64,000 nt of DNA, taken from Renibacterium salmoninarum ATCC 33209. GTDB lineage: Bacteria; Actinomycetota; Actinomycetes; Actinomycetales; Micrococcaceae. Every line of letters starts with the position of its first letter. Position 1 is the stretch's first letter. Below, in pieces: positions 1 through 64,000 of the stretch. The notes beneath the pieces are model-generated. The model was not told where the DNA came from. It was given only the letters and a program-made list of their open reading frames with translations, and did no database searches. The stretch is taken from NCBI RefSeq assembly GCF_000018885.1, contig NC_010168.1, positions 1,426,001 through 1,490,000 of the forward strand. The letters are read 5' to 3'. A program made the position numbers and the translations under genes.

Positions 1-105
1 CAAATGCGGTGCGCCCAGTTCCCCTTGCAATACTTGGCATGCTTCCGCGATATCAAGCCCCGGCCATGACCCAAACGCAGTGGCGGAGACGGTACCTTCG
101 GTCAC
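1..105 (-). CDS. Methionine-synthase-family (cobalamin-independent type) protein, N-terminal 35 codons only
   Basis: The gene runs off the left edge of the window. Only the first 35 codons are visible, starting with GTG at 105. The visible peptide contains TATAFGSWPG-like and GELGAPHL motifs (seen as TVSATAFGSWPG and QGELGAPHL). These are typical of the short methionine-synthase-like proteins found near mnmA and ligA in actinobacteria. The GTG overlaps the TGA of the upstream chorismate mutase gene (GTGA, 102-105), so the two are probably translationally coupled. Function in methyl transfer is inferred from family only; the zinc-binding part is outside the window. Confidence 0.6.
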   Translation of the reverse strand, partial: MTEGTVSATAFGSWPGLDIAEACQVLQGELGAPHL

Positions 106-470
106 AAGTTACCGTCAGCAGACTGATGCGTCTGCGAAATTGCGTGGTGATTGCGAATGACTTCGGAAATGATGAAGTTTAAGAACTTCTCGGCAAATGC
201 AGGATCAAGCTGTGCTTCTTGGGCAAGATCGCGAAGTCGGCTAATCTGGGCAAGCTCACGATCCGGGTCCCCTGCGGGTAGGTTGTACTTCGCCTTGAGG
301 ACCCCGACTCGTTGCGTCGCTTTAAACCGCTCAGCCAGCAAATGCACCAGAGCGGCGTCAAAATTATCGATGCTGGAGCGAACGGCCAAAAGCTCTGCCA
401 TCACATCGGCTGAAATCTGGCCCGAAAGTGAACTGGCCGTGGGATCGAATTCTTCGTGTTGCGCGCTCAT
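102..470 (-). CDS. Chorismate mutase, AroQ-type
   Basis: A 122-aa protein predicted to convert chorismate to prephenate for phenylalanine and tyrosine synthesis in the cytoplasm. After a ~25-residue variable N-terminus it shows the all-helical AroQ pattern: an Arg-x2-Ile-Asp motif (RSSIDNFD, about residue 31), a long helix with ERFKATQRVGVLKAKY carrying the active-site Arg/Lys positions, then DPDREL, and a final helix. The length fits a stand-alone mutase with no prephenate dehydratase or dehydrogenase domain. It is followed by, and overlaps by 4 nt, the methionine-synthase-like gene. ATG at 470 is preferred because the protein matches the family from there. Confidence 0.85.
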   Translation of the reverse strand: MSAQHEEFDPTASSLSGQISADVMAELLAVRSSIDNFDAALVHLLAERFKATQRVGVLKAKYNLPAGDPDRELAQISRLRDLAQEAQLDPAFAEKFLNFIISEVIRNHHAISQTHQSADGNL

Positions 471-544
471 GGTTCCAGTCTACGGAGATGTACGCCGCGT
501 TAGCGATCCATGACGAAGCTTCCCAGCCCGTGGACGTGTTCTCC

Positions 545-1432
545 TCATGCGGCAACGTCTGCGTCGCGTCTCGATGTCTTGGGCTCCGCCGCAATAAGTC
601 TGTCGAGCTCGGCCAACCGGGCCGCCGTCAGGTCGTCTCCTGGTGTCACTGTCACCATGCGAACATCGCGTTGCTGATCGATCCACAGGGTGGTGAACTG
701 CAGTCGCAATACCCCCACTCGCGGGTTGTTGAAGATTTTGATGAGCTCATCAGTGCGTTGGACTTGCTGAGAGTCCCAAAGCCGGGTGAAAAGTGGCGAC
801 ATCGCTTTGAGTCGATCAACAAACTCTGCCCAACCTTGTTCGCCTAGGTGCCGAGCCGTATTCGCCCGGAATCTAGCCACCATGCTTCGGCAGACCTCCT
901 CATACCGGTCGCCATAGGCTCTTTCCCAGTCCGGCTCGCCGAAAGCGGCCAAGAGACAATTTCTTCGAAGTTCTGGTTGCTCTTCGATATCCGAAATGAG
1001 GAATCGATAAACCCGGTTCCAGGCAAGTACGTCGTACTTCCCGTTTTGAATCGTGCAAGGATAAGGAAGCATCTTTTCAATTACCGCAAGGTGGTGTGCG
1101 GTGACATCTAGGCACTCAACGGGCCTGACCACTTTGTTCAGCCCAGCCAACGTGAAGATGTGTCTTTGTTCGTCAGCGTTTAATTGCAATGCGTCCGCAA
1201 GAGCATTGAGCACTTGCTCTGAGGCATTGATGTTCCGCCCTTGTTCCAGCCAGGTGTACCAAGTAACACCAACGTTGGCCAGCTGCGCAACTTCTTCACG
1301 CCGTAATCCTGGCGTACGACGACGGCCCGAGCCCGGCAAACCAACGTTGAACGGTAGCAACCGACTGCGTCGATCTCGAAGAAACTGGCCTAACTCAATT
1401 CGAGCTGGATTGGCACTGCCTTGGGGTTTCAT
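545..1432 (-). CDS. XRE-family transcriptional regulator with MmyB-like ligand-binding domain
   Basis: About 295 aa. The N-terminal ~75 residues are an HTH_3/XRE DNA-binding domain with the MmyB-family signature RRTPGLRREEVAQLA followed by GVTWYTWLEQGR. The remaining ~200 residues match the MmyB-like PAS-related ligand domain (for example NGKYDVLAWNRVYR). I chose ATG 1432 over a possible start at 1456 because AGAGGAG lies just upstream of it. The gene is divergent from an MFS drug-type exporter with an inverted repeat between them, the usual layout of an MmyB regulator controlling a neighbouring pump. The regulated partner is frameshifted, so the regulator may be orphaned. Ligand unknown. Confidence 0.85.
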   Translation of the reverse strand: MKPQGSANPARIELGQFLRDRRSRLLPFNVGLPGSGRRRTPGLRREEVAQLANVGVTWYTWLEQGRNINASEQVLNALADALQLNADEQRHIFTLAGLNKVVRPVECLDVTAHHLAVIEKMLPYPCTIQNGKYDVLAWNRVYRFLISDIEEQPELRRNCLLAAFGEPDWERAYGDRYEEVCRSMVARFRANTARHLGEQGWAEFVDRLKAMSPLFTRLWDSQQVQRTDELIKIFNNPRVGVLRLQFTTLWIDQQRDVRMVTVTPGDDLTAARLAELDRLIAAEPKTSRRDADVAA

Positions 1433-1467
1433 TATGGCTCCTCTGATCATCAGCACAGCATTCGTAA

Positions 1468-1492
1468 TACTAGGATAAACACACTTCTAGTA
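1468..1492. promoter_or_regulatory. Candidate operator between XRE regulator and MFS exporter
   Basis: A perfect 6-bp inverted repeat, TACTAG (1468-1473) and CTAGTA (1487-1492), with a 13-nt spacer. It sits in the 90-bp divergent intergenic region where both promoters must lie, so it could be the binding site of the MmyB-type regulator. Assignment is inference from position and symmetry. Confidence 0.4.
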
Positions 1493-1522
1493 CCAGAATG
1501 AAATATAGTTCATGCTGGAGGC

Positions 1523-2966
1523 ATGGCAACAGTAACAGCACAATCGTCAGTCGTGGAAGCCGCTTCGCCGGTTGGTCGACTGGGCTACCCGGTTCTCTAT
1601 CTCGCGGCGTTCTTAGCCACCTTCACCTTTGGTTCAATGAACCTGCTCGCGCCGGTGTTCGGTTCAGAGTTGAAAGCAGACGGACTGGCGCAAAGTTTCA
1701 TCCTCAGCAGTTACACGACGGTACTCGCGACGGTCTTGATCCTGTCCGGCCGCTTGGGCGACCGGTTCGGCCGTCGCCAAGTTCTGGCCTGGGGACTTCT
1801 CATCTTCGCCATTGCTTCAATAGGTGCAGGCTTCAGCACTACTGTGACACTGCTCATTGTTGCTCGGGTAGTGCAAGGCATCGGCATTGGTCTGGTGCTG
1901 CCGCAGATCCTTTCCACGATCCAGGCAACCTCCACTGGAGAAAAACGCACTAGGGCGCTAGCGCCCTACGCTGCAATCGCCGGCGCCGGTACCGTCATCG
2001 GTCAAATCATCAGCGGCGTGTTACTCAGCGCCAATCTCTTTGGCTTGAGCTGGCGGCCAGTGATGTTCGTGGCAGCGCTCATCGCGCTGATATCGCTGGC
2101 GCTGGTCAAACTGGTACGGCCCACCAAATCGGATGCGCCACTGGCCATGGATGCCTTCGGTGCAGTCATGTTAGGTATTGCTTTAGCCGCCTTCATAGTC
2201 GCTATGACGCTTTTTTCTGCAGGAGCTGTACTCTGGCTGGCCGCCACCTTGCTGGTTCTGGCAGCCGTACTTGGCCTCCTCTGTCGTCCGTAGGGAAAAA
2301 TCTCTGGAGTCGGCTGGAGTTATTCCGCTCGCGCCGACGTCGTTATTTCGCGTACGGGCGCTCCGGATGGGCTTGGCCCTGAATTTACTCTTCTTCACCG
2401 GATATGGCGCCTTCATGTTCGAGTTCTCTTCGCTGACGCAGCGAGGAATGCACTATTCAGGACTCGGCTCGGGCCTGGCCATTGTGTTGTTTGCCTTAGC
2501 CTTCGTCGTCACCTCGATTTACTTGCATCACATCAGCCGGAGATTCGGCAAGCACACCATGCTGGTTGGCGCTCTATTTCAGCTTTTGGCGCTCGCTGCC
2601 CTGTCAATTGAGTTGCTGTTCGAAGGCTCTGCCGTGCAGCAGTGGCATATGCAAATCGCTTTGGTGCTGTTGGGCGCCGCTCAAGCTGTGATGTTTGGGC
2701 CACTTATCAATACCGTCATGAGCCAGATTCCCTCCTGGGCTGCCGGATTGTCTGGCGGACTATTTAGCACCGTGCAGCAGCTAGCATTTTCGCTCGGAGT
2801 TGCGGTTCTGGGCGGCCTATACTTCACATTGAGCCAGTTACAACAGTTTGGATTCTTTGGCGGACTCGCTTTCTGCCTCGTTGTGCAGATTATCGCGACG
2901 GCGATCTTTGGGCTGCTCGCATGGCGGCTGCATCGTCACATCCCGGCCACCGCGACAGCTGCTTAA
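1523..2966 (+). pseudogene. MFS exporter of the 14-TMS (DHA2) type, frameshifted
   Basis: The N-terminal half (1523 to the stop at about 2293) has SGRLGDRFGRRQ (MFS motif A) and a motif-C-like GAGTVIGQIISGVL. The C-terminal half (to 2966) continues the transporter in a different frame. The junction lies at about 2270-2287, where reading through VVRREKSLE restores the family pattern, so a single indel explains the break. Intact it would be about 480 aa with 12-14 membrane helices, exporting a drug-like compound by proton antiport. GGAGG sits only one base before ATG 1523, so a downstream GTG (1553) is possible. It is divergent from the MmyB-type regulator. Probably non-functional. Confidence 0.85.
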
Positions 2967-2970
2967 CGCA

Positions 2971-3014
2971 AAAATCTCTCCGTGAGCGCCAGTACGCGCG
3001 CACGGAGAGATTTT
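2971..3014. terminator. Bidirectional stem-loop terminator
   Basis: A perfect 14-bp stem, AAAATCTCTCCGTG (2971-2984) against CACGGAGAGATTTT (3001-3014), with a 16-nt loop. The A-run on one side and T-run on the other allow it to act in both directions. It lies exactly between the convergent MFS gene and the peptide ABC transporter operon. Confidence 0.8.
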
Positions 3015-3020
3015 GCTTAG

Positions 3021-4689
3021 TTAGCCGAGCAGCGCTTTATGCGCCTCACGTCGCCTCGCCTGCTCTGCAGGGTTCGGAACCGGGAGCGATGCAATCAGAC
3101 GCTTGGTGTATGCGTCTTGCGGTTCACTCATCACCTGCGAACCAATGCCTTGCTCCACGAGTTTGCCTTTGTAAAGCACCCCCACCCATTCGGAGAGGAT
3201 ATCCACCACGGCCAAGTCATGGCTGATAAACAAGGCAGCAAAGCCAAACTCGGATTGAATCTCGCGGAAAAGTTCCAGCACCTTAGCCTGGACGGACACG
3301 TCCAGGGCCGATGTCGGCTCATCCGCGATCAGCAACTTCGGGTTGAGCGCGAGAGCCCGAGCCAACGACGCGCGCTGGCGCTGGCCACCGGAAAGCTCAT
3401 GCGGAAACCTTTGCGCGTACGACGCCGGCAGTTGGACAGCTTCTAGCAACTCGCCAACACGTTTGTTGCACTCTGCCTTGGACGACTGCGTATGAATAAG
3501 CAACGGTTCAGCGACGCAATAACCAATACTGAGCTGAGGATTAAAAGATGCCGCTGGATCCTGGAAAACGAAGCCAATATCCTTTCGGAGCGGCTTGAAG
3601 CTGCGCTCTTTATAGCCAAGCATCTCGTAACCCGAGACCTTGAGCGAACCGCCGGTTGTTCGATTCAAGCCCGCAATTGCTCGACCGATCGTGGTTTTGC
3701 CCGAGCCGGACTCCCCTACCAGTCCGAAGACCTCACCGGCTGAAATCGTAAAGCTCACATCGTCAACGGCTCGGAAGCCGCCACGACCAAAGCGACCCGG
3801 ATACTCAATCACCAGATTCTTAGCCTCAACTAAGAATTCAGCATCTTGATGAGTGCGCTCGGTCATGCCCGCCGAGGCCGAATTTCGGCCCAAGTGCGGC
3901 ACTGCAGCCAACAGGTCTTTGGTGTATTGCTGCTTTGGTGCAGCTAACAGTTCCTTGACCGGAGCCTCCTCGACGATGTCACCGCGATACATCACCACGA
4001 CTCGATCAGCAAGATCTGCCACCACACCCATATTGTGCGTAATCAGCACAATTGAGGTACCGAATTTGTCCCGAAAATCACGAAGAAGTTCAAGGATCTC
4101 TGCCTGAACCGTGACGTCGAGCGCTGTGGTCGGTTCATCGGCAACGATGAGCGAAGGGTTTAGCGCCAGCGCCGCGGCAATAACCACACGCTGTTTCTGC
4201 CCGCCCGAGAACTCATGCGGATAGGAATCGATTCGTTTCTCTGGCTCTGGCATACCCTACCTTGCGCAAAGCCTCAATAGCTGCCGCTCTGGCCTCTTTG
4301 CGAGATACCTTCTTGCCGTTCTTCGCGGCGTGTGCGCAAAGGCCCTCAGCAATTTGCCAACCGACAGTAAACACCAGGTTGAGCGCAGTAGAGGGCTCCT
4401 GAAAAACCATCGACACATCGCGGCCTCGCACTGCCCGCAGTTCAGCCTTCGAAATGCTGATCACGTCATGACCGCTCACGACGACCGCGCCTGAACTCAC
4501 GGCGGTCTCTGGCAGAAGCCCCAAAATCGTCTTAGCGGTGACGGTTTTGCCAGAGCCCGCCTCGCCGACGATCGCCAGCACCTCGCCCTTGCCGACCGAA
4601 AGACCAATATCGTTGACCGCTTTGACGTCGCCCCCATCGGTAGCGAAAGTGACCTTCAAGTGCTCAATATCCAGCACATTCCCACTCAT
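3021..4689 (-). pseudogene. Dipeptide/oligopeptide ABC transporter, fused double ATPase (DppD-DppF type), frameshifted
   Basis: Two nucleotide-binding domains in one gene. Domain 1 (from ATG 4689) has Walker A GEAGSGKT, Q-loop VFQEPS, signature FSGGQKQR and Walker B LIVADEPT. Domain 2 has GESGSGKTT, ELSGGQRQR and LLIADEPTSALDV. The reading frame changes at about 4240-4255, inside domain 1 between the helical subdomain and the signature motif, so no full-length fused protein can be made; the rest reads from about 4253 to 3021. ATG 4689 overlaps the stop of the upstream permease gene (ATGA). Intact it would be about 555 aa, energising peptide import. Every gene in the operon is broken. Confidence 0.9.
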
Positions 4690-5697
4690 GCTGTACCCTC
4701 CGCATTCTGCACGGCTTGCGTGCCTTCGGTCTTGCTGGCCTTCTTGCCGGCCCGACGGCGGCCGCGCAACCGCGGGTCGTTCAAGTCGTTCATGCTCTCG
4801 CCTACCAAGGTCAATCCCAATACTGTGAGCACGATCGCGGCACCGGGGAAGATGCCCGTCCACCAAATTCCGCTGGTCGCATCTGCCAATGCTTTATTAA
4901 GGTCCAAAGCCCCATTCAGCTGGGGCAGTAGGTTCAATACCGAAACCGAGGAAGCCCAAGCCAGCTAGAGTCAGGATTGCTTCCGAAGAATTCAAGGTGA
5001 AGATCAAGGGCAAAGTGCGGGTGGCATTTTTGAAAATATGCCGACCCATAATTCGCCAGGTCGAGGCACCGACAACCTTCGCGGATTCCACGAACGGCTC
5101 GGCTTTCAACCGGATGGTCTCGGCTCTGATGACGCGGAAATATTGCGGTACGAAAACTACCGTGATTGAAATTGCTGCCGCGAAGATTCCGGACCATAGC
5201 TTCGATTTACCGCCAGAGATGATGATCGACATAACAATCGCCAGCAACAACGACGGAAAAGCATAAATCGCATCTGCTAAGACAACCAGTACCCGATCCA
5301 ACCAGCCGCCAAGATAGCCAGAGACTAACCCCAAAATCACACCGACAAAGATCGAGAGAATCACGGCAATAACAATCACTGAAATTGCAGTTTGGGCACC
5401 CCATAGGGTTCTAGAAAACACATCGTACCCACCCATTGTCCCCCACAGGTGCTGAGACGAGGGCGGAGATTGCGTCGGGAAGCTGTTACCTTGAGCATCG
5501 CTGATTTGGTTGTAACCAAAAGGTGCGATCAGGGGCGCAAATATCGCCGTCAGAATAAACAATGCGGTCAAGATGGTGCCGGCAATCAGCATGCCACGCT
5601 GGAGACCGACGCTGATCTGAAGATGCGAAATAATAGGCAACCGACTGAGCCAGCTCCTCTTCCGCACCGGAAGTTGCGGAGTAGTAAGTGCAGACAT
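4686..5697 (-). pseudogene. Peptide ABC transporter permease (DppC type), frameshifted near the C-terminus
   Basis: From ATG 5697 the protein has a cytoplasmic N-terminus with a first helix at about residue 37-60, then a permease domain with the EAA-type loop (EPFVESAKVVGASTWRIMGRHI, partly quoted from residues ~195-216). The frame is lost at about 4900-4910, just after APAEWG. The expected continuation (DLNKALADATSGIWWTG to GESMNDLNDPRL) is present in another frame and ends at 4686. The defect removes the last helix. The start follows the dppB stop by one base. Confidence 0.88.
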
Positions 5698-6601
5698 ATC
5701 AGTACCTCACTCTGGGGTCGATCAGTGCGGCGATGACATCAACCAGGAAGTTGGTTACTGCGACGACAACGGCCAAGAAAGCAACAATGCCCTGTACGGC
5801 CACAAAATCGCGCGCACCTAGATACTGAGCTAACTGAAAGCCCAGACCTTTCCACTCAAAAGTTGTTTCAGTCAACACGGCTCCGCCCAGCAACATGGCG
5901 ATTTGCAAACCCATCACCGTGATGATTGGAATCAACGCCGGCTTATAGGCGTGCTTTGTCACCAATCGGAATTCGCTCACACCACGAGAACGACCTGCTT
6001 CGACATAGTCCTTGCCGAGCGTACCGATCACGTTAGTACGCACCAGACGCAAGAACACTCCACCGGTCAAGAGACCTAGGGCAATTGCTGGCAACACAGC
6101 ATGTTGCAGCACGTCCCCCAGCGCAGCCAGGTTCCCGCTTCGGATGGCATCAATGAAGTAAATGCCCGTTGGTGCGCTAAGACTTTGTAAGGCAAGTGCA
6201 TTATCGGTATTCGCTCGGCCTGAAACTGGAAACCAACCTAGCCAAACCGAGAAAATCAATTTCAACAAAAGACCAGCAAAAAATACTGGAGTTGCGTAGC
6301 CCTAAATCGCAAATATGCCCAGAACCGCGTCTGGCCATTTATCTCGGAACTTTGCCGCCAGCATGCCCAGCGGAATACCTAAAAGCAGGGCAACGATCAG
6401 TGCGAAGAAGGCCAATTCGAGTGTCGCCGACCCGTACGTGACAAGAACTCCGGTCACTGGCTGGTTCGTCAAAGTGGTGCCAAAGTTGCCTGAGAAAACT
6501 TGGCCTAAGTACTCGAAATACTGGACGAAGATCGGCCGGTCATAGCCAGCTTGAATCGCCCCGGTGTGTCCGGAGACTTTCTTGTTTGAGAGGATCAGGA
6601 C

Positions 6602-6967
6602 ATGGCAGGGAAAACTACGACACGGTATCCGCAGGAGTTGAAGGATCGTACGGTGCGCATGGTGGCGGAGATGGAGGGTGCATCTTCGGAGTGGGCGGCG
6701 ATGCAAAAAGTTGCCCAGCTTTTGGGTGTGGGTGTGCCGGAAACGGTGCGTAAATGGGTCCGGCAAGCCGAGATCGATGTTGGTACTAGAACTGGAACAA
6801 CGAGCACGGAATCGGCCGAGCTGAAACGGTTACGGCGTGAGAACGCTGAGCTGAAACGGGCGAACGCGATCCTTCGGAGTGCTTCAGCTTTTTTCGCGGT
6901 CGAACTCGACCGCCACAACACTGATCGTGAAATACATCAAGGACCATGCCGGTCACCGCGAGAATAA
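6602..6967 (+). CDS. IS3-family transposase OrfA (copy 1)
   Basis: A 121-aa DNA-binding subunit. An N-terminal helix-turn-helix (YPQELKDRTVRMV through AQLLGVGVPETVRKWVRQAE) is followed by a leucine-zipper-like helix with repeated ELKR/RRENAELKRANAIL. The C-terminus reaches the usual SASAFFAVELDR end of this family. It starts at ATG 6602 after AGGATCAGGAC. The downstream conserved OrfB start region (VKYIKDHAGHREN) is in the +1 frame from this gene, not the usual -1. It differs from copy 2 by one residue (SSEW here, SSAW there). Confidence 0.9.
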   Translation: MAGKTTTRYPQELKDRTVRMVAEMEGASSEWAAMQKVAQLLGVGVPETVRKWVRQAEIDVGTRTGTTSTESAELKRLRRENAELKRANAILRSASAFFAVELDRHNTDREIHQGPCRSPRE

Positions 6968-7810
6968 TGGATTGCGGTGGGGTGTCGAGTCGATCTGCCA
7001 GGTGCTTACTGGGACGGGGTGAAGACCACCCCGTCCACGTACTACGAATGGGTGGATAAAACACGATCTCACCGAGAACAACGTGATGAGGTGCTCAAGC
7101 CCGTGATCCAGAAGGTGTATGCCGCTAATTACGGGGTTTACGGCACCAGGAAAGTCTGGTTGGCGATGAACCGTGAAGGTGTGCCGGTGGCCAGGTGCAC
7201 GGTAGAACGGCTCATGGGGTTACTTGGCATACAGGGTGCGGTCCGTGGCAAGGTCAAACGCACCACGATCAAAGACTCGAAGGCGGCCCGAGCGAAGGAC
7301 TTGGTCCGCCGTGATTTCACACCAACGGCACCGGATCGGCTATGGGTAGATGATTTCACCTATGTTTCGACCTGGTCCGGGTGGGTCTATGTTGCCTTCG
7401 TGATCGATGCTTACTCTCGGAGGATCCTGGGCTGGTCAGCGAGTGCTTCTATGAACACCGTGCTAGTGCTCAACGCAGTTAATCAGGCAATCTGGAGTCG
7501 TGAACGGGCCGGGGCTGAGATTTCCGGGGTGATTCATCATCACGATGCCGGGGCTCAATACGCCTCCTTGGCCTTCACCGAACGCCTGGCCCAGGCCGGT
7601 ATCCGCCCCTCGATCGGTTCTGTGGGTGATAGTTACGACAACGTCTTGGCGGAAACCATCAACGGGCTTTATAAGACCGAGCTGATCAAACCCGGCAAGC
7701 CCTGGCGGACTCTAGAAGAAGTCGAAATCGGCACCGCTGAATGGGCCGATTGGTACAACCACCGAAGGCTCTACCAGAGCACGGCAGCCGCCGACAGGCT
7801 CATCGTCTGA
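6927..7810 (+). CDS. IS3-family DDE transposase OrfB (copy 1), carrying a 19-residue in-frame deletion and an internal frame change
   Basis: The rve integrase core is readable from about 6977: D in LWVDDFTYVSTW, D in HHHDAGAQYAS, E in VLAETINGLY. The preceding family-conserved segment (VKYIKDHAGHREN, GLRWGVESICQVL) is encoded from GTG 6927 in a different frame that meets TGA at 7020-7022. The run ACGGGGTGA would allow a -1 slip of GGG into the DDE frame. Near the C-terminus, residues CGDIPPVELENHYYNHYQ-type present in copy 2 are missing. This removes part of the conserved C-terminal motif, so this copy may be inactive. Confidence 0.8.
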
Positions 7811-8062
7811 GAAACCCTCCGGACACACCGGGGCGATTCACAGTAATCGGGTCGCCAATGACCCGCATAAGGAAGAACACCAAGCTAACCAGGATGAAAA
7901 TCGTTGGAATGATCAGCAAGAAGCGGATCAGAATGTATTTGCCTAAGCCCGGACCCTTAACCTTTTTCAGGCTCGGTGGCTTAGCGTCGATGGGTGATTC
8001 TACGAGCGCAGTCATATTTGCCTTTGTTAGTGCCTTGCTTCAACAAGAATGGCAAGACAAGG

Positions 8063-8098
8063 CTCAGGGCGGGGTTCAGCATGGAACCCCGCCCTGAG
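8063..8098 (-). terminator. Strong hairpin between the binding-protein gene and dppB
   Basis: A perfect 15-bp GC-rich stem (8063-8077 with 8084-8098) and a 6-nt loop AGCATG, directly after the stop of the peptide-binding-protein gene at 8104. There is no long T-run on the minus strand. It may attenuate rather than end transcription, giving more binding protein than permease, a usual arrangement in ABC operons. Confidence 0.75.
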
Positions 8099-8103
8099 TG
8101 TTC

Positions 8104-9741
8104 TTAATTTTTAGAAACTACCGCTGCACGGACCTTGAACGCCGCGTCCAAGGTCTGCTCCACGTCGCTGAGATTTTTGCCAACGACGGCGATCTGATTG
8201 CCTTGCAAAATCGGAAGCGTCGACAAATCCTTAGCTTCCAAGTCCTGGATCTGCGAGATCAAATCAGCTCGCTTGGCTTTATCGTCAGTTCCTTGCTGCT
8301 GTGCAATCAATCCCTGCACCTCAGCATTGTCGTAATGATTGGCCAAGAAGTTGTCCTTGACGAAGAACGGGGTCAAGTAGTTGTCCGCGTCGGAGTAATC
8401 CGGGAACCAGCCCAGCTGGTAGACCGGGTAAGCGTCCTTCGTGCGGTCCTTGGAGTACTGAACCCATTCAGTGGACTGCAGGCTCACCTTAAACAAGCCC
8501 GATTTCTCTAGCTGATCCTTCACCTTGGCATACTCATCGCCTGATCCCGGGCCATAGTGATCCGGGTTGTACTGCAAGTTGATCGTGACCGGGCCAGTGA
8601 CTCCTGCGTCGGAAAAGCGCTTCTTCGCCTTATAAACACTGGGACCGCCGTTACCGTCGCCATAGAGCGACTTCAAAGGTTCGGTTGCATTGGCCAGGCC
8701 AGACGGGAGCGGTGATTAAACGGGCGTGTACGTGCCCTTGTAGACGTCGTCGGCGATGACCTTGCGATCAATCACATCGGCCATAGCCTGACGAACCGCG
8801 AGTGCTTTCTTCGGGTCAGCCTCTGGCGTTTTGGCGCCGAACGGCATGGTGTCAAAGTTGAAGACCATTTAGCGAAATTCGCCACCCGGACCGGTGAGGA
8901 CCTTGACATTGTCCTTGGTCTTGAGGTCACCGATATCGGTAGCGCTCAGACTGCGCCAAGCAACGTCAATCTTGTTGGTCTGGAGGTCCAGCTTCAAGTT
9001 ATTAGCGTCGGCATAGTACTTAACATTGACGACGTCGGACTTTGGCTTGTCAATCAAGCCCACGTAGCTGGGGTTGGCTTTGAGGCTTACCAATTCGTTC
9101 TTCTTGTAACTGGTCACATCATATGGACCAGCAAATGGACGCGCTTTGACGATATCTTCATCCGACATGAGCTTGTCTGCTGGGAAAACCTCGTCATCAA
9201 CGATCGGTCAGGCAACAGTCGTCAGCACACCGGGGAACGTCTGATCGTTGGGCTGCTTGAGCTTAAAGACCGCAGTATTAGCATCCGGAGTCGTAATGCT
9301 GTCCAGGTTGGTCAACAGCGAAGCTGGCCCCTGAGGATCGTTGATCTTAACCAGTCGGTCAAAGCTGAACTTGACGTCTTTTGAGTCGAGGGTGTGACCG
9401 TTGGCAAACTTAAGGTTTGGCCTGAGCTTCACAGTGAATTCTGTCGGCGAGGTAAAGGATGCTGATTGGGCCTGATCTGGCTCGATCTCTTTGCCACCCG
9501 GTTTGATGTTCATCAACAACGGGTAGACCTGAGTCTCCATGAACTGAGAGCCGTTATCGTAGGAACCTGCCGGATCCAGGGCCACTACTTTGTCAGTGGT
9601 ACCCAGGGTGTAGCTTCCGCTCGCACCGCCAGAGTTGGTGCTACCGGTGTTCCCAGCCGGGCCGGTGCAAGCAGTGAGTGCCAACGCGGACACGCCTGCA
9701 AAAGCTGCGAGGTAACGCAGCTTGTGTGTGTTCTTGGACAT
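8104..9741 (-). pseudogene. Peptide ABC transporter substrate-binding lipoprotein (DppA/OppA, SBP_bac_5), three in-frame nonsense codons
   Basis: From ATG 9741 it has a lipoprotein signal (helix AAFAGVSALAL, lipobox LTAC with Cys at residue 25) and the SBP_bac_5 fold (VKFSFDRLVKINDP, later YPVYQLGWFPDYSDADNYL). One reading frame runs through all 545 codons but contains TGA at 9208-9210, TAA at 8869-8871 and TAA at 8716-8718. There is no frameshift. The two TAA codons stand where Tyr is expected (GEFR-Y-MVFNFD and YTPV-Y-SPLPSG), single-base changes. The gene would have delivered peptides to the permease downstream. Confidence 0.9.
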
Positions 9742-9885
9742 CTGCGAACTTTCTTTCGGAGAGTGATCGGCGCCGTTAGTACCCCCATAGGCTCCTCACA
9801 GGTGTGAGTTAACGCACAATCTTAATGCACTGTTTCTACCAGAGTTCAGCCGACATTTCTCCTTGAAGACCAAAGTTGCAATCAG

Positions 9886-10578
9886 TTAGTTACCATGAGT
9901 GGCCTGAGTACCGGCTGCAAATTGGCTAAAAATGTCTATTGCCAATCGAGATCGCTGCGATTCTTGACGGGCAAAATCCGCTAGAAATTCTGCGCCAGTG
10001 CCGGGCAGCAAATCCGCCGCCATTCCGCTGTCTAACCAGTCTTCGAGCAGCGGTTGGCTCAGCTCCAGGTGGAATTGCATTCCTAAGGCGCTGCCAAGGC
10101 GAAACGCCTGATTTGAGCAACCAGAGGTGCTGGCCAATTTTGTTGCACCATCAGGTAGCGATGCGTTATCGGTATGCCAATGTACGACGTCGATGCCGTC
10201 TAGGGCAGAAAATTCGCCAGTGGCCTGCACCGGGGCCACTCCGATCTTGCGGGTGGCCCGGTAATCAATTCTCGCGCCCAGTGCAAGCGCAATAATTTGA
10301 TGCCCCAGGCAGACGCCAAGCACCGGAATCTTTGCTGCGACAGCGTTCCGCACCAACTGTTGTTCCAAGCCAAGCGCCGGAAAAGATTCAACATCGCTAG
10401 CATCCATTGGCCCACCCATCAGCACCACACCGCAAAGCTCTGTGAGCGCGGGCAAGATCGGTTGATTCTCGGAGAGTAGGTTCCGGATTCGGTATTCGAC
10501 GCCCGCGTTGGTCAAAGCGGTAGCGATGAGCCCCGGGCCCTCGACGGAGACATGCTTCAAGATCAAGACGTAGGCCAT
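9886..10578 (-). CDS. Class I glutamine amidotransferase (GMP-synthase-like GATase domain)
   Basis: 230 aa. A stand-alone GATase-1 domain with the nucleophile elbow GVCLGHQ (Cys at about residue 94), an oxyanion-strand VLMGGPMDASD, and the catalytic His in MQFHLELS (about residue 172); the Glu of the triad follows the His by two residues. Such proteins hydrolyse glutamine to supply ammonia or act on gamma-glutamyl bonds. No synthetase domain is attached and the partner is unknown. It sits after the broken peptide transporter and before mnmA, with no sign of a shared operon beyond common strand. Confidence 0.8.
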   Translation of the reverse strand: MAYVLILKHVSVEGPGLIATALTNAGVEYRIRNLLSENQPILPALTELCGVVLMGGPMDASDVESFPALGLEQQLVRNAVAAKIPVLGVCLGHQIIALALGARIDYRATRKIGVAPVQATGEFSALDGIDVVHWHTDNASLPDGATKLASTSGCSNQAFRLGSALGMQFHLELSQPLLEDWLDSGMAADLLPGTGAEFLADFARQESQRSRLAIDIFSQFAAGTQATHGN

Positions 10579-10640
10579 GCAGATAATGCTAAGCCGCTAC
10601 CTCGATCAATGAGTCAGAATTGCAGCTCCGCGGAGCCAAT

Positions 10641-11777
10641 TCAGTCCACTTTTGTCGATGAGCTAACTAGCGATCGCGCAGTGTCAATCGTTGCTTGGCC
10701 CAAGACCCGCGTGCCCTGATAGAGCACCACGGTTTGGCCCGGCGCTACGCCGCGCAACGGATCGATGAGGTTGACCACCAGCAGCGGTGCGCCGTCGTCG
10801 TCTGTTGTCACAAAAGCTCGCGCTGGAACGGGGTCTCCGTGCGCACGCACCTGCGCCATGCAGTCAAATTCTGTACCCGCGCCTACCTCGGCTATCGGCT
10901 CACCAGCCCAGGAAATCTTGATGCCACGGATTTCGTTCATCGCGAGCATTTGCTCAGGACCGACCACAACGGTGTTTTCTTTCGGCCGGATTTCCAACAC
11001 GAAACGTGGCTTGCCATCGGCAGCAGGCGTGCCCAACTTCAGACCACGGCGTTGGCCTACCGTAAAGGCATTGGCACCCTCGTGCGTGCCGACTTTGGCA
11101 CCACTCTGGTCCAAGATTTCACCCGGTGTCATGTCGATCTTCTCGGCAAGCCAACCACGAGTGTCGCCGTCGGAAATGAAACAAATGTCATGGCTGTCCG
11201 GCTTCTTGGCAACGGACAGTCCACGTCGGTCAGCCTCAGCTCGAACTTCAGCCTTAGTTTGGGCATCGGATAACGGGAACATCGAGTGTTTGAGCTGCTC
11301 ATGGGTCAGTACGCCTAAAACATAGGACTGGTCCTTGGCCCAGTCGCTCGCACGGTGCAGTTCGTAGTTGCCATCTTCGTCTTGCGCCACGCGCGCATAG
11401 TGGCCGGTGCACACTGCGTCGAAGCCCAGCGCAATTGCTTTCTCTAGCAATGCTGCAAACTTGATCCGCTCGTTACAACGCATGCAGGGGTTGGGCGTCC
11501 GGCCAGCCGCGTACTCCGCGATGAAATCATCCACTACGTCTTCTTTGAAGCGCTCGGAGAAGTCCCACACGTAATACGGGATGCCGAGCTTCTCACAGGC
11601 CTTCCAGGCGTCTGTAGAGTCTTCAATGGTGCAACAGCCCCGACTGCCGGTCCGCAACGTGCCAGGCATCCTGGAGAGCGCTAAATGCACACCGACAACT
11701 TCGTGCCCTGCCTCAACAGTGCGGGCGGCAGCAACAGCGGAATCTACTCCCCCACTCATAGCGGCTAAAACCTTCAT
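10641..11777 (-). CDS. mnmA: tRNA-specific 2-thiouridylase MnmA
   Basis: 378 aa. It adds sulfur to U34 of Lys, Glu and Gln tRNAs, using ATP and persulfide sulfur ultimately from a cysteine desulfurase. The PP-loop SGGVDSA is at residues 8-14. The catalytic cysteines are in TPNPCMRCN (about residue 100) and DSHDICFI (about residue 200). The central FTVGQRRGL motif and C-terminal beta-barrel are present. ATG 11777 is used because [10 protein letters not shown] is the family N-terminus; the upstream open frame is part of iscS read out of frame. The cysteine desulfurase gene precedes it by 13 bp, so sulfur donor and acceptor are co-transcribed. Confidence 0.95.
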
Positions 11778-11790
11778 ACTGCAACAACTT

Positions 11791-13017
11791 TCATGCTGGC
11801 TTCTTGACGGCAAACTCTTGCGTTGCCGCGGTTTGGATACTAGATACGTGGCCGGCCATACCGGCCTGTTTTGCCTGGGCATGGGCCGAAGGCAATGCTG
11901 CCACAACTGCGTCAACATCAGCTTGCCCCGAAGTATGCCCCAAGCTGAATCTCTGGGCCCCGCGAGCAGTGTCTTCGTCCAGCCCCATGGACAACAAAAC
12001 ATGCGATGGCCTGGGCACGCCGGCGGTACAAGCTGATCCGGTGGACGTCTCGATTCCTGCCATATCAAGCAAGAAGAGCAACGAGTCACCCTCACATCCG
12101 GGAAAGGTGAAATGCGCATTCCCCGGCAACCGATGTGCCGTGGAACCGCGTAACACCGCCTCAGGAATCTTTTCCTGCACACGGGCAATCAAGTCATCAC
12201 GCAACGTAGTCAACCTTGCGACTTCAATCGGCAAGATTTCGACGGCGGCTGCCGCGGCCGCCGCGAAAGCGGCAATTGAGGCGGTATCCAGCGTGCCAGA
12301 ACGGACATCGCGTTCTTGGCCGCCGCCGTGTTGAACCGGCGTGAGCTTGATGGCGCGACCTAGCAAAAGTGCGCCTACGCCAACTGGTCCACCGATTTTG
12401 TGCCCACTAATCGACATCGCGGCTAATCCCGACTCACTGAAATTCAATTCAATTGAGCCGAAAGCCTGCGCCGCATCCGAGTGCACTGGAATGTCGTAGC
12501 TTGCTGCGAGCGCCACAATGTCAGCGATCGGCTGCACCGTGCCCACTTCATTATTTGCCCACATCACTGACACGAGCGCCACAGCTTCAGGATCGGCGTC
12601 GAGCGCTGCTCGATACGCCGTCATATCCAAGAGGCCGTCGGCAAGTACTGGAAGCCAAACAACGTCAGCACCTTCGTGCGCGGCGAGCCACTCCACGGTG
12701 TCCTGCACGGCTGGATGCTCGATGGTCGAGACCAGAATCCGTTTTCGCCGAGCGTCAGCGCCGTTGCGAGACCAGAACAGCCCTTTGACCGCCAAATTGT
12801 CCGCCTCAGTACCACCCGAGACAAATATCACTTCCGAAGAATGCGCGCCGGCGGCTTTTGCCAACGTTTCGCGAGACTGTTCAACCACTAAACGGGCGCG
12901 TCTACCCGAGCCGTGCAGCGAGGATGGATTGCCGCTACGGCTGAGTTCTTGGGTGAGTGCGGCCAACGCCGGCCCGGAAATGGGGGTAGTTGCCGCATGA
13001 TCTAAGTACACGGGCAC
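11791..13017 (-). CDS. Cysteine desulfurase (NifS/IscS family)
   Basis: 408 aa. A PLP enzyme that removes sulfur from cysteine, forming alanine and an enzyme persulfide. N-terminal [13 protein letters not shown] region GGTEADN; Schiff-base Lys in [10 protein letters not shown] (about residue 205); persulfide Cys in [10 protein letters not shown] (about residue 330); RFSLG near the end. The C-terminus carries about 30 extra residues ([14 protein letters not shown] onward) beyond the usual domain. It is the first gene of a pair with mnmA, so its likely main job is tRNA thiolation, with possible supply to Fe-S assembly. Confidence 0.9.
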
Positions 13018-13143
13018 CCGGCAATTTTACCGTGAACCCCGATCCTGCGTGAATTCGTGCTCTTCGTTTTAGCTGCTGCCGGTTGCATCTGCCGTCCATT
13101 CCAGGATTTGGACGGAGTCGCTCTTGCTTCAGGCAACGACTTA

Positions 13144-13190
13144 GTCTCAATATATCCATTATTCGAGATGTAGATCTCACAGATTGAGAC
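13144..13190. promoter_or_regulatory. Inverted repeat upstream of MFS gene
   Basis: GTCTCAAT (13144-13151) and ATTGAGAC (13183-13190) form a perfect 8-bp inverted repeat with a 31-nt spacer, ending 6 bp before the GTG start of the MFS gene. It could be an operator or a leader hairpin masking the start. No regulator gene is adjacent. The rest of the 179-bp gap after iscS shows nothing else I can name. Confidence 0.3.
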
Positions 13191-13196
13191 GGTGCT

Positions 13197-14393
13197 GTGA
13201 CTGGACAAGAACTCGCTTGGCACCGTTGGATCATGCTTGCGCTCGCAGTGGCCGCCCAAGCGGCAAGTTCAATTGTGGTCAACGGAATGGCCTTCCTCAT
13301 CCCCACTCTGAACAGTCATTGGGGCCTCAACCTGGTGCAGTCCGGCCTACTCGTGGCCATGCCTCTGCTTGGCACAATGGTCGTACTCTTCGCTTGGGGC
13401 GCCATCATTGATCGGATTGGTGAGCGGCTCTCGTTAGGAATCGGTCTCAGCCTTACTGCGGTGACCATGGCGGCGGCGGCGCTGAGCAACACGCCCCTTT
13501 GGCTGGGAATCTCGCTGTTCTTTGCCGGAGTCGCCACAGCCTGCACCAATTCGGCCGGTGGCCGCATCGTCGTCGGCTGGTTCCCCGCGAAACAACGCGG
13601 CCTGGCTATGGGCATCAGGCAAATGGCCCAACCACTCGGGGTTGGCATCGCCTCAGTGTTACTGCCTGTCTTAGCTGCGCAAAGTTCCTTACAGGGCTCA
13701 CTCTGGTCAGTCGTGGCAATTTCCGCCGTCGTCGCAACGCTGTGTTGGATAGGCATTAGCAATCCGCCACGAAGAGCTAGACGCGAAGACCCTGGTGCAG
13801 AAAAACCCTATCGTGGCAATAATTTCCTGCTTCGAATTCACGCGGTCTCAGCAATTTTGGTCATCCCACAGTTCACCGTGTGGACCTTTTCATTGGTTTG
13901 GCTCATGGGCGAACGGCATTTAGAACCCGCACTTGCTGGTTTGATCATCGCTGGCGCGCAAGTAGCTGGCGCACTGGGACGGATTGGCGTTGGCGTCTGG
14001 TCAGATAGAGTCGGCTCCCGAGTCCGCCCATTGCGCGCGGTGGCACTCGCCGCAGCCGTATCGATGCTCGCACTCGCACTGACGGATTGGCTCGATTCAC
14101 CGCTCTCGGTGGTGTTGTTGATTGTGGCCTCGGTCATGACCGTCGCGGATAACGGTCTGGCCTTCACTTCGGTTGCTGAGACCGCTGGCCCTTACTGGTC
14201 TGGCCGCACATTTGGCGCGCAAAACACCGGGCAGTTCTTGATCGCTGCTGTCGTGCCGCCCACTATCGGTGCCTTGATTACGGTGCTAGGTTATCCGCTG
14301 AGCTTCGCTGTCGTCGGGTTAAGTCCTTTGATCGCCGCACCCTTTATTCCAAACCAGCGCGCAGAACGCAAAGCAGTAGATGCCGCCGGCTGA
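13197..14393 (+). CDS. MFS transporter, 12-helix type
   Basis: 398 aa, intact. Hydrophobic segments spaced as in a 12-TMS major facilitator. The loop 2-3 motif appears as WGAIIDRIGERLSLG, and its second-half equivalent as GVWSDRVGSRVRPLRAV. The sequence GWFPAKQRGLAMGIRQMAQPLG resembles the nitrate/carboxylate-type and CynX-like families, but substrate cannot be assigned. GTG at 13197 is used because coding pattern begins there; the Shine-Dalgarno is poor. It is one of the few intact importers or exporters in a window where most transporter genes are broken. Confidence 0.8.
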   Translation: MTGQELAWHRWIMLALAVAAQAASSIVVNGMAFLIPTLNSHWGLNLVQSGLLVAMPLLGTMVVLFAWGAIIDRIGERLSLGIGLSLTAVTMAAAALSNTPLWLGISLFFAGVATACTNSAGGRIVVGWFPAKQRGLAMGIRQMAQPLGVGIASVLLPVLAAQSSLQGSLWSVVAISAVVATLCWIGISNPPRRARREDPGAEKPYRGNNFLLRIHAVSAILVIPQFTVWTFSLVWLMGERHLEPALAGLIIAGAQVAGALGRIGVGVWSDRVGSRVRPLRAVALAAAVSMLALALTDWLDSPLSVVLLIVASVMTVADNGLAFTSVAETAGPYWSGRTFGAQNTGQFLIAAVVPPTIGALITVLGYPLSFAVVGLSPLIAAPFIPNQRAERKAVDAAG

Positions 14394-14394
14394 A

Positions 14395-15108
14395 TTACTG
14401 CTGTGGTGGCGAAACAACTAACTTAGTTTGGGCAGCCGCCAAGGTTGAATCAAGCAAAGCATCGTTTGGGCAGCTCAACCGCAGTACCAAAGAGCCGCCA
14501 GTATGATTGAGCATTCGCGCACTGTATATCCAAGCCGGGCTGGTAGCAGATGCCTTATGCCGCGCGCTGAGGAACTGAATGGAAGGCGAGGGCTTCCCCG
14601 GCTGCTGGCTCCAGGGCCAACTACTTTCCTTGAGATCATCGGGCGAAACTGCCGGCATCAGATATTTAAAGAGCGCGATGGTGGACGCTTTGTCATCCTC
14701 GGTTACCATCAGCGGACCTTGATTGACGTTTTGCCAATAGCTCAGCAAACAACCGTTGGCATGCGAATATTCAGATTCGCCAGCTTGCTTAATTTTCAGT
14801 GGTTTCCACTCTGAAGGGGTTTGCGCGCCAGTGGGATCAGTCGCTTGCGCCAGTTGATCCGCCCAAGCTACCGGCACACCAAGTGAGAGATCATTTCCAG
14901 CTTTCCAATCCATATCTTTGCCAGCGACTGCGGCCGCATCATGACCCGGAGTGATAGTTGGCGCTTGGTACGACGGCGTCCCAGAAGTACCGGAGCTAAC
15001 TTCAGGTGCTGGAACGTTGAGTTGACAACCGCTCAGGGCGGCGACACTCAAGGTAGCCAAAGCAAACCCCAGGCCCACAGTGCGCAGCCTGCTCAGATGG
15101 ATCTGCAT
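14395..15108 (-). CDS. Putative lipoprotein of unknown function
   Basis: 237 aa from ATG 15108, preceded by AAGGG at suitable spacing. The N-terminus has a basic start (MQIHLSRLRT), a hydrophobic helix (VGLGFALATLSVAAL) and lipobox LSGC, predicting a lipid-anchored extracytoplasmic protein. After a Ser/Thr/Pro-rich linker the rest is soluble, with three further Cys (for example HANGCLLSYW and RLSCPNDALL) that could form disulfides. I recognise no family. It lies on the opposite strand to the methyltransferase gene and its start is 43 bp away, so the two promoters overlap. Confidence 0.7.
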   Translation of the reverse strand: MQIHLSRLRTVGLGFALATLSVAALSGCQLNVPAPEVSSGTSGTPSYQAPTITPGHDAAAVAGKDMDWKAGNDLSLGVPVAWADQLAQATDPTGAQTPSEWKPLKIKQAGESEYSHANGCLLSYWQNVNQGPLMVTEDDKASTIALFKYLMPAVSPDDLKESSWPWSQQPGKPSPSIQFLSARHKASATSPAWIYSARMLNHTGGSLVLRLSCPNDALLDSTLAAAQTKLVVSPPQQ

Positions 15109-15151
15109 GCCTACCCTTTCGATTCCAGCAATTGAACCTAGACTTTCCTTC

Positions 15152-16372
15152 ATGTCCACAGATTCCATCGCTGCGCTAGTCACCACTGAAGGTTGGGAGT
15201 TACTCTCCACCGTCGGGCCGTACTCAGAACAAAATTCCTTGTCCGATTCAGATCGACTGCGCAAGGCCGGGCACCCGGCGGACTTGGTCTCAGCCGTGCT
15301 AACCCAATCTCGATTGCGGGCAAAGGCGCAGGCTAAATTTGGCGAGTTTGCACAGCAGATGATCTTCACGCAGGCCGGACTTGAACAAGCAACCCGGCTA
15401 TCGGTGGCAGCGCTTCACGCACAACGGTTCAGCAACGCAGGCGTGCAACGCATAGCTGATTTAGGTTGTGGCATTGGTGCCGACTCGCTCGCCTTCGCCA
15501 CGCTGGACCTTGAGGTCACTGCCGTGGAGTTAGATGAGACCACGGCAGCCTGCGCCATGATGAACTTAATGCCGTTTCCTAACGCGAAAGTCGTCCAGGC
15601 CGATGCCGCGAGCTTCGACCCAAAAGCAGTCGACGGCGTCTGGCTGGATCCGGCTCGACGCGACACTACGACGTCGGGCACTGCCAGAATTTTCGACCCG
15701 GAAGCATCCTCGCCGCCTTTGTCATTCGTCGAGGGCCTGGCCGAAACCGGTATGCCAGTAGGCGTAAAATTGGGGCCGGGTATTCCGCATGAATCGATCC
15801 CAGCGAACTGCGAAGCGCAGTGGGTATCCGTCGATGGCGATCTAGTCGAAGTCGCGCTGTGGTTCAACAAGCTGGCCCGACCCGAGATTCGCCGAGCTGC
15901 GCTGCTGCTCGGCACTGGCCAAGGCGCGGAGCTGACCAGCTCCATCGATTTTGACGCCGCCGCCCAAGGCGCCGAGGTGGGCCCCCTGCAGGGATACCTC
16001 TATGAGCCAGACGCCGCAGTGATCCGCGCTGGTCTGGTGGCCGATCTTGCCAACCACCTTGGTGCGCACCTGATCGACCCGCATATTGCTTACTTGTGCG
16101 CCGACGACTTGGTCGAGACGCCCTTTGCCCGCGCATACCGGGTTATTGAGGTGAAGCCGTATAACGTCAAAGTGCTACGCGCTTGGGTTCGCGAATCGGA
16201 TATTGGCACCTTGGAGATCAAAAAGCGCGGCACCTCGGTCACTCCGGAAGAGCTCCGTAAGCAACTGCTAGGTTCCGGGAAAGCGAGCAAGTCCAAAGCC
16301 AAAAACTCAGCTACCCTCGTGCTCACCCGGATTGGCGACGATCGAGTAGCCGCCGTCGTCGAAGCGCTTTAG
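15152..16372 (+). CDS. Class I SAM-dependent methyltransferase with THUMP-like C-terminal domain
   Basis: 406 aa. An N-terminal helical part is followed by a Rossmann methyltransferase domain with motif I IADLGCGIGADSLAFA (about residue 105), acidic loop VELDE, and DPARRD at the position of the catalytic motif. The last ~90 residues (RVIEVKPYNVKVLRAW, LEIKKRGTSVTPEELRK) match the THUMP-like domain of actinobacterial proteins thought to act on RNA. The target is unknown. ATG 15152 gives the family N-terminus. The stop (TAG 16370-16372) overlaps the aroE-like stop on the other strand by 3 bp. Confidence 0.82.
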   Translation: MSTDSIAALVTTEGWELLSTVGPYSEQNSLSDSDRLRKAGHPADLVSAVLTQSRLRAKAQAKFGEFAQQMIFTQAGLEQATRLSVAALHAQRFSNAGVQRIADLGCGIGADSLAFATLDLEVTAVELDETTAACAMMNLMPFPNAKVVQADAASFDPKAVDGVWLDPARRDTTTSGTARIFDPEASSPPLSFVEGLAETGMPVGVKLGPGIPHESIPANCEAQWVSVDGDLVEVALWFNKLARPEIRRAALLLGTGQGAELTSSIDFDAAAQGAEVGPLQGYLYEPDAAVIRAGLVADLANHLGAHLIDPHIAYLCADDLVETPFARAYRVIEVKPYNVKVLRAWVRESDIGTLEIKKRGTSVTPEELRKQLLGSGKASKSKAKNSATLVLTRIGDDRVAAVVEAL

Positions 16373-17192
16373 GCGCTTTGCGCGCGGGAGAACTCTGAGG
16401 CTTCGCGCACCTGCGCAACGCTCGGCCGGACGCCGGTGTAAAGCACAAACTGCTCTTCGGCCTGGATGGCGACTACTTCGGCACCGCTGATGACAAGCTT
16501 CCCTTGCGCCTGGGCGGCTTTGATGAGCGGCGTCTGCGCGGGCAACGCCACGACGTCGAAAATCGTTTTAGCGGACGCGATGGTGGGTTCCGGGAAAGCC
16601 AGCGCCTCAGCATCTGCGCCCTGCATACCGAGCGGGGTGACGTTGATGAGCATTTCCGCAGTGCTCGCACCAACTTCTGCTTGCCAGCTAAAGCCATACA
16701 ATCCGGCCAGGGCCCGGCCAGATTCTTCATTGCGCGCCACGATGGTTACCGAGGTGAACCCGGCATCGCGCAGCGCGGCCGCCACGGCCTTGGCCATCCC
16801 GCCGGAGCCTTGCAGTAACACTGTTGACTCGGCCGGTACTCGGTACTCGGCTAGCAATCGTTCAATGGCTAAATAATCGGTGTTGTACCCGGTCAATACG
16901 CCGTCGTCATTGACAATGGTGTTGACTGAATCGATTGCCGCTGCGGAACCGCTGAGTCCGTCCAGCAGCGGAATGACCGCTTCTTTAATAAGGCATTGAC
17001 ACTGCAGCGCCTCGAATGCCAAGCCCTTTTGATGCCACGCACCGCATCAGCCAAATCCACCGGCGCGAACGCTTTGTAGACAAAATTTAGCTCTAGTAAG
17101 TCGTAGAGGTAGTTTTGGAATCTGGTGCCAATATTGCTTGGACGCGCGGCGAGCGAAATGCACAGGGTCATATCTTTGTTCAGAATAGGCAC
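16369..17192 (-). pseudogene. Shikimate 5-dehydrogenase-like protein, two frameshifts
   Basis: Starts at GTG 17192 (MPILNKDMTLCISLA; ATG 17171 is an alternative). The substrate domain is followed by a Rossmann NADP domain (GSGGMAKAVAAAL, INVTPLGMQGAD). The frame is lost twice. An extra A in AAAAGGG (17027-17030) leaves the frame, and an extra T in TTATTAAAG (about 16985-16990) returns to the frame that runs to 16369. Between them the catalytic region IRGAAVSMPYKE, with its key Lys, is encoded in the third frame. Intact it would be about 272 aa, reducing 3-dehydroshikimate. If it is the only AroE, aromatic amino acid synthesis would be affected. Confidence 0.85.
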
Positions 17193-17297
17193 TCTTCCAT
17201 TCTGGCCTAAAGATTGCGTATAGATGCCGCTGGGAGGCAAAATCGATGTGAATACGCATCGAATTTGCATCCCAGCAACTGAATCAGTCGAGGAATT

Positions 17298-17420
17298 TCA
17301 GCCCTGGCGAGCTTTCATTCTGGGATTTAGTTTGTTGATCACAAAGGTGCGACCGCGACGGCGGACAATCTGTGCACCCGGAACCTTTTTCAGTGCGCTT
17401 AGCGAGTTTCGAACTTTCAT
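17298..17420 (-). CDS. rpmJ: Ribosomal protein bL36, zinc-independent paralogue (YkgO type)
   Basis: A 40-aa basic protein, [15 protein letters not shown] followed by [15 protein letters not shown] and NPRMKARQG. It lacks the two Cys and His of the zinc-ribbon form, so it is the C-minus paralogue that replaces zinc-bound bL36 during zinc shortage. AGGAG lies 11 bp before ATG 17420. The COG0523 GTPase gene ends 20 bp upstream on the same strand, so the two probably form one operon controlled from the palindromic site at 18522-18544. No adjacent zinc-free bL28, bS14 or bL33 genes are seen here. Confidence 0.93.
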
Positions 17421-17440
17421 GGTTTGCACTTCTCCTATCT

Positions 17441-18502
17441 TCAATTACTCACATCTAAGCCAAATGGATCAGAAAAATATTCCGCACTTTGATGAGCTTC
17501 TGCGGCGCTGAGTTGGGCGTCATTTAGCAGCTCGTGGATCTCCGACTCAATCAATTCATTGGCGCGGCCAGTCAAAGCCACTACAGTGCCGGGTTGTTCC
17601 AACCCAGAGAGCCATTCACCGGTGTTTTCCAGCCACAATCGTGGCCCAATGCCACGCATGGCGATTCGTTGCCCTGGCACCGAAGCCAGCCACAGCCGCC
17701 CTCTAATCCAGCAACTGCCAGCAGCCAGCTCGGGTAGCGCAGAGCGCAGCCGTTCTGGATGCAGCGGTCGGCTGAGTTCGTGGCGAATGGTGCGGAAGAC
17801 GCCGTCGTCAGCACCTGAAGCGACTCGGACTTCACCGGGAGTCTGCCGAGCCATTGCTTCGCTGAGGTCAAAACAACCGGGCCGAACTTGCGCGGTTCGC
17901 CGGGCGACATTCGCGTGCGGCGCCAGCTCGCGCAACAATTCAAAACCAAGCGCTCGGTTGAGATGCCCCGGTTCACTCAGCGAATTCGCCAATGACGCTG
18001 CGGCAAGAACGGTATCTGCCTGTGCCACAGTTCCCACCACAAACTCATCCGAAGTGCGACGGTCTTTCGGATAACTTGTCATGCCAATTTCAGAAAGACT
18101 CCGTCGATCCCAGAGCTGATCTTCTAGCTCCGCGGGATCAACAACAAGCACCGCATTATCGATGCTGAACTCTTCCTCCACACCGGCATATAGCGCTTCG
18201 ATCACCATGTCTAGCTCCACTCCGGGAGGTAAAGCGAGCACCACGTGCGGTACATTCTCCCGAATGAGCCGGCGCACCGTCGGCAAAATTTCCAGTCGAA
18301 CCGTGCAGGATAAGCAACCATGCTCTAGCTGGCTACTGGCCCGCTCGTTGAGCTCACCATCGCGATAAATTCGACGCAAAACCGTGGCACCGTCCAAAAG
18401 ATCATGCACAACGACGACGGAACCAGGGTGCGTGCCAGAAAGCAGCTCTGCACCGCGTTGACGGCAGTGCAGATCGAGGGACGCCAAAAGGGATAGATGC
18501 AT
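17441..18502 (-). CDS. COG0523/CobW-family metal-chaperone GTPase homologue (zinc-starvation type)
   Basis: 353 aa. The family metal motif is present as GCLSCTVR (about residue 62; canonical GCxCC, here Cys-x-x-Cys). It is followed by [10 protein letters not shown], a central [11 protein letters not shown] strand and a C-terminal CobW_C-like domain ([16 protein letters not shown]). The N-terminus starts directly with [14 protein letters not shown] and shows no GxxGxGK(S/T) Walker A. GTP binding may therefore be lost, as in some actinobacterial members. It heads an operon with zinc-free rpmJ and is preceded by Zur-like palindromes, which points to zinc allocation during starvation rather than cobalamin synthesis. 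Confidence 0.85.
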
Positions 18503-18521
18503 GCCAGCTAGCCTACATGCG

Positions 18522-18544
18522 AATGATTCTCATTTACAAATGAG
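18522..18544. promoter_or_regulatory. Zur/Fur-like palindromic operator upstream of COG0523-rpmJ
   Basis: Two overlapping palindromes. AATGATTCTCATT (18522-18534) has 5-bp arms and a 3-nt centre. CTCATTTACAAATGAG (18529-18544) is a perfect 7-bp inverted repeat with a 2-nt centre. The AATGA...TCATT pattern resembles Zur and Fur boxes. It begins 20 bp upstream of the COG0523 start. The gene content (zinc-free L36, COG0523) makes Zur the more likely regulator; this is inference. Confidence 0.65.
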
Positions 18545-18568
18545 AGCGTCCTGTTATGACGCCAGCGT

Positions 18569-19372
18569 TTATCGCGCCGCCAACGGAATGACATGTGGGC
18601 GGCCAGCAACGGGCTCCGCAACCACCGAGGCTTCCAAGCCAAAGATCTCCAAAAGCTGCGGCTCGGTCACCACATCCTGTGGCGTTCCGGAAGCGACAAT
18701 TGCCCCTTCTTTCATTGCCACCATGTGGTCCGAGTAGCGGGCCGCCAACGAAATATCGTGCAACACCATTAAAATTGTCCGACCCAGCTCACGGTTCAGC
18801 CGTTCAACAAGCTGCAACACTTCCACCTGATGCGCTAAGTCCAGGTAGGTAGTTGGCTCATCCAGCAACAAGATCTCGCTCTCCTGCGCCAGCACCATGG
18901 AAATCCAGGCGCGTTGCCGCTGCCCGCCAGAGAGCTCTTCAATCGGCACATCCGCCAGATCGGCAATATCTGTTGCCGCCAAAGCTTCATACACCGCCGA
19001 CTCATCGGTTTTAGAGAACTGCTGATACCAGTGCTGGCGAGGGTGGCGACCTCTGGCCACCAAATCTGCCACGGTCAGACCGGACGGCGCAGCCGGGGTT
19101 TGCGGCAAAATGCTCAGTCGAGTGGCCACTTGTCGAGTAGAAATCGAACCGATCGGCTTGTCATCGAGGTAAACCTGCCCTGTGCTCGGCTTAAGCAATC
19201 GGCCAAGTCCGCGCAGCAAAGTCGATTTTCCACAACCGTTCGGGCCGATAATTGCCGTCACCGCACCCGGTGCAATCTCCAAACTGAGGTTTGAAACCAC
19301 TTGCTTGCGGTCGTAGCCCAGGCTCACGCCTTCGGCGCGTAACGCGGCGCTCTGTACTGAGCCATTTTTCAT
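18569..19372 (-). CDS. Ferric-siderophore ABC transporter ATP-binding protein (FepC/FecE type)
   Basis: 267 aa. It powers ferric-siderophore import through the two adjacent FecCD permeases. Walker A GPNGCGKST (about residue 41), Q-loop LPQTP, signature LSGGQRQRAW, Walker B ILLLDEPT, H-loop VLHD. ATG 19372 overlaps the stop of the preceding permease gene (ATGA), so a longer upstream open frame is not used. It is the last gene of the operon 21459-18569. Its stop is 66 bp before the COG0523 start and the Zur-like site lies in that gap. Intact. Confidence 0.93.
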   Translation of the reverse strand: MKNGSVQSAALRAEGVSLGYDRKQVVSNLSLEIAPGAVTAIIGPNGCGKSTLLRGLGRLLKPSTGQVYLDDKPIGSISTRQVATRLSILPQTPAAPSGLTVADLVARGRHPRQHWYQQFSKTDESAVYEALAATDIADLADVPIEELSGGQRQRAWISMVLAQESEILLLDEPTTYLDLAHQVEVLQLVERLNRELGRTILMVLHDISLAARYSDHMVAMKEGAIVASGTPQDVVTEPQLLEIFGLEASVVAEPVAGRPHVIPLAAR

Positions 19373-20418
19373 AGCACCCTCCGCTGCGATCGCAACACTA
19401 AGTAGACCAAATAGGGTGCACCAACCACCGCAGTCGCGACGCCAACTGGCAACGCGACACCTAATGCGTGCGCTGAAATAGTGTCCGCTAACAACACAAA
19501 AACTGCACCGACTAAAGCCGAGGAAAATAACGGCGGATTGACCGACCGGCTCAATAATCGCGCCATTTGCGGACTGGCCAGCGCCACGAACGCAAGCGGC
19601 CCAGCGGTAACCGTTGCCAAGGAGGCCAACAGCGCCGCCGTCGTCAATGCAGCCAGCCGCAGCGGACCAACCCGCACGCCAAGTCCGACAGCGGTTTCGT
19701 CGCCAAGGCTGGCGAGGAACAACGGCCGGGCCAGTGCAAAGGCACAACCTAGAAGCAGCACGCCAAACCACAACATAGGCTGAACAAGCGCCCAGTCTTT
19801 ACCGTTGAGTGAGCCCATCATCCAGGTCAGAGCTTGGGCCGCATTGGTGACGTCGCCCAAAGTCAGCAACCAGGTGGTCACACTCGATGCCAAACCAGAA
19901 ACGCCAAGGCCCACTAAGACCAGGCGGAAGCCATCCAGTCCCCGCCGATAAGCTAAAAGATAGACGGCGACGCCGCACAAAAGCCCGGTTCCGAAAGCGG
20001 CCAGTGGCATTCCTACCGCGGCAGCAGCGCCGCTCAACCCGGCATAGCCGCCACCAGCCAAAACCAAAACTGAAACAGCGCCAAAGCCAGCACCACTAGT
20101 CACGCCCAACACATCCGGGCTAGCCAACGGATTTCGTGCGACAGTCTGGGTAATTGCACCTGAGACCGCCAAACACGCACCGACCAACACCGCAGCCCCC
20201 ATCCGGGGCGCCCGAAACTCAGTGCTGGCGAGATAGATTTTCGCATCGCTTTGATCGCCGAGTAGTGCCACAAAGACTTTGCCGTAAGGCAGTGCCGTTC
20301 CGCCGTAAGCAACGTGAAACGCCATCAATGCCAACACAAGAACAAACAGCACCGCCGAAATCAGCACCGCACGAGGTTTGAGCTGAAAGGAAACCGGCCC
20401 CAATCTGACTGTGGTCAT
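19369..20418 (-). CDS. Ferric-siderophore ABC transporter permease, FecCD family (FepG type)
   Basis: 349 aa, about ten predicted membrane helices starting with VLISAVLFVLVLALMAF. The FecCD family pattern is clear: RAPRMGAAVLVGACLAVSGA near residue 70, NPLASPDVLGVTSGAGFGAV, and the C-terminal GPLAFVALASPQMARLLSR containing the EAA-like ATPase contact loop. It pairs with the other permease (20449-21459, 30 bp upstream) to form the membrane channel. The 3' end overlaps the ATPase start. Intact. Confidence 0.92.
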   Translation of the reverse strand: MTTVRLGPVSFQLKPRAVLISAVLFVLVLALMAFHVAYGGTALPYGKVFVALLGDQSDAKIYLASTEFRAPRMGAAVLVGACLAVSGAITQTVARNPLASPDVLGVTSGAGFGAVSVLVLAGGGYAGLSGAAAAVGMPLAAFGTGLLCGVAVYLLAYRRGLDGFRLVLVGLGVSGLASSVTTWLLTLGDVTNAAQALTWMMGSLNGKDWALVQPMLWFGVLLLGCAFALARPLFLASLGDETAVGLGVRVGPLRLAALTTAALLASLATVTAGPLAFVALASPQMARLLSRSVNPPLFSSALVGAVFVLLADTISAHALGVALPVGVATAVVGAPYLVYLVLRSQRRVL

Positions 20419-20448
20419 GGCTGGACTCCGCTCACATTTGGACCCCGC

Positions 20449-21459
20449 TCACAGTTTGACCAGCCTTCGACGCCGAGCAAGCACCACGAAGAATGGCGCA
20501 CCAATAACGGCAAGCACTACGCCCGCAGATAGTTCGCCGGGTCGGGCGATCACGCGGCCAGCGGTATCTGCCAAGAGCACCAGGGCAGCACCGGTGAGCG
20601 CCGCGGTTGGCATGAGCCAGCGGTAATCGGCGCCAGCGAGAAACCTCGCCATGTGCGGAACTAACAATCCAGCAAAAGCAATCGGACCAGCCATGGTGAC
20701 CGCGCTTCCGGCGAGCAAAGTAATGGCCAAAATTCCCACGGTCCGGGCCCGAAGCACCGAGATGCCGAGCGAACGGGCGGATTCTTCGCCCAGGGCAAGT
20801 GCATTGAGTGCACCTGAGTTCAAGACAGCCAAAACAAATCCGACCACGAGGAACGGCCAAACATACCCGAGCACGTCATAGCGTCCGGCCAGTGAGCCAA
20901 TTTGCCAGAATCGCAGCGTGTCAAGCGCCTGATCGTTCAGCAGCACCACGGCAGAGACCAATCCGGCGCACAATGCGGTAACAGCGGCACCGGCAAGCAC
21001 TAAGGTGACCGGTGTTGCACCATTTCGGCTAGCGGAGCCGATGATGAAGACCAAAATACTGGCAATAAGTGCACCTACGAAGGCCAAAAGCGCCTGCGGC
21101 AAATAGCCCAACGGCCCAGCAAAAGCAGTAACCGCGACGATCGCGAGCGCGGCACCTTGATTGATGCCAAGTAGTCCTGGATCAGCAATGGGATTGCGAC
21201 TATGGCCTTGGACAAGCATTCCGGCCACGCCCAAGCAAGCGCCAACTATGATTCCGCTCAGAGTGCGCGGCACCCTGATCTGAGCGATGGTGACGTCCAT
21301 ATCAGTACCCGTGGGCGTGAAAATCGCATGAAAAGCTTGCGCAAAAGAAGATGATGCAGCGCCTAAACATACGCTAGCCAGCACCGCCAGAAGCAAAACT
21401 ACTGCCAGGACTCCGAGCAGCTTTCCGCGCGAACGCCGACCGGTAAAGGCAGCGGTCAC
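20449..21459 (-). CDS. Ferric-siderophore ABC transporter permease, FecCD family (FepD type)
   Basis: 336 aa with about nine to ten membrane segments. RVPRTLSGIIVGACLGVAGMLVQ and NPIADPGLLGINQGAAL are the typical FecCD signature, and GPIAFAGLLVPHMARFLAG the C-terminal coupling loop. It is the first gene of the minus-strand importer operon and divergent from the binding-protein gene at 21593. A DtxR/IdeR-like box (21520-21538) lies between them, so both arms are probably iron-repressed together. Intact. Confidence 0.92.
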   Translation of the reverse strand: MTAAFTGRRSRGKLLGVLAVVLLLAVLASVCLGAASSSFAQAFHAIFTPTGTDMDVTIAQIRVPRTLSGIIVGACLGVAGMLVQGHSRNPIADPGLLGINQGAALAIVAVTAFAGPLGYLPQALLAFVGALIASILVFIIGSASRNGATPVTLVLAGAAVTALCAGLVSAVVLLNDQALDTLRFWQIGSLAGRYDVLGYVWPFLVVGFVLAVLNSGALNALALGEESARSLGISVLRARTVGILAITLLAGSAVTMAGPIAFAGLLVPHMARFLAGADYRWLMPTAALTGAALVLLADTAGRVIARPGELSAGVVLAVIGAPFFVVLARRRRLVKL

Positions 21460-21519
21460 TCTGACGGTTTGTGGAGTACTGATGGTGCTTCCCTTCTGGA
21501 CGGCCTGTTACAATCTTTG

Positions 21520-21538
21520 TGAGCATAGGCTTACCTAA
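21520..21538. promoter_or_regulatory. DtxR/IdeR-like iron box between permease operon and binding protein
   Basis: TGAGCATAGGCTTACCTAA agrees at 15 of 19 positions with the actinobacterial iron-box consensus TTAGGTTAGGCTAACCTAA. It is 61 bp upstream of the fepD-like start on one side and 54 bp upstream of the binding-protein start on the other. It therefore can control both. The consensus is from memory. Confidence 0.75.
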
Positions 21539-21592
21539 GCTTCCAAGGTGTTTGTCCATTCTTGCAAACCTAAGTCCCGAAAAGGAAACCGC

Positions 21593-22612
21593 GTGATCTT
21601 CCGCTCGCTCCGGTCTAACCGGCTGATCAAAACTTTGGCCGGTACGGCCACCGCACTGGCTCTGTTGGCTACCGCAGCTTGCGGCGCGGCTAGCACGCCT
21701 GGCCAGTCCGCCTCCTCCTCCGCTTCCGGATCGGATGCGAGTTTTCCGCTGACGTTGCAACACGCAATGGGAAGCACCACCATTCCGGAAAAGCCGTTGC
21801 GGATCGTGGCACTTGATCCCAGCTACGTCGATGCAACCTTGCTGCTGGGCGGAAAATTGGTTGGTTACGCTCAATACCGGCAAGACCCGAAAAGCCCCTT
21901 CGCCCGGTACCTGGGTGATGTGAGCGAGCAGACCAAAGACGCCGTAAATGTCGGCACCATGGCTGAACCTAACTTGGAAAAAATCCTTGACCTGAAGCCA
22001 GATCTGATTATTTCGGCAAAGGTCCGTCAAGAGGCATTGTACCCGCAGCTAGCCAAGATTGCTCCGACCGTCTTTTCGCAAAGCACCGGACCAACGTGGA
22101 AGCAGAACATCGTGTTGCTTGGTACCGCCATGGGCGAAAAGGCTAAGGCCGAATCCCTGGTTGCCAGCTATGTCGCGGATGCGAAAAAACTCGGCGCAGA
22201 GATCCTCGCTAAAGACCCGGCAGCAACCTATTCCTTGGTTCGTTTTGTTGGCGAATCGACCGCGCGGTTGTACTCGTCTAAGTCATTCATCGGCGAAATC
22301 ATGAATGACATGGGCATCCCTCGCCCGCAAGGCGCACCTGATTCCACCGACCAAATCTTTGTGACACTGTCCACGGAAGAAATCCTCAAGGCAGACGCGA
22401 AGACCATTTTGGTAGCTACCTGGAAAACAACAGGCAGCGAAGGCGAAAAGGCAGTAGCACAATCGCAAGAGTTCGAATCCAATCCACTCTGGAGCCGGTT
22501 GACTGGCAAAAAGGTAGAGGTCGACGACGCCACCTTCGTTGCTTCTGTCAGTATCCAGGGCGCTAGGGCAGTAATGGCTGAACTCGCCAAGTCTTACGGC
22601 GTCACACAGTAA
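21593..22612 (+). CDS. Ferric-siderophore ABC transporter substrate-binding lipoprotein (FepB/FecB type)
   Basis: 339 aa. GTG 21593 is chosen because AAAGGA precedes it and the signal peptide then starts VIFRSLRSNR with helix TLAGTATALALLA and lipobox TAAC (Cys at about residue 32). A Ser/Ala-rich linker precedes a helical-backbone (class III) binding fold: KPLRIVALDPSYVDATLLLG, NLEKILDLKPDLIISA, and the closing MAELAKSYG. It captures ferric siderophore outside the cell and hands it to the FecCD permeases encoded divergently. A natural candidate ligand is the product of the NIS operon 2 kb away. Intact. Confidence 0.93.
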   Translation: MIFRSLRSNRLIKTLAGTATALALLATAACGAASTPGQSASSSASGSDASFPLTLQHAMGSTTIPEKPLRIVALDPSYVDATLLLGGKLVGYAQYRQDPKSPFARYLGDVSEQTKDAVNVGTMAEPNLEKILDLKPDLIISAKVRQEALYPQLAKIAPTVFSQSTGPTWKQNIVLLGTAMGEKAKAESLVASYVADAKKLGAEILAKDPAATYSLVRFVGESTARLYSSKSFIGEIMNDMGIPRPQGAPDSTDQIFVTLSTEEILKADAKTILVATWKTTGSEGEKAVAQSQEFESNPLWSRLTGKKVEVDDATFVASVSIQGARAVMAELAKSYGVTQ

Positions 22613-22632
22613 TTGAAATGAGTGTTTAGCAG

Positions 22633-22667
22633 CTGACCGCTTTGTCTTTCTTGGACAAGGCGGTCAG
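22633..22667 (+). terminator. Stem-loop after siderophore-binding protein gene
   Basis: A 14-bp stem with one G-T pair (22633-22646 against 22654-22667) and a 7-nt loop, 20 bp after the stop codon. The following T-run is weak. Confidence 0.65.
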
Positions 22668-22725
22668 TCGTTAAGCCGTGATTACATGGTTCAACCGGCC
22701 CCTTGCCACCATCAGGAGAAAATCT

Positions 22726-22989
22726 ATGCTCTTAACGCTCATCGCAGCTGAACAGGCTGCGGAGAACTCGTCCTCAGCCCTGGGGCTTGGCCTGCTCATT
22801 GTCTTTGCCGCAGTAGGCATCGGACTCTTTGTGCTGTTTATTACCGCACTCATCTCGGTTCTTGCCTCGCGGGTACTCACCGGCGGCGGCAAAGTTCTCT
22901 GGCTCCTTGTGGTCTTTGCCTTCCCGTTTCTTGGTCCGCTTTGCTGGTTCGTTTGGGGGCGAAATCGTCCGACCTATCGAGTCCCCTGA
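22726..22989 (+). CDS. Small membrane protein with PLDc_N (phospholipase D N-terminal-like) domain
   Basis: 87 aa from ATG 22726, which has AGGAG 7 bp upstream; a longer in-frame start at 22678 lacks one. Two membrane helices: LGLGLLIVFAAVGIGLFVLFITALISVL (too long to be one simple segment, perhaps a tilted helix) and KVLWLLVVFAFPFLGPLCWF, the latter typical of PF13396 proteins, ending in the usual GRNRP. Function of the isolated domain is unknown. Its stop is 1 bp from the stop of the converging YdcF-like gene. Confidence 0.75.
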   Translation: MLLTLIAAEQAAENSSSALGLGLLIVFAAVGIGLFVLFITALISVLASRVLTGGGKVLWLLVVFAFPFLGPLCWFVWGRNRPTYRVP

Positions 22990-22990
22990 T

Positions 22991-23991
22991 TCACTGATGG
23001 CTTGCCAAAGCCAACATCAAAGTCAAAAACGCGGTCAGTGCCAGGAACGGCAAGCACATGATCAAGTGCAATATCTTGTGCTCTTTGAGAATCGCTACAA
23101 ATTCGCGTAAGAAGGCGCTCGGTAAGAAATAACCCGCCGTGGGCGAACCAACTACCTCAGCGTTAATTCCCAGTTTTCGAGACAATAGTGCTGCGCGGAG
23201 CACATGGTAGTTATTTGTCACGACGACCAAGCTGCCGAGCCGTTCGTACTCCCGAGCCACAGCAGCAGAGAATTGCAAATTCTGCGCAGTATTGACGGCT
23301 CTTAACTCAGGCACCACATCGTGTGGCGGCGCACCGGCGTCGACCAAGTACTCCGCCATAGCCGCACCCTCGGGCCGCGATTCTCCAACGCCTTGACCAC
23401 CAGAGGGAATCAGCAATGGCGCGGCTCCAACGGATATTTCGCGATACAGTTCTAAGCCCTTATCCAAACGCGAACGCAGTAACGGCGGCGCCTTCCCATT
23501 GATGATTTGCGAGCCAAGTACCACGACGGCGTCTGGACTGCGCTGATACCGCATCCGCCCGTAGACCACGGCATAGACCAAAAACACCACAAAGACCACG
23601 CCGAAATAGCTGCACAAAAAGAACAAAAGCGCGGCCAATCCAATAGCTATCGGCTGCCACGTCAAGACCAATAGCACTGCGAAAACCGGCAACGTCAGCA
23701 AAGCTACTCCGGCGATCAGCGACAATAAATTACCCCAGCTACGTCCCTCATGGCGCATCATGTTAACGCCATTGACAATCAGAAATCCGGCTAGCACCAG
23801 CACCGCGAGCGGCGTCAAAATCATGAAGCCCAAAAGCACCCAGCTGAACCAAGGGAGCCACTGGGAGAGAATCTCACAGACACCCAGGAAGCGGTCACCA
23901 GTACCAGACCATTGCGCAGCATTCGGCGATCTTTATGCCGCAGATACCAATAAATTCCAGCAAGGATGAGCGCAATAATAAGAGATGTCAC
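22991..23991 (-). pseudogene. YdcF/SanA-family (DUF218) membrane protein, frameshift near the N-terminus
   Basis: From GTG 23991 a first membrane helix (SLIIALILAGIYWYL) and a basic loop (RHKDRRMLRNG) are read. At about 23905 the frame is lost. The rest continues in another frame with FLGVCEILSQWLPW, then further helices and a DUF218 domain: DAVVVLGSQI, LIPSGGQGVGESRPEG, VTNNYHVLRAALL, and a last helix. One missing base after GTGACCGC explains it. Family members act in envelope processes or as oxidoreductase-like proteins; role unknown. A restart inside the second frame (ATG 23839) could still yield a shortened protein of 282 aa. Confidence 0.75.
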
Positions 23992-23993
23992 AC

Positions 23994-24016
23994 TTTTAGA
24001 TTACAGACATCTAAAA
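23994..24016. promoter_or_regulatory. Palindrome between YdcF-like gene and secreted protease gene
   Basis: TTTTAGAT (23994-24001) and ATCTAAAA (24009-24016), a perfect 8-bp inverted repeat with a 7-nt spacer, immediately before the GTG of the minus-strand gene and 80 bp upstream of the protease. It could be an operator or overlapping -10 elements of a divergent promoter. Confidence 0.4.
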
Positions 24017-24095
24017 TGTAGAGGATTCTCAAACGACGCCCGGGATTCGTCCCTCTTTGCCAGCGCTCACCGCTGAATATGATTCGGAGTTCACC

Positions 24096-24888
24096 ATGAA
24101 GATTCAGGTTCTTTCGGCTATTGCTGGCGTGATCGCCGGGGCCGTTGCCCTCACTGGCGCGGGTCTACTGGTTGGCGCACCGGCTGAAGCTGTCGCCGTC
24201 GCGCCGCGAATTATTGGCGGCGAAAAGGTGGATTCCAATCCCTGGGTTGTTGAGTTAGGTATCTTCCTGGACAGTGCACACACCAAAGGATCAGGTTGCA
24301 CCAGTGAAGCAATCAACGATTCTTGGCTCATCACGGCAAAACACTGCGTCACCAAGCCAGATAATTCGATCTACATACCGAAAGACCTTTTTGCGGTTTA
24401 TTACGAATAACACCGCAGACATCAGAAACCGAGCTAAACGAATTGCCGTTGACAAAGTCGTCACTTGGAGCAGCGGGGACGTGGCCCTCGTCCACCTTGC
24501 CTCTGCTACCAAGCTCACCGCCTTTGCCCAGATCGCAGCCGAATACCTACCAAACTCCGGCGACACTGGCGTGGTGCAGGGCTACGGTTTCAGGCAACAA
24601 AACCCGGCTGAACAAGCAGATTGGCTGTACCGCGCCAATGTCTCAGTTATCGGCGCAAACACTGACCTCTCCGGCGGGTCAGCTATCAGAGTCGGGGGCG
24701 TTAATGGCATCTCTAATTTCGGTGACTCCGGCGGACCGCTAACCGTCAACGGCAAAAACGACCAAATTGTCGGCGTGAGTTCCTCTGGGGCAGACAACCC
24801 CACAAACGACATTCAGTCAACGGCAACTTACGCAAATATCACGGGCACCGAGGTGCGCAACTGGATCCGGAGCACCACCGGGTCCTGA
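24096..24888 (+). pseudogene. Secreted trypsin-like serine protease (S1 family), frameshifted
   Basis: ATG 24096 has GGAG upstream. A signal peptide (basic MKIQ, helix VIAGAVALTGAGLLVGA, site after APAEA) is followed by a short propeptide and the mature-type N-terminus RIIGGEKV. The triad is His in ITAKHCV, Asp in SSGDVALVH and Ser in NFGDSGGPL. The first frame stops at 24408-24410 after LFAVYYE. The continuation NNTADIRNRAKRIAV onward lies in another frame, so one indel at about 24400 separates His from Asp and Ser. No active enzyme can be made without recoding. Intact it would be an about 263-aa exoprotease. Confidence 0.88.
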
Positions 24889-24895
24889 ACATCGC

Positions 24896-26155
24896 CTAAG
24901 CAGGGGCACCCACGTGCAGGATTTCAGGCTGTGGATGCATCAGAAAATCGCGGTGCGAAATGTTCAGTGCGTATGCTCCTGCCAGGCCGAAAATCACCGT
25001 GTCCCCGGCGCTGATCTGCGAAACTGGCACGTCTCGGGCCAAAAGATCCTTCGGCGTGCACAGTTGACCGACAAAACTCACCGAGTTTTCTTGCAACGAA
25101 GCCCTTTCCCATGGTCGATCCCACTCGGCCACCTGCAGCACGGACAGCGGCTGGCTGTGCCCCTTTGCTGCTGGTGTGCGCAAATGGTGTGTTCCGCCTG
25201 AGCAAACCGCAAACCATTTACCGTGGCTCCGTTTGAGTTCTTGTACTCGGCTGAGGTACCAACCGGAGTAAGCGCTGATTGCCCTGCCCGGCTCAATTTG
25301 GAAGGTAAATTCGGGATACTTTTCGGCCAGCGAGTTTAGTCGGCTGCCGTAGTCACTCCAGTCAAAAGGCTCAGCAGTACGCAGGTAATCAACGCTCATC
25401 CCACCGCCAACATTCAGCTCGCTCAGCTCTAGGCCATGTTCAGCAGCAAACGACCTAGCCCAACGAGCAATATCTTCGGCTTCCGCAGCACCAGTGGCTG
25501 AGTCGACGCCGCTTGCCAGGTGCGCGTGCACACCATGCAATGTGATGTTTGGCATCGTTTCGAGCTGAGCGGCAGCAAGCGCCGCTTCTTCTGGATCCAT
25601 TCCGAAGGGACTTGGTACGCCACCCATTGTTAACGCTGCGGTGCTGCTGTTGCCTGAGGTGATTCCGGCCTGGATATTGACCCGGAACAGAATCTCAGCA
25701 GTAATTCCGGCCTCAGCTGCAAGCGCGTTGAGACGGCGCAGTTCATCGACGCTCTCCACGTGAAACCGATGAACGCCGGCCGCAAGCGCCGTCGAAAGCT
25801 CTGCATCGGTTTTTCCTGGTCCGCCAAAAATTAGTCGAGCATCCGGCAGTAAGGCGCGAACGTGCGTGATCTCTCCCCCGCTAGAGACCTCTAAACCATC
25901 CAGAATTTCCGCAGCAGTGCGCACCACTTCGGCATCCGGGTTGGCTTTGACCGCATACAAGATTTCGACGCCGCTGCCTCCTGAAGCGGGGTGGGAAAGT
26001 GCCGCTTTGATCGCGACCAAATGGCTACGCAGATGCGCCAAGTCGTAAACGTAGGCCGGAAGTCTATTTTGCTGCGCCAGATTCCGCGCAGCGTCGCGAA
26101 CGGCATCGGTGACATAAACGTCAGCAACTGGAACAGGAATGGCCGACGTTGTCAT
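24896..26155 (-). CDS. PLP-dependent decarboxylase of NIS siderophore pathway (PvsE-like)
   Basis: 419 aa, alanine-racemase fold III, related to diaminopimelate/ornithine decarboxylases and SbnH. PLP Lys in ILYAVKANPD (about residue 70), phosphate-binding LNVGGGMSVDY, C-terminal GQLCTPKDLL with catalytic Cys and FGLAGAYALNISH. In the vibrioferrin pathway PvsE decarboxylates O-citryl-serine to O-citryl-ethanolamine. It is last in an operon whose order equals pvsABCDE. ATG 26155 overlaps the stop of the NIS synthetase gene (ATGA). Intact. Substrate assignment is by synteny; a role like SbnH is the alternative. Confidence 0.85.
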   Translation of the reverse strand: MTTSAIPVPVADVYVTDAVRDAARNLAQQNRLPAYVYDLAHLRSHLVAIKAALSHPASGGSGVEILYAVKANPDAEVVRTAAEILDGLEVSSGGEITHVRALLPDARLIFGGPGKTDAELSTALAAGVHRFHVESVDELRRLNALAAEAGITAEILFRVNIQAGITSGNSSTAALTMGGVPSPFGMDPEEAALAAAQLETMPNITLHGVHAHLASGVDSATGAAEAEDIARWARSFAAEHGLELSELNVGGGMSVDYLRTAEPFDWSDYGSRLNSLAEKYPEFTFQIEPGRAISAYSGWYLSRVQELKRSHGKWFAVCSGGTHHLRTPAAKGHSQPLSVLQVAEWDRPWERASLQENSVSFVGQLCTPKDLLARDVPVSQISAGDTVIFGLAGAYALNISHRDFLMHPQPEILHVGAPA

Positions 26156-27882
26156 GATTGCGCCTGCTCAAAGTTGCGTACAAAGGGATTTGGGAACGGT
26201 GCGTATCCGGCCAATCGATCAGCCTGCCTGCTCCATCTCAGAAGCAAATTCGTTTTCGCGGGCAGCGCTACCCCTGCCAAAACTGCCTTGATTTCGGCTG
26301 GATTACCCAGCTCCGGTGCGATCTCGCTGAGCAGCTCGTAAGCATCGTGCCATAGCTGCGTTTCAAAACCATTGCCGGGTAGACCATTTGCTTGAGCCAG
26401 ATCGGCCAGCGCGCCAGCGACCTCAACCAAGTTGTTAACAAAAAGGCAGTATGCCACACGGTTCCAGGCACGAGACTCGTCGTAGAAGGCAGATTTTGCC
26501 ACTGCTGCAGACAGGCCTTGATCAGTTCCGGGACCGCGGCCGGTCACCAATTTGGTGCCTTCCATATCGCGCAAAACCACGCCAGCCGGCAACTGATCAT
26601 TGCCCAAAACCACAAGCACATTTTGCAAGTGCGGTTCTAAAACAATCCCGTGTTCGGCCCAAAGTGCCAGTACTGGCGGAACAAGATGCCGAAGGTAGCC
26701 CTGCCACCACTGCCGGGCCCAATCGGCCGTACTGCGCGAACCAGCCATCACGGCCAGGTCCGCCAGCCGGGTTTGGGTACCGCTAGGATCTGGTTCCGCA
26801 GCTGCCAGCGAACCGGCCAGATGAAGCCGCTCCCCTGGCAGCAAGGTGCTTTGAACTCCGTTCCGGACAATCACCCCGACGCCCTCCAACAAAGCATGCC
26901 GCGAACGGTCATCGGCGAGGCTATCCGGCAAACGCACACTTCGCGCGGCAGGTTCCGGCAGCACTGAAAACCGTGGAAACCGTGCGGAGATCTGGGCAAA
27001 AGACGGGGCCAGGAAATCGGTCAGTTCAACTGCGCCAGCCAATTCATACTCAGCGTTCTTGCGTAGGCAATTGGTAATCCGAACGTTCAGGCTCGTCTTC
27101 AGGAAGACATCAGACTCCGGTTGATACAAGGTTCGCACGCTCGCTGTGGGGAAGAGATCTGCGCCACCGGTACCCAAATAGCGCAGGGCTCCCGAGCTTA
27201 GCGCTTCCGTCAGCGCCGGCCCGGCCTCACCTTCAAGTAACAGTCGATACTGCCAAGGATGCACCGGCAAGGCACGATGCCCGGTTGGCAAGGCGAGATC
27301 AGCCAGCAGTTCACCAGTCTTGGCGTGCTGATCGAAACCTTCGGCATAATCCAGAACTAGTTCATCGGGAACAGCAAGCCATTGCATGGGGAAACTGGGT
27401 CTGGTCTCTGGCGAGTATCGTCGCCATTCGCGTAAATCTCCGGAACGCCATTTCGGGCTCGGATGCCGCGGATGCCCCGCGATCAGCGCTTGTTCGGAAT
27501 CCAGATAGTCTGCGGCCGGTTGGCTCACCTCGCGCGGTAGTTCAGCTGGCCTGGCAAGAGCGATATCTGCCAATCCATCCCGGCTTGCCAACAGTTGACC
27601 GGAAAATTCTTCATTGGATTCACCACTAAGCGCGGCCAGCTCAGCGCCAAGGACTTCGCCAAGTTCACGTAAGCCAAGTTCACGCCAGCTATCGTTGTCT
27701 GATTCCGGTGCTTCGCGGATCTCAACCCAGCCTTGGAGGCGGTGTGCACCACCGGCAGATAGCCGCTGCAATTCAACCCTGAGTGCATTTCCACTCCGCG
27801 GTAACCGTACCGTGAAATGACTCACGCCAGCGTCGAGGTCCTGGTCCGGGCCAGATACCTCCCGGATGAAACAGCCCAGCAA
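26152..27882 (-). CDS. NIS siderophore synthetase, IucA/IucC family (PvsD-like), start uncertain
   Basis: 576 aa from TTG 27882. The NIS core is intact: HPRHPSPKW, ALPVHPWQYRLLL, SVRTLYQ, KTSLNVRITNCLRKN, and EPHLQNVLV of the ATP/carboxylate site, then the ferric reductase-like C-terminal part. PvsD condenses citrate with serine. The open frame extends upstream through 33 coding-looking codons to the MFS stop at 27982 but has no ATG, GTG or TTG there. An ATG overlapping that stop (27980-27982) is in another frame and ends at a TAG after 28 codons. Either translation starts at a rare codon or TTG, or an indel has hit the original N-terminus. Confidence 0.85.
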   Translation of the reverse strand: MLGCFIREVSGPDQDLDAGVSHFTVRLPRSGNALRVELQRLSAGGAHRLQGWVEIREAPESDNDSWRELGLRELGEVLGAELAALSGESNEEFSGQLLASRDGLADIALARPAELPREVSQPAADYLDSEQALIAGHPRHPSPKWRSGDLREWRRYSPETRPSFPMQWLAVPDELVLDYAEGFDQHAKTGELLADLALPTGHRALPVHPWQYRLLLEGEAGPALTEALSSGALRYLGTGGADLFPTASVRTLYQPESDVFLKTSLNVRITNCLRKNAEYELAGAVELTDFLAPSFAQISARFPRFSVLPEPAARSVRLPDSLADDRSRHALLEGVGVIVRNGVQSTLLPGERLHLAGSLAAAEPDPSGTQTRLADLAVMAGSRSTADWARQWWQGYLRHLVPPVLALWAEHGIVLEPHLQNVLVVLGNDQLPAGVVLRDMEGTKLVTGRGPGTDQGLSAAVAKSAFYDESRAWNRVAYCLFVNNLVEVAGALADLAQANGLPGNGFETQLWHDAYELLSEIAPELGNPAEIKAVLAGVALPAKTNLLLRWSRQADRLAGYAPFPNPFVRNFEQAQS

Positions 27883-27981
27883 TATATGGCTAGATTGCAG
27901 GTCCGGCTGAGTAACTGACGAGTCGGTTAGTTCTTCGCTGAGTTGGTCTTGAGGTGTGGGGAGGATGATGATTCCTATCCA

Positions 27982-29226
27982 TCAGTCATTGGTCGGCAGC
28001 AGAGCTGGTGGGTTCACGGTAAAAAGTCGGTTGAGAATAAAGATCAAAACGATCGCGACGGCGAAGGAAAGCAGCAAGGGCATGCCAAGACCGCCGCCAA
28101 TCAGCGCCGAAGCACCAAGCCCAGCGATGACGGCACCGCCTTTAGAAAATGCTTCGATTCGGCCGAAGAGTCGTCCTGGCTGGTGTTGTCCGGCTAGGGC
28201 AGCAGCCACCACTGAAAGTGCGGATAAGCCCAGCGTCAGCCCAGCCCCGAGTAGCAATCTGCCCACAATGAGCAAAATCAGACCAGGCGTTCCGGGCCAT
28301 TGCAGGGAAAAGAATTGCGGAACTGCAGCCAGTGCGACGGCGGCAAAGGCAATGATCAGACCAGCCTTAGGCCGATCTTTGACCAGCCGAAAACCGAACG
28401 GGGCGCAGAGTAAGTAGCAAAGGTGCGGCAGCGCGAACAACACGCCAGCCATCGCCAGCGGAAGCTCCGGGGACACCCCGGTTACCAACGGGATGAAGTA
28501 GGGAAAAGTCACCACAGTTGCTAAAACGAAGCCAGCTTCGGCCAGACAGTACCCCAGCACGGAAAGTGGCGGTTTGCTGACCGCAACAGGTTCGTTGGGT
28601 GATTTCTTAGTTTCGGCATTCTTCGCCCCGCTCGGCAGCCGGCTGGTCATAATCGCAGCAGCCAGTGGCAATATCGCTGCGGCACCGTACATTTGGCGCA
28701 CGTCGAGAAAAGTAGATAGCAAGCCGGCCGCAACTGGCGCGGCAGCAAGCGATACCCGCGCGGCGCCCTGCATCAACACCAATGACGAAGCCAGCGCCTG
28801 GCCGCTCAAGCCACTCGCCAAATACGCGGTGCTAGCGGCAAAAGTACCGCCTAATAGCCCTTGCAGGGTCAAAGCGAGCACGAGCATGGGAATGTTCTGC
28901 GCTACCGCAGCCAACCCAAAAGCCAGACAAAGTCCCAATTGAGCTCGAACCAGCAGCGGCTTACAGCCGTAACGATCGGCCAATCGGCCCCATATCGGTG
29001 CGGATATCGCGGTGCACAACGTGGGAAGAATATAGAGCAACCCGGCCCATCGTGCATCCGGATCGCCCAGCTCTGGGAGTAATTTAGGTAAGAACGGCGG
29101 CAGTCCGAGCGCGGCAAAGGACGTTGCACACAGCGAAACTGCAATAGCAAAGACGTGATGCCGTTTTAGCCCAGCACTTTCCTCTCCGGGCCGTACCTCG
29201 GTGCTTGCGATCTGCGAATTACTCAT
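27982..29226 (-). CDS. MFS siderophore exporter (PvsC-like)
   Basis: 414 aa with 12 predicted helices. Motif A appears as GRLADRYGCKPLLVRA (about residue 75). The N-terminus is cytoplasmic with an acidic stretch (STEVRPGEESAG), and a charged loop (SGAKNAETKKSPNEP) joins the two halves. It lies between two NIS synthetase genes, the position of pvsC, so it very probably exports the finished siderophore. ATG 29226 overlaps the upstream synthetase stop (ATGA). A longer in-frame start at 29292 would overlap that gene by 70 bp and is not preferred. Intact. Confidence 0.88.
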   Translation of the reverse strand: MSNSQIASTEVRPGEESAGLKRHHVFAIAVSLCATSFAALGLPPFLPKLLPELGDPDARWAGLLYILPTLCTAISAPIWGRLADRYGCKPLLVRAQLGLCLAFGLAAVAQNIPMLVLALTLQGLLGGTFAASTAYLASGLSGQALASSLVLMQGAARVSLAAAPVAAGLLSTFLDVRQMYGAAAILPLAAAIMTSRLPSGAKNAETKKSPNEPVAVSKPPLSVLGYCLAEAGFVLATVVTFPYFIPLVTGVSPELPLAMAGVLFALPHLCYLLCAPFGFRLVKDRPKAGLIIAFAAVALAAVPQFFSLQWPGTPGLILLIVGRLLLGAGLTLGLSALSVVAAALAGQHQPGRLFGRIEAFSKGGAVIAGLGASALIGGGLGMPLLLSFAVAIVLIFILNRLFTVNPPALLPTND

Positions 29227-30974
29227 GCCTGCACACCGCTCCGCAAGTAATTTGGCCCGGTCCGCAAGTAATACTTGTTGATGTCTTGGCAACCAAGCCG
29301 AGCTTTGGGCAATAACGTGCCCGCGGTGACCATCGCTTTGATCGGAAGATAGTCTGCGTCCAGAATGCGTTCGCGTAGTAACTGGGCCGCTGCCGCCGAG
29401 TCAGGATCGTTTGGATCTGTCCAACGGTCCATGGCCGCAATCAGCTCGCGCCGAGCTAGCGCGAATAGCCGTTGCCGCCGCGCTCTGTCCTCACCCGCTT
29501 GCGCAATGATGGGCGTGGCAATACACAGGTGCAAAGTAATGGTGGTGAACATATCCGCGAGCTCGCCTGGATCGGAAATGAAAATCCTGCTGTCGTTGAA
29601 GGTTTCCGCCGGAAGTTCCCGGCCCAGAGCGGCGCTGAGTCTGCGCCGATCTACCCTGGCGCCGTCGTTATCTTTGTAGAGCAACTGCAAACCTGGCGAA
29701 ACGATCGTGATGTTTTGCTGATGCGACTCCAGCGCAACTCCGTAGCGTAGCCACAGCGCCAAATGCCAGTCGAACATCGTCCGGAAGTAGCTTTCAAACC
29801 AGCTAGCGGCATCGCCTTCAGAAAGCCGATCAAACAAGCTTGCCTGCTCGTCAGCCGCGCTGGGATCCGGAACATGTAGCGCAGCCAGCGGCAGCGTCAA
29901 TTTACCGGACAGCTCGGCTGGATAGCTGCGCACTAGCAGGGCAAGCGAATCGTCTTGACTGCCTAGCCAACGGGATTCGTCGGCCAGTAACACGCGCTGT
30001 GCCAGCTCTGGCTCGCGGTCGAGTATCTCTTGGAGTAGCTGCTGCATCGTCGCGCCATCGGCCAGGTCGGCCGCCTTGATCCCACGCCGGTTCTTTCGGC
30101 CTAGCGTGGCGATCGGCAACGGCATCTTCAAATGCGTGAGTGGCTCATCAGTGAGCAGCACCGTGCGAATCGACAACGTTGGTGCCACGGTGGCGCCAGT
30201 ATGCGGCTTTTGCCCAGGCACAGTTACCGGACCACCATTGGCAATCGTCAGCGGATGCACCGGGACCGCAATCATTGACGGCTCAGCATCTGGATTCACC
30301 TCGACGGCGTTTGGCCACCAAGCAGGTAGCGGTCCAGCCAGTTGTGCTGCGAGCGCTTCAGAAAGCTGAACCGTTTCGCGCTGAACCGTGATCCATTGCA
30401 GTTCGAACTCAGGTAAGTGCTCCGGGGTATAGCGCTGCTCCTGCAGGGAATCAATACCCCAGCGGCAAGAACCCGTTGGGTGCACTGGATGACCGTCCAA
30501 GGTGGCCAGCGCCTCAAACTGTAGCGCGCCGTCGAAGCCGGTATCTGGGCGTTTCTGCGCGCGAAGCTTGGCTACCAGCTGCTGACTAACTAATTCCTGT
30601 GCCGTCAACGTCAGTTCGGTCTGCAAGGCTTCTAAACGAAACTCTTGCCAACCCGCCTCCGCTTCACGGTCCAACTTCGCTGGGTCCGGTGCCAGTGCGG
30701 CGAAAAGCGATTCCAGATCAGAAATCTCGCTGACATTTTCGCCGTCAGTGACGTGAATGACGGCATCCGTCAGCGCGTAATCTGCTAAGAAGCCATCCGG
30801 GCGCAACGATAGCGACAAAGTACGGCTCCCAGCCAGCGGCACTAACCAGCGATGCAATTCCTCGGCATTAGCGCCACTTTGCGCAAACCATCCGGTAGAA
30901 CGAAGCCCCGCGTAATCTTCCCGGTACAGCGTGTTGAGAATCTTCCGCACTAAGGTGCCGCTAACAGCGCTCAT
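29223..30974 (-). CDS. NIS siderophore synthetase, IucA/IucC family (PvsB-like)
   Basis: 583 aa, intact. Motifs: GHPVHPTGSCRWG (about residue 160), IAVPVHPLTI, TLSIRTVLLTDEPLTHLKMPLPI, and ESHQQNITIV of the catalytic C-terminal half, DRRRLSAALG near residue 450. In vibrioferrin synthesis PvsB joins the citryl-ethanolamine half to the alanyl-2-oxoglutarate half. It sits second in the operon, overlapping both the ATP-grasp gene upstream (30971-30974) and the exporter gene downstream by ATGA. Assignment to the PvsB rather than the PvsD role is by gene position. Confidence 0.88.
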   Translation of the reverse strand: MSAVSGTLVRKILNTLYREDYAGLRSTGWFAQSGANAEELHRWLVPLAGSRTLSLSLRPDGFLADYALTDAVIHVTDGENVSEISDLESLFAALAPDPAKLDREAEAGWQEFRLEALQTELTLTAQELVSQQLVAKLRAQKRPDTGFDGALQFEALATLDGHPVHPTGSCRWGIDSLQEQRYTPEHLPEFELQWITVQRETVQLSEALAAQLAGPLPAWWPNAVEVNPDAEPSMIAVPVHPLTIANGGPVTVPGQKPHTGATVAPTLSIRTVLLTDEPLTHLKMPLPIATLGRKNRRGIKAADLADGATMQQLLQEILDREPELAQRVLLADESRWLGSQDDSLALLVRSYPAELSGKLTLPLAALHVPDPSAADEQASLFDRLSEGDAASWFESYFRTMFDWHLALWLRYGVALESHQQNITIVSPGLQLLYKDNDGARVDRRRLSAALGRELPAETFNDSRIFISDPGELADMFTTITLHLCIATPIIAQAGEDRARRQRLFALARRELIAAMDRWTDPNDPDSAAAAQLLRERILDADYLPIKAMVTAGTLLPKARLGCQDINKYYLRTGPNYLRSGVQA

Positions 30975-32200
30975 GAGGTGACCGTCCAGCTGTTCGCAGC
31001 GACAAAGCCGGCTATCGCAGCCTGTACTGCTTCATCATCTGCACCAATGCCTTGAACTGCGGATAAAAAATCCCGTTTCGTGTTGCCCGCTGTGACCGTG
31101 CTGCCGAGTTCTTGCAGCGGGCGGTTGAGTAACCGGACGCCGTTTTCCAGCCGAGTGTCCGACGTCGGCGGGGCGCTGATTAGCTGCCCCGGATGTTCCG
31201 CAAAGACGTACTCGACGCGGGCAGCTTTCTTTGCCGCACCAGCGACCGCCGCACGTAACTCGCTACTCAGCGTGGCACCTTGATGTAGCGAAATTACTTC
31301 AGCGAAAAGGTCCACTCCCAATACCTGAGAAGTGAATGCCTCCATGCCGCCGCCGATTAGCCGGTAGTTCACTTCGATAATCCGAGCTCGTTCACGCTCT
31401 GAAACAAATTCAGTGTGGCAGGCACCAAAGTTCACCCCGAGCGCGGACAACTGAGCGTTCAAGCTATCAACTACTGACGCTGGTAGTTCAGGGTGCCATT
31501 GGTCTCGCAGCTCATGAAAGAACGGCGGCGCGCTGAGCTCAGTGTGCCAGCTGCCAAACGCCACAGTCTGATCGTCGTCGCCCAACGTGTCGTAGCTATA
31601 AAACTTTCCGGTCAGGTATTCCTCCACAACCAGCGTTACCGGTCCGCGGCTCTTTCTGATCTCGGTAATCGCTGCGATGAATTCAGCCGGGTGAGAAATG
31701 TAAGCCACATCTTCGGTAGCAACACCTTCTCGAGGCTTGAGCACCACCGGATATGGCAGTGTTTCCGCAACTGAAGTTGGCTCCTGATCCGGGCGGAGTT
31801 CGAGGCTAAACACCGAGTCCAAGCCGGCGTCGGCGAGTGTTTGCCTAGTCAGCGCCTTGTTTTTGCAGCGCAGTGCGGCGCGCCAATCTTTTGTTGGCAA
31901 ACCTAGTAGCTCGGCTGCCGCTGAAGTACTGAATTGCAGATGGTCACTATTGCTAAGCAGGGCCTCAGCTTTGCCGAAACGTGTTCTGAGCCCCGCGATT
32001 CGAGAGGCGACATCAGCTGGGTCATTGACATTAGCAAGCTCTATAGCCGCCGGTTTGTGGTCGCTGCCCTGGTACTCCTGAAGATGATCTTCCACTCGGT
32101 CCGTGAGTAAGATCACGGACAAACCCAGCCGTGCTGCGGCGGGCAAGAAACCTTCCGTTACGGAAAATGTCGGTTTCATGGCGGTGAGATAGATAGGCAT
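30971..32200 (-). CDS. ATP-grasp ligase of NIS siderophore pathway (PvsA-like)
   Basis: 409 aa. An N-terminal pre-ATP-grasp domain (SVILLTDRVEDHLQEY, LLSNSDHLQFSTSAAAELLGLPTKDW) is followed by an ATP-grasp domain: CKNKALTRQTLADAGL, YPVVLKPREGVATEDV, LVVEEYLTGKFYSYDTLG and the Mg-binding RIIEVNYRLIGGGM. PvsA ligates alanine to 2-oxoglutarate. The ATP-grasp plus two NIS synthetases plus decarboxylase set separates this cluster from staphyloferrin and aerobactin clusters. First gene of the operon; a DtxR-like box is about 95 bp upstream. Intact. Confidence 0.87.
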   Translation of the reverse strand: MPIYLTAMKPTFSVTEGFLPAAARLGLSVILLTDRVEDHLQEYQGSDHKPAAIELANVNDPADVASRIAGLRTRFGKAEALLSNSDHLQFSTSAAAELLGLPTKDWRAALRCKNKALTRQTLADAGLDSVFSLELRPDQEPTSVAETLPYPVVLKPREGVATEDVAYISHPAEFIAAITEIRKSRGPVTLVVEEYLTGKFYSYDTLGDDDQTVAFGSWHTELSAPPFFHELRDQWHPELPASVVDSLNAQLSALGVNFGACHTEFVSERERARIIEVNYRLIGGGMEAFTSQVLGVDLFAEVISLHQGATLSSELRAAVAGAAKKAARVEYVFAEHPGQLISAPPTSDTRLENGVRLLNRPLQELGSTVTAGNTKRDFLSAVQGIGADDEAVQAAIAGFVAANSWTVTS

Positions 32201-32505
32201 TGCTGCGAGCAGTCCTTCAATAAACGATACGGGCCGGGGCTATTTCGATGTCTCCCACACGGATCTTAACCAGCTAAGTAATTCATCTATTTAGTTTAGT
32301 TATGCTTACCTAACTAAATGCTTTCGTCGGTCACTATACACGGTTCTTCTGAACAGCAAATCCAGAAAGTCAAACCACTCCGTGAGTCAGATCAGATTCC
32401 CTCTGATCTGGCCCCAGTGGTCAGTTACGTCTCACAATTCGTCCGCCACGGCCCGGATAAGCGACAATTCACTAAGGCAACATTGCACCTTGGAGGGGGC
32501 GAAAT
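32201..32505. promoter_or_regulatory. Divergent control region of the siderophore operon, with DtxR/IdeR-like box at 32295-32313
   Basis: This 305-bp gap holds TTTAGTTATGCTTACCTAA (32295-32313), which agrees at 15 of 19 positions with the iron-box consensus. The surrounding AT-rich stretch (ATTTAGTTTAGTTATGC) is a likely promoter. A short plus-strand open frame here (32318-32569) has no homology signal and overlaps the real start of the YbdK gene, so I see no gene. GGAGGG at 32493-32498 is the Shine-Dalgarno of the downstream gene. Confidence 0.7.
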
Positions 32506-33664
32506 ATGGATATCCACTTCGGCACATCGGAGCAGTCAACGCTCGGAGTGGAATGGGAGCTGGCTTTAGTCGATACGACCACGGGTGAATTGACCCCAAA
32601 AGCCGATGCCATTCTTGGTGTCATCAATGCCGAGCATCCAGAACTCCAAGAGGACGAAGAGCACCCGCATATCAAGCGTGAGATGCTACTCAACACCGTC
32701 GAGCTGGTGACTGGTGTCTGCCACACGGTCGCCGAAGCCAAAGCAGATTTGGACCGCTCCTTGCAGACAGTCCGCGAGGCGGGACGACGCTTTCACGTTG
32801 ACCTAATGTGCTCCGGAACCCACCCTTTTAGCCATTCACAGGCACAAGCAGTGACGGATAAAGACCGATACGCAAAGCTCATCGATCGAACCCAGTGGTG
32901 GGGTTCGCAAATGGTCATCTTCGGAGTTCACGTCCATGTTGGGCTTGATTCTGTGCACAAAGCGATGCCGGCGCTGGACGGCTTAGTGAAATATTTCCCA
33001 CACTTCCAGGCTCTTTCAGCTTCCTCTCCGTACTGGAACGGTCAAGACACCGGCTATGCCTCTCAGCGCGCGCTGATGTTTCAACAACTTCCCACCGCCG
33101 GGCTGCCGTTCCAATTCGATGACTGGTCGGGTTACGAACATTACGTCCAGGACATGCTCACTACCGGAGTCATTGACCAGCTCAATGAAATCCGTTGGGA
33201 TATTCGTCCGGTCCCGGCACTGGGCACGATCGAAATGCGAATCTGTGATGGCCTATCCACGCTAGAAGAAGTTGGTGCAATCGCCGCACTGACACAGTGT
33301 TTAGTGCAGTCTTTTTCCGACATTTTGGACGACGGCGGCCAGATTCCCACGATGCCGCCATGGCATGTCCAAGAGAACAAATGGCGTGCAGCTCGTTACG
33401 GTTTATGAGGCCATCATCATTTTGGATGCTGAGTCCAATGAAAAGATCGTGACCGAAGACCTGATTGAAAGGTTGAACCGTTTGGAGCCCGTTGCGGCCC
33501 GTCTAGGTTGCGCCGATGAGCTTGCCGACGTGGAGAAAATTATCCGCCGGGGCGCCGGTTACCAACGCCAGCGCGCCGTGGCCAAAGCACACAACGGGGA
33601 CTTGCACGCCGTCGTCGACGACTTGGTGACGCTAATGCGCGACGGACACCCGCCCATCCGCTAA
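32506..33664 (+). pseudogene. YbdK-family carboxylate-amine ligase (GCS2), frameshifted
   Basis: ATG 32506 has a strong GGAGGG. GCS2 motifs: LGVEWELALVD, KREMLLNTVELVTG (metal/ATP-binding strand), CSGTHPFSH, QMVIFGVHVHVGL, and MEMRICDG-like IEMRICDGL. The frame stops at 33406-33408 just after WRAARYGL. The last ~85 residues (EAIIILDAESNEKIV to the stop at 33664) continue in another frame, so one extra T in GGTTTATGAGG explains it. Intact it would be about 385 aa, matching the family. These enzymes have weak glutamate-cysteine ligase activity; in a mycothiol-making actinomycete the physiological role is uncertain. Confidence 0.88.
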
Positions 33665-33704
33665 AAACCCACCCGCCGTCGAAACCCTGCCGTCGAAACC
33701 CACT

Positions 33705-33767
33705 CGTCGAGTGTCGACTTGTGGCTACTTTGCGTGGCCAAAAGCAACCACAACTCGACACTCGACG
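33705..33767. repeat. Palindromic intergenic repeat, family B copy 1
   Basis: A 20-bp stem with one mismatch: CGTCGAGTGTCGACTTGTGG (33705-33724) against 33748-33767, separated by 23 nt. The same 20-nt core recurs at 38917-38936. It lies between the convergent ybdK and tsaD genes and may also end transcription. The preceding 33664-33704 holds repeated CCGTCGAAACCC units. Confidence 0.8.
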
Positions 33768-33793
33768 GCAGGGTTGACGTGGATCGAAGAAGT

Positions 33794-34870
33794 TTAGAGG
33801 CTGATCTGCGTCACTGGCAGTGATGAATCTGGCGCGAAACTCAATCCTGACGGCTGCACGCCACGTTGCACGAGCTGCGCACCCAAAGCTGCGACCATCG
33901 CACCGTTGTCGGTGCACAGCGAGATCCCCGGCACCAAAAGCTTGATGCCCGCATCACTGGTCCGCTCAGCAAGCAATGCCCGCAGCCGGGAATTTGCTGC
34001 CACGCCACCGCCCAAAAACAGGGTTTCAAGTCCTTGCTCGCGGCAAGCCAAAACCGCCTTCGAGGTGATGCCGTCAAGCACCGCCTCTTGAAAGGACGCG
34101 GCAATATTTGCCCGTGGCGTCTGGACTCCTGCCGCTTCGTCCTGTTCCACCCGCCGTGCGACGGCGGTTTTGAGGCCAGAGAAGGAGAAGTCGTAGCGGT
34201 GCGGCCCGGGCGCCTCTGGGGTGCCCATGTATTTTGGTGCTGTTAGTCCCCGAGGAAAAGCCACCGCGCGGGGGTCGCCTTCTCGGGCGAGCCGATCGAT
34301 CGCGGGCCCGCCAGGATAATCTAGGCCAAGAATTCGGGCGATCTTGTCGAAGGCTTCGCCCGCAGCGTCATCGATCGTAGCGCCAAGCAGTTCGACGTCG
34401 TCGGTCAGGCTGCGCACCCGCAAGATTTCAGTGTGCCCACCAGAAACCAATAGTGCGCCAAGGTTTTCCGGCAACTCACCAGATTCCAGCCGCAATTCCG
34501 CATCGAGCAGGCCGACGCCAACGTGCGCCACTAAGTGATTAATCGCGTATAGCGGCTTACCGGTAGCTAGCGACAGCGCTTTAGCTGCACAAACACCAAC
34601 CATTAGTGCGCCGGCCAAACCCGGACCAGCCGTTACCGCAATCGCATCGATCTCATCCAGCGTCACCCCAGCGGTGCGCAATGCTTCGTTGAGCGTGGGC
34701 ACCATGGCGTCCAAATGCGCGCGAGAGGCAATTTCCGGAATCACGCCGCCAAACCGCACATGCTCTGCCATTGACGAAGAAACGGTATTCGCCAGCAGTT
34801 CGGTACCACGGACTATGCCAACTCCGGTCTCATCACAGGAGGATTCAATGCCAAGGATAAGCGGTTTCAC
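33794..34870 (-). CDS. tsaD: tRNA t6A37 threonylcarbamoyltransferase subunit TsaD
   Basis: 358 aa. It transfers threonylcarbamoyl to A37 of ANN-decoding tRNAs with TsaB and TsaE. ASKHA fold: [14 protein letters not shown] at the start, metal-binding His pair in HLVAHVGVG (family HxxxH at about residue 112-116), [17 protein letters not shown], and [11 protein letters not shown]. Together with tsaB, tsaE, rimI and alr it forms a minus-strand operon with ATGA overlaps (34867-34870). All three members of the TsaB-D-E complex are encoded here and intact. Confidence 0.96.
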
Positions 34871-35328
34871 AAGGCGGCCAGCTCTGCTCGCATGATCAAA
34901 GCGTCAACACCATCACGGTAATATCGCGGTCGAAGGTGAATCTGCTCAAAACCGAATCTGCGGTAAAGACGTTGTGCGCGCGGGTTATCCGCCCTGACTT
35001 CCAGGAGCACCTCACGGGCTTCCCTGCGTAGCGCTTCAGCCAACAGCTCGGTCAGCAACGCCGTGCCAATTCCTCGACCTTCAAACTCCGGCAAAACCGC
35101 AATAGTTTGTACGTCAGCAACCGGGACCAGGCACATCAAACCGGCGTAGCCCACGGTGCTGATCTCGCCGTCGAACTCTTCGTCAGCAATCACGTAATAG
35201 CGGCTGGGTTGCGCGAGTTCGTCCACAAACATCTGCCGCGGCCAAGCATCAATGGGAAATAAAATGCCCTCCAGCTCAGAAATCGCCTCAACGTCCGCCG
35301 CCGTCATCCGCCGGAAGTGCGTACTCAC
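34867..35328 (-). CDS. rimI: N-alpha-acetyltransferase RimI (GNAT family)
   Basis: 153 aa. A GNAT fold with acetyl-CoA loop [15 protein letters not shown] (R/QxxGxG/A, about residues 84-98), a preceding strand [11 protein letters not shown], and the typical end [17 protein letters not shown] [21 protein letters not shown]. RimI acetylates the N-terminus of ribosomal protein bS18, with broader substrates in actinobacteria. Its place between tsaB and tsaD is the conserved actinobacterial order. It overlaps both neighbours by 4 bp. Confidence 0.93.
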
Positions 35329-35975
35329 AAGGCCCGCTTTCGGGGTCCGGGTACCTGCGCATCTGATTCACGGAGGTACAAAGGTGTGCTGTCTAACAAC
35401 GTCTGGCCCGAGCTCAGCCGACTAGCGGCAAAGAGGCCCAACGAGGCTGCCTTGGGTTGCGCCGTCGAAAATCCCGTAACCACGTTATTGCCCAGAACGT
35501 CGGCATAGATCCCCGCGCCAAAGCCACATACCGGCAAATCCGGCAGCTCTTGAGCAGAGCCAACATTTGGTCCAGCTAACAGCGTGCCGTCGGCTGCATA
35601 TTGCGCCCAATAGACTTCTTTGCGGCGCGCATCGGTGGCTACCAGGAATTCCGACGTCGGCGCCTCGCCTTGGGCGGCTAAGGCATCCCAAGCTATGGCA
35701 TTTAGGCTCATCACACCGTGGAGTGGGATATTCCAGACGTCCGCGAGCATCCGGGCGGTGGCAATGCCGGAACGAAGACCGGTAAATGGCCCAGGCCCTA
35801 CGCCGACGGCGATCGCATCCGGTCGTTTCTGCCCGGCAAGTAGCGATTCAATGCCGAGTGCAAGCACCTCGGCATGGCTACGGGTATCTTCGGTCGCGAA
35901 GCTATCTAGCAGTTCGCCGTCGAGAATCCACGCTGCGGAGGCGATCGCGGAGGTGTCAAGGGCAAGCAGAAGCAC
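35325..35975 (-). CDS. tsaB: t6A modification complex protein TsaB
   Basis: 216 aa. ASKHA-fold partner of TsaD: LLALDTSAIASAAWI at the N-terminus, SHAEVLALGIESLL, VGVGPGPFTGLRSGIATA (the hallmark motif, about residue 58-75), and VATDARRKEVYWA. It is inactive as an enzyme by itself and stabilises TsaD. It overlaps rimI by 4 bp and follows tsaE after a 63-bp gap that contains palindromic repeats. Confidence 0.94.
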   Translation of the reverse strand: MLLLALDTSAIASAAWILDGELLDSFATEDTRSHAEVLALGIESLLAGQKRPDAIAVGVGPGPFTGLRSGIATARMLADVWNIPLHGVMSLNAIAWDALAAQGEAPTSEFLVATDARRKEVYWAQYAADGTLLAGPNVGSAQELPDLPVCGFGAGIYADVLGNNVVTGFSTAQPKAASLGLFAASRLSSGQTLLDSTPLYLRESDAQVPGPRKRAL

Positions 35976-35996
35976 TGTCCTAGCCTAGTTGATCAA

Positions 35997-36074
35997 ACTT
36001 ATGTCCCATATCTGAGCTGCCTGTGGGGACATAAGTATTTATGTCCCCGTCAAGCGCCCGACGGCGGGACATAA
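35997..36074. repeat. Double hairpin repeat (family D) between tsaE and tsaB, entering the tsaE 3' end
   Basis: Four copies of a TTATGTCCC / GGGACATAA element form two hairpins. The first is ACTTATGTCCC (35997-36007) with GGGACATAAGT (36026-36036). The second is TTATGTCCCCGTC (36039-36051) with 36060-36074. The second overlaps the last ~12 codons of tsaE, whose stop is at 36039-36041. It may attenuate transcription into tsaB or be an invading repeat. Confidence 0.75.
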
Positions 36075-36536
36075 GTCTTTCCAGCGCGGGCCGACGGCGG
36101 TCAGCTCGATGCCGCGCGGTTCGTCATCTTGATCAGGGTCAAGGTTGCCGGCCGCGCCACGCTCAAGCCGAATACGCAAATACGACTCGCTCACATGCTC
36201 TACGCGATCATCACCCCACTCCACCACGGTAACCGCGGAGTCCATAGTGTTTTCTAAATCGATGTCGTCTATCTCAGCCGCAGAAGCGAGTCGGTAAGCG
36301 TCCACGTGCACTAAATCAGGCCCGTTGACCAAGGACGGGTGAATGCGCACCAGCACGAAGGTCGGCGAAATAATACCCGGACGCACACCAAGCGCTTTGC
36401 CCAGAGCCTGCGTGAAAGTAGTTTTCCCGGCACCAAGTTCACCGGAGAGAATCACCAAATCCCCCGCGCGTAATAAGCCCGCTAGCCGGGTTGCGAACTC
36501 CTGCGTTCCGGCGACGTCGGCGACGTCGAACCTCAT
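36039..36536 (-). CDS. tsaE: t6A modification ATPase TsaE
   Basis: 165 aa. P-loop ATPase: Walker A GELGAGKTTFTQAL (about residue 35), SPTFVLVRIH, DAYRL and the Walker-B-like VTVVEWGDD. It regulates turnover of the TsaB-TsaD complex. ATG 36536 overlaps the alr stop (ATGA 36533-36536); a longer frame to 36647 only overlaps alr. The final residues (WKDLCPAVGRLTGT) are encoded by a palindromic repeat, so the C-terminal tail has probably been replaced or extended by that element. Confidence 0.92.
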   Translation of the reverse strand: MRFDVADVAGTQEFATRLAGLLRAGDLVILSGELGAGKTTFTQALGKALGVRPGIISPTFVLVRIHPSLVNGPDLVHVDAYRLASAAEIDDIDLENTMDSAVTVVEWGDDRVEHVSESYLRIRLERGAAGNLDPDQDDEPRGIELTAVGPRWKDLCPAVGRLTGT

Positions 36537-37714
36537 ACGGTGCCCTCGCCAATGTCCGGTTCTGAAGCATGCAAATATATCCTGGGGACGCGCGGCGCGA
36601 TTCGAATTACTACTTCGTAGTTGATCGTGCCAGCGGCTGCGGCCCACAAATCAACTGAAGGGTCGCCCACCGCGGCCGCGCCAAAAAGCACCGCTTCGTG
36701 ACCAAGCAGCGAGCAGCCGTCGGCCATTTTGCTGTTGGGGCCCAGATCCACCACCATCTGGTCCATCGCAATCCGCCCTACTACCGAATAAACCTGATCA
36801 CCTATCCGCACCGGACCACCCGTGGCTACCCGCGGCACGCCGTCGCCATAGCCCATCGGGATCAGCCCCAATGTGCTCGGAGCAGCTGTTCGGTAATTCA
36901 GGCCATATGACACGCCCTGGTCAGCTGGCACATCCTTGCAGTGCGCCACCAAGGTCTTCAAAGTCATCGCCGGGGTTAGCCCGAGTTCCTCGGAAGTCTG
37001 GCCCGCGAAAGGGGACAACCCATAAATTCCGACGCCGGCCCGGACCAAATCAAAGTGGGTGTCCGGACGCGAAAAGATCGCTGGGGTGTTGGCTAAGTGC
37101 CGCACCTCGACGTCGACGCCAGAATCCTCAGCGATCGCTACCGCTTCACGGAAACGCGCTAGCTGATCATCAGTTTCGGCCCGGTTTGGCTCATCTGCCA
37201 CGGCCAAATGTGAGAACAGGCCAACCACCCGCAACAGGCCTTCGTCCTGGTGCTCCAACGCCTCCCCGATGAGCGACTCCCACAGCGAGCTGGTGCTGCC
37301 ATTACGACCCAGACCGGTATCGATTTTTAGGTGTACCCGCGCCGGACGCTGCTGCTCCCGGGCCGCCGCCACAATGTACTCGAGTTCCCAGCCTGAAACG
37401 CCAAGGTCAATTCCGGCCTCAACTGCGGCGGCAAAATCCGTGGCGGGCGTGTGCAACCAGGCAAGCAGCGGTGCGTCTATTCCGGCCTCGCGCAAAGCCA
37501 AGGCTTCATTCACATGCGCGGTGCCAATCCAGCTCGCGCCAGCCTCGAGCGCAGCTTTGGCTACCGGGACGGCACCATGGCCATAACCATCGGCTTTGAC
37601 TACCGCCATAACCTTTGCCGGTGAGGAAATATCCGCGATTCGTCGCACGTTTTGCCGGATCGCCTCAAGATCGATAACGGCCTGGCGTTCTACGGGAAAA
37701 TCTGCACGGTTCAC
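36533..37714 (-). CDS. alr: Alanine racemase
   Basis: 393 aa. It makes D-alanine for peptidoglycan. PLP-binding Lys in VVKADGYGHGA (about residue 40), the substrate strand HLKIDTGLGRNG, RAGVGIYGLSPF, and the second catalytic Tyr in GVSYGLNYR; GRIAMDQMVVDL near residue 325. First gene of the alr-tsaE-tsaB-rimI-tsaD operon, 35 bp after the PfkB-type gene stop on the same strand. Intact, fitting its essential role. Confidence 0.95.
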   Translation of the reverse strand: MNRADFPVERQAVIDLEAIRQNVRRIADISSPAKVMAVVKADGYGHGAVPVAKAALEAGASWIGTAHVNEALALREAGIDAPLLAWLHTPATDFAAAVEAGIDLGVSGWELEYIVAAAREQQRPARVHLKIDTGLGRNGSTSSLWESLIGEALEHQDEGLLRVVGLFSHLAVADEPNRAETDDQLARFREAVAIAEDSGVDVEVRHLANTPAIFSRPDTHFDLVRAGVGIYGLSPFAGQTSEELGLTPAMTLKTLVAHCKDVPADQGVSYGLNYRTAAPSTLGLIPMGYGDGVPRVATGGPVRIGDQVYSVVGRIAMDQMVVDLGPNSKMADGCSLLGHEAVLFGAAAVGDPSVDLWAAAAGTINYEVVIRIAPRVPRIYLHASEPDIGEGTV

Positions 37715-37749
37715 TACCCCAGTCTAAAGCCGGGTCCCAGCTTCAAAAG

Positions 37750-38889
37750 CTAAGCGTCAGAATGGTGTGCGATCGTAGCGCTCGCTCGACGGACGGCTTC
37801 TAGCGGCACATCAAGCACTAGATCCTCAAGGAATGCATACCGTCGGAGCCACTGTTTGCGCATACCTTCGCGGCTAGAGTTCATCCGATGCCACCAGTCC
37901 GAAATATCTCCCCAGCCGGGCGCGGCGAGTGATCCGCCTACCTGTTGAACCGAGAGCGACGCGCATAAGTTAGCAAAGCTGAGTCGATCAGCAAGCTTCC
38001 AACCCGCGATGGTGCCCATCACAAAGGCCGCGCCGAAACAGTCGCCCGCACCGGTTGGGTCCCAAGCCTGCACTGGCAAAGCCGGTACCCACTCCTCTTC
38101 ACCGGTTTCGGAGTCAATTGCCATCGCGCCCTGCTCGCCCACGGTCACCACCGCAACCGGAACTTTATCCGCGAGCGCGTACAAAGCGGCCCAAGGATCC
38201 TCGGTGCGAGTGAAGGCCATCGCCTCTGGCGCATTGGGCATAAACGCGTAAAAGTACGCCAAATTCTCCAAGGTACTGCTGGGCCATTCTCCGCTGGGGT
38301 CCCAGCCGACGTCGCCAAATAGCTTGGTCCCGTGTTCCTTCGCTTGGAGAATCCACTGTGCCAACTCCGGTTCGAGTGAAGCGACAGCGGCCCGCGCCGA
38401 CAGCGGCCCGCGCCGACGGCGGTACTCCGCCGAATAGTTCAGTGGCCGACTTGGGCGGGGGGGGTGACCGTGCGTGACCATCGAACGGTCCTTATCCACC
38501 GAAAGTGACACTGTGACCGGAGAATGCCAACCGGTGAAACGTTCGGAGTAGCTCAGGTCAACGTGCTCTTGATCCTGCAATACCGTCCAGTTGAAGTCGC
38601 CATAGCCGTCGTCGCCAAAAGCCGCAGCGAGCGTGGTATTCAGGCCCAAGCGACTGGCGGCGATCGCCTGGTTGGCCACGCCGCCGGGGCAAGATCCCAT
38701 GCCGTCGCTGAAGATCTCGGTGCCTTTTTGCGGTAGATCGGGCAGGCCGGTGAAGATGATGTCGAAAAAGACAGATCCGCTCAGAATAAGGTCGAACGGG
38801 GGTTGATCCGGGCCACGCTGGGCAGCCAAAGGATCAAATCGTTGCTGAGGCGCGTTTTCCCCGGTCCCATAAATCGAGCCTACCCCCAC
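37750..38889 (-). CDS. PfkB-family sugar/nucleoside kinase with a compensated frameshift
   Basis: 379 aa. N-terminal FDLILSGSVFFDIIF, GGVANQAIAASRLG (PfkB motif 1) and catalytic DPTGAGDCFGAAFVMG (motif 2, Asp base). The middle is odd. A run of eight G (38457-38464) and a 16-bp tandem duplication (38383-38414) bracket about 22 residues with no kinase character (PRPSRPLNYSAEYRRRRG). Reading that stretch in the next frame and without the duplicate gives PPKSATELFGGVPPSARAAV, a normal kinase segment. A -1 type shift and a +16 duplication therefore cancel. The protein is full length but garbled at about residues 143-165. Substrate unknown; it is divergent from a GH4 glycosidase. Confidence 0.8.
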   Translation of the reverse strand: MGVGSIYGTGENAPQQRFDPLAAQRGPDQPPFDLILSGSVFFDIIFTGLPDLPQKGTEIFSDGMGSCPGGVANQAIAASRLGLNTTLAAAFGDDGYGDFNWTVLQDQEHVDLSYSERFTGWHSPVTVSLSVDKDRSMVTHGHPPRPSRPLNYSAEYRRRRGPLSARAAVASLEPELAQWILQAKEHGTKLFGDVGWDPSGEWPSSTLENLAYFYAFMPNAPEAMAFTRTEDPWAALYALADKVPVAVVTVGEQGAMAIDSETGEEEWVPALPVQAWDPTGAGDCFGAAFVMGTIAGWKLADRLSFANLCASLSVQQVGGSLAAPGWGDISDWWHRMNSSREGMRKQWLRRYAFLEDLVLDVPLEAVRRASATIAHHSDA

Positions 38890-38913
38890 CTACGCTGCAT
38901 CTTCCCCCATCTC

Positions 38914-38982
38914 CCCCGTCGAGTGTCGACTTGTGGCGAGAAAAACCACCGTGAACCGACCATAAGTCGACACTCGACGGGG
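38914..38982. repeat. Palindromic intergenic repeat, family B copy 2
   Basis: CCCCGTCGAGTGTCGACTTG and following TG (38914-38935) pair with 38961-38982 with one mismatch around a ~25-nt loop. The core equals family B copy 1 at 33705. Here it lies in the divergent promoter region between the PfkB kinase and GH4 genes, so it is not simply a terminator. Confidence 0.8.
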
Positions 38983-39003
38983 TCGGTGGGGAAGAATGAC
39001 GTT

Positions 39004-40338
39004 ATGCGGCTGGTGATTATTGGTGGTGGCGGTTTCCGGGTTCCTTTGGTTTACCGGGCGCTGAGCGCGGGCAAATACGCCGGGTTGATCGACTCGGTGG
39101 CGCTCTACGACGTCGACGCCTCACGGCTGGCCGCGATCCAAGCAGTGTTGGCCGCGGCTCCCTTTAGCGGGCCAGTGGTCATGGCTTCCACTTCATTACC
39201 TCAGGCCTTAGAAGGCGCGGATATCGTTTTCTCGGCGACCAGAGTTGGTGGACCTGAGGGACGCGTTTTGGACGAGCGTGTAGCCCTAGATCTAGGCGTC
39301 TTGGGGCAGGAAACCACTGGCGCGGGCGGCATAAGCTACGCGTTTCGCTCGATTCCATTCATGGTCCAGCTAGCCCAAGAGAGGCGAAATCACTGCCCTG
39401 CTGCCTGGCTGATCAATTTCACTAACCCGGCCGGGATGGTGACACAGGCGCTCGTACCGCTACTGGGCGCAAAGGTCATCGGCATCTGTGACTCGCCGCT
39501 CGGCTTGGTCCGGCGCGCAGCGAAAACCGCAGGCATACCGCTTTCCGGCATGAACGGCGTCGACTATCTGGGTTTGAACCATCTGGGCTGGTTAAACGGA
39601 TTGGTGCATGACGGCGTCGATCAGCTACCCGGACTACTCAGCTCGCCAGCGCGGCTGGCCGAATTTGAAGAAGGCCGACTTTTTGGCGCCGATTTTCTGG
39701 CCGCGCTGGTATCGCTGCCCAACGAGTACTTGTTCTACTACTACCGGCGTCAATCAGCGCTGCAAGCAATCATGGCAGCGGCCCAGACCAGGGGCGCCTC
39801 GATAGCGCTGGCACAACAAATGAGTTACCCACAATTCACCGGGGCCAAGGCCTTTGAACGCTGGGACGCGGCACGGCTGGAACGCGAAGCTGGTTATCTG
39901 GCCGAGTCCAGGGATTCAGCGCGCGACGAAGCCGATCTAGCCGGCGGCGGCTACGATGAAGTAGCCCTAGCTGCAATGAATACTCTGCTAACTGGGCAAT
40001 CTGTTGAATTGATCCTCAATGTTCGCAACGGCCGCACCCTGCCCGCGTTAGCAAGCGATGCCGTGATCGAAGTGCCCAGCCGAGTAGATTCATCCGGTGC
40101 GACGCCATTGCCCTTGCTCTCCAGCCCAACGGCGCACCAACTAGGGCTGATGGCTCAGCTCAAAGCCGTGGAAAACGCCGTCGTTCGCGCGGTACTTGAG
40201 CGCAACCGAGAGCAGGCGCTGCTCGCTTTCGCACTGCATCCGCTCATTGGCGATGAAGTACTAGCGCACCGCCTACTCGAAGGCTACGAACAAGCCTTTC
40301 CGGCGTTACCTGGACTGTGGCAGCGCCTCAACGGTTAG
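39004..40338 (+). CDS. Glycoside hydrolase family 4 protein (6-phospho-beta-glucosidase type)
   Basis: 444 aa. An NAD- and metal-dependent glycosidase. Rossmann start LVIIGGGGFRVPLVY, the GH4 metal/substrate motifs INFTNPAGMVTQ, GICDSPLG (metal Cys) and LNHLGWLNG (metal His), and the C-terminal helical half. It hydrolyses phosphorylated or related glycosides by oxidation at C3. ATG 39004 begins the Rossmann fold. The stop (TAG 40336-40338) overlaps the stop of the converging sugar-binding protein gene. Beside a sugar ABC transporter and PfkB-type kinase it suggests a glycoside-use locus, now partly broken. Confidence 0.88.
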   Translation: MRLVIIGGGGFRVPLVYRALSAGKYAGLIDSVALYDVDASRLAAIQAVLAAAPFSGPVVMASTSLPQALEGADIVFSATRVGGPEGRVLDERVALDLGVLGQETTGAGGISYAFRSIPFMVQLAQERRNHCPAAWLINFTNPAGMVTQALVPLLGAKVIGICDSPLGLVRRAAKTAGIPLSGMNGVDYLGLNHLGWLNGLVHDGVDQLPGLLSSPARLAEFEEGRLFGADFLAALVSLPNEYLFYYYRRQSALQAIMAAAQTRGASIALAQQMSYPQFTGAKAFERWDAARLEREAGYLAESRDSARDEADLAGGGYDEVALAAMNTLLTGQSVELILNVRNGRTLPALASDAVIEVPSRVDSSGATPLPLLSSPTAHQLGLMAQLKAVENAVVRAVLERNREQALLAFALHPLIGDEVLAHRLLEGYEQAFPALPGLWQRLNG

Positions 40339-41684
40339 CCAGCTATCGCCTTATTCGCGGCATCTTGAGCTTGTTGCAATCCCGAAACTACTGGCGTCCG
40401 ACCCAAGAAGATCTCGCTAAAAATAGGCTTCCAAGCGTTGACCGCAGCACCGTAGTTAGTGCCAACCGGAGCTTGGATAGTCTTCCCCTCAGCGGCCTTG
40501 GCGAACACTGAAACATCAACGTCTTTCGCTTTCCAATAGCTGCTGTAAGCATCTTGGGCGCCGGTAACTGCGGGATCTGCCGCACCTTCAGCACCGATGA
40601 ATTTGGCTCCCTCGGTTGAGCCGAGCCATTGCAGCACCTTGGTCGTGGCGTCCTTGTGCGCGGTCTTTGCATTGCCAGCCGCGATGATGTTGTTGACCAC
40701 CGAGACGGCGCCCGCCGGTCCAGTTGGCATTGGCGCAATGGCCCACGGGTACTTAGCACCCTGGGTAACATTCGCCAGGTTGTAGGTGCCGGATTGGAAC
40801 ATCGAAATTTTGCCTTGGATGAACTGATCACGCATGAAATCACCATTGTCGTTGCTGTTCGCCGCGCCTGGTGAGACGTGATATTTGTTGATCAAATCGA
40901 CGATGTATTGGAAAGCTTGCGCGCTTTGCGGTGAAGCGAAAACGAACTTCTCGCCGTCTTGGAATGCGCCACCGTTCTGCCCAATGAAGTTGTAGTAGAT
41001 CGCTTGCAGATCCTGGCTCGCGTTGTAGCCGTACTGCACGATGTTATTTGCATCGAAGGCAGGATCGTCGGCCGTGCGTCCAGCAGAATCCAGGGTCAGT
41101 TTCTGCGCGGCTTTCAGGAAGGTGTCCTGTGCAGGATCAGTTGGATTCCAGCTCAGATTATCCAAAGACACCCCGGCTTTCGCCACCAGGTCCTTGTTGT
41201 AATACACGCCAATGCCGCCATCAGTTAGCTGCGGCACGCCCCAGAGCTTGTCATTGCGAGTGTATTGGCTGACTGCGGCCGGAACCCAACCAGATTTGGC
41301 CGAGTCGAACTCTGAACCAATCGGCAACAATGAACCGTTGTCTGCATAGGGCGAAAAGTACGACGACGAAATCCAGAACACGTCGTCGGCATTACCCGCC
41401 GAAACGTCAGTGCGAAGCTTATTGAAGTAGGTCGTGTAGGGCTCCAGCACCGTCTTGACCTGGATGCCTGGGTTCTGCGACTCGAATTCCTTGAATGAGG
41501 ACTCATAAGCTTTTTGCACCTGCTCGTCCCACAACCGCACGCTCACCGTCACCTTATCCCCCGACGCAGTGCCACCGTTGTCTGCAGCAGGCGAGCACGC
41601 CGTCGCAGTCAGGGTCGAGGCAGCGACGACGGCGACCCCGGCCGAAGCCTTTTGCCAGAGTTTAGCTCTGTTCCAGTGTTTCAT
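40335..41684 (-). CDS. Sugar ABC transporter substrate-binding lipoprotein (family 1)
   Basis: 449 aa. Signal peptide with helix ASAGVAVVAASTLTA and lipobox ATAC (Cys at residue 30). SBP_bac_1 features: KVTVSVRLWDEQVQKAYESSF, GNADDVFWISSSYFSPYADNGSLLPIG, LWGVPQLTDGGIGVYYNKDL, and MFQSGTYNLANV. It would bind an oligosaccharide for the two permeases downstream of nothing else on this strand (it is last in the operon). The permeases upstream are both broken, so the intact lipoprotein probably has no transporter unless it serves another one. No ATPase gene is present; a shared MsiK-type ATPase would be expected. Confidence 0.9.
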   Translation of the reverse strand: MKHWNRAKLWQKASAGVAVVAASTLTATACSPAADNGGTASGDKVTVSVRLWDEQVQKAYESSFKEFESQNPGIQVKTVLEPYTTYFNKLRTDVSAGNADDVFWISSSYFSPYADNGSLLPIGSEFDSAKSGWVPAAVSQYTRNDKLWGVPQLTDGGIGVYYNKDLVAKAGVSLDNLSWNPTDPAQDTFLKAAQKLTLDSAGRTADDPAFDANNIVQYGYNASQDLQAIYYNFIGQNGGAFQDGEKFVFASPQSAQAFQYIVDLINKYHVSPGAANSNDNGDFMRDQFIQGKISMFQSGTYNLANVTQGAKYPWAIAPMPTGPAGAVSVVNNIIAAGNAKTAHKDATTKVLQWLGSTEGAKFIGAEGAADPAVTGAQDAYSSYWKAKDVDVSVFAKAAEGKTIQAPVGTNYGAAVNAWKPIFSEIFLGRTPVVSGLQQAQDAANKAIAG

Positions 41685-41693
41685 TGGTGCTCC

Positions 41694-42545
41694 TTATTTG
41701 AATCCGGTGATAGCGATCGAAGAAACAATGTTCTTCTGGAAGATAGCGAACAAGATCAAAAGTGGCGCGATAGCGACGGTGGTCGCGGCCATCACAAGCG
41801 TCCAGTTGCCGTTGTACTGACTCTGCAATCCAGCAGTAGCTACTGTGACCGTCTGCCAAGTTTTTCCGCTGGTAATAATGAGCGGCCCGAGAAAGTTATT
41901 CCAATGCGACACAACGGTAATGATGGTCAAGGTGGCCAGAATTGGCCGGCTCAACGGAATCACAATGGACCACAAAATGCGCAGCGTGCCAGCACCGTCA
42001 AGCCGCTCGGCACTGATTAAGTCTTCCGGGATTGACCGGAAATACTCACGCAATAAGAAGAAGATCGCATATGGCGAGCCGAAGAGGAACGGCAGCACCA
42101 GTGCCTAGAAGGTATTCCGAATGCCAAGCTGAGAAAACATCGTATACAGCGGGATGATGGTCACCACTTGGGGCACCATCAGAGTGGCCAAGTAGACCCA
42201 GAATAGGCCGTCAAGAAACCGGAATTCGATCCGGGCGAAAGCGTACGCGGCCAGCACCGAAAAAAATAGCTGCCCGATGACTACGACAACAACTTGCGTT
42301 GTCACCACAACCGGCGCAACGAAGTTCCGATCACCAGAAAACAACGAGCCAAAGTTGGCCCCGGTGAAAGGGCTCGGCAGGCTCAGCGCAGACTGGTTGG
42401 CAAACTGCTCCGGCGTCTTAAAGGCGGTGAGCACCGAGAGGACAAAAGGTGCCACCGTGATGACCAAACCTACGGCGAGCAACAGGTAGACCCCAAAGTT
42501 CTTCAGGAACTGAGTTTCAGGTCTGGGCAGATTAGCTGAGGTCAT
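41694..42545 (-). pseudogene. Sugar ABC transporter permease (MalG type), in-frame nonsense codon
   Basis: One frame runs from ATG 42545 to 41694 with a TAG at 42105-42107 (QLGIRNTF-stop-ALVLPFLFG). Trp TGG is the likely original codon. N-terminal helix VYLLLAVGLVITVAPFVLSVL; EAA loop REYFRSIPEDLISAERLDGAG; C-terminal helix and SSIAITGFK end. Intact it would be 283 aa. It overlaps the MalF-type gene by 14 bp. Confidence 0.9.
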
Positions 42546-43399
42546 AAGTGATCCTCTTCCGGAAATACAGCTGCTGAACTAGCGTCACCACAACCAACAC
42601 CACAAAAAGCACCAGCGCCATTACCGCGGCATGGCCCAAATCAAAGTATTGGAAAGCCTTGGCATAGATTCTGGTGGCGATCACATCGGTGCTGCCTTGC
42701 GGCCCGCCGTTGGGCGTCAAGGCATAGATGCTGTCGAAAGCTTGAAAACTCGAAATGATCCCGGTCACTAACACGAAAAACATCGTCGGTCGCAGCAGCG
42801 GCAACTTGACCTGCCAAAAGATTTGCCAGGCATTGGCTCCGTCGACGCGTGCGGCGTCGAGCATTTCTTGCGGAATCGCGGCGAGGCCGGCCATGAAAAA
42901 CAGCGTCACGTAGCCCACTTGGGACCAGATGCTCACGGCTGCCACCGAAGGTAATGCGAGCACTGGGTCGCTGAGCCATGGAATGTTGCTACCCAAGAGC
43001 GCATTCAATGCCCCGCCCGTGGGCGCAAAAAATCCATTTCCACACCACGCCAAGCGCGAGCGGGGCACAAATCCACGGGATCACGTAGAGCACTCGAAAA
43101 AAGCCAGATCCTGGTAGGCCGCGGTTCAACAAGTTCGCCGCAAACAGGCCAAATACTGTTTGCACCGGGATGACCAAGAGGACAAATAGTCCAGTAATCA
43201 GCAGCGATTTACCAAAACTCGGATCAGTAAAAACATCGCGAAAATTATCCAAGCCCACAAAAGACGCCGGACTCAACAAATCCCAACGCTGCATGGATAA
43301 CCACACCACCACCAAAATAGGTAGCAGCAAAAAGGCAGCGATACCGAAAAGGCTTGGCGCCAATAACGCACAACCAATTCCCGCTTCACGCCGTGCCAT
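42532..43399 (-). pseudogene. Sugar ABC transporter permease (MalF type), frameshifted
   Basis: From ATG 43399 (GGGG upstream; ATG 43414 is an alternative) the protein shows the first helix ALLAPSLFGIAAFLLLPILVV and LDNFRDVFTDPSFGKSL. At about 43015-43035, after VVWKWIF, the frame changes. The other frame continues [12 protein letters not shown], the EAA loop [20 protein letters not shown] and the last helix to 42532. Intact it would be about 290 aa. With the MalG defect it disables the importer. Confidence 0.9.
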
Positions 43400-43413
43400 G
43401 CATCCCCTTTCCA

Positions 43414-43590
43414 CTACCTGGACTCATCAAAGCTAGTCCCAAAATAGTCCTGATCCGCTCGCAACGCGTGCCGAACGAGTTCCGCTGTCATCTGAAGCAA
43501 TCCGAGCCGAAGTTTTCTTCCCAATTCCCATCCAGCGGCCAGCTTCAGTTCATGGTTGGTTAATCCCAGATTCAAACGTTAGCCGGATAC
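43414..43590 (-). pseudogene. Possible C-terminal remnant of an upstream operon gene
   Basis: About 58 sense codons precede a TAG (43414-43416) that abuts the MalF-type start. The translation (for example AAGWELGRKLRLGLLQ and ADQDYFGTSFDES) is protein-like, but an in-frame TAA at about 43590 and the lack of a good start suggest a decayed gene end. No family recognised; chance open frame not excluded. Confidence 0.25.
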
Positions 43591-43598
43591 TCTGCAGT

Positions 43599-43757
43599 AT
43601 GGACTCTTCACGCCCGGTTTCTCGTCGTTTGCCGCCGCGTACCGGCAACGCACATTTCTTTGGTGAAGACCGGCTGAATGAACATGACGTTAGGACAGTG
43701 AACCTCCGCGATATCACCGGCGCGGCGCTCTATACCAAGGTGTTTGATCCGACCTGA
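43599..43757 (+). CDS. Small hypothetical protein, 52 aa
   Basis: ATG 43599 to TGA 43757. The peptide is basic then mixed: MDSSRPVSRRLPPRTGN, HFFGEDRLNEHDVRTVN, ITGAALYTKVFDPT. No membrane segment or family is recognised. It precedes mshA by 109 bp on the same strand. The Shine-Dalgarno is weak. It could be a real small gene, or the start of a gene truncated upstream of mshA. Confidence 0.35.
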   Translation: MDSSRPVSRRLPPRTGNAHFFGEDRLNEHDVRTVNLRDITGAALYTKVFDPT

Positions 43758-43866
43758 GACCAGCCCTACTCTCGGTCTTCGCAGGCGCTAAAGAGGCGGC
43801 ATCCAGCCCCTTCGTGATAGTTCTTGATCCGGGACAGAAGACTAAGCCGCGGCGAGAGGAGTATCG

Positions 43867-45063
43867 ATGCACGTTCTGATGCTCTCTCTGCATACCTCGC
43901 CACTGGCTCAACCTGGCTCCGGAGACGCCGGTGGCATGAACGTATACGTCCGGCAGCTTGCGATCCATCTGGCCGACGCCGGAGCCACCGTTGACATTGT
44001 CACCGTTGGCGAAGGAACCGACGTCGAGCTGGTGCCTGGCGTGCAGGTGCGGCACCTTTCAGTTGGCGCCGCGGTCAACAAGGAACATCTGCCCTTCCGG
44101 CTCCGCGAGGTGATTGGCCAGCTGCTCGCTACCGAAGGCCGTCAAGCCGACGTTATTCACTCGCATTATTGGATTTCCGGGATGGCTGGCCTAGAACTGG
44201 CTAAATCCTGGCACGTGCCCTTGGTTCATTCCATGCACACCATGGCTAAAGTAAAAAACAAGCATCGAACCGACGACCAACCGACCGAACCAAGTCGAAG
44301 AGCTACGGGCGAAGAGTTGATTGTCCGGCACGCCGAGCGACTCATCGCCAATACTGACGCAGAAGCTGCTGAATTGGCGCAGCATTACGGTGGCTGCGCA
44401 GATCGAATTGCCGTGGTGCCGCCCGGCGTCGATCTAGAAGTATTCCGTCCGGACCCGCGACCGGGCCGAGATAGTGCATTACGTCTAGTCTTCGCTGGAC
44501 GCTTGCAGCAACTCAAGGGGCCGCACGTACTGCTTGCCGCGCTAGCAGAACTGCGTACGCGACGGCCTGCCTTGAAAATCAATCTCACCGTTATCGGGTC
44601 CCGGAGCGGTGCTCAAGACTACGACCTCTCGACCATGGCCACTGAGCTTGGCCTTGACGACGCCGTCGAGTTTCGTGCGCCGATGCCTCCGGAAGAACTT
44701 GCCCAGTGGTTCCTTGCCGCGGATGCAGTCGCGATGCCGTCGTCATCTGAATCATTCGGTTTGGTAGCGCTAGAAGCGCAAGCTTGCGGAACGCCGGTGC
44801 TGGCCACCGATGTTGGCGGGCTAAGCAAAGCCGTGCTCGACGGCGTCACCGGGTTCCTGGTCCCTAGCCTCAAGCCAGCCGACTGGGCTGCGGCGCTGGA
44901 ACGGATTGCCGACGTCGGCCAGCCTGGGCGCGATGCGATGGGAGCCGCTGGCGTCCGTCACGCCCAGGAACACTCCTGGACTCGAACCGCAAAAGAGATT
45001 TCAGCGCTTTACGCCGAGGCGATCCTGCAGAAAAGACAGCGCAAAAGCACCGAACTGCGGTAA
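43867..45063 (+). CDS. mshA: D-inositol-3-phosphate glycosyltransferase MshA (GT4)
   Basis: 398 aa. It joins GlcNAc from UDP-GlcNAc to 1L-inositol-1-phosphate, first committed step of mycothiol. N-terminal GT-B domain: MLSLHTSPLAQPGSGDAGGMNVYV, VIHSHYWISGMAG, VHSMHTMAKVKN. C-terminal domain: VPPGVDLEVFRP, VFAGRLQQLKGPHVLL, and the sugar-nucleotide motif SSSESFGLVALEAQACG (E-x7-E). GAGGAG lies 6 bp before ATG 43867. The inositol phosphate substrate would come from Ino1 encoded at 48944-50014. Intact. Confidence 0.92.
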   Translation: MHVLMLSLHTSPLAQPGSGDAGGMNVYVRQLAIHLADAGATVDIVTVGEGTDVELVPGVQVRHLSVGAAVNKEHLPFRLREVIGQLLATEGRQADVIHSHYWISGMAGLELAKSWHVPLVHSMHTMAKVKNKHRTDDQPTEPSRRATGEELIVRHAERLIANTDAEAAELAQHYGGCADRIAVVPPGVDLEVFRPDPRPGRDSALRLVFAGRLQQLKGPHVLLAALAELRTRRPALKINLTVIGSRSGAQDYDLSTMATELGLDDAVEFRAPMPPEELAQWFLAADAVAMPSSSESFGLVALEAQACGTPVLATDVGGLSKAVLDGVTGFLVPSLKPADWAAALERIADVGQPGRDAMGAAGVRHAQEHSWTRTAKEISALYAEAILQKRQRKSTELR

Positions 45064-45152
45064 GTTGGCAAACGGGCCGCACCCTGGTCCGGCAAGTTTT
45101 TCAGCAACTAGTTCAACGATAATCTCGTGGACCCGCGAAGGATCTGAAGACA

Positions 45153-46847
45153 ATGACGTCAACTACTGAGCCGATGACCGACCTGCACATTGCCCAACAA
45201 GCGGTTTTGCACCCCATCTTTGACATCGCAGATGCTGCGGGCATTCCCGAGGAAGCACTAGAGCAATATGGTCGATATAAGGCCAAAGTTGATGTGCGCA
45301 AGGTGCCAGATTCCGGCCGAGCTGGCCGCGTTGTTTTGGTGACAGCGGTTTCGCCAACACCGGCTGGCGAAGGCAAGAGCACCACTACGGTTGGTTTGGC
45401 TGATTCGCTCAATAGAGCCTTTGAACAAGAAGGAACTGGACGCCGGTCAATGATTGCGCTGCGCGAACCATCGCTTGGGCCAACGCTGGGCATGAAGGGC
45501 GGAGCTACCGGTGGCGGCTACTCTCAGGTGCTGCCGATGGATGAGATCAATTTGCACTTCACTGGCGATTTACACGCGATTAATTCGGCTAATAACGCGC
45601 TCTGCGCCCTGATTGACAACCACATTTACCAAGGCAATGTGCTCAATATTGATCCGCGACGAATTACCTTCAAACGCGTCTTAGACATGAACGACCGCGC
45701 GCTGCGTGAAGTAGTCATCGGCTTGGGTGGTCCGACGCAAGGTGTGCCGCGACAAGATGGTTTTGACATCACCGTTGCCTCGGAAATCATGGCGGTGTTC
45801 TGTCTAGCTACCGATCTGAACGATCTGAAGTCTCGAATTGGCAAGATTACCTTTGGCTACAACTATGATCGTCAGCCGCTTACGGTCGCCGGCTTGGGTG
45901 TTGAGGGCGTCTTGACGCTTTTGCTCAAAGAAGCGATAAAGCCGAACTTGGTTCAGACCCTGGCCGGTACCGCGGCACTGGTACACGGCGGTCCTTTTGC
46001 GAATATCGCGCATGGCTGCAACTCAGTGATCGCCACCTCGCTGGCACGCCGGCGTGCCGACGTCGTGGTAACCGAGGCCGGTTTTGGCGCGGATTTGGGC
46101 GCGGAAAAGTACATGGATATCAAGTCTCGGTTTGCCGACGTCGCCCCGTCCGCCGTCGTGATCGTAGCGACGATCCGCGCGCTAAAAATGCACGGTGGTG
46201 TGCCCAAGACTGAGCTTTCCGTTTCCGATGTCGCGGCGCTGCGCCGAGGCGTGACTAACCTGGCACGGCACATTAGCAATGTGCGCCAGTTTGGCTTGGA
46301 CCCGGTGGTCTCCATCAACCGATTCACCTCCGATAGCGAAGAAGAGCTCGATTGGCTGGTTTCTTGGTGTGAATCGCAAGGAGTATCGATCGCAATAGCC
46401 GACGTTTGGGGTCGGGGTGGCGGTGGCGACGACCTGGCGGCAAAGGTTCTAGCCGCGCTGGACGCGCCATCGGACTTCCGGCATCTTTATGAACTGGAAT
46501 TGCCGGTCAAGGAAAAGATCGAGCTGATCGCGCAGAAGATCTACGGGGCGGAGCGGGTGGAATTCTCCTCGTCAGCGCTCAAGCGTATCGCTGAGATTTC
46601 GGCCAATGGCTGGGATTCGCTGCCGGTTTGTATGGCGAAGACCCAGTACTCGTTCTCTGATGATGCTTCGTTATTGGGCGCACCGAGCGGTTTCGTGCTG
46701 CATGTTCGTGATTTGGTGCCCAAGACCGGCGCGGGTTTCATCGTGGCGCTGACCGGTGCCGTGATGACCATGCCGGGGCTGCCTAAGCAACCAGCAGCCT
46801 TGAAAATGGACGTCGACGCCGAAGGCAACTCAGTAGGCCTCAGCTAA
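45153..46847 (+). CDS. fhs: Formate-tetrahydrofolate ligase
   Basis: 564 aa. It makes 10-formyl-THF from formate, THF and ATP. P-loop [18 protein letters not shown] (about residue 71), [40 protein letters not shown], and [26 protein letters not shown]. It adds a second one-carbon entry route beside the glycine cleavage genes at 55.8-61.5 kb. It starts at ATG 45153 after GAAGGATCTGAAGACA. A long palindrome 10 bp after the stop could end its transcript. Intact. Confidence 0.95.
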
Positions 46848-46857
46848 CTCTCTTCCG

Positions 46858-46928
46858 TTTGAAACGCTGCACCACTTTTGGTCGTTATGAGCCTCTCATA
46901 ACGACCAAAAGTGGTGCAGCGTTTCAAA
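46858..46928. repeat. Long perfect palindrome, family A copy 1 (left flank of DUF559 unit)
   Basis: 34-bp arms (46858-46891 and 46895-46928) pair without mismatch around a 3-nt loop CCT. The core ACGCTGCACCACTTTTGG is shared with 48873-48892 and, with small changes, 63082-63100. It starts 10 bp after the fhs stop and ends 72 bp before the DUF559 start. Far longer than needed for a terminator. Confidence 0.95.
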
Positions 46929-47268
46929 AATCTACCCGAAGCCTGTGGACAACTCCGTTTTTAGCAAAATTAGAAATCTTGATGATGTTTGCTTTTGTTC
47001 ATGCGACGCCCTGCGAAGTTACCGGCATCTTGCACTGACGCCACGTTCACCCTGGCTGACGCCCGAATTGAAGGAGTCACAAGAGGCCGTCTGAGATCTT
47101 CAGATATTGAACCGCTCGGCAGGATGATCTTCAGCACCGTGACACCCGAGGCCTGGATATCTCACCAAAGCGCCACGGTATTACACAGACTCTGGCTCCC
47201 CCGTCATATGACCGAGTTTCCTGGCGTGCACCTCAGTATGAATCGCTCCGGTGTGTCCGGAGGGTTTC

Positions 47269-48159
47269 TCAGACGATGAGCCTGTCGGCGGCTGCCGTGC
47301 TCTGGTAGTGATTGTAGTAGTGGTTTTCTAGCTCTACTGGTGGGATGTCTCCGCAGTACTGGTAGAGCCTTCGGTGGTTGTACCAATCGGCCCATTCAGC
47401 AGTGCCGATTTCGACTTCTTCTAGAGTCCGCCAGGGCTTGCCGGGTTTGATCAGCTCGGTCTTATAAAGCCCGTTGATGGTTTCCGCCAAGACGTTGTCG
47501 TAACTATCACCCACAGAACCGATCGAGGGGCGGATACCGGCCTGGGCCAGGCGTTCGGTGAAGGCCAAGGAGGCGTATTGAGCCCCGGCATCGTGATGAT
47601 GAATCACCCCGGAAATCTCAGCCCCGGCCCGTTCACGACTCCAGATTGCCTGATTAACTGCGTTGAGCACTAGCACGGTGTTCATAGAAGCACTCGCTGA
47701 CCAGCCCAGGATCCTCCGAGAGTAAGCATCGATCACGAAGGCAACATAGACCCACCCGGACCAGGTCGAAACATAGGTGAAATCATCTACCCATAGCCGA
47801 TCCGGTGCCGTTGGTGTGAAATCACGGCGGACCAAGTCCTTCGCTCGGGCTGCCTTCGAGTCTTTGATCGTGGTGCGTTTGACCTTGCCACGGACCGCAC
47901 CCTGTATGCCAAGTAACCCCATGAGCCGTTCTACCGTGCACCTGGCCACCGGCACACCTTCACGGTTCATCGCCAACCAGACTTTCCTGGTGCCGTAAAC
48001 CCCGTAATTAGCGGCATACACCTTCTGGATCACGGGCTTGAGCACCTCATCACGTTGTTCTCGGTGAGATCGTGTTTTATCCACCCATTCGTAGTACGTG
48101 GACGGGGTGGTCTTCACCCCGTCCCAGTAAGCACCTGGCAGATCGACTCGACACCCCAC
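47269..48159 (-). CDS. IS3-family DDE transposase OrfB (copy 2)
   Basis: 296 aa as read in one frame from about 48159. Full integrase core: LWVDDFTYV, HHHDAGAQY, VLAETINGLY, and the C-terminal YNHRRLYQYCGDIPPVELE, the usual end of IS3 enzymes, retained here but deleted in copy 1. As in copy 1, the conserved start of OrfB (VKYIKDHAGHREN through ICQVLTGTG) lies in another frame that ends at TGA after GGGG. A -1 slip there is needed to make the family-length protein, or the shorter product must suffice. Confidence 0.88.
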   Translation of the reverse strand: MGCRVDLPGAYWDGVKTTPSTYYEWVDKTRSHREQRDEVLKPVIQKVYAANYGVYGTRKVWLAMNREGVPVARCTVERLMGLLGIQGAVRGKVKRTTIKDSKAARAKDLVRRDFTPTAPDRLWVDDFTYVSTWSGWVYVAFVIDAYSRRILGWSASASMNTVLVLNAVNQAIWSRERAGAEISGVIHHHDAGAQYASLAFTERLAQAGIRPSIGSVGDSYDNVLAETINGLYKTELIKPGKPWRTLEEVEIGTAEWADWYNHRRLYQYCGDIPPVELENHYYNHYQSTAAADRLIV

Positions 48160-48168
48160 CGCAATCCA

Positions 48169-48534
48169 TTATTCTCGCGGTGACCGGCATGGTCCTTGAT
48201 GTATTTCACGATCAGTGTTGTGGCGGTCGAGTTCGACCGCGAAAAAAGCTGAAGCACTCCGAAGGATCGCGTTCGCCCGTTTCAGCTCAGCGTTCTCACG
48301 CCGTAACCGTTTCAGCTCGGCCGATTCCGTGCTCGTTGTTCCAGTTCTAGTACCAACATCGATCTCGGCTTGCCGGACCCATTTACGCACCGTTTCCGGC
48401 ACACCCACACCCAAAAGCTGGGCAACTTTTTGCATCGCCGCCCACGCCGAAGATGCACCCTCCATCTCCGCCACCATGCGCACCGTACGATCCTTCAACT
48501 CCTGCGGATACCGTGTCGTAGTTTTCCCTGCCAT
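48169..48534 (-). CDS. IS3-family transposase OrfA (copy 2)
   Basis: 121 aa, identical to the copy 1 protein except Ala for Glu in SSAWAAM. HTH of the IS3 type plus a Leu-rich coiled coil for subunit contact. It overlaps nothing else. It binds the IS ends and works with OrfB. Confidence 0.9.
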   Translation of the reverse strand: MAGKTTTRYPQELKDRTVRMVAEMEGASSAWAAMQKVAQLLGVGVPETVRKWVRQAEIDVGTRTGTTSTESAELKRLRRENAELKRANAILRSASAFFAVELDRHNTDREIHQGPCRSPRE

Positions 48535-48870
48535 GTCCTGATCCTCTCAAACAAGAAAGTCTCCGGACACACCGGGGCGATTCAGCTCGCGTTGGTTGAT
48601 GCCGGGCTAACCGAGCCCGAGCTTCAAGTTTCGCTTGATCCCGACATAGAAGGGTCACCGCAATCCGATCTCGGCTACCGACAGTGGAAAATAGCAATTC
48701 AGTACGATGGCGGACATCACCTCACGCCGCAACAACAGAGCCGCGATAATCGCCGCGATGAAAAATTCCTAGCTGCGGGTTGGACCTACTTTCGTTTCAA
48801 CCGAGAAGACCTGAAAACGGACTTCCGCAGCGCCGTCGGAAAGGTTCGACGCGCAATCACTCTCGTTAAC

Positions 48871-48937
48871 GAAAACGCTGCACCACTTTTGGTTGCTATG
48901 AAGGGTTCATAACGACCAAAAGTGGTGCAGCGTTTCC
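48871..48937. repeat. Long palindrome, family A copy 2 (right flank of DUF559 unit)
   Basis: 32-bp arms (48871-48902 and 48906-48937) with three mismatches and a 3-nt loop GGG. The right arm matches family A copy 1 almost base for base. The left arm encodes the last codons of the DUF559 frame, whose TAA (48910-48912) lies in the right arm. It ends 6 bp before the ino1 stop. Confidence 0.95.
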
Positions 48938-48943
48938 AAGGGG

Positions 48944-50014
48944 TTAGCCTTCGATGAAATCCTCGACGGCTTGCTTTGCCTTGTCGTCTGCCATTTGCTC
49001 TGGCGGCGACTTCATAAAGTACGCACTTGGCGCCAGCAGTGGTCCGCCAATGCCTCGGTCCATGCCAATCTTCGCGGCCCGAACGGCGTCGATAATCACG
49101 CCGGCCGAATTGGGCGAGTCCCACACTTCGAGTTTGTACTCTAGCGACACCGGCGCGTTGCCAAAGTTGCGTCCTTCCAAACGAACAAAAGCCCATTTGC
49201 GATCATCAAGCCAGGCAACGTAATCGGACGGCCCAATGTGCACGTCCCGCTCCGTCAATGCCGCGGAGGTATTAGACGTAACGGCCTGCGTTTTGGAGAT
49301 CTTCTTGGACTCCAGCCGGTCCCGTTCCAGCATGTTTTTGAAGTCCATATTGCCGCCAACATTGAGCTGGTACGTGCGGTCCAGCACCACGCCGCGGTCC
49401 TCGAACAATTTCGCCATCACGCGGTGCGTAATCGTCGCGCCGATCTGGCTTTTGATGTCGTCTCCGACAATCGGCAACCCCGCGGCGGTAAATTTGTCCG
49501 CCCATTCCTTGGTGCCAGCAATAAACACCGGCAGCGCGTTGACGAATCCACAACCAGCATCGATTGCTGCCTGCGCGTAATGTTTCGCGGCAGCCTCGGA
49601 ACCCACCGGAAGATAGCAAACCACAACGTCGACCTTAGCCGCACGCAAGGCAGCAGCTACATCAACCGGCGATGCAGAAGACTCTTCAATGGTCTCGCGG
49701 TAGTACTTTCCCAAGCCGTCCAAAGTCGGACCACGCTGCACCAGAACACCGGTTTCCGGCACCTCGGCGAGTTTGATCGTATTGTTCTCGCTCGCGCCGA
49801 TTGCTTCGGCAAGGTCAAGCCCAACCTTTTTCACATCGACGTCGAACGCAGCAACAAACTGCACATCGCTCACGTGATAGTCACCGAACTGCACGTGCAT
49901 CAGACCGGGAACAGTCTCAGCCGGATCGGTATTCCGATAAAACTCCACGCCCTGGACGAGCGACGAGGCGCAATTGCCCACTCCGACAATTGCGACCCTA
50001 ATGGGATGACTCAT
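48944..50014 (-). CDS. ino1: Inositol-3-phosphate synthase (Ino1)
   Basis: 356 aa, the short actinobacterial form. It converts glucose-6-phosphate to 1L-myo-inositol-1-phosphate with [21 protein letters not shown] at the start (Rossmann), [36 protein letters not shown] (catalytic Lys region), [14 protein letters not shown], and [18 protein letters not shown]. Product feeds MshA (43867-45063) for mycothiol and phosphatidylinositol lipids. It overlaps the aldo/keto reductase gene by 4 bp (50011-50014). Intact. Confidence 0.93.
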
Positions 50015-51048
50015 TTAGCTTCCTTACTGCCGACACTTCCGCTGGCCGTATCGATAGCGGCGATTTCAGCGGCACTGAATTCCAAATTGCGCACACCAGC
50101 CAGATTCGCCTCAAGCTGAGCGACGCTTGACGCGCCAACCAGTGCCGAGGTAATTCCACCATCGTGCTGCTCGCGCAGTACCCAGGCGACAGCCATTTCG
50201 GCCAGCGACTGGCCGCGCGCGCCAGCAATCTCATTCAGGGAACGCACCGCTGTCATCTTTTCTTCCGTCAGCGCGCTTTCCTTCAGGAAATGCCCGACGG
50301 CGGCACGTGAGTCAGCCGGAACGCCGTTCAGGTAGCGGTCGGTCAGCACGCCCTGAGCCAGCGGCGAGTAAGCAATCGAGCCGATTCCTTCGTCTTTGAG
50401 CACTCTGAGTAGCGACGATCCGCTCTCATCCGGCGCTTCGATCCAGCGGTCAAAGATGTGGTAATTCGGCTGGTTGATCACCATTGGCGTGCCAAGCTCG
50501 CGTAGAATCTTAGCCGCGCGGACGGTTTGCGATGCCGAATAGTTAGAGACGCCAACGTAGAGCGCTCTACCTGAGCGGACCGCCGTGTCCAGCGCACCCA
50601 TGGTCTCTTCCAAGGGCGTTTCCGGATCAAAGCGGTGGCTGTAGAAGATATCAACGTACTCCAGGCCCATCCGGCTCAGCGACTGGTCCAGGCTGGAAAG
50701 CAAATTCTTGCGCGATCCCCACTCACCGTAAGGGCCGTCCCACATGAGGTAGCCGGCCTTCGAGGAGATGATCAGCTCATCGCGGTACGGGCGGAAATCA
50801 TCGCGCAGGTGACGGCCAAAATTGGTTTCGGCACTGCCAGCGGGCGGACCATAATTATTGGCCAGATCGAAATGCGTCACACCCAAATCGAAGGCACGCC
50901 GAAGCACGGCTCGTTGCGTTTCGAAGGGTTTGTCATCACCAAAGTTATGCCACAGTCCTAGCGAGACTGCTGGCAGTTTCAGGCCACTGTAGCCCAATCG
51001 ACGGTAAGGCACTTGGTCATAGCGGGATTCGGCCGGAAAGTAGGTCAT
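50011..51048 (-). CDS. Aldo/keto reductase (YghZ / L-glyceraldehyde-3-phosphate reductase type)
   Basis: 345 aa. A TIM-barrel NADPH reductase. Catalytic Asp in [12 protein letters not shown], Tyr in the same motif, Lys in [13 protein letters not shown] and His in [15 protein letters not shown]. Cofactor-binding end [14 protein letters not shown]. The long loop [13 protein letters not shown] is typical of the Kv-beta/YghZ subgroup that reduces methylglyoxal and L-glyceraldehyde-3-phosphate. Its TAA or TGA overlaps the ino1 start, so the two are probably one transcript. Intact. Confidence 0.88.
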
Positions 51049-51068
51049 GGCACCATCATGCCACGCAG

Positions 51069-53240
51069 TTAGACTTCCGTTCGTGCCGCCAAAGATGCCT
51101 CAACGGAATGGTCTGGTTCGACTGCCTGAGCATCGTGCTTGCGCAGCACCACCATTGATTTCGATTGCACGGCAAAATTGGATCCGGCGCTCGCCGAGCT
51201 TTCGGTTCGTCTACCGGCGGTATCGATCAACACATCCCATTCCGGCGCATAGTTGACCGGCGGCACGGTGAAACTCACTTCGGCGTCGTGCGCATTGAAG
51301 TACAGCAGGAAGTTGGCATCGGTAATCCGTCGGCCCCGACTGTCCACACCAGATATTGCTTCACCGTTGAGGAAGACGCCGATGGTGCGCCCGAAGCCAT
51401 TGTCCCAGTCCTCCTCAGTCATCGGAGTGCCGTCGGTGTCTAGCCAAACAATGTCTGCCAATCGGGCACCACTTTTGAGGTCTTCGCGTTTGGGCGGCTT
51501 GCCATCGAAGAACCGCGAGCGCCGGAAGGTCGGATGATCGCGACGCAAAGCGCTCAAAGCGGCGGTAAATTCGATCAACGGCGCATCGGCAACATCCCAG
51601 TGCAGCCAGGTGAGTTCCTAATCTTGGCAGTACGCATTGTTATTGCCCTGTTGCGTCCGACCCAGTTCGTCGCCGTGCACCAAGATGGGCACGCCTTGCG
51701 AGAGCATCGCGGTGGCGATGAAATTGCGTTGTTGCCGGGCGCGCAAGGCTCGAATACCGGCGTCGTCGGTGGCGCCTTCTACGCCGCAGTTCCAGGAGCG
51801 GTTGTGAGATTCACCGTCTCGGTTTCCTTCACCGTTGGCCTCATTGTGTTTGTAGTTGTAGGAAACTAAGTCCGCAAGCGTGAAGCCATCATGGGCAGTG
51901 ATGAAATTGATCGAGGCGACTGGCCTGCGTCCGGAGTGTTCGTAGAGATCTGAGGAACCAGTGAGCCGCGAGGCGAATTCACCCAGTGTGGATGGTTCGC
52001 CGCGCCAGAAATCTCGGACGGTGTCTCGGTATTTGCCGTTCCATTCGGTCCACTGCGGCGGAAAATTGCCTACTTGATACCCGCCTGGGCCAACGTCCCA
52101 GGGCTCAGCGATCAGTTTCACCTGCGAAACCACCGGATCTTGTTGGATCAATTCAAAGAAAGTAGAAAGCTTATCGACGTCGTAAAACTCGCGTGCCAGC
52201 GTGGAGGCCAAGTCAAAACGGAAGCCATCCACATGCATCTCCGTCACCCAGTAACGCAGCGAATCCATGAGCAGCTGTAGCGAATGCGGGTTACGGACGT
52301 TGAGTGAATTGCCGGTCCCGGTGTAGTCCATGTAGTACTGCTCGTCGTCGTCGACCAAGCGGTAGTACGCGGCATTGTCGATACCGCGGAAGCTCAGGGT
52401 TGGGCCCAGCTGGTTGCCTTCAGCGGTGTGGTTGTAAACGACGTCAAGAATTACCTCGATACCGGCCCGATGTAGCGCACGCACCATGGCTTTGAATTCC
52501 TGGATCTGCTGACCTTGGTCTCCTGTGGAGGAGTATTCGTTGTGTGGTGCAAAGAAGCCAATGGTGTTGTAGCCCCAATAATTGCGCAAGCCTTTGTCGA
52601 GCAAAGTGTTGTCTTGCACAAATTGATGCACTGGCATGAGCTCGATCGCCCTGACGCCGAGCTTTTTCAAATGTGCAATCACTGCGGGATACCCGACGCC
52701 GGCGTAGTTGCCTTTCTGCTCGTCTGGCACCTCGGGGTGCAGCTGCGTGAGGCCTTTGACGTGCGCCTCGTAGATGAAAGAGCGATGATATGGCGTGCGT
52801 GGCGGACGGTCGCCGTCCCAGTCGAAGAACGGATTGATGACGACACCCAGCATCATGTGCGGCAGCGAGTCTTCATCGTTGCGCTGATTAGGGTCCGCAT
52901 GGTCGTAGGAGAACAAAGCGTTATCCCAATCAACCTGACCCGAAACAGCTTTGGCGTAGGGGTCAAGGAGTAACTTATTCGGATTACAGCGCTGACCATT
53001 TGCCGGGTCGTAAGGACCTTCGACTCGGTAACCGTACTTTTGCCCAGGCCGGATTTGCGGCAAATAGCAGTGCCAAACGTAGCCGTCGACTTCGGTGAGT
53101 GGGATTCGAGTCTCGACGCCGCCGTCGTCAATCAAGCAGAGGTGTACTGCGGTTGCCACTTCGCTGAAGATCGCAAAGTTGGTACCATTTCCGTCGAAAC
53201 TGGCACCAAGCGGATAAGCCGAACCGGGCCATACTTCCAT
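51069..53240 (-). pseudogene. glgX: Glycogen debranching enzyme GlgX, in-frame nonsense codon
   Basis: One frame from ATG 53240 to 51069 (723 codons) with a TAG at 51618-51620 inside NAYCQD-stop-ELTWLHWD. An N-terminal CBM48 domain ([18 protein letters not shown]) precedes a GH13 barrel: [23 protein letters not shown] (nucleophile Asp), [13 protein letters not shown] (acid Glu), [13 protein letters not shown] (third Asp). The nonsense codon falls after all three catalytic residues but before the last ~180 residues of barrel and C-terminal domain. The enzyme cleaves alpha-1,6 branches of glycogen. Probably inactive. Confidence 0.92.
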
Positions 53241-53327
53241 GCTGCGCTCCTTGGTGAACGACGTCAGAGAAATCGAGCTGCTGGCTCAAGGCTACCGGCT
53301 CGTTGATCTCCTCTGAGATGGGCAGCG

Positions 53328-54179
53328 TTATGCAGTGAAGGCGTCGCGATGCGCGGAGACAAACTCGGCAAACGACCGGGCGGGGCGTCCGGTGATGTCC
53401 AAGACCGTGGAGGTAACGCGGTTCTCCGCGCCGCGCCGGATGTCTTCGTCGAGACCGGCGAGCACGGCGGCGAACTCCTTGGGAATACCGGCGGTGATGA
53501 ATCGATCGGCCATCTCCGTAGTGGTGACGGGTCGGTGCCGGACGGTCCGAGTGGTGGCCTCCGTGATGACAGCGGCGGCATCCGCGTAGCTGAGTGCCTC
53601 GGGGCCAGTAATAACGTGGTCGGTGTTGTGCGGCACGGTGTCCAACAGTACCTGCGTGGCCACCGCAGCGATGTAGGCAGCGTCGACGAACGCGACTCGA
53701 CCCGTTCCGGTCGCGGTGACGATCTCGTTGCGGAGTCGGATGCCGTCGGCGACGGGGTGTTCGCGGAGAAAGTTCTGCATGAACCAGGATGGTCGCAGGA
53801 CGGTCCATTCCGGCATTCGCACACGCACCAGTTGGTGCAGGGCACCCAGCCCGGGGTCGCCGTCGCCGATCGCGGATGAACTGAGCAGCACGACCCGTCG
53901 CACCCCGACGTGCAGTGCCTTGGTCAGGAACGGTTCGACCATCGGCATCGGGTCGGCCACACCGATCGGGGCAACCAGGTAGATTCGGTCCACCCCAGCC
54001 AATGCCGGTCCGTGTGTGGCCGGATCAACCCAGTCGAACCGCACCTGTTCAGGATTCCCGTCGATGGGCGTCCTGGTGGCGACTCGCACTGCGGCTGCCC
54101 GCTCACGCAACATGGCAGCAACCTTGCTGCCGGTGGTACCGGTCCCGCCGGTGACCAACACAGTTGCGTGCGCGTTCAT
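53328..54179 (-). CDS. NmrA/SDR-type NAD(P)-binding protein
   Basis: 283 aa. Atypical SDR with VLVTGGTGTTGSKVAAMLRER at the N-terminus (Rossmann), RVATRTPIDG, VDRIYLVAPIGVADP, VRRVVLLSSSAIGD, and WTVLRPSWFMQNFL; it resembles NmrA/YtfG-like quinone or redox-sensing reductases. ATG 54179 overlaps the stop of the SnoaL-like gene by 4 bp. Together with that gene and a divergent TetR regulator it forms a compact module that looks more GC-rich than its surroundings (about 68 percent in 54061-54120). Substrate unknown. Confidence 0.82.
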   Translation of the reverse strand: MNAHATVLVTGGTGTTGSKVAAMLRERAAAVRVATRTPIDGNPEQVRFDWVDPATHGPALAGVDRIYLVAPIGVADPMPMVEPFLTKALHVGVRRVVLLSSSAIGDGDPGLGALHQLVRVRMPEWTVLRPSWFMQNFLREHPVADGIRLRNEIVTATGTGRVAFVDAAYIAAVATQVLLDTVPHNTDHVITGPEALSYADAAAVITEATTRTVRHRPVTTTEMADRFITAGIPKEFAAVLAGLDEDIRRGAENRVTSTVLDITGRPARSFAEFVSAHRDAFTA

Positions 54180-54632
54180 GCGTTCGACTCCCCGCTGATC
54201 AAGGCAGCGCTGAATTCTTCGAGCCCGCCGAATGCCTCCGCCGCGGCCTGCGGGCTCCAATAGTCGCGGTAGCGAGTGATCTCGCTGTCACGTGCGGTGA
54301 CGACCGCGATGTAGCGCATTTGGTAGGGCCGGCCAGTGCGCACCACCACGCCCGCTACCTCGAACTCGACGACTACCACGTCGGGGTCGGTCGTGTTATG
54401 TACAGTCTGGTCGTTGATCGTCTGCACGTCCGCAAGGTCGGGATAGTCACACAGGTAGTTCTCGATAGCATCACGTCCCTCCACCCGTTGTGGGTAGTTG
54501 GCCGTGGCGAACGGGAACTCGATGATCCCATCGCGAGACCACAGCCCGGCGAAGCCGACCATAGTTCTTGGCGAGCAGTAGACGCAGTGCCTCAGTAACG
54601 AGGTCGTGGACGGTACGGCGTGGTTCGGACAT
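54176..54632 (-). pseudogene. SnoaL-like / NTF2-family protein, frameshift near the N-terminus
   Basis: ATG 54632 has GGAG upstream and reads MSEPRRTVHDLVTEALRLLL. At about 54559-54566 one extra T (AAGAACTATGGTC) shifts the frame. The other frame continues MVGFAGLWSRDGIIEFPFA, GRDAIENYLCDY, VVVVEFEVAGVVVRTG and RYRDYWSPQAAAEAF to 54176. Intact it would be about 152 aa, a cone-shaped NTF2 fold that binds or isomerises a small molecule. It is the first gene of the operon with the NmrA-type gene. Confidence 0.78.
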
Positions 54633-54656
54633 GAAGCAACTCCCAGAATGTTAAAC

Positions 54657-54712
54657 GGACGATACGGACCCGTCCCGTCCATTAGTATAGGCAGAACGGT
54701 ACCGTATCGTCC
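54657..54712. promoter_or_regulatory. Operator region of TetR-type regulator
   Basis: GGACGATACGG (54657-54667) and CCGTATCGTCC (54702-54712) are perfect 11-bp inverted repeats 34 nt apart. Next to the right copy is ACGGTACCGT (54696-54705), itself a perfect palindrome. The region separates the SnoaL/NmrA operon from the divergent tetR gene, the expected place for TetR to control both. Confidence 0.7.
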
Positions 54713-54729
54713 ATACGTATACTGAAGAC

Positions 54730-55371
54730 ATGATCGAGCACACTCGCCGCCGCCCGACCGGCGCCGCCGTTCTCCAACGACAGATCACCTCAGCTATTAC
54801 CAAGGCCGCGCTGGACGAACTGGCCAAGCACGGCTACGGTCGGCTGTCGATGGAGGCGGTAGCCAAACGCGCCGGAGTCGGCAAGAGCGCCCTGTACCGA
54901 CGTTGGCCATCCAAACAAGACATGGTGATCGCCGCGCTGTCGGAGTTCAGCATCCCACTCGCCGAGATCACCGACACCGGATCATTCCACGGGGACCTCG
55001 TCGCTACCCTACGAGCGCTCCACGAATGGCTTACTCATCCCCGAATCGCCACGATCCTGCCCGATTTGACCGCCGAAGCCGGTCGCAACCCGGTGCTGGC
55101 AGAGGCAATCGCGACAACCATCGGCCAGCCCCGACGAGCGCTCGGTGCCGACACCCTGCGTCGCGCGATCGAGCGCGGGGAGCTATCCGACAAAGTGAAT
55201 CTCGAACTCGCTCTCGATCTGATCGCCGCCCCGGTCTACTGGCGGCTGAGTGTCCGCCATGCAGTCGTCGAGCCTGGCTACCTCGAAGACCTCGCAGAGC
55301 ACATCCTGCGCGCGCTTGACGCCAGGTCTGCGTCAAGCACCGCTCGCAAGCCATGCTCACCGGCAGTCTGA
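54730..55371 (+). CDS. TetR/AcrR-family transcriptional regulator
   Basis: 213 aa. N-terminal TetR HTH: AITKAALDELAKHGYGRLSMEAVAKRAGVGKSALYRRWPSK (residues ~22-62), followed by an all-helical ligand domain with the TetR_C type end AAPVYWRLSVRHAVV. It is divergent from the SnoaL/NmrA genes with strong palindromes between, so it probably represses that pair and itself. Intact although its target operon is frameshifted. High GC and codon choice suggest acquisition from a higher-GC actinomycete. Confidence 0.9.
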   Translation: MIEHTRRRPTGAAVLQRQITSAITKAALDELAKHGYGRLSMEAVAKRAGVGKSALYRRWPSKQDMVIAALSEFSIPLAEITDTGSFHGDLVATLRALHEWLTHPRIATILPDLTAEAGRNPVLAEAIATTIGQPRRALGADTLRRAIERGELSDKVNLELALDLIAAPVYWRLSVRHAVVEPGYLEDLAEHILRALDARSASSTARKPCSPAV

Positions 55372-55580
55372 TCGGCGGCCGGTGAGACCGCACGCTGCGC
55401 ATTCAGTTTAAAACCTTTGTCGACGCCGAACACTGCCTAACCATTTCCCAGCACAAAAACGCCCGCCCAAAGTCGAAAGTGCATCCCAGGTGTGGAGCGG
55501 ACAATTTATCGATTCGTAGATTTGTCCCGCGTCACCCTACCGTGTGAGAATGGTCACCAGATAATTAAACAGCCGATGAT
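55372..55580. other. Intergenic stretch before glycine riboswitch
   Basis: No gene is visible. At 55470-55487 the sequence AAGTCGAAAGTGCATCC resembles one arm of the family C palindrome at 61548-61626 (AAGCCGAAAATGCATCC), without a partner arm. The promoter of the gcv operon must lie in 55490-55580 (AT-rich AATTTATCGATTCGTAGA). Confidence 0.4.
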
Positions 55581-55797
55581 CCGCAGCGGGAGAGTCCTTC
55601 CGCCACCAACCAGGCAGAAAGCGCCGTAGGAGCAAACCCTCCCCGGGAATCTCTCAGGCACATGTACCGCTGCGGCAAGGCAACTCTGGAAAGTAGTGTC
55701 ACCCCATCCGGGTAACACTCACCGACGGTGCAAGCGGAGACGTCTCCGCGGAAACTCTCAGGTCCAATACAGAGCGGGGAGGAACCCACCCGGTACA
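55581..55797 (+). ncRNA. Tandem glycine riboswitch
   Basis: Two glycine aptamers in series upstream of gcvP. Aptamer 1 (about 55586-55690) has GCGGGAGAGTCC, GCCGTAGGAGCAA, CTCTCAGGCACATGTACCGC and AACTCTGGAAAGTAG. Aptamer 2 (about 55715-55783) has ACCGACGGTGCAAGC, GAAACTCTCAGGTCCAATA and AGAGCGGGGAGG. These are the conserved core strings of the class. Binding of glycine is expected to turn on the gcv genes. No clear expression-platform terminator is visible; control may act at the ribosome site just before ATG 55824. Confidence 0.93.
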
Positions 55798-55823
55798 TCC
55801 GTACCCTAATACTGGAGTTCCTC

Positions 55824-58682
<2,859 letters not shown>

Positions 58683-58698
58683 GAAACAGGAGTCACCG

Positions 58699-59847
58699 AT
58701 GACTTTGAAAGAAACTGCCCTGCAGGCTGAGCATGCCAAACTTGGCGCTAGCTTCACTGACTTCGGCGGCTGGGATATGCCGCTGAAGTACCAGAGTGAA
58801 CTTGCCGAGCACCACGCTGTTCGGCAAGGTGCTGGCCTGTTTGACCTGTCCCATATGGGCGAGATCTGGGTTCGCGGCGCACAAGCTGCCGCATTCTTGG
58901 ACTACGCTCTGGTAGGCAACCTCTCCGCGATCCAGGTCGGTAAAGCCAAATACTCGCTGATCTGCACGCCCGACGGCGGCATCATCGACGATCTGATTAG
59001 CTACCGCCGCGCTGAGGACGTCTACCTGGTGGTGCCGAACGCGGGCAATGCCGATGCAGTGTACGCCGAGTTCGTCAAGCGGGCTGAAGGCTTCGACGTT
59101 GAGCTGGATAACGTCTCGGCACAGACCTCACTGATTGCACTGCAGGGCCCGGAAGCTGAGCGGATTTTGCTCGGACTGGTTCCAGCTGAACAAGCGGAAG
59201 CCGTTCGGGAGCTGAAGTACTACGCAGCGACTGAGGTCACTGTTTCCGGACTGCCAATTTTGCTTGCCCGCACCGGATACACCGGTGAAGACGGCTTCGA
59301 GTTGTACATCGACAACTCGGAAGCAGCACAGCTGTGGAACTCGCTCCTGACCGCCGACGAAGTTGTCACCCCGTGTGGCTTAGCTAGCCGCGATTCGTTG
59401 CGTTTGGAAGCCGCGATGCCGTTGTACGGTAATGAGCTTGGTCTTGACGGTAACCCTTTCGAGGCAGGCCTCGGTCCGGTTGTTTCGCTCGCACCAGCAA
59501 AGACCGCCAAAGAGGGCGATTTTGTGGGCAAGGAAGCCTTGGCAAAGATCAAGGCCGAGCGGGCCCAAACACCAGAGGGCCAGTCCGTCACTGGCAAGCG
59601 TATTTTGGTCGGTTTACAAGGTCAAGGACGTCGTGCCGCACGCGGTCACTACCCGGTAGTTCTCAATGGTGAAACCGTTGGTGAAGTTACCTCCGGTCTG
59701 CCCAGCCCCACCCTCGGCTACCCGGTAGCCCTGGCCTACGTCAACGCGGAGCACTCCGAGGTTGGCACTGAGCTCCAGGTCGATCTACGCGGCAAAACCG
59801 AGCCGTTCACCGTCGTCGCCCTTCCCTTTTACAAACGAACCAAGTAA
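58699..59847 (+). CDS. gcvT: Aminomethyltransferase, T-protein of glycine cleavage
   Basis: 382 aa. It moves the methylene group from H-protein to tetrahydrofolate, releasing ammonia. ATG 58699 has AGGAG upstream. FTDFGGWDMPLKY at the N-terminus, GAGLFDLSHMGEI, DDLISYR, ALQGPEAE, TGYTGEDGFELY and the folate site GLASRDSLRLEAAMPLYG; C-terminal GCV_T_C with VGEVTSGLPSPTLG. It follows gcvP by 16 bp. Intact. Confidence 0.96.
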   Translation: MTLKETALQAEHAKLGASFTDFGGWDMPLKYQSELAEHHAVRQGAGLFDLSHMGEIWVRGAQAAAFLDYALVGNLSAIQVGKAKYSLICTPDGGIIDDLISYRRAEDVYLVVPNAGNADAVYAEFVKRAEGFDVELDNVSAQTSLIALQGPEAERILLGLVPAEQAEAVRELKYYAATEVTVSGLPILLARTGYTGEDGFELYIDNSEAAQLWNSLLTADEVVTPCGLASRDSLRLEAAMPLYGNELGLDGNPFEAGLGPVVSLAPAKTAKEGDFVGKEALAKIKAERAQTPEGQSVTGKRILVGLQGQGRRAARGHYPVVLNGETVGEVTSGLPSPTLGYPVALAYVNAEHSEVGTELQVDLRGKTEPFTVVALPFYKRTK

Positions 59848-59859
59848 AGGCCATATCTC

Positions 59860-60252
59860 ATGAGCAAAGTTGTTCCCGAACTGCGTTACTCCGCCGAACA
59901 CGAATGGGTTGCCAATGACGGCGCCCTCAATAACGGTCCGGTGACTATCGGCGTAAGCGCCGTCGCTGCTGAGGCATTGGGCGATATCGTCTACCTGGAT
60001 CTGCCGGAGGTTGGCAGCACGATCACCGCGGGCGAGAGCTGCGGCGAAATTGAGTCGACTAAGTCTGTCTCTGATTTGTACGCGCCCGTTAGCGGCGAAA
60101 TCACTGAAATCAACGCTGATGCCGTTGCTGATCCGGCCGTAGTCAACCAGGACCCATATGGTGCTGGCTGGCTTTTCAAGGTTGCCGTCAGCGAAGAAGG
60201 CCCTTTGCTCAGTGCTGCTGAATACGCAGAGAAGAACGGAGCCGAGCTGTGA
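59860..60252 (+). CDS. gcvH: Glycine cleavage system H-protein
   Basis: 130 aa. Lipoyl carrier between P, T and L proteins. [35 protein letters not shown], lipoylated Lys in [16 protein letters not shown] (about residue 67), and [13 protein letters not shown]. Twelve bp after gcvT; its TGA overlaps the GTG of glyA. The L-protein (lipoamide dehydrogenase) is not in the window. Confidence 0.96.
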
Positions 60253-61541
60253 GCCAGACTCTGAATCACCTCAACGGAACCCTGGCTCAGATTGATCCAG
60301 AGATTGCGGCCAAGCTCGACGACGAACTCACTCGGCAGCGGAACGGCCTGGAAATGATCGCCTCGGAAAACCACACCTCGGTGGCGGTTATGCAGGCGCA
60401 AGGTTCAGTTCTGACCAATAAGTACGCCGAAGGCTACCCGGGCCGGCGTTACTACGGCGGCTGTGAGCACGTCGACGTCGTCGAGCAGCTCGCCATTGAT
60501 CGGGTCAAGGTACTCTTTGGCGCTGACTTTGCCAATGTTCAGCCGCACTCCGGTGCTCAGGCAAACGCTTCGGTCATGCATGCACTGCTGACTCCTGGTG
60601 ACACCATCATGGGCTTGAACTTGGCTCATGGCGGTCACTTGACGCACGGTATGCGGATCAACTTCTCCGGCAAGTTGTACAACGTGGTTCCGTACCAAGT
60701 CCGCGAAAGCGACCACCTGATCGACATGGCTGAAGTAGAGCGCTTGGCGCAGGAACACCAGCCAAAAATGATTGTGGCTGGTTGGTCTGCTTACGCTCGG
60801 CAGTTAGATTTTGCTGAGTTCCGAAGGATCGCTGATTCGGTCGGCGCATATTTGATGGTTGATATGGCGCACTTCGCTGGTCTGGTTGCTGCTGGCTTGC
60901 ATCCGAGCCCGGCGCCGCACGCACACGTCACCACCTCAACCACGCACAAGACGCTTGCTGGCCCGCGCGGTGGCATCATTTTGACCAATGATGCGGACAT
61001 CGCCAAGAAGATCAACTCCGCCGTTTTCCCTGGACAGCAAGGCGGGCCGCTGGAGCACGTCATCGCAGGCAAGGCAGTTGCGTTCAAGATCGCCGCCTCT
61101 GAGGAATTCAAAGAACGCCAACAACGCGTGTTGGAAGGCGCTCGAATTCTTGCCGAGCGTCTAGTCCAGGACGATGTTAAGGCGAAGGGCATTTCGGTAG
61201 TAACCGGTGGCACGGACGTGCACCTGGTGCTCGTTGACTTGCGTGATTCCGAGTTGGACGGCCAACAGGCCGAAGACCGTTTGGCCCAGATCGATGTCAC
61301 CGTCAATCGCAACGCGGTTCCGTTCGATCCGAGGCCGCCAATGGTGACTTCGGGTCTGCGCATCGGCACCTCTGCGCTGGCTTCTCGTGGTTTCGAGACC
61401 GCTGGTTTTGTTGAGATCGCCGATATTATCGCGACGGCGCTTATCGCTGAAGCGGATGCCGATCTCACGCCGTTAGCGCAACGCGTTCAGGCTCTGGCCG
61501 AAGCGCACCCGCTTTACCCGGACGTAGCGCCGCTCGCCTAA
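60249..61541 (+). CDS. glyA: Serine hydroxymethyltransferase
   Basis: 430 aa. It interconverts serine plus THF with glycine plus 5,10-methylene-[15 protein letters not shown] at the N-terminus, [36 protein letters not shown] region with the PLP Lys in [15 protein letters not shown] (about residue 237). GTG 60249 overlaps the gcvH stop. Downstream of the riboswitch it allows glycine-derived one-carbon units to make serine, which SdaA then opens to pyruvate. Intact. Confidence 0.96.
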
Positions 61542-61547
61542 AGCAAC

Positions 61548-61626
61548 TCTCCGGATGCATTTTCGGCATAGGGATGCCGCTACGACCCTTCGGTTCGGCA
61601 TCCTCAAGCCGAAAATGCATCCGAGA
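61548..61626. repeat. Imperfect long palindrome, family C
   Basis: Arms of about 32 bp (61548-61579 and 61596-61626) share GGATGCATTTTCGGC and GGATGCCG blocks, with a few mismatches and a 16-nt loop. It lies between the co-directional glyA and sdaA genes, so it could reduce sdaA transcription, but sequence style links it with the other intergenic palindromes here. Confidence 0.8.
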
Positions 61627-61660
61627 AACTTCCCCACCTCAACAAGACTAGGATCACACT

Positions 61661-63058
61661 GTGGCTATTGGTGTATTCGACCTATTCAAGGTCGGCATTG
61701 GACCGTCAAGCTCGCATACGGTCGGTCCGATGCGCGCTGCAGCGGTTTTCGTCGAAGAACTGCGCGCCCAAAACTGCCTCGACCAGGTGACAGAGATTCG
61801 GGTTGACCTTTATGGTTCGCTCGCGGCCACCGGGCGTGGGCACGGCACCATGACCGCGGTACTGCTCGGTTTAGAAGGCCATTACCCGGATCTGATCCTG
61901 CCGAACGAGGTTGAAGAGCGACTGGCTTCAATGGAGTCAACGGAGAAAATTCTGCTCGGAGGATCGTTCAGCCTGCCCTACGCGGCCAACGATATAATTT
62001 TGCACCCGTTGACGATCTTGGATCGACACACCAACGGGATGAAGTTTGAAGTGTCCAACGCGCAAGGCCAAGTACTGCATCAAGCGACGTTCTACTCAGT
62101 AGGCGGTGGCTTTATTGTCCGTGAAGGCGAAGAAGACGCTGCGCTAGCCGAGCTGGACGAAACCCATAAGGGCCTGCCCTTGCCTTTCCGAACCGCTGCT
62201 GAGCTGCTGGAACACTGTGGCAAACAAGGGCTTAAGATCTCCGACGTGATGCTGGTCAATGAAAAGGACAGCCGCAGCGAGGAAGAAATTCGTGACGGCC
62301 TGAAGCATATTTGGGAAGTCATGGAGGGCTGCGTCGAAGCCAGCCTGGTTCGTGAGGGCTTGCTGCCTGGCGGGCTCAAGGTTCGACGCCGAGCCCCAGA
62401 CTGGTATGAGCGGTTGCTCAAAGAAGATAAAGACCGCGACCCGAAGTACTGGCAAGAATGGGTCAATCTGATTGCACTAGCGGTCAACGAAGAGAATGCC
62501 TCTGGCGGACGTGTGGTCACTGCGCCGACTAATGGCGCGGCCGGGATCATCCCAGCGGTGCTGTATTACGCACTCAATTACGCGCCCGGCATGGAAGACG
62601 CGACGCAAGAAGACAAAGACGACGTCGTAGTAAAGTTCCTGCTCGCCGCCGGTGCTGTGGGCGTGCTGTACAAAGAACAGGCTTCGATCTCCGGCGCTGA
62701 GGTTGGCTGCCAGGGTGAGGTTGGCTCGGCGTCGTCGATGGCAGCAGCGGGACTGGCTGAGGTGATGGGTGGCTCGCCCGCTCAGGTCGAAAACGCTGCC
62801 GAGATCGCGATGGAGCACAACCTGGGCCTGACCTGCGATCCTATCGGTGGGCTGGTGCAAGTTCCGTGCATCGAACGGAATGCCATTGCTGCTGCGAAAG
62901 CAATCAACGCGACAAAGATGGCGCTCTGGGGCGACGGCGAACACCGCGTCTCGCTGGACGAAGTCATCATCACGATGCGTGAAACTGGCAAAGATATGAG
63001 CACCAAATACAAGGAAACTGCGATGGGCGGCCTAGCCGTAAACGTCGTGGAGTGCTAA
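61661..63058 (+). CDS. sdaA: L-serine ammonia-lyase (iron-sulfur, single chain)
   Basis: 465 aa. It converts L-serine to pyruvate and ammonia using a 4Fe-4S cluster. The beta domain [23 protein letters not shown] is at the N-terminus; the alpha domain has [14 protein letters not shown], the cluster Cys in [30 protein letters not shown] and the final NVVEC tail Cys that occupies the active site in this family. GTG 61661. Last gene of the gcv group, perhaps also with its own promoter. Intact. Confidence 0.95.
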
Positions 63059-63081
63059 CCCCTCCCTACCTCTACTTACAG

Positions 63082-63140
63082 ACGCTGCACAACTTTTCGG
63101 CCTTAAAACCTATGTTTAAGGCCGAAAAGTGGTGCAGCGT
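63082..63140. repeat. Long palindrome, family A copy 3
   Basis: 26-bp arms (63082-63107 and 63115-63140) with one mismatch and a 7-nt loop. The outer part ACGCTGCACCACTTTT is that of the DUF559-flanking palindromes; the inner part (CGGCCTTAAA) differs. It lies between the convergent sdaA and carbonic anhydrase genes, with no DUF559 gene near. Confidence 0.92.
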
Positions 63141-63158
63141 TTTGCGTTGCGTGGAGTG

Positions 63159-63653
63159 TTAGCTGGGACTCACTTCGTTCAGACGACCCGTCGCGACGTC
63201 GAAGACGAAGCCGCGGATGGAGTCCTTCTTCGGAATGAACTGGCTGGCTTTGATTCGCGAAATCGATTGTTTGACGTCCAGCTCCACATCGGGAAACGCT
63301 TCAGCTGCCCAAGCCGGGCGAAGTCCAGTTTCAGTCTCAATCGACTTCTTGAAATCATCATCGGTGAAGGTGAGCATGCCGCAATTCGTGTGATGGATCA
63401 GAATGATTTCTCCGGCGCCAAGTAGCCGCTGACTAATAGCCAAGGAGCGGATTTCATCCTCGGTGACTACCCCGCCCGCATTCCGGATGACATGCGATTC
63501 GCCTTCGTTCAAACCGAGGACACGATAGACATCTAGGCGTGCATCCATGCAAGCGAGTACAGCAACATGTTTGCTGGGCGGCAACGGCAATGGACCGCTA
63601 AATTCAGCAGCATAGGCTTTGTTATTGCGGAGTAGTTCATCGGTAACGCTCAT
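63159..63653 (-). CDS. Beta-carbonic anhydrase
   Basis: 164 aa, the short actinobacterial type. Zinc ligands: Cys and Asp-Arg dyad in LACMDARLD (residues ~34-42) and His/Cys in IHHTNCGM (about residues 87-93). HVIRNAGGVVTEDEIRSLAISQRLLG is the conserved linker. It hydrates CO2 to bicarbonate in the cytoplasm. Alone on its strand between the sdaA palindrome and the nnrD end. Intact. Confidence 0.92.
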   Translation of the reverse strand: MSVTDELLRNNKAYAAEFSGPLPLPPSKHVAVLACMDARLDVYRVLGLNEGESHVIRNAGGVVTEDEIRSLAISQRLLGAGEIILIHHTNCGMLTFTDDDFKKSIETETGLRPAWAAEAFPDVELDVKQSISRIKASQFIPKKDSIRGFVFDVATGRLNEVSPS

Positions 63654-63791
63654 GGGTTTTCCTCACGATCCGCTGGAGGACTCAGAGAAGAGTCCGGTCT
63701 CAGTGTGCGCAGCCCCGAACAGATCCCCAAGCAGCATTACCGGAGAAAACTACTGATGACTCCGTTCGACCAAAAGCGTCCTCAGGTTGCG

Positions 63792-64000
63792 TCAAGTCAG
63801 CAGCTCAGCGAGCACTTTCGGCACTGCTTCGGCAACACGGCTTGCTGTCACCGGACCGCTGCTGGATGCCAACACGCCAGCTCTACCGTGCACGCTCGCG
63901 GCGAGCGCAGCAGCTAACGCTGGCCGCACACCACTCGCTAACAATGCACCGAGAATGCCAGCCAGAGTGTCCCCACTGCCCGCGGTCGCCAGCCAAGCCG
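63792..64000 (-). CDS. ADP-dependent NAD(P)H-hydrate dehydratase, C-terminal part
   Basis: The last 69 codons of a minus-strand gene that begins beyond the right edge. WLATAGSGDTLAGILGALLA is the AGSGDxL motif of the YjeF C-terminal kinase-like domain, with the catalytic Asp. It is followed by AALAASVHGRAGVLAS and the end VPKVLAELLT. The enzyme repairs hydrated NAD(P)H. Whether an epimerase domain is fused cannot be seen. Confidence 0.8.
   Translation of the reverse strand, partial: AWLATAGSGDTLAGILGALLASGVRPALAAALAASVHGRAGVLASSSGPVTASRVAEAVPKVLAELLT

Follow-up and report, generated by a model that had tools for sequence, protein, structure and literature searches.

Vibrioferrin is composed of citrate, ethanolamine, alanine and 2-oxoglutarate, and the reference for its operon is pvsABCDE of Vibrio. 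A second locus of this kind is found in Marinobacter algicola DG893 (L049), which we take to be a vibrioferrin producer. Xanthomonas carries similar clusters (L042 and L044), to which the name xssABCDE presumably applies. In Actinomycetota, the Streptomyces avermitilis avs cluster, which also combines NIS enzymes with a decarboxylase, is called vibrioferrin-like in the available text of PMC9394381; as tabulated there, it differs by having three synthetase components beside the decarboxylase. Siderophore activity of R. salmoninarum is reported in reviews whose accessible text names no structure (PMC9495620, PMC7602803). In the literature covered (without Wiens 2008, Bethke 2016 and Tanabe 2003), Renibacterium and vibrioferrin meet in a review only, and what the available text of this review says of vibrioferrin is about Edwardsiella tarda.

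We analysed a window of 64,000 nucleotides from Renibacterium salmoninarum ATCC 33209 (GCF_000018885.1, NC_010168.1, 1,426,001-1,490,000); all coordinates below refer to this window. Sequence comparison indicates, with a probability of roughly 0.87, that it contains a vibrioferrin-type (pvsABCDE) NRPS-independent siderophore operon, whose product would most likely be vibrioferrin or a close analogue. Because the operon matches the vibrioferrin operon in content and order, the iron scavenger of R. salmoninarum can now be searched for by mass. The operon names a molecule to seek and points to testable enzymes and an uptake system. Vibrioferrin binds iron weakly and is light-sensitive, according to the accessible part of PMC5577590, so that how a fish pathogen living inside cells would use it is a separate question.

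Organization of the operon

Five genes lie in the order pvsABCDE on the minus strand, at 24896-32200. They encode an ATP-grasp ligase, a NIS synthetase, an MFS exporter, a second NIS synthetase and a fold-III PLP decarboxylase, hereafter named A to E (genes and proteins).

32295..32313, minus strand: candidate IdeR/DtxR-like iron box upstream of pvsA (consensus match, position, relatives)
30971..32200, minus strand: A, PvsA-like ATP-grasp amide ligase, 409 aa (Pfam ATP-grasp_4)
29223..30974, minus strand: B, PvsB-like NIS synthetase, 583 aa (Pfam IucA_IucC and FhuF)
27982..29226, minus strand: C, PvsC-like MFS exporter, 414 aa (Pfam MFS_1)
26152..27882, minus strand: D, PvsD-like NIS synthetase, 576 aa from TTG (Pfam IucA_IucC and FhuF)
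24896..26155, minus strand: E, PvsE-like fold-III PLP decarboxylase, 419 aa (Pfam Orn_Arg_deC_N and Orn_DAP_Arg_deC)

The five frames are all open, without internal stops. Adjacent genes overlap by four bases at three of the four junctions (A-B, B-C and D-E), the C-D junction being the exception. An earlier sequence-only reading had described this gene set, its single strand and order, and overlaps that are mostly ATGA; ORFs and Pfam domains bear it out. In the ORF listing, C is also open from an earlier TTG at 29292. The open frame of D extends to 27981, and a start-codon scan of this frame found no ATG, GTG or TTG earlier than the TTG at 27882. The genome has two IucA/IucC genes, both within the operon. 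A trypsin-like gene adjoining the operon is split.

A candidate iron box upstream of pvsA

The candidate box, TTAGGTAAGCATAACTAAA (32295-32313, minus strand), is separated by 94 bases from the first start codon. It has two mismatches to an IdeR-like consensus written from general knowledge, a match that none of 300 shuffled versions of the upstream stretch equalled, and agrees with the iron box that the sequence-only reading had placed above the operon. Genome-wide, the box pattern gave 16 matches versus 8 for a reversed control. The box therefore rests on its position and on its relatives more than on its score, and the genome-wide count, being weak, was dropped as proof. Five sites in the genome have a single mismatch:

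one site before a heme oxygenase gene
one site before a gene for a siderophore-interacting FAD protein
two adjacent sites between a binding protein gene and an enterochelin-esterase frame
one site before a short MFS-type frame, with FMN reductase and matrixin nearby, a few kb from a broken NRPS locus

Boxes were surveyed in 13 of the 16 actinobacterial pvs-type loci, L081, L085, L091 and later loci being left out. Boxes with at most two mismatches were found in 7/13 (two with an identical Rhodococcus sequence) and one with three mismatches in 1/13; the box was absent from the other five. It was also absent from the three Pseudomonadota pvs-type loci examined, among them both loci of the Vibrio/Marinobacter type, which differ in this from the window.

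Homology and phylogeny of the five proteins

Each of the five proteins has a match in all five reference pvs clusters, with 31-45% identity to those of Vibrio, Marinobacter, Xanthomonas and Cupriavidus. The Vibrio and Xanthomonas references come from congeners of V. parahaemolyticus and X. campestris, authentic PvsA-E (RefSeq accessions tabulated in PMC5812596) and XssA-E lying outside the loci compared. The Vibrio and Marinobacter loci (31-42% identity) resemble the window in gene families, order, strand and NIS clades, and the Xanthomonas clusters (31-45%) have the five genes in the same order. Among the matches listed (best 120 of about 8000 candidates scored in each protein search), the closest relatives are actinobacterial: the clusters of Rhodococcus pRB29 (51-58% identity) and pRWAY01, proteins named after Sinomonas, Arthrobacter and Psychromicrobium, and Streptomyces loci.

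C is 36-44% identical to PvsC-type proteins of Pseudomonadota; its top NCBIfam match, the rhizoferrin exporter FslB, scores far below the cut-off. E shows 39-45% identity to Pseudomonadota PvsE and 56% to the Rhodococcus protein, and its best solved relative is 6knh (272 bits), which we take to be SbnH. The top solved relative of D is AcsD (192 bits, versus 115 bits for IucA), and D keeps the motifs of the AcsD alignment. Folds were predicted for A and B, that of B being nearest to SbnC.

Trees were built from 26 of 86 pvs-type loci, hand-picked for spread. In the NIS tree, a quick tree of 79 rows, a single branch (SH-aLRT 99) sets the 31 PvsB rows, window included, apart from the rest. D falls with actinobacterial PvsD (SH-aLRT 99), and next to this group lie Pseudomonadota PvsD and the AcsD-type rows; the fork between PvsD and the AcsD-type rows of achromobactin is open. 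Both proteins sit apart from staphyloferrin-B-, aerobactin (IucC)- and desferrioxamine (DesD)-type rows. In the decarboxylase tree, E falls in the actinobacterial PvsE clade (100/100), and PvsE is weakly separated from the sbn/ach decarboxylases (78/79; one group in 6% of 200 bootstrap trees). The PvsA tree has no outgroup and is therefore no test of PvsA membership. At 85%, the two phyla have 69, 78, 89 and 101 columns in common in A, B, D and E. In sum, the window holds a PvsA-type ligase gene, a PvsB-clade and a PvsD/AcsD-clade NIS synthetase, a PvsE-type decarboxylase, and an MFS exporter between B and D, in A-B-C-D-E order on one strand.

Uptake genes and other siderophore loci

Genes for an ABC uptake system lie 2.3 kb from the operon:

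21548..22612, plus strand: siderophore-binding ABC component, Peripla_BP_2, probable uptake partner (best NCBIfam match Fe(3+) dicitrate-binding, below cut-off)
20449..21459, minus strand: FecCD permease 1
19369..20418, minus strand: FecCD permease 2
18569..19771, minus strand: FecE-like ABC ATPase (domain from about residue 143)

Since the ATPase ORF overlaps a permease gene at its start, the real start codon probably lies further into the frame. A search of the uptake genes revealed no IdeR-like box. These genes are homologous to those next to the Rhodococcus cluster, the binding protein being 47.6% identical to its counterpart there, and some other actinobacterial clusters likewise have boxes and ABC uptake genes alongside. 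The window differs from the Vibrio/Marinobacter pvs loci by an ABC binding protein, and none of the neighbours examined encodes a TonB receptor. It also differs from the Rhodococcus clusters, which adjoin an aldolase/citrate-lyase gene, and from L042 and L044, where a match to that gene lies about 3 kb away; a genome search run without a positive control found no such citrate-lyase/SbnG-type aldolase in R. salmoninarum. Two NRPS loci elsewhere in the genome are fragmented, which leaves the pvs-type operon as the sole intact siderophore pathway found.

A predicted vibrioferrin-type pathway

If the enzymes follow vibrioferrin chemistry, the PvsD-like enzyme would adenylate citrate and couple it to L-serine, and the PvsE-like enzyme would decarboxylate citryl-serine to citryl-ethanolamine. 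The PvsA-like ligase would join 2-oxoglutarate to L-alanine, and the PvsB-like synthetase would couple both halves. The MFS protein may export the product, while re-uptake of the ferric complex may fall to the ABC system nearby (binding protein, FecCD permeases, ATPase). An IdeR/DtxR-type repressor would keep the operon off when iron is sufficient.

Alternative readings

A staphyloferrin-B-type or achromobactin-type cluster would have enzyme families in common with the window, with similar folds: the best solved relative of the decarboxylase is the presumed SbnH, B is nearest to SbnC in predicted fold, and D is close to AcsD and unseparated from AcsD-type rows. Such an assignment is nevertheless highly improbable. 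The five reference sbn- and ach-type loci have three full-length NIS enzymes, diamine supply genes and no ATP-grasp match. The sequence-only reading had singled out the ATP-grasp enzyme as the distinguishing feature, and A indeed has no match in any of the eight other NIS loci compared, the fetched staphyloferrin-B-type and achromobactin-type loci among them. The SbnC and SbnF models scored 53.7 and 64.9 versus cut-offs of 700 and 900, the SbnF score being likewise far below its cut-off in a whole-genome search, and Pfam recognised no SbnA/SbnB, diaminopropionate or diaminobutyrate gene among 20 neighbouring ORFs. Staphyloferrin B (sbn) was set aside on these scores and on two NIS genes in the genome versus three; achromobactin (acs; three NIS enzymes and a diaminobutyrate aminotransferase) was set aside on the NIS count and the ATP-grasp gene. 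Desferrioxamine and aerobactin types were also set aside, the window NIS proteins lying away from DesD-/IucC-type rows. None of the 20 neighbouring ORFs encodes a hydroxylase, and their single GNAT (34867-35328) lies amid tsa tRNA-modification genes; genome-wide Lys_Orn_oxgnase matches are partial, at most 36 bits, and exceed a cut-off that is likewise passed in 12 of 14 control genomes.

The pathway logic could also be kept with an altered PvsA/PvsB arm, so that the product would be a vibrioferrin analogue built from a different amino acid or keto acid; we consider this possible but unlikely. The window departs from near-invariant columns at 4/54 (A), 6/72 (B), 1/78 (D) and 7/99 (E) positions, two of the departures of B falling in the HP motif. 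T162, G284 and K375 of A replace residues kept in at least 95% of 99 other rows, and S169, A301 and D303 of B residues kept in at least 95% of 94 others. Position 169, numbered by counting from the alignment, lies in a conserved motif that we assume carries the active-site histidine of AcsD. All six replacements are common to the window and the Psychromicrobium row, so that a change of building block is conceivable, and the stem branches of this pair measure 0.76 (A), 0.46 (B) and 0.36 (D). However, other actinobacterial rows depart equally, with maxima of 6 in A and 7 in B, the actinobacterial and Pseudomonadota clades are told apart by few positions (8, 7, 4 and 8 in A, B, D and E), and the departures of E show that they are not limited to A and B. 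Also unlikely is a new analogue specific to the Renibacterium/Psychromicrobium lineage and marked by these replacements, in which the citrate-ethanolamine half (PvsD/PvsE) would be unchanged and the PvsA/PvsB arm would carry another alpha-keto acid or amino acid; if true, this would give the fish pathogen a private siderophore. Decay of the operon to a non-functional state, in a gene-losing genome, is improbable: the late TTG start of D, the split neighbour, the broken NRPS loci and the extra departures at conserved columns are weighed against five uninterrupted frames, a close relative with A, B and D proteins 94-95% identical (among the matches listed), and the reports, in the accessible text of the two reviews, that R. 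salmoninarum uses or produces siderophores (PMC9495620, PMC7602803).

Distribution in Actinomycetota

The vibrioferrin-type reading, which the sequence-only reading had proposed, is supported by homology, tree placement and gene order. That reading knew of no characterised actinobacterial producer; two points qualify it: many Actinomycetota carry such proteins and clusters, and avs has been described as vibrioferrin-like in the text available (PMC9394381). The pathway is of an already known kind in this phylum, patchily distributed and sometimes plasmid-borne. Of 594 stretches, 555 were confirmed; among the best 80, ranked by similarity to a Vibrio protein, 13 are actinobacterial, a proportion that, given this selection, is no estimate of frequency. 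Within these 80, the A-B-C-D-E order on one strand occurs in 63/67 Pseudomonadota and 4/13 actinobacterial loci, and in 8/13 actinobacterial loci the order is A-B-D-E and nothing matches the MFS gene. Such clusters are rare near R. salmoninarum, with 1/7 in the genus and 8/396 in the order, its own genome included in both counts.

The operon and its type

A vibrioferrin-type operon was recognised in the sequence-only reading, and it proved real on gene content and order, on reference clusters and on comparison with other NRPS-independent siderophore (NIS) synthetases. From these sequence comparisons, we assign the operon to the vibrioferrin type with a probability of about 0.87. The layout (A to E, PvsA- to PvsE-like) is as follows:

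32295-32313, IdeR/DtxR-like iron box, 94 bases upstream of the PvsA start codon
32200 down to 24896, minus strand, five open frames: A, ATP-grasp; B, IucA/IucC + FhuF; C, MFS; D, IucA/IucC + FhuF; E, fold-III PLP decarboxylase

Pfam names all five members of the claimed one-strand set, and the overlaps described as frequent are 4-base overlaps at three of the four junctions. The D frame has no ATG, GTG or TTG upstream of TTG 27882 (window 27882-27984, minus strand); this start is putative because P0241, a 95%-identical PvsD-like protein, starts 28 residues earlier. Measured in 2-kb steps, the operon has 56-58% GC, like the flanking DNA; the genome is a single contig of 3,155,250 bases.

Comparison with pvs-type clusters

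A tblastn search of plasmid records with the window proteins retrieved an unannotated Embleya locus and annotated pvs-order clusters in Vibrio sp. THAF190c, Pantoea soli (where one gene carries the annotation PvsA), Cupriavidus necator pHG1 and two Rhodococcus plasmids. The window proteins are 28-45% identical to those of seven Pseudomonadota references over 50-99% of their length (one reference being without E), and 51-58% identical to those of the Rhodococcus oxybenzonivorans cluster. Scanning genome contigs by PvsB alignment confirmed 555 loci, the best 80 of which were analysed.

Gene orders among the best 80 of 555 PvsB-type loci
Pseudomonadota (67): A-B-C-D-E 63; A-B-C-D 3; D-E-A-B-C 1
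Actinomycetota (13): A-B-C-D-E 4; A-B-D-E 8 (E on the opposite strand in one); A-B 1

The two phyla split at 100/100 in a PvsA tree without outgroup.

Streptomyces avermitilis avs is called 'vibrioferrin-like' (PMC9394381), and a Streptomyces region is listed with 18% similarity to vibrioferrin (PMC7385001). The operon of this genome adds a new member to a known kind.

Comparison with other NIS systems

Eight other loci were fetched, their types assigned here from gene content: staphyloferrin-B-type (Agrobacterium, Bacillus badius, Methylocystis), achromobactin-type (Sodalis, Thalassospira), aerobactin-type (Halobacterium), desferrioxamine-type (Streptomyces) and a Sinorhizobium locus whose record is unannotated. 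At E 1e-3 the window ATP-grasp protein had no match in any of these loci. B scored 50-73 bits or had no match in them, as against 177-513 bits in pvs clusters. D discriminates less than B, because it reaches 73-229 bits in these loci (216 and 229 in the achromobactin-type ones) versus 232-607 in pvs clusters.

In a quick NIS tree of 79 proteins, a branch with SH-aLRT 99 sets all 31 PvsB rows, including window B, apart from the rest; their neighbours are two staphyloferrin-B-type and two achromobactin-type rows. Window D groups with actinobacterial PvsD (99), adjoining Pseudomonadota PvsD and two AcsD-type rows, the fork between them being unseparated. The comparisons with other NIS systems support the proposed affinity. 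The window decarboxylase falls inside the actinobacterial PvsE clade (100/100), while PvsE splits weakly from staphyloferrin-B- and achromobactin-type decarboxylases (78/79), with one Saccharibacter PvsE on the other side.

Lineage-specific residues

Among columns in which 95% or more of the other rows agree on one residue, the window proteins depart at 4/54 (A), 6/72 (B), 1/78 (D) and 7/99 (E); other actinobacterial rows have medians of 0, 1, 1 and 1 and maxima of 6, 7, 2 and 7. Psychromicrobium has the same change at three of the four positions in A and at three of the six in B; one more of these B positions is changed there too. These shared changes would fit a lineage making a vibrioferrin analogue with a changed PvsA/PvsB arm, which we consider rather unlikely: E departs as well, which weakens this reading, and the Psychromicrobium comparison is without E. 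The assignment of steps to PvsA, PvsB and PvsD used here differs from that in PMC5577590, where the enzyme functions are described as untested at the time of writing. With a vibrioferrin-type operon in hand, the siderophore of the lineage becomes directly testable.

Distribution and other siderophore routes

A PvsA-like protein occurs in one of seven genomes of the genus, this one. PvsB-like proteins occur in 3 of 59 relatives (this genome, one strong and one weak match), in 3 of 396 genomes of the phylum (this one and two of one genus) and, at 1e-40, in 8 of 396 genomes of the order. Besides this genome, the eight comprise one other member of its family and six genomes from a single genus, in each of which the match is interrupted by a stop codon. 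The strong relative's cluster is A-B-C-D-E, with an aldolase/citrate-lyase gene match divergent from A. P0001, P0121 and P0241, PvsA-, PvsB- and PvsD-like proteins of a very close relative (94-95% identical), are probably encoded on one contig, the longest contig being 41,751 bases in all three cases. The two Rhodococcus clusters (L012, L010) are plasmid-borne beside metal-resistance genes, and one adjoins a Tn3-family transposase, which suggests mobility. The trait is therefore patchily distributed and in places appears mobile.

Both IucA/IucC genes of the genome lie in the operon. Two more loci contain condensation domains, but their NRPS genes are broken up, with condensation and adenylation domains across separate frames: 6598-10943 of L127 (G000:C1:2962500-2982400) and 6771-11469 of L128 (G000:C1:108500-124000). 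Close to the L127 region are two IdeR-like boxes, an enterochelin-esterase frame and genes for FecCD and a binding protein. Among the routes covered by these IucA/IucC and condensation-domain searches, only the operon is intact; siderophore biosynthesis genes of other families are possible.

Putative iron box and candidate uptake genes

Like boxes precede pvsA in 7 of 13 actinobacterial relatives and in none of three Pseudomonadota loci tested. Five sites in the genome have one mismatch to the IdeR-like consensus; one lies before a heme oxygenase gene, one before the gene of a siderophore-interacting protein, and two between a binding-protein gene and an enterochelin-esterase frame. Candidate uptake genes and their neighbours are:

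24057-24410 and 24274-24888, plus strand, overlapping frames, each with part of a Trypsin domain
18569-22612, dicitrate-type binding protein, two FecCD permeases, ATPase
17441-18502, minus strand, CobW/MRF-type GTPase

No box was seen at the uptake genes, which are 42-53% identical to those adjoining the Rhodococcus cluster L012. The GTPase has a partial Pfam cobW match, scores far under the NCBIfam cut-off and is possibly degenerate. The split trypsin-like protease gene (24057-24888), between operon and uptake genes, is a probable frameshifted pseudogene.
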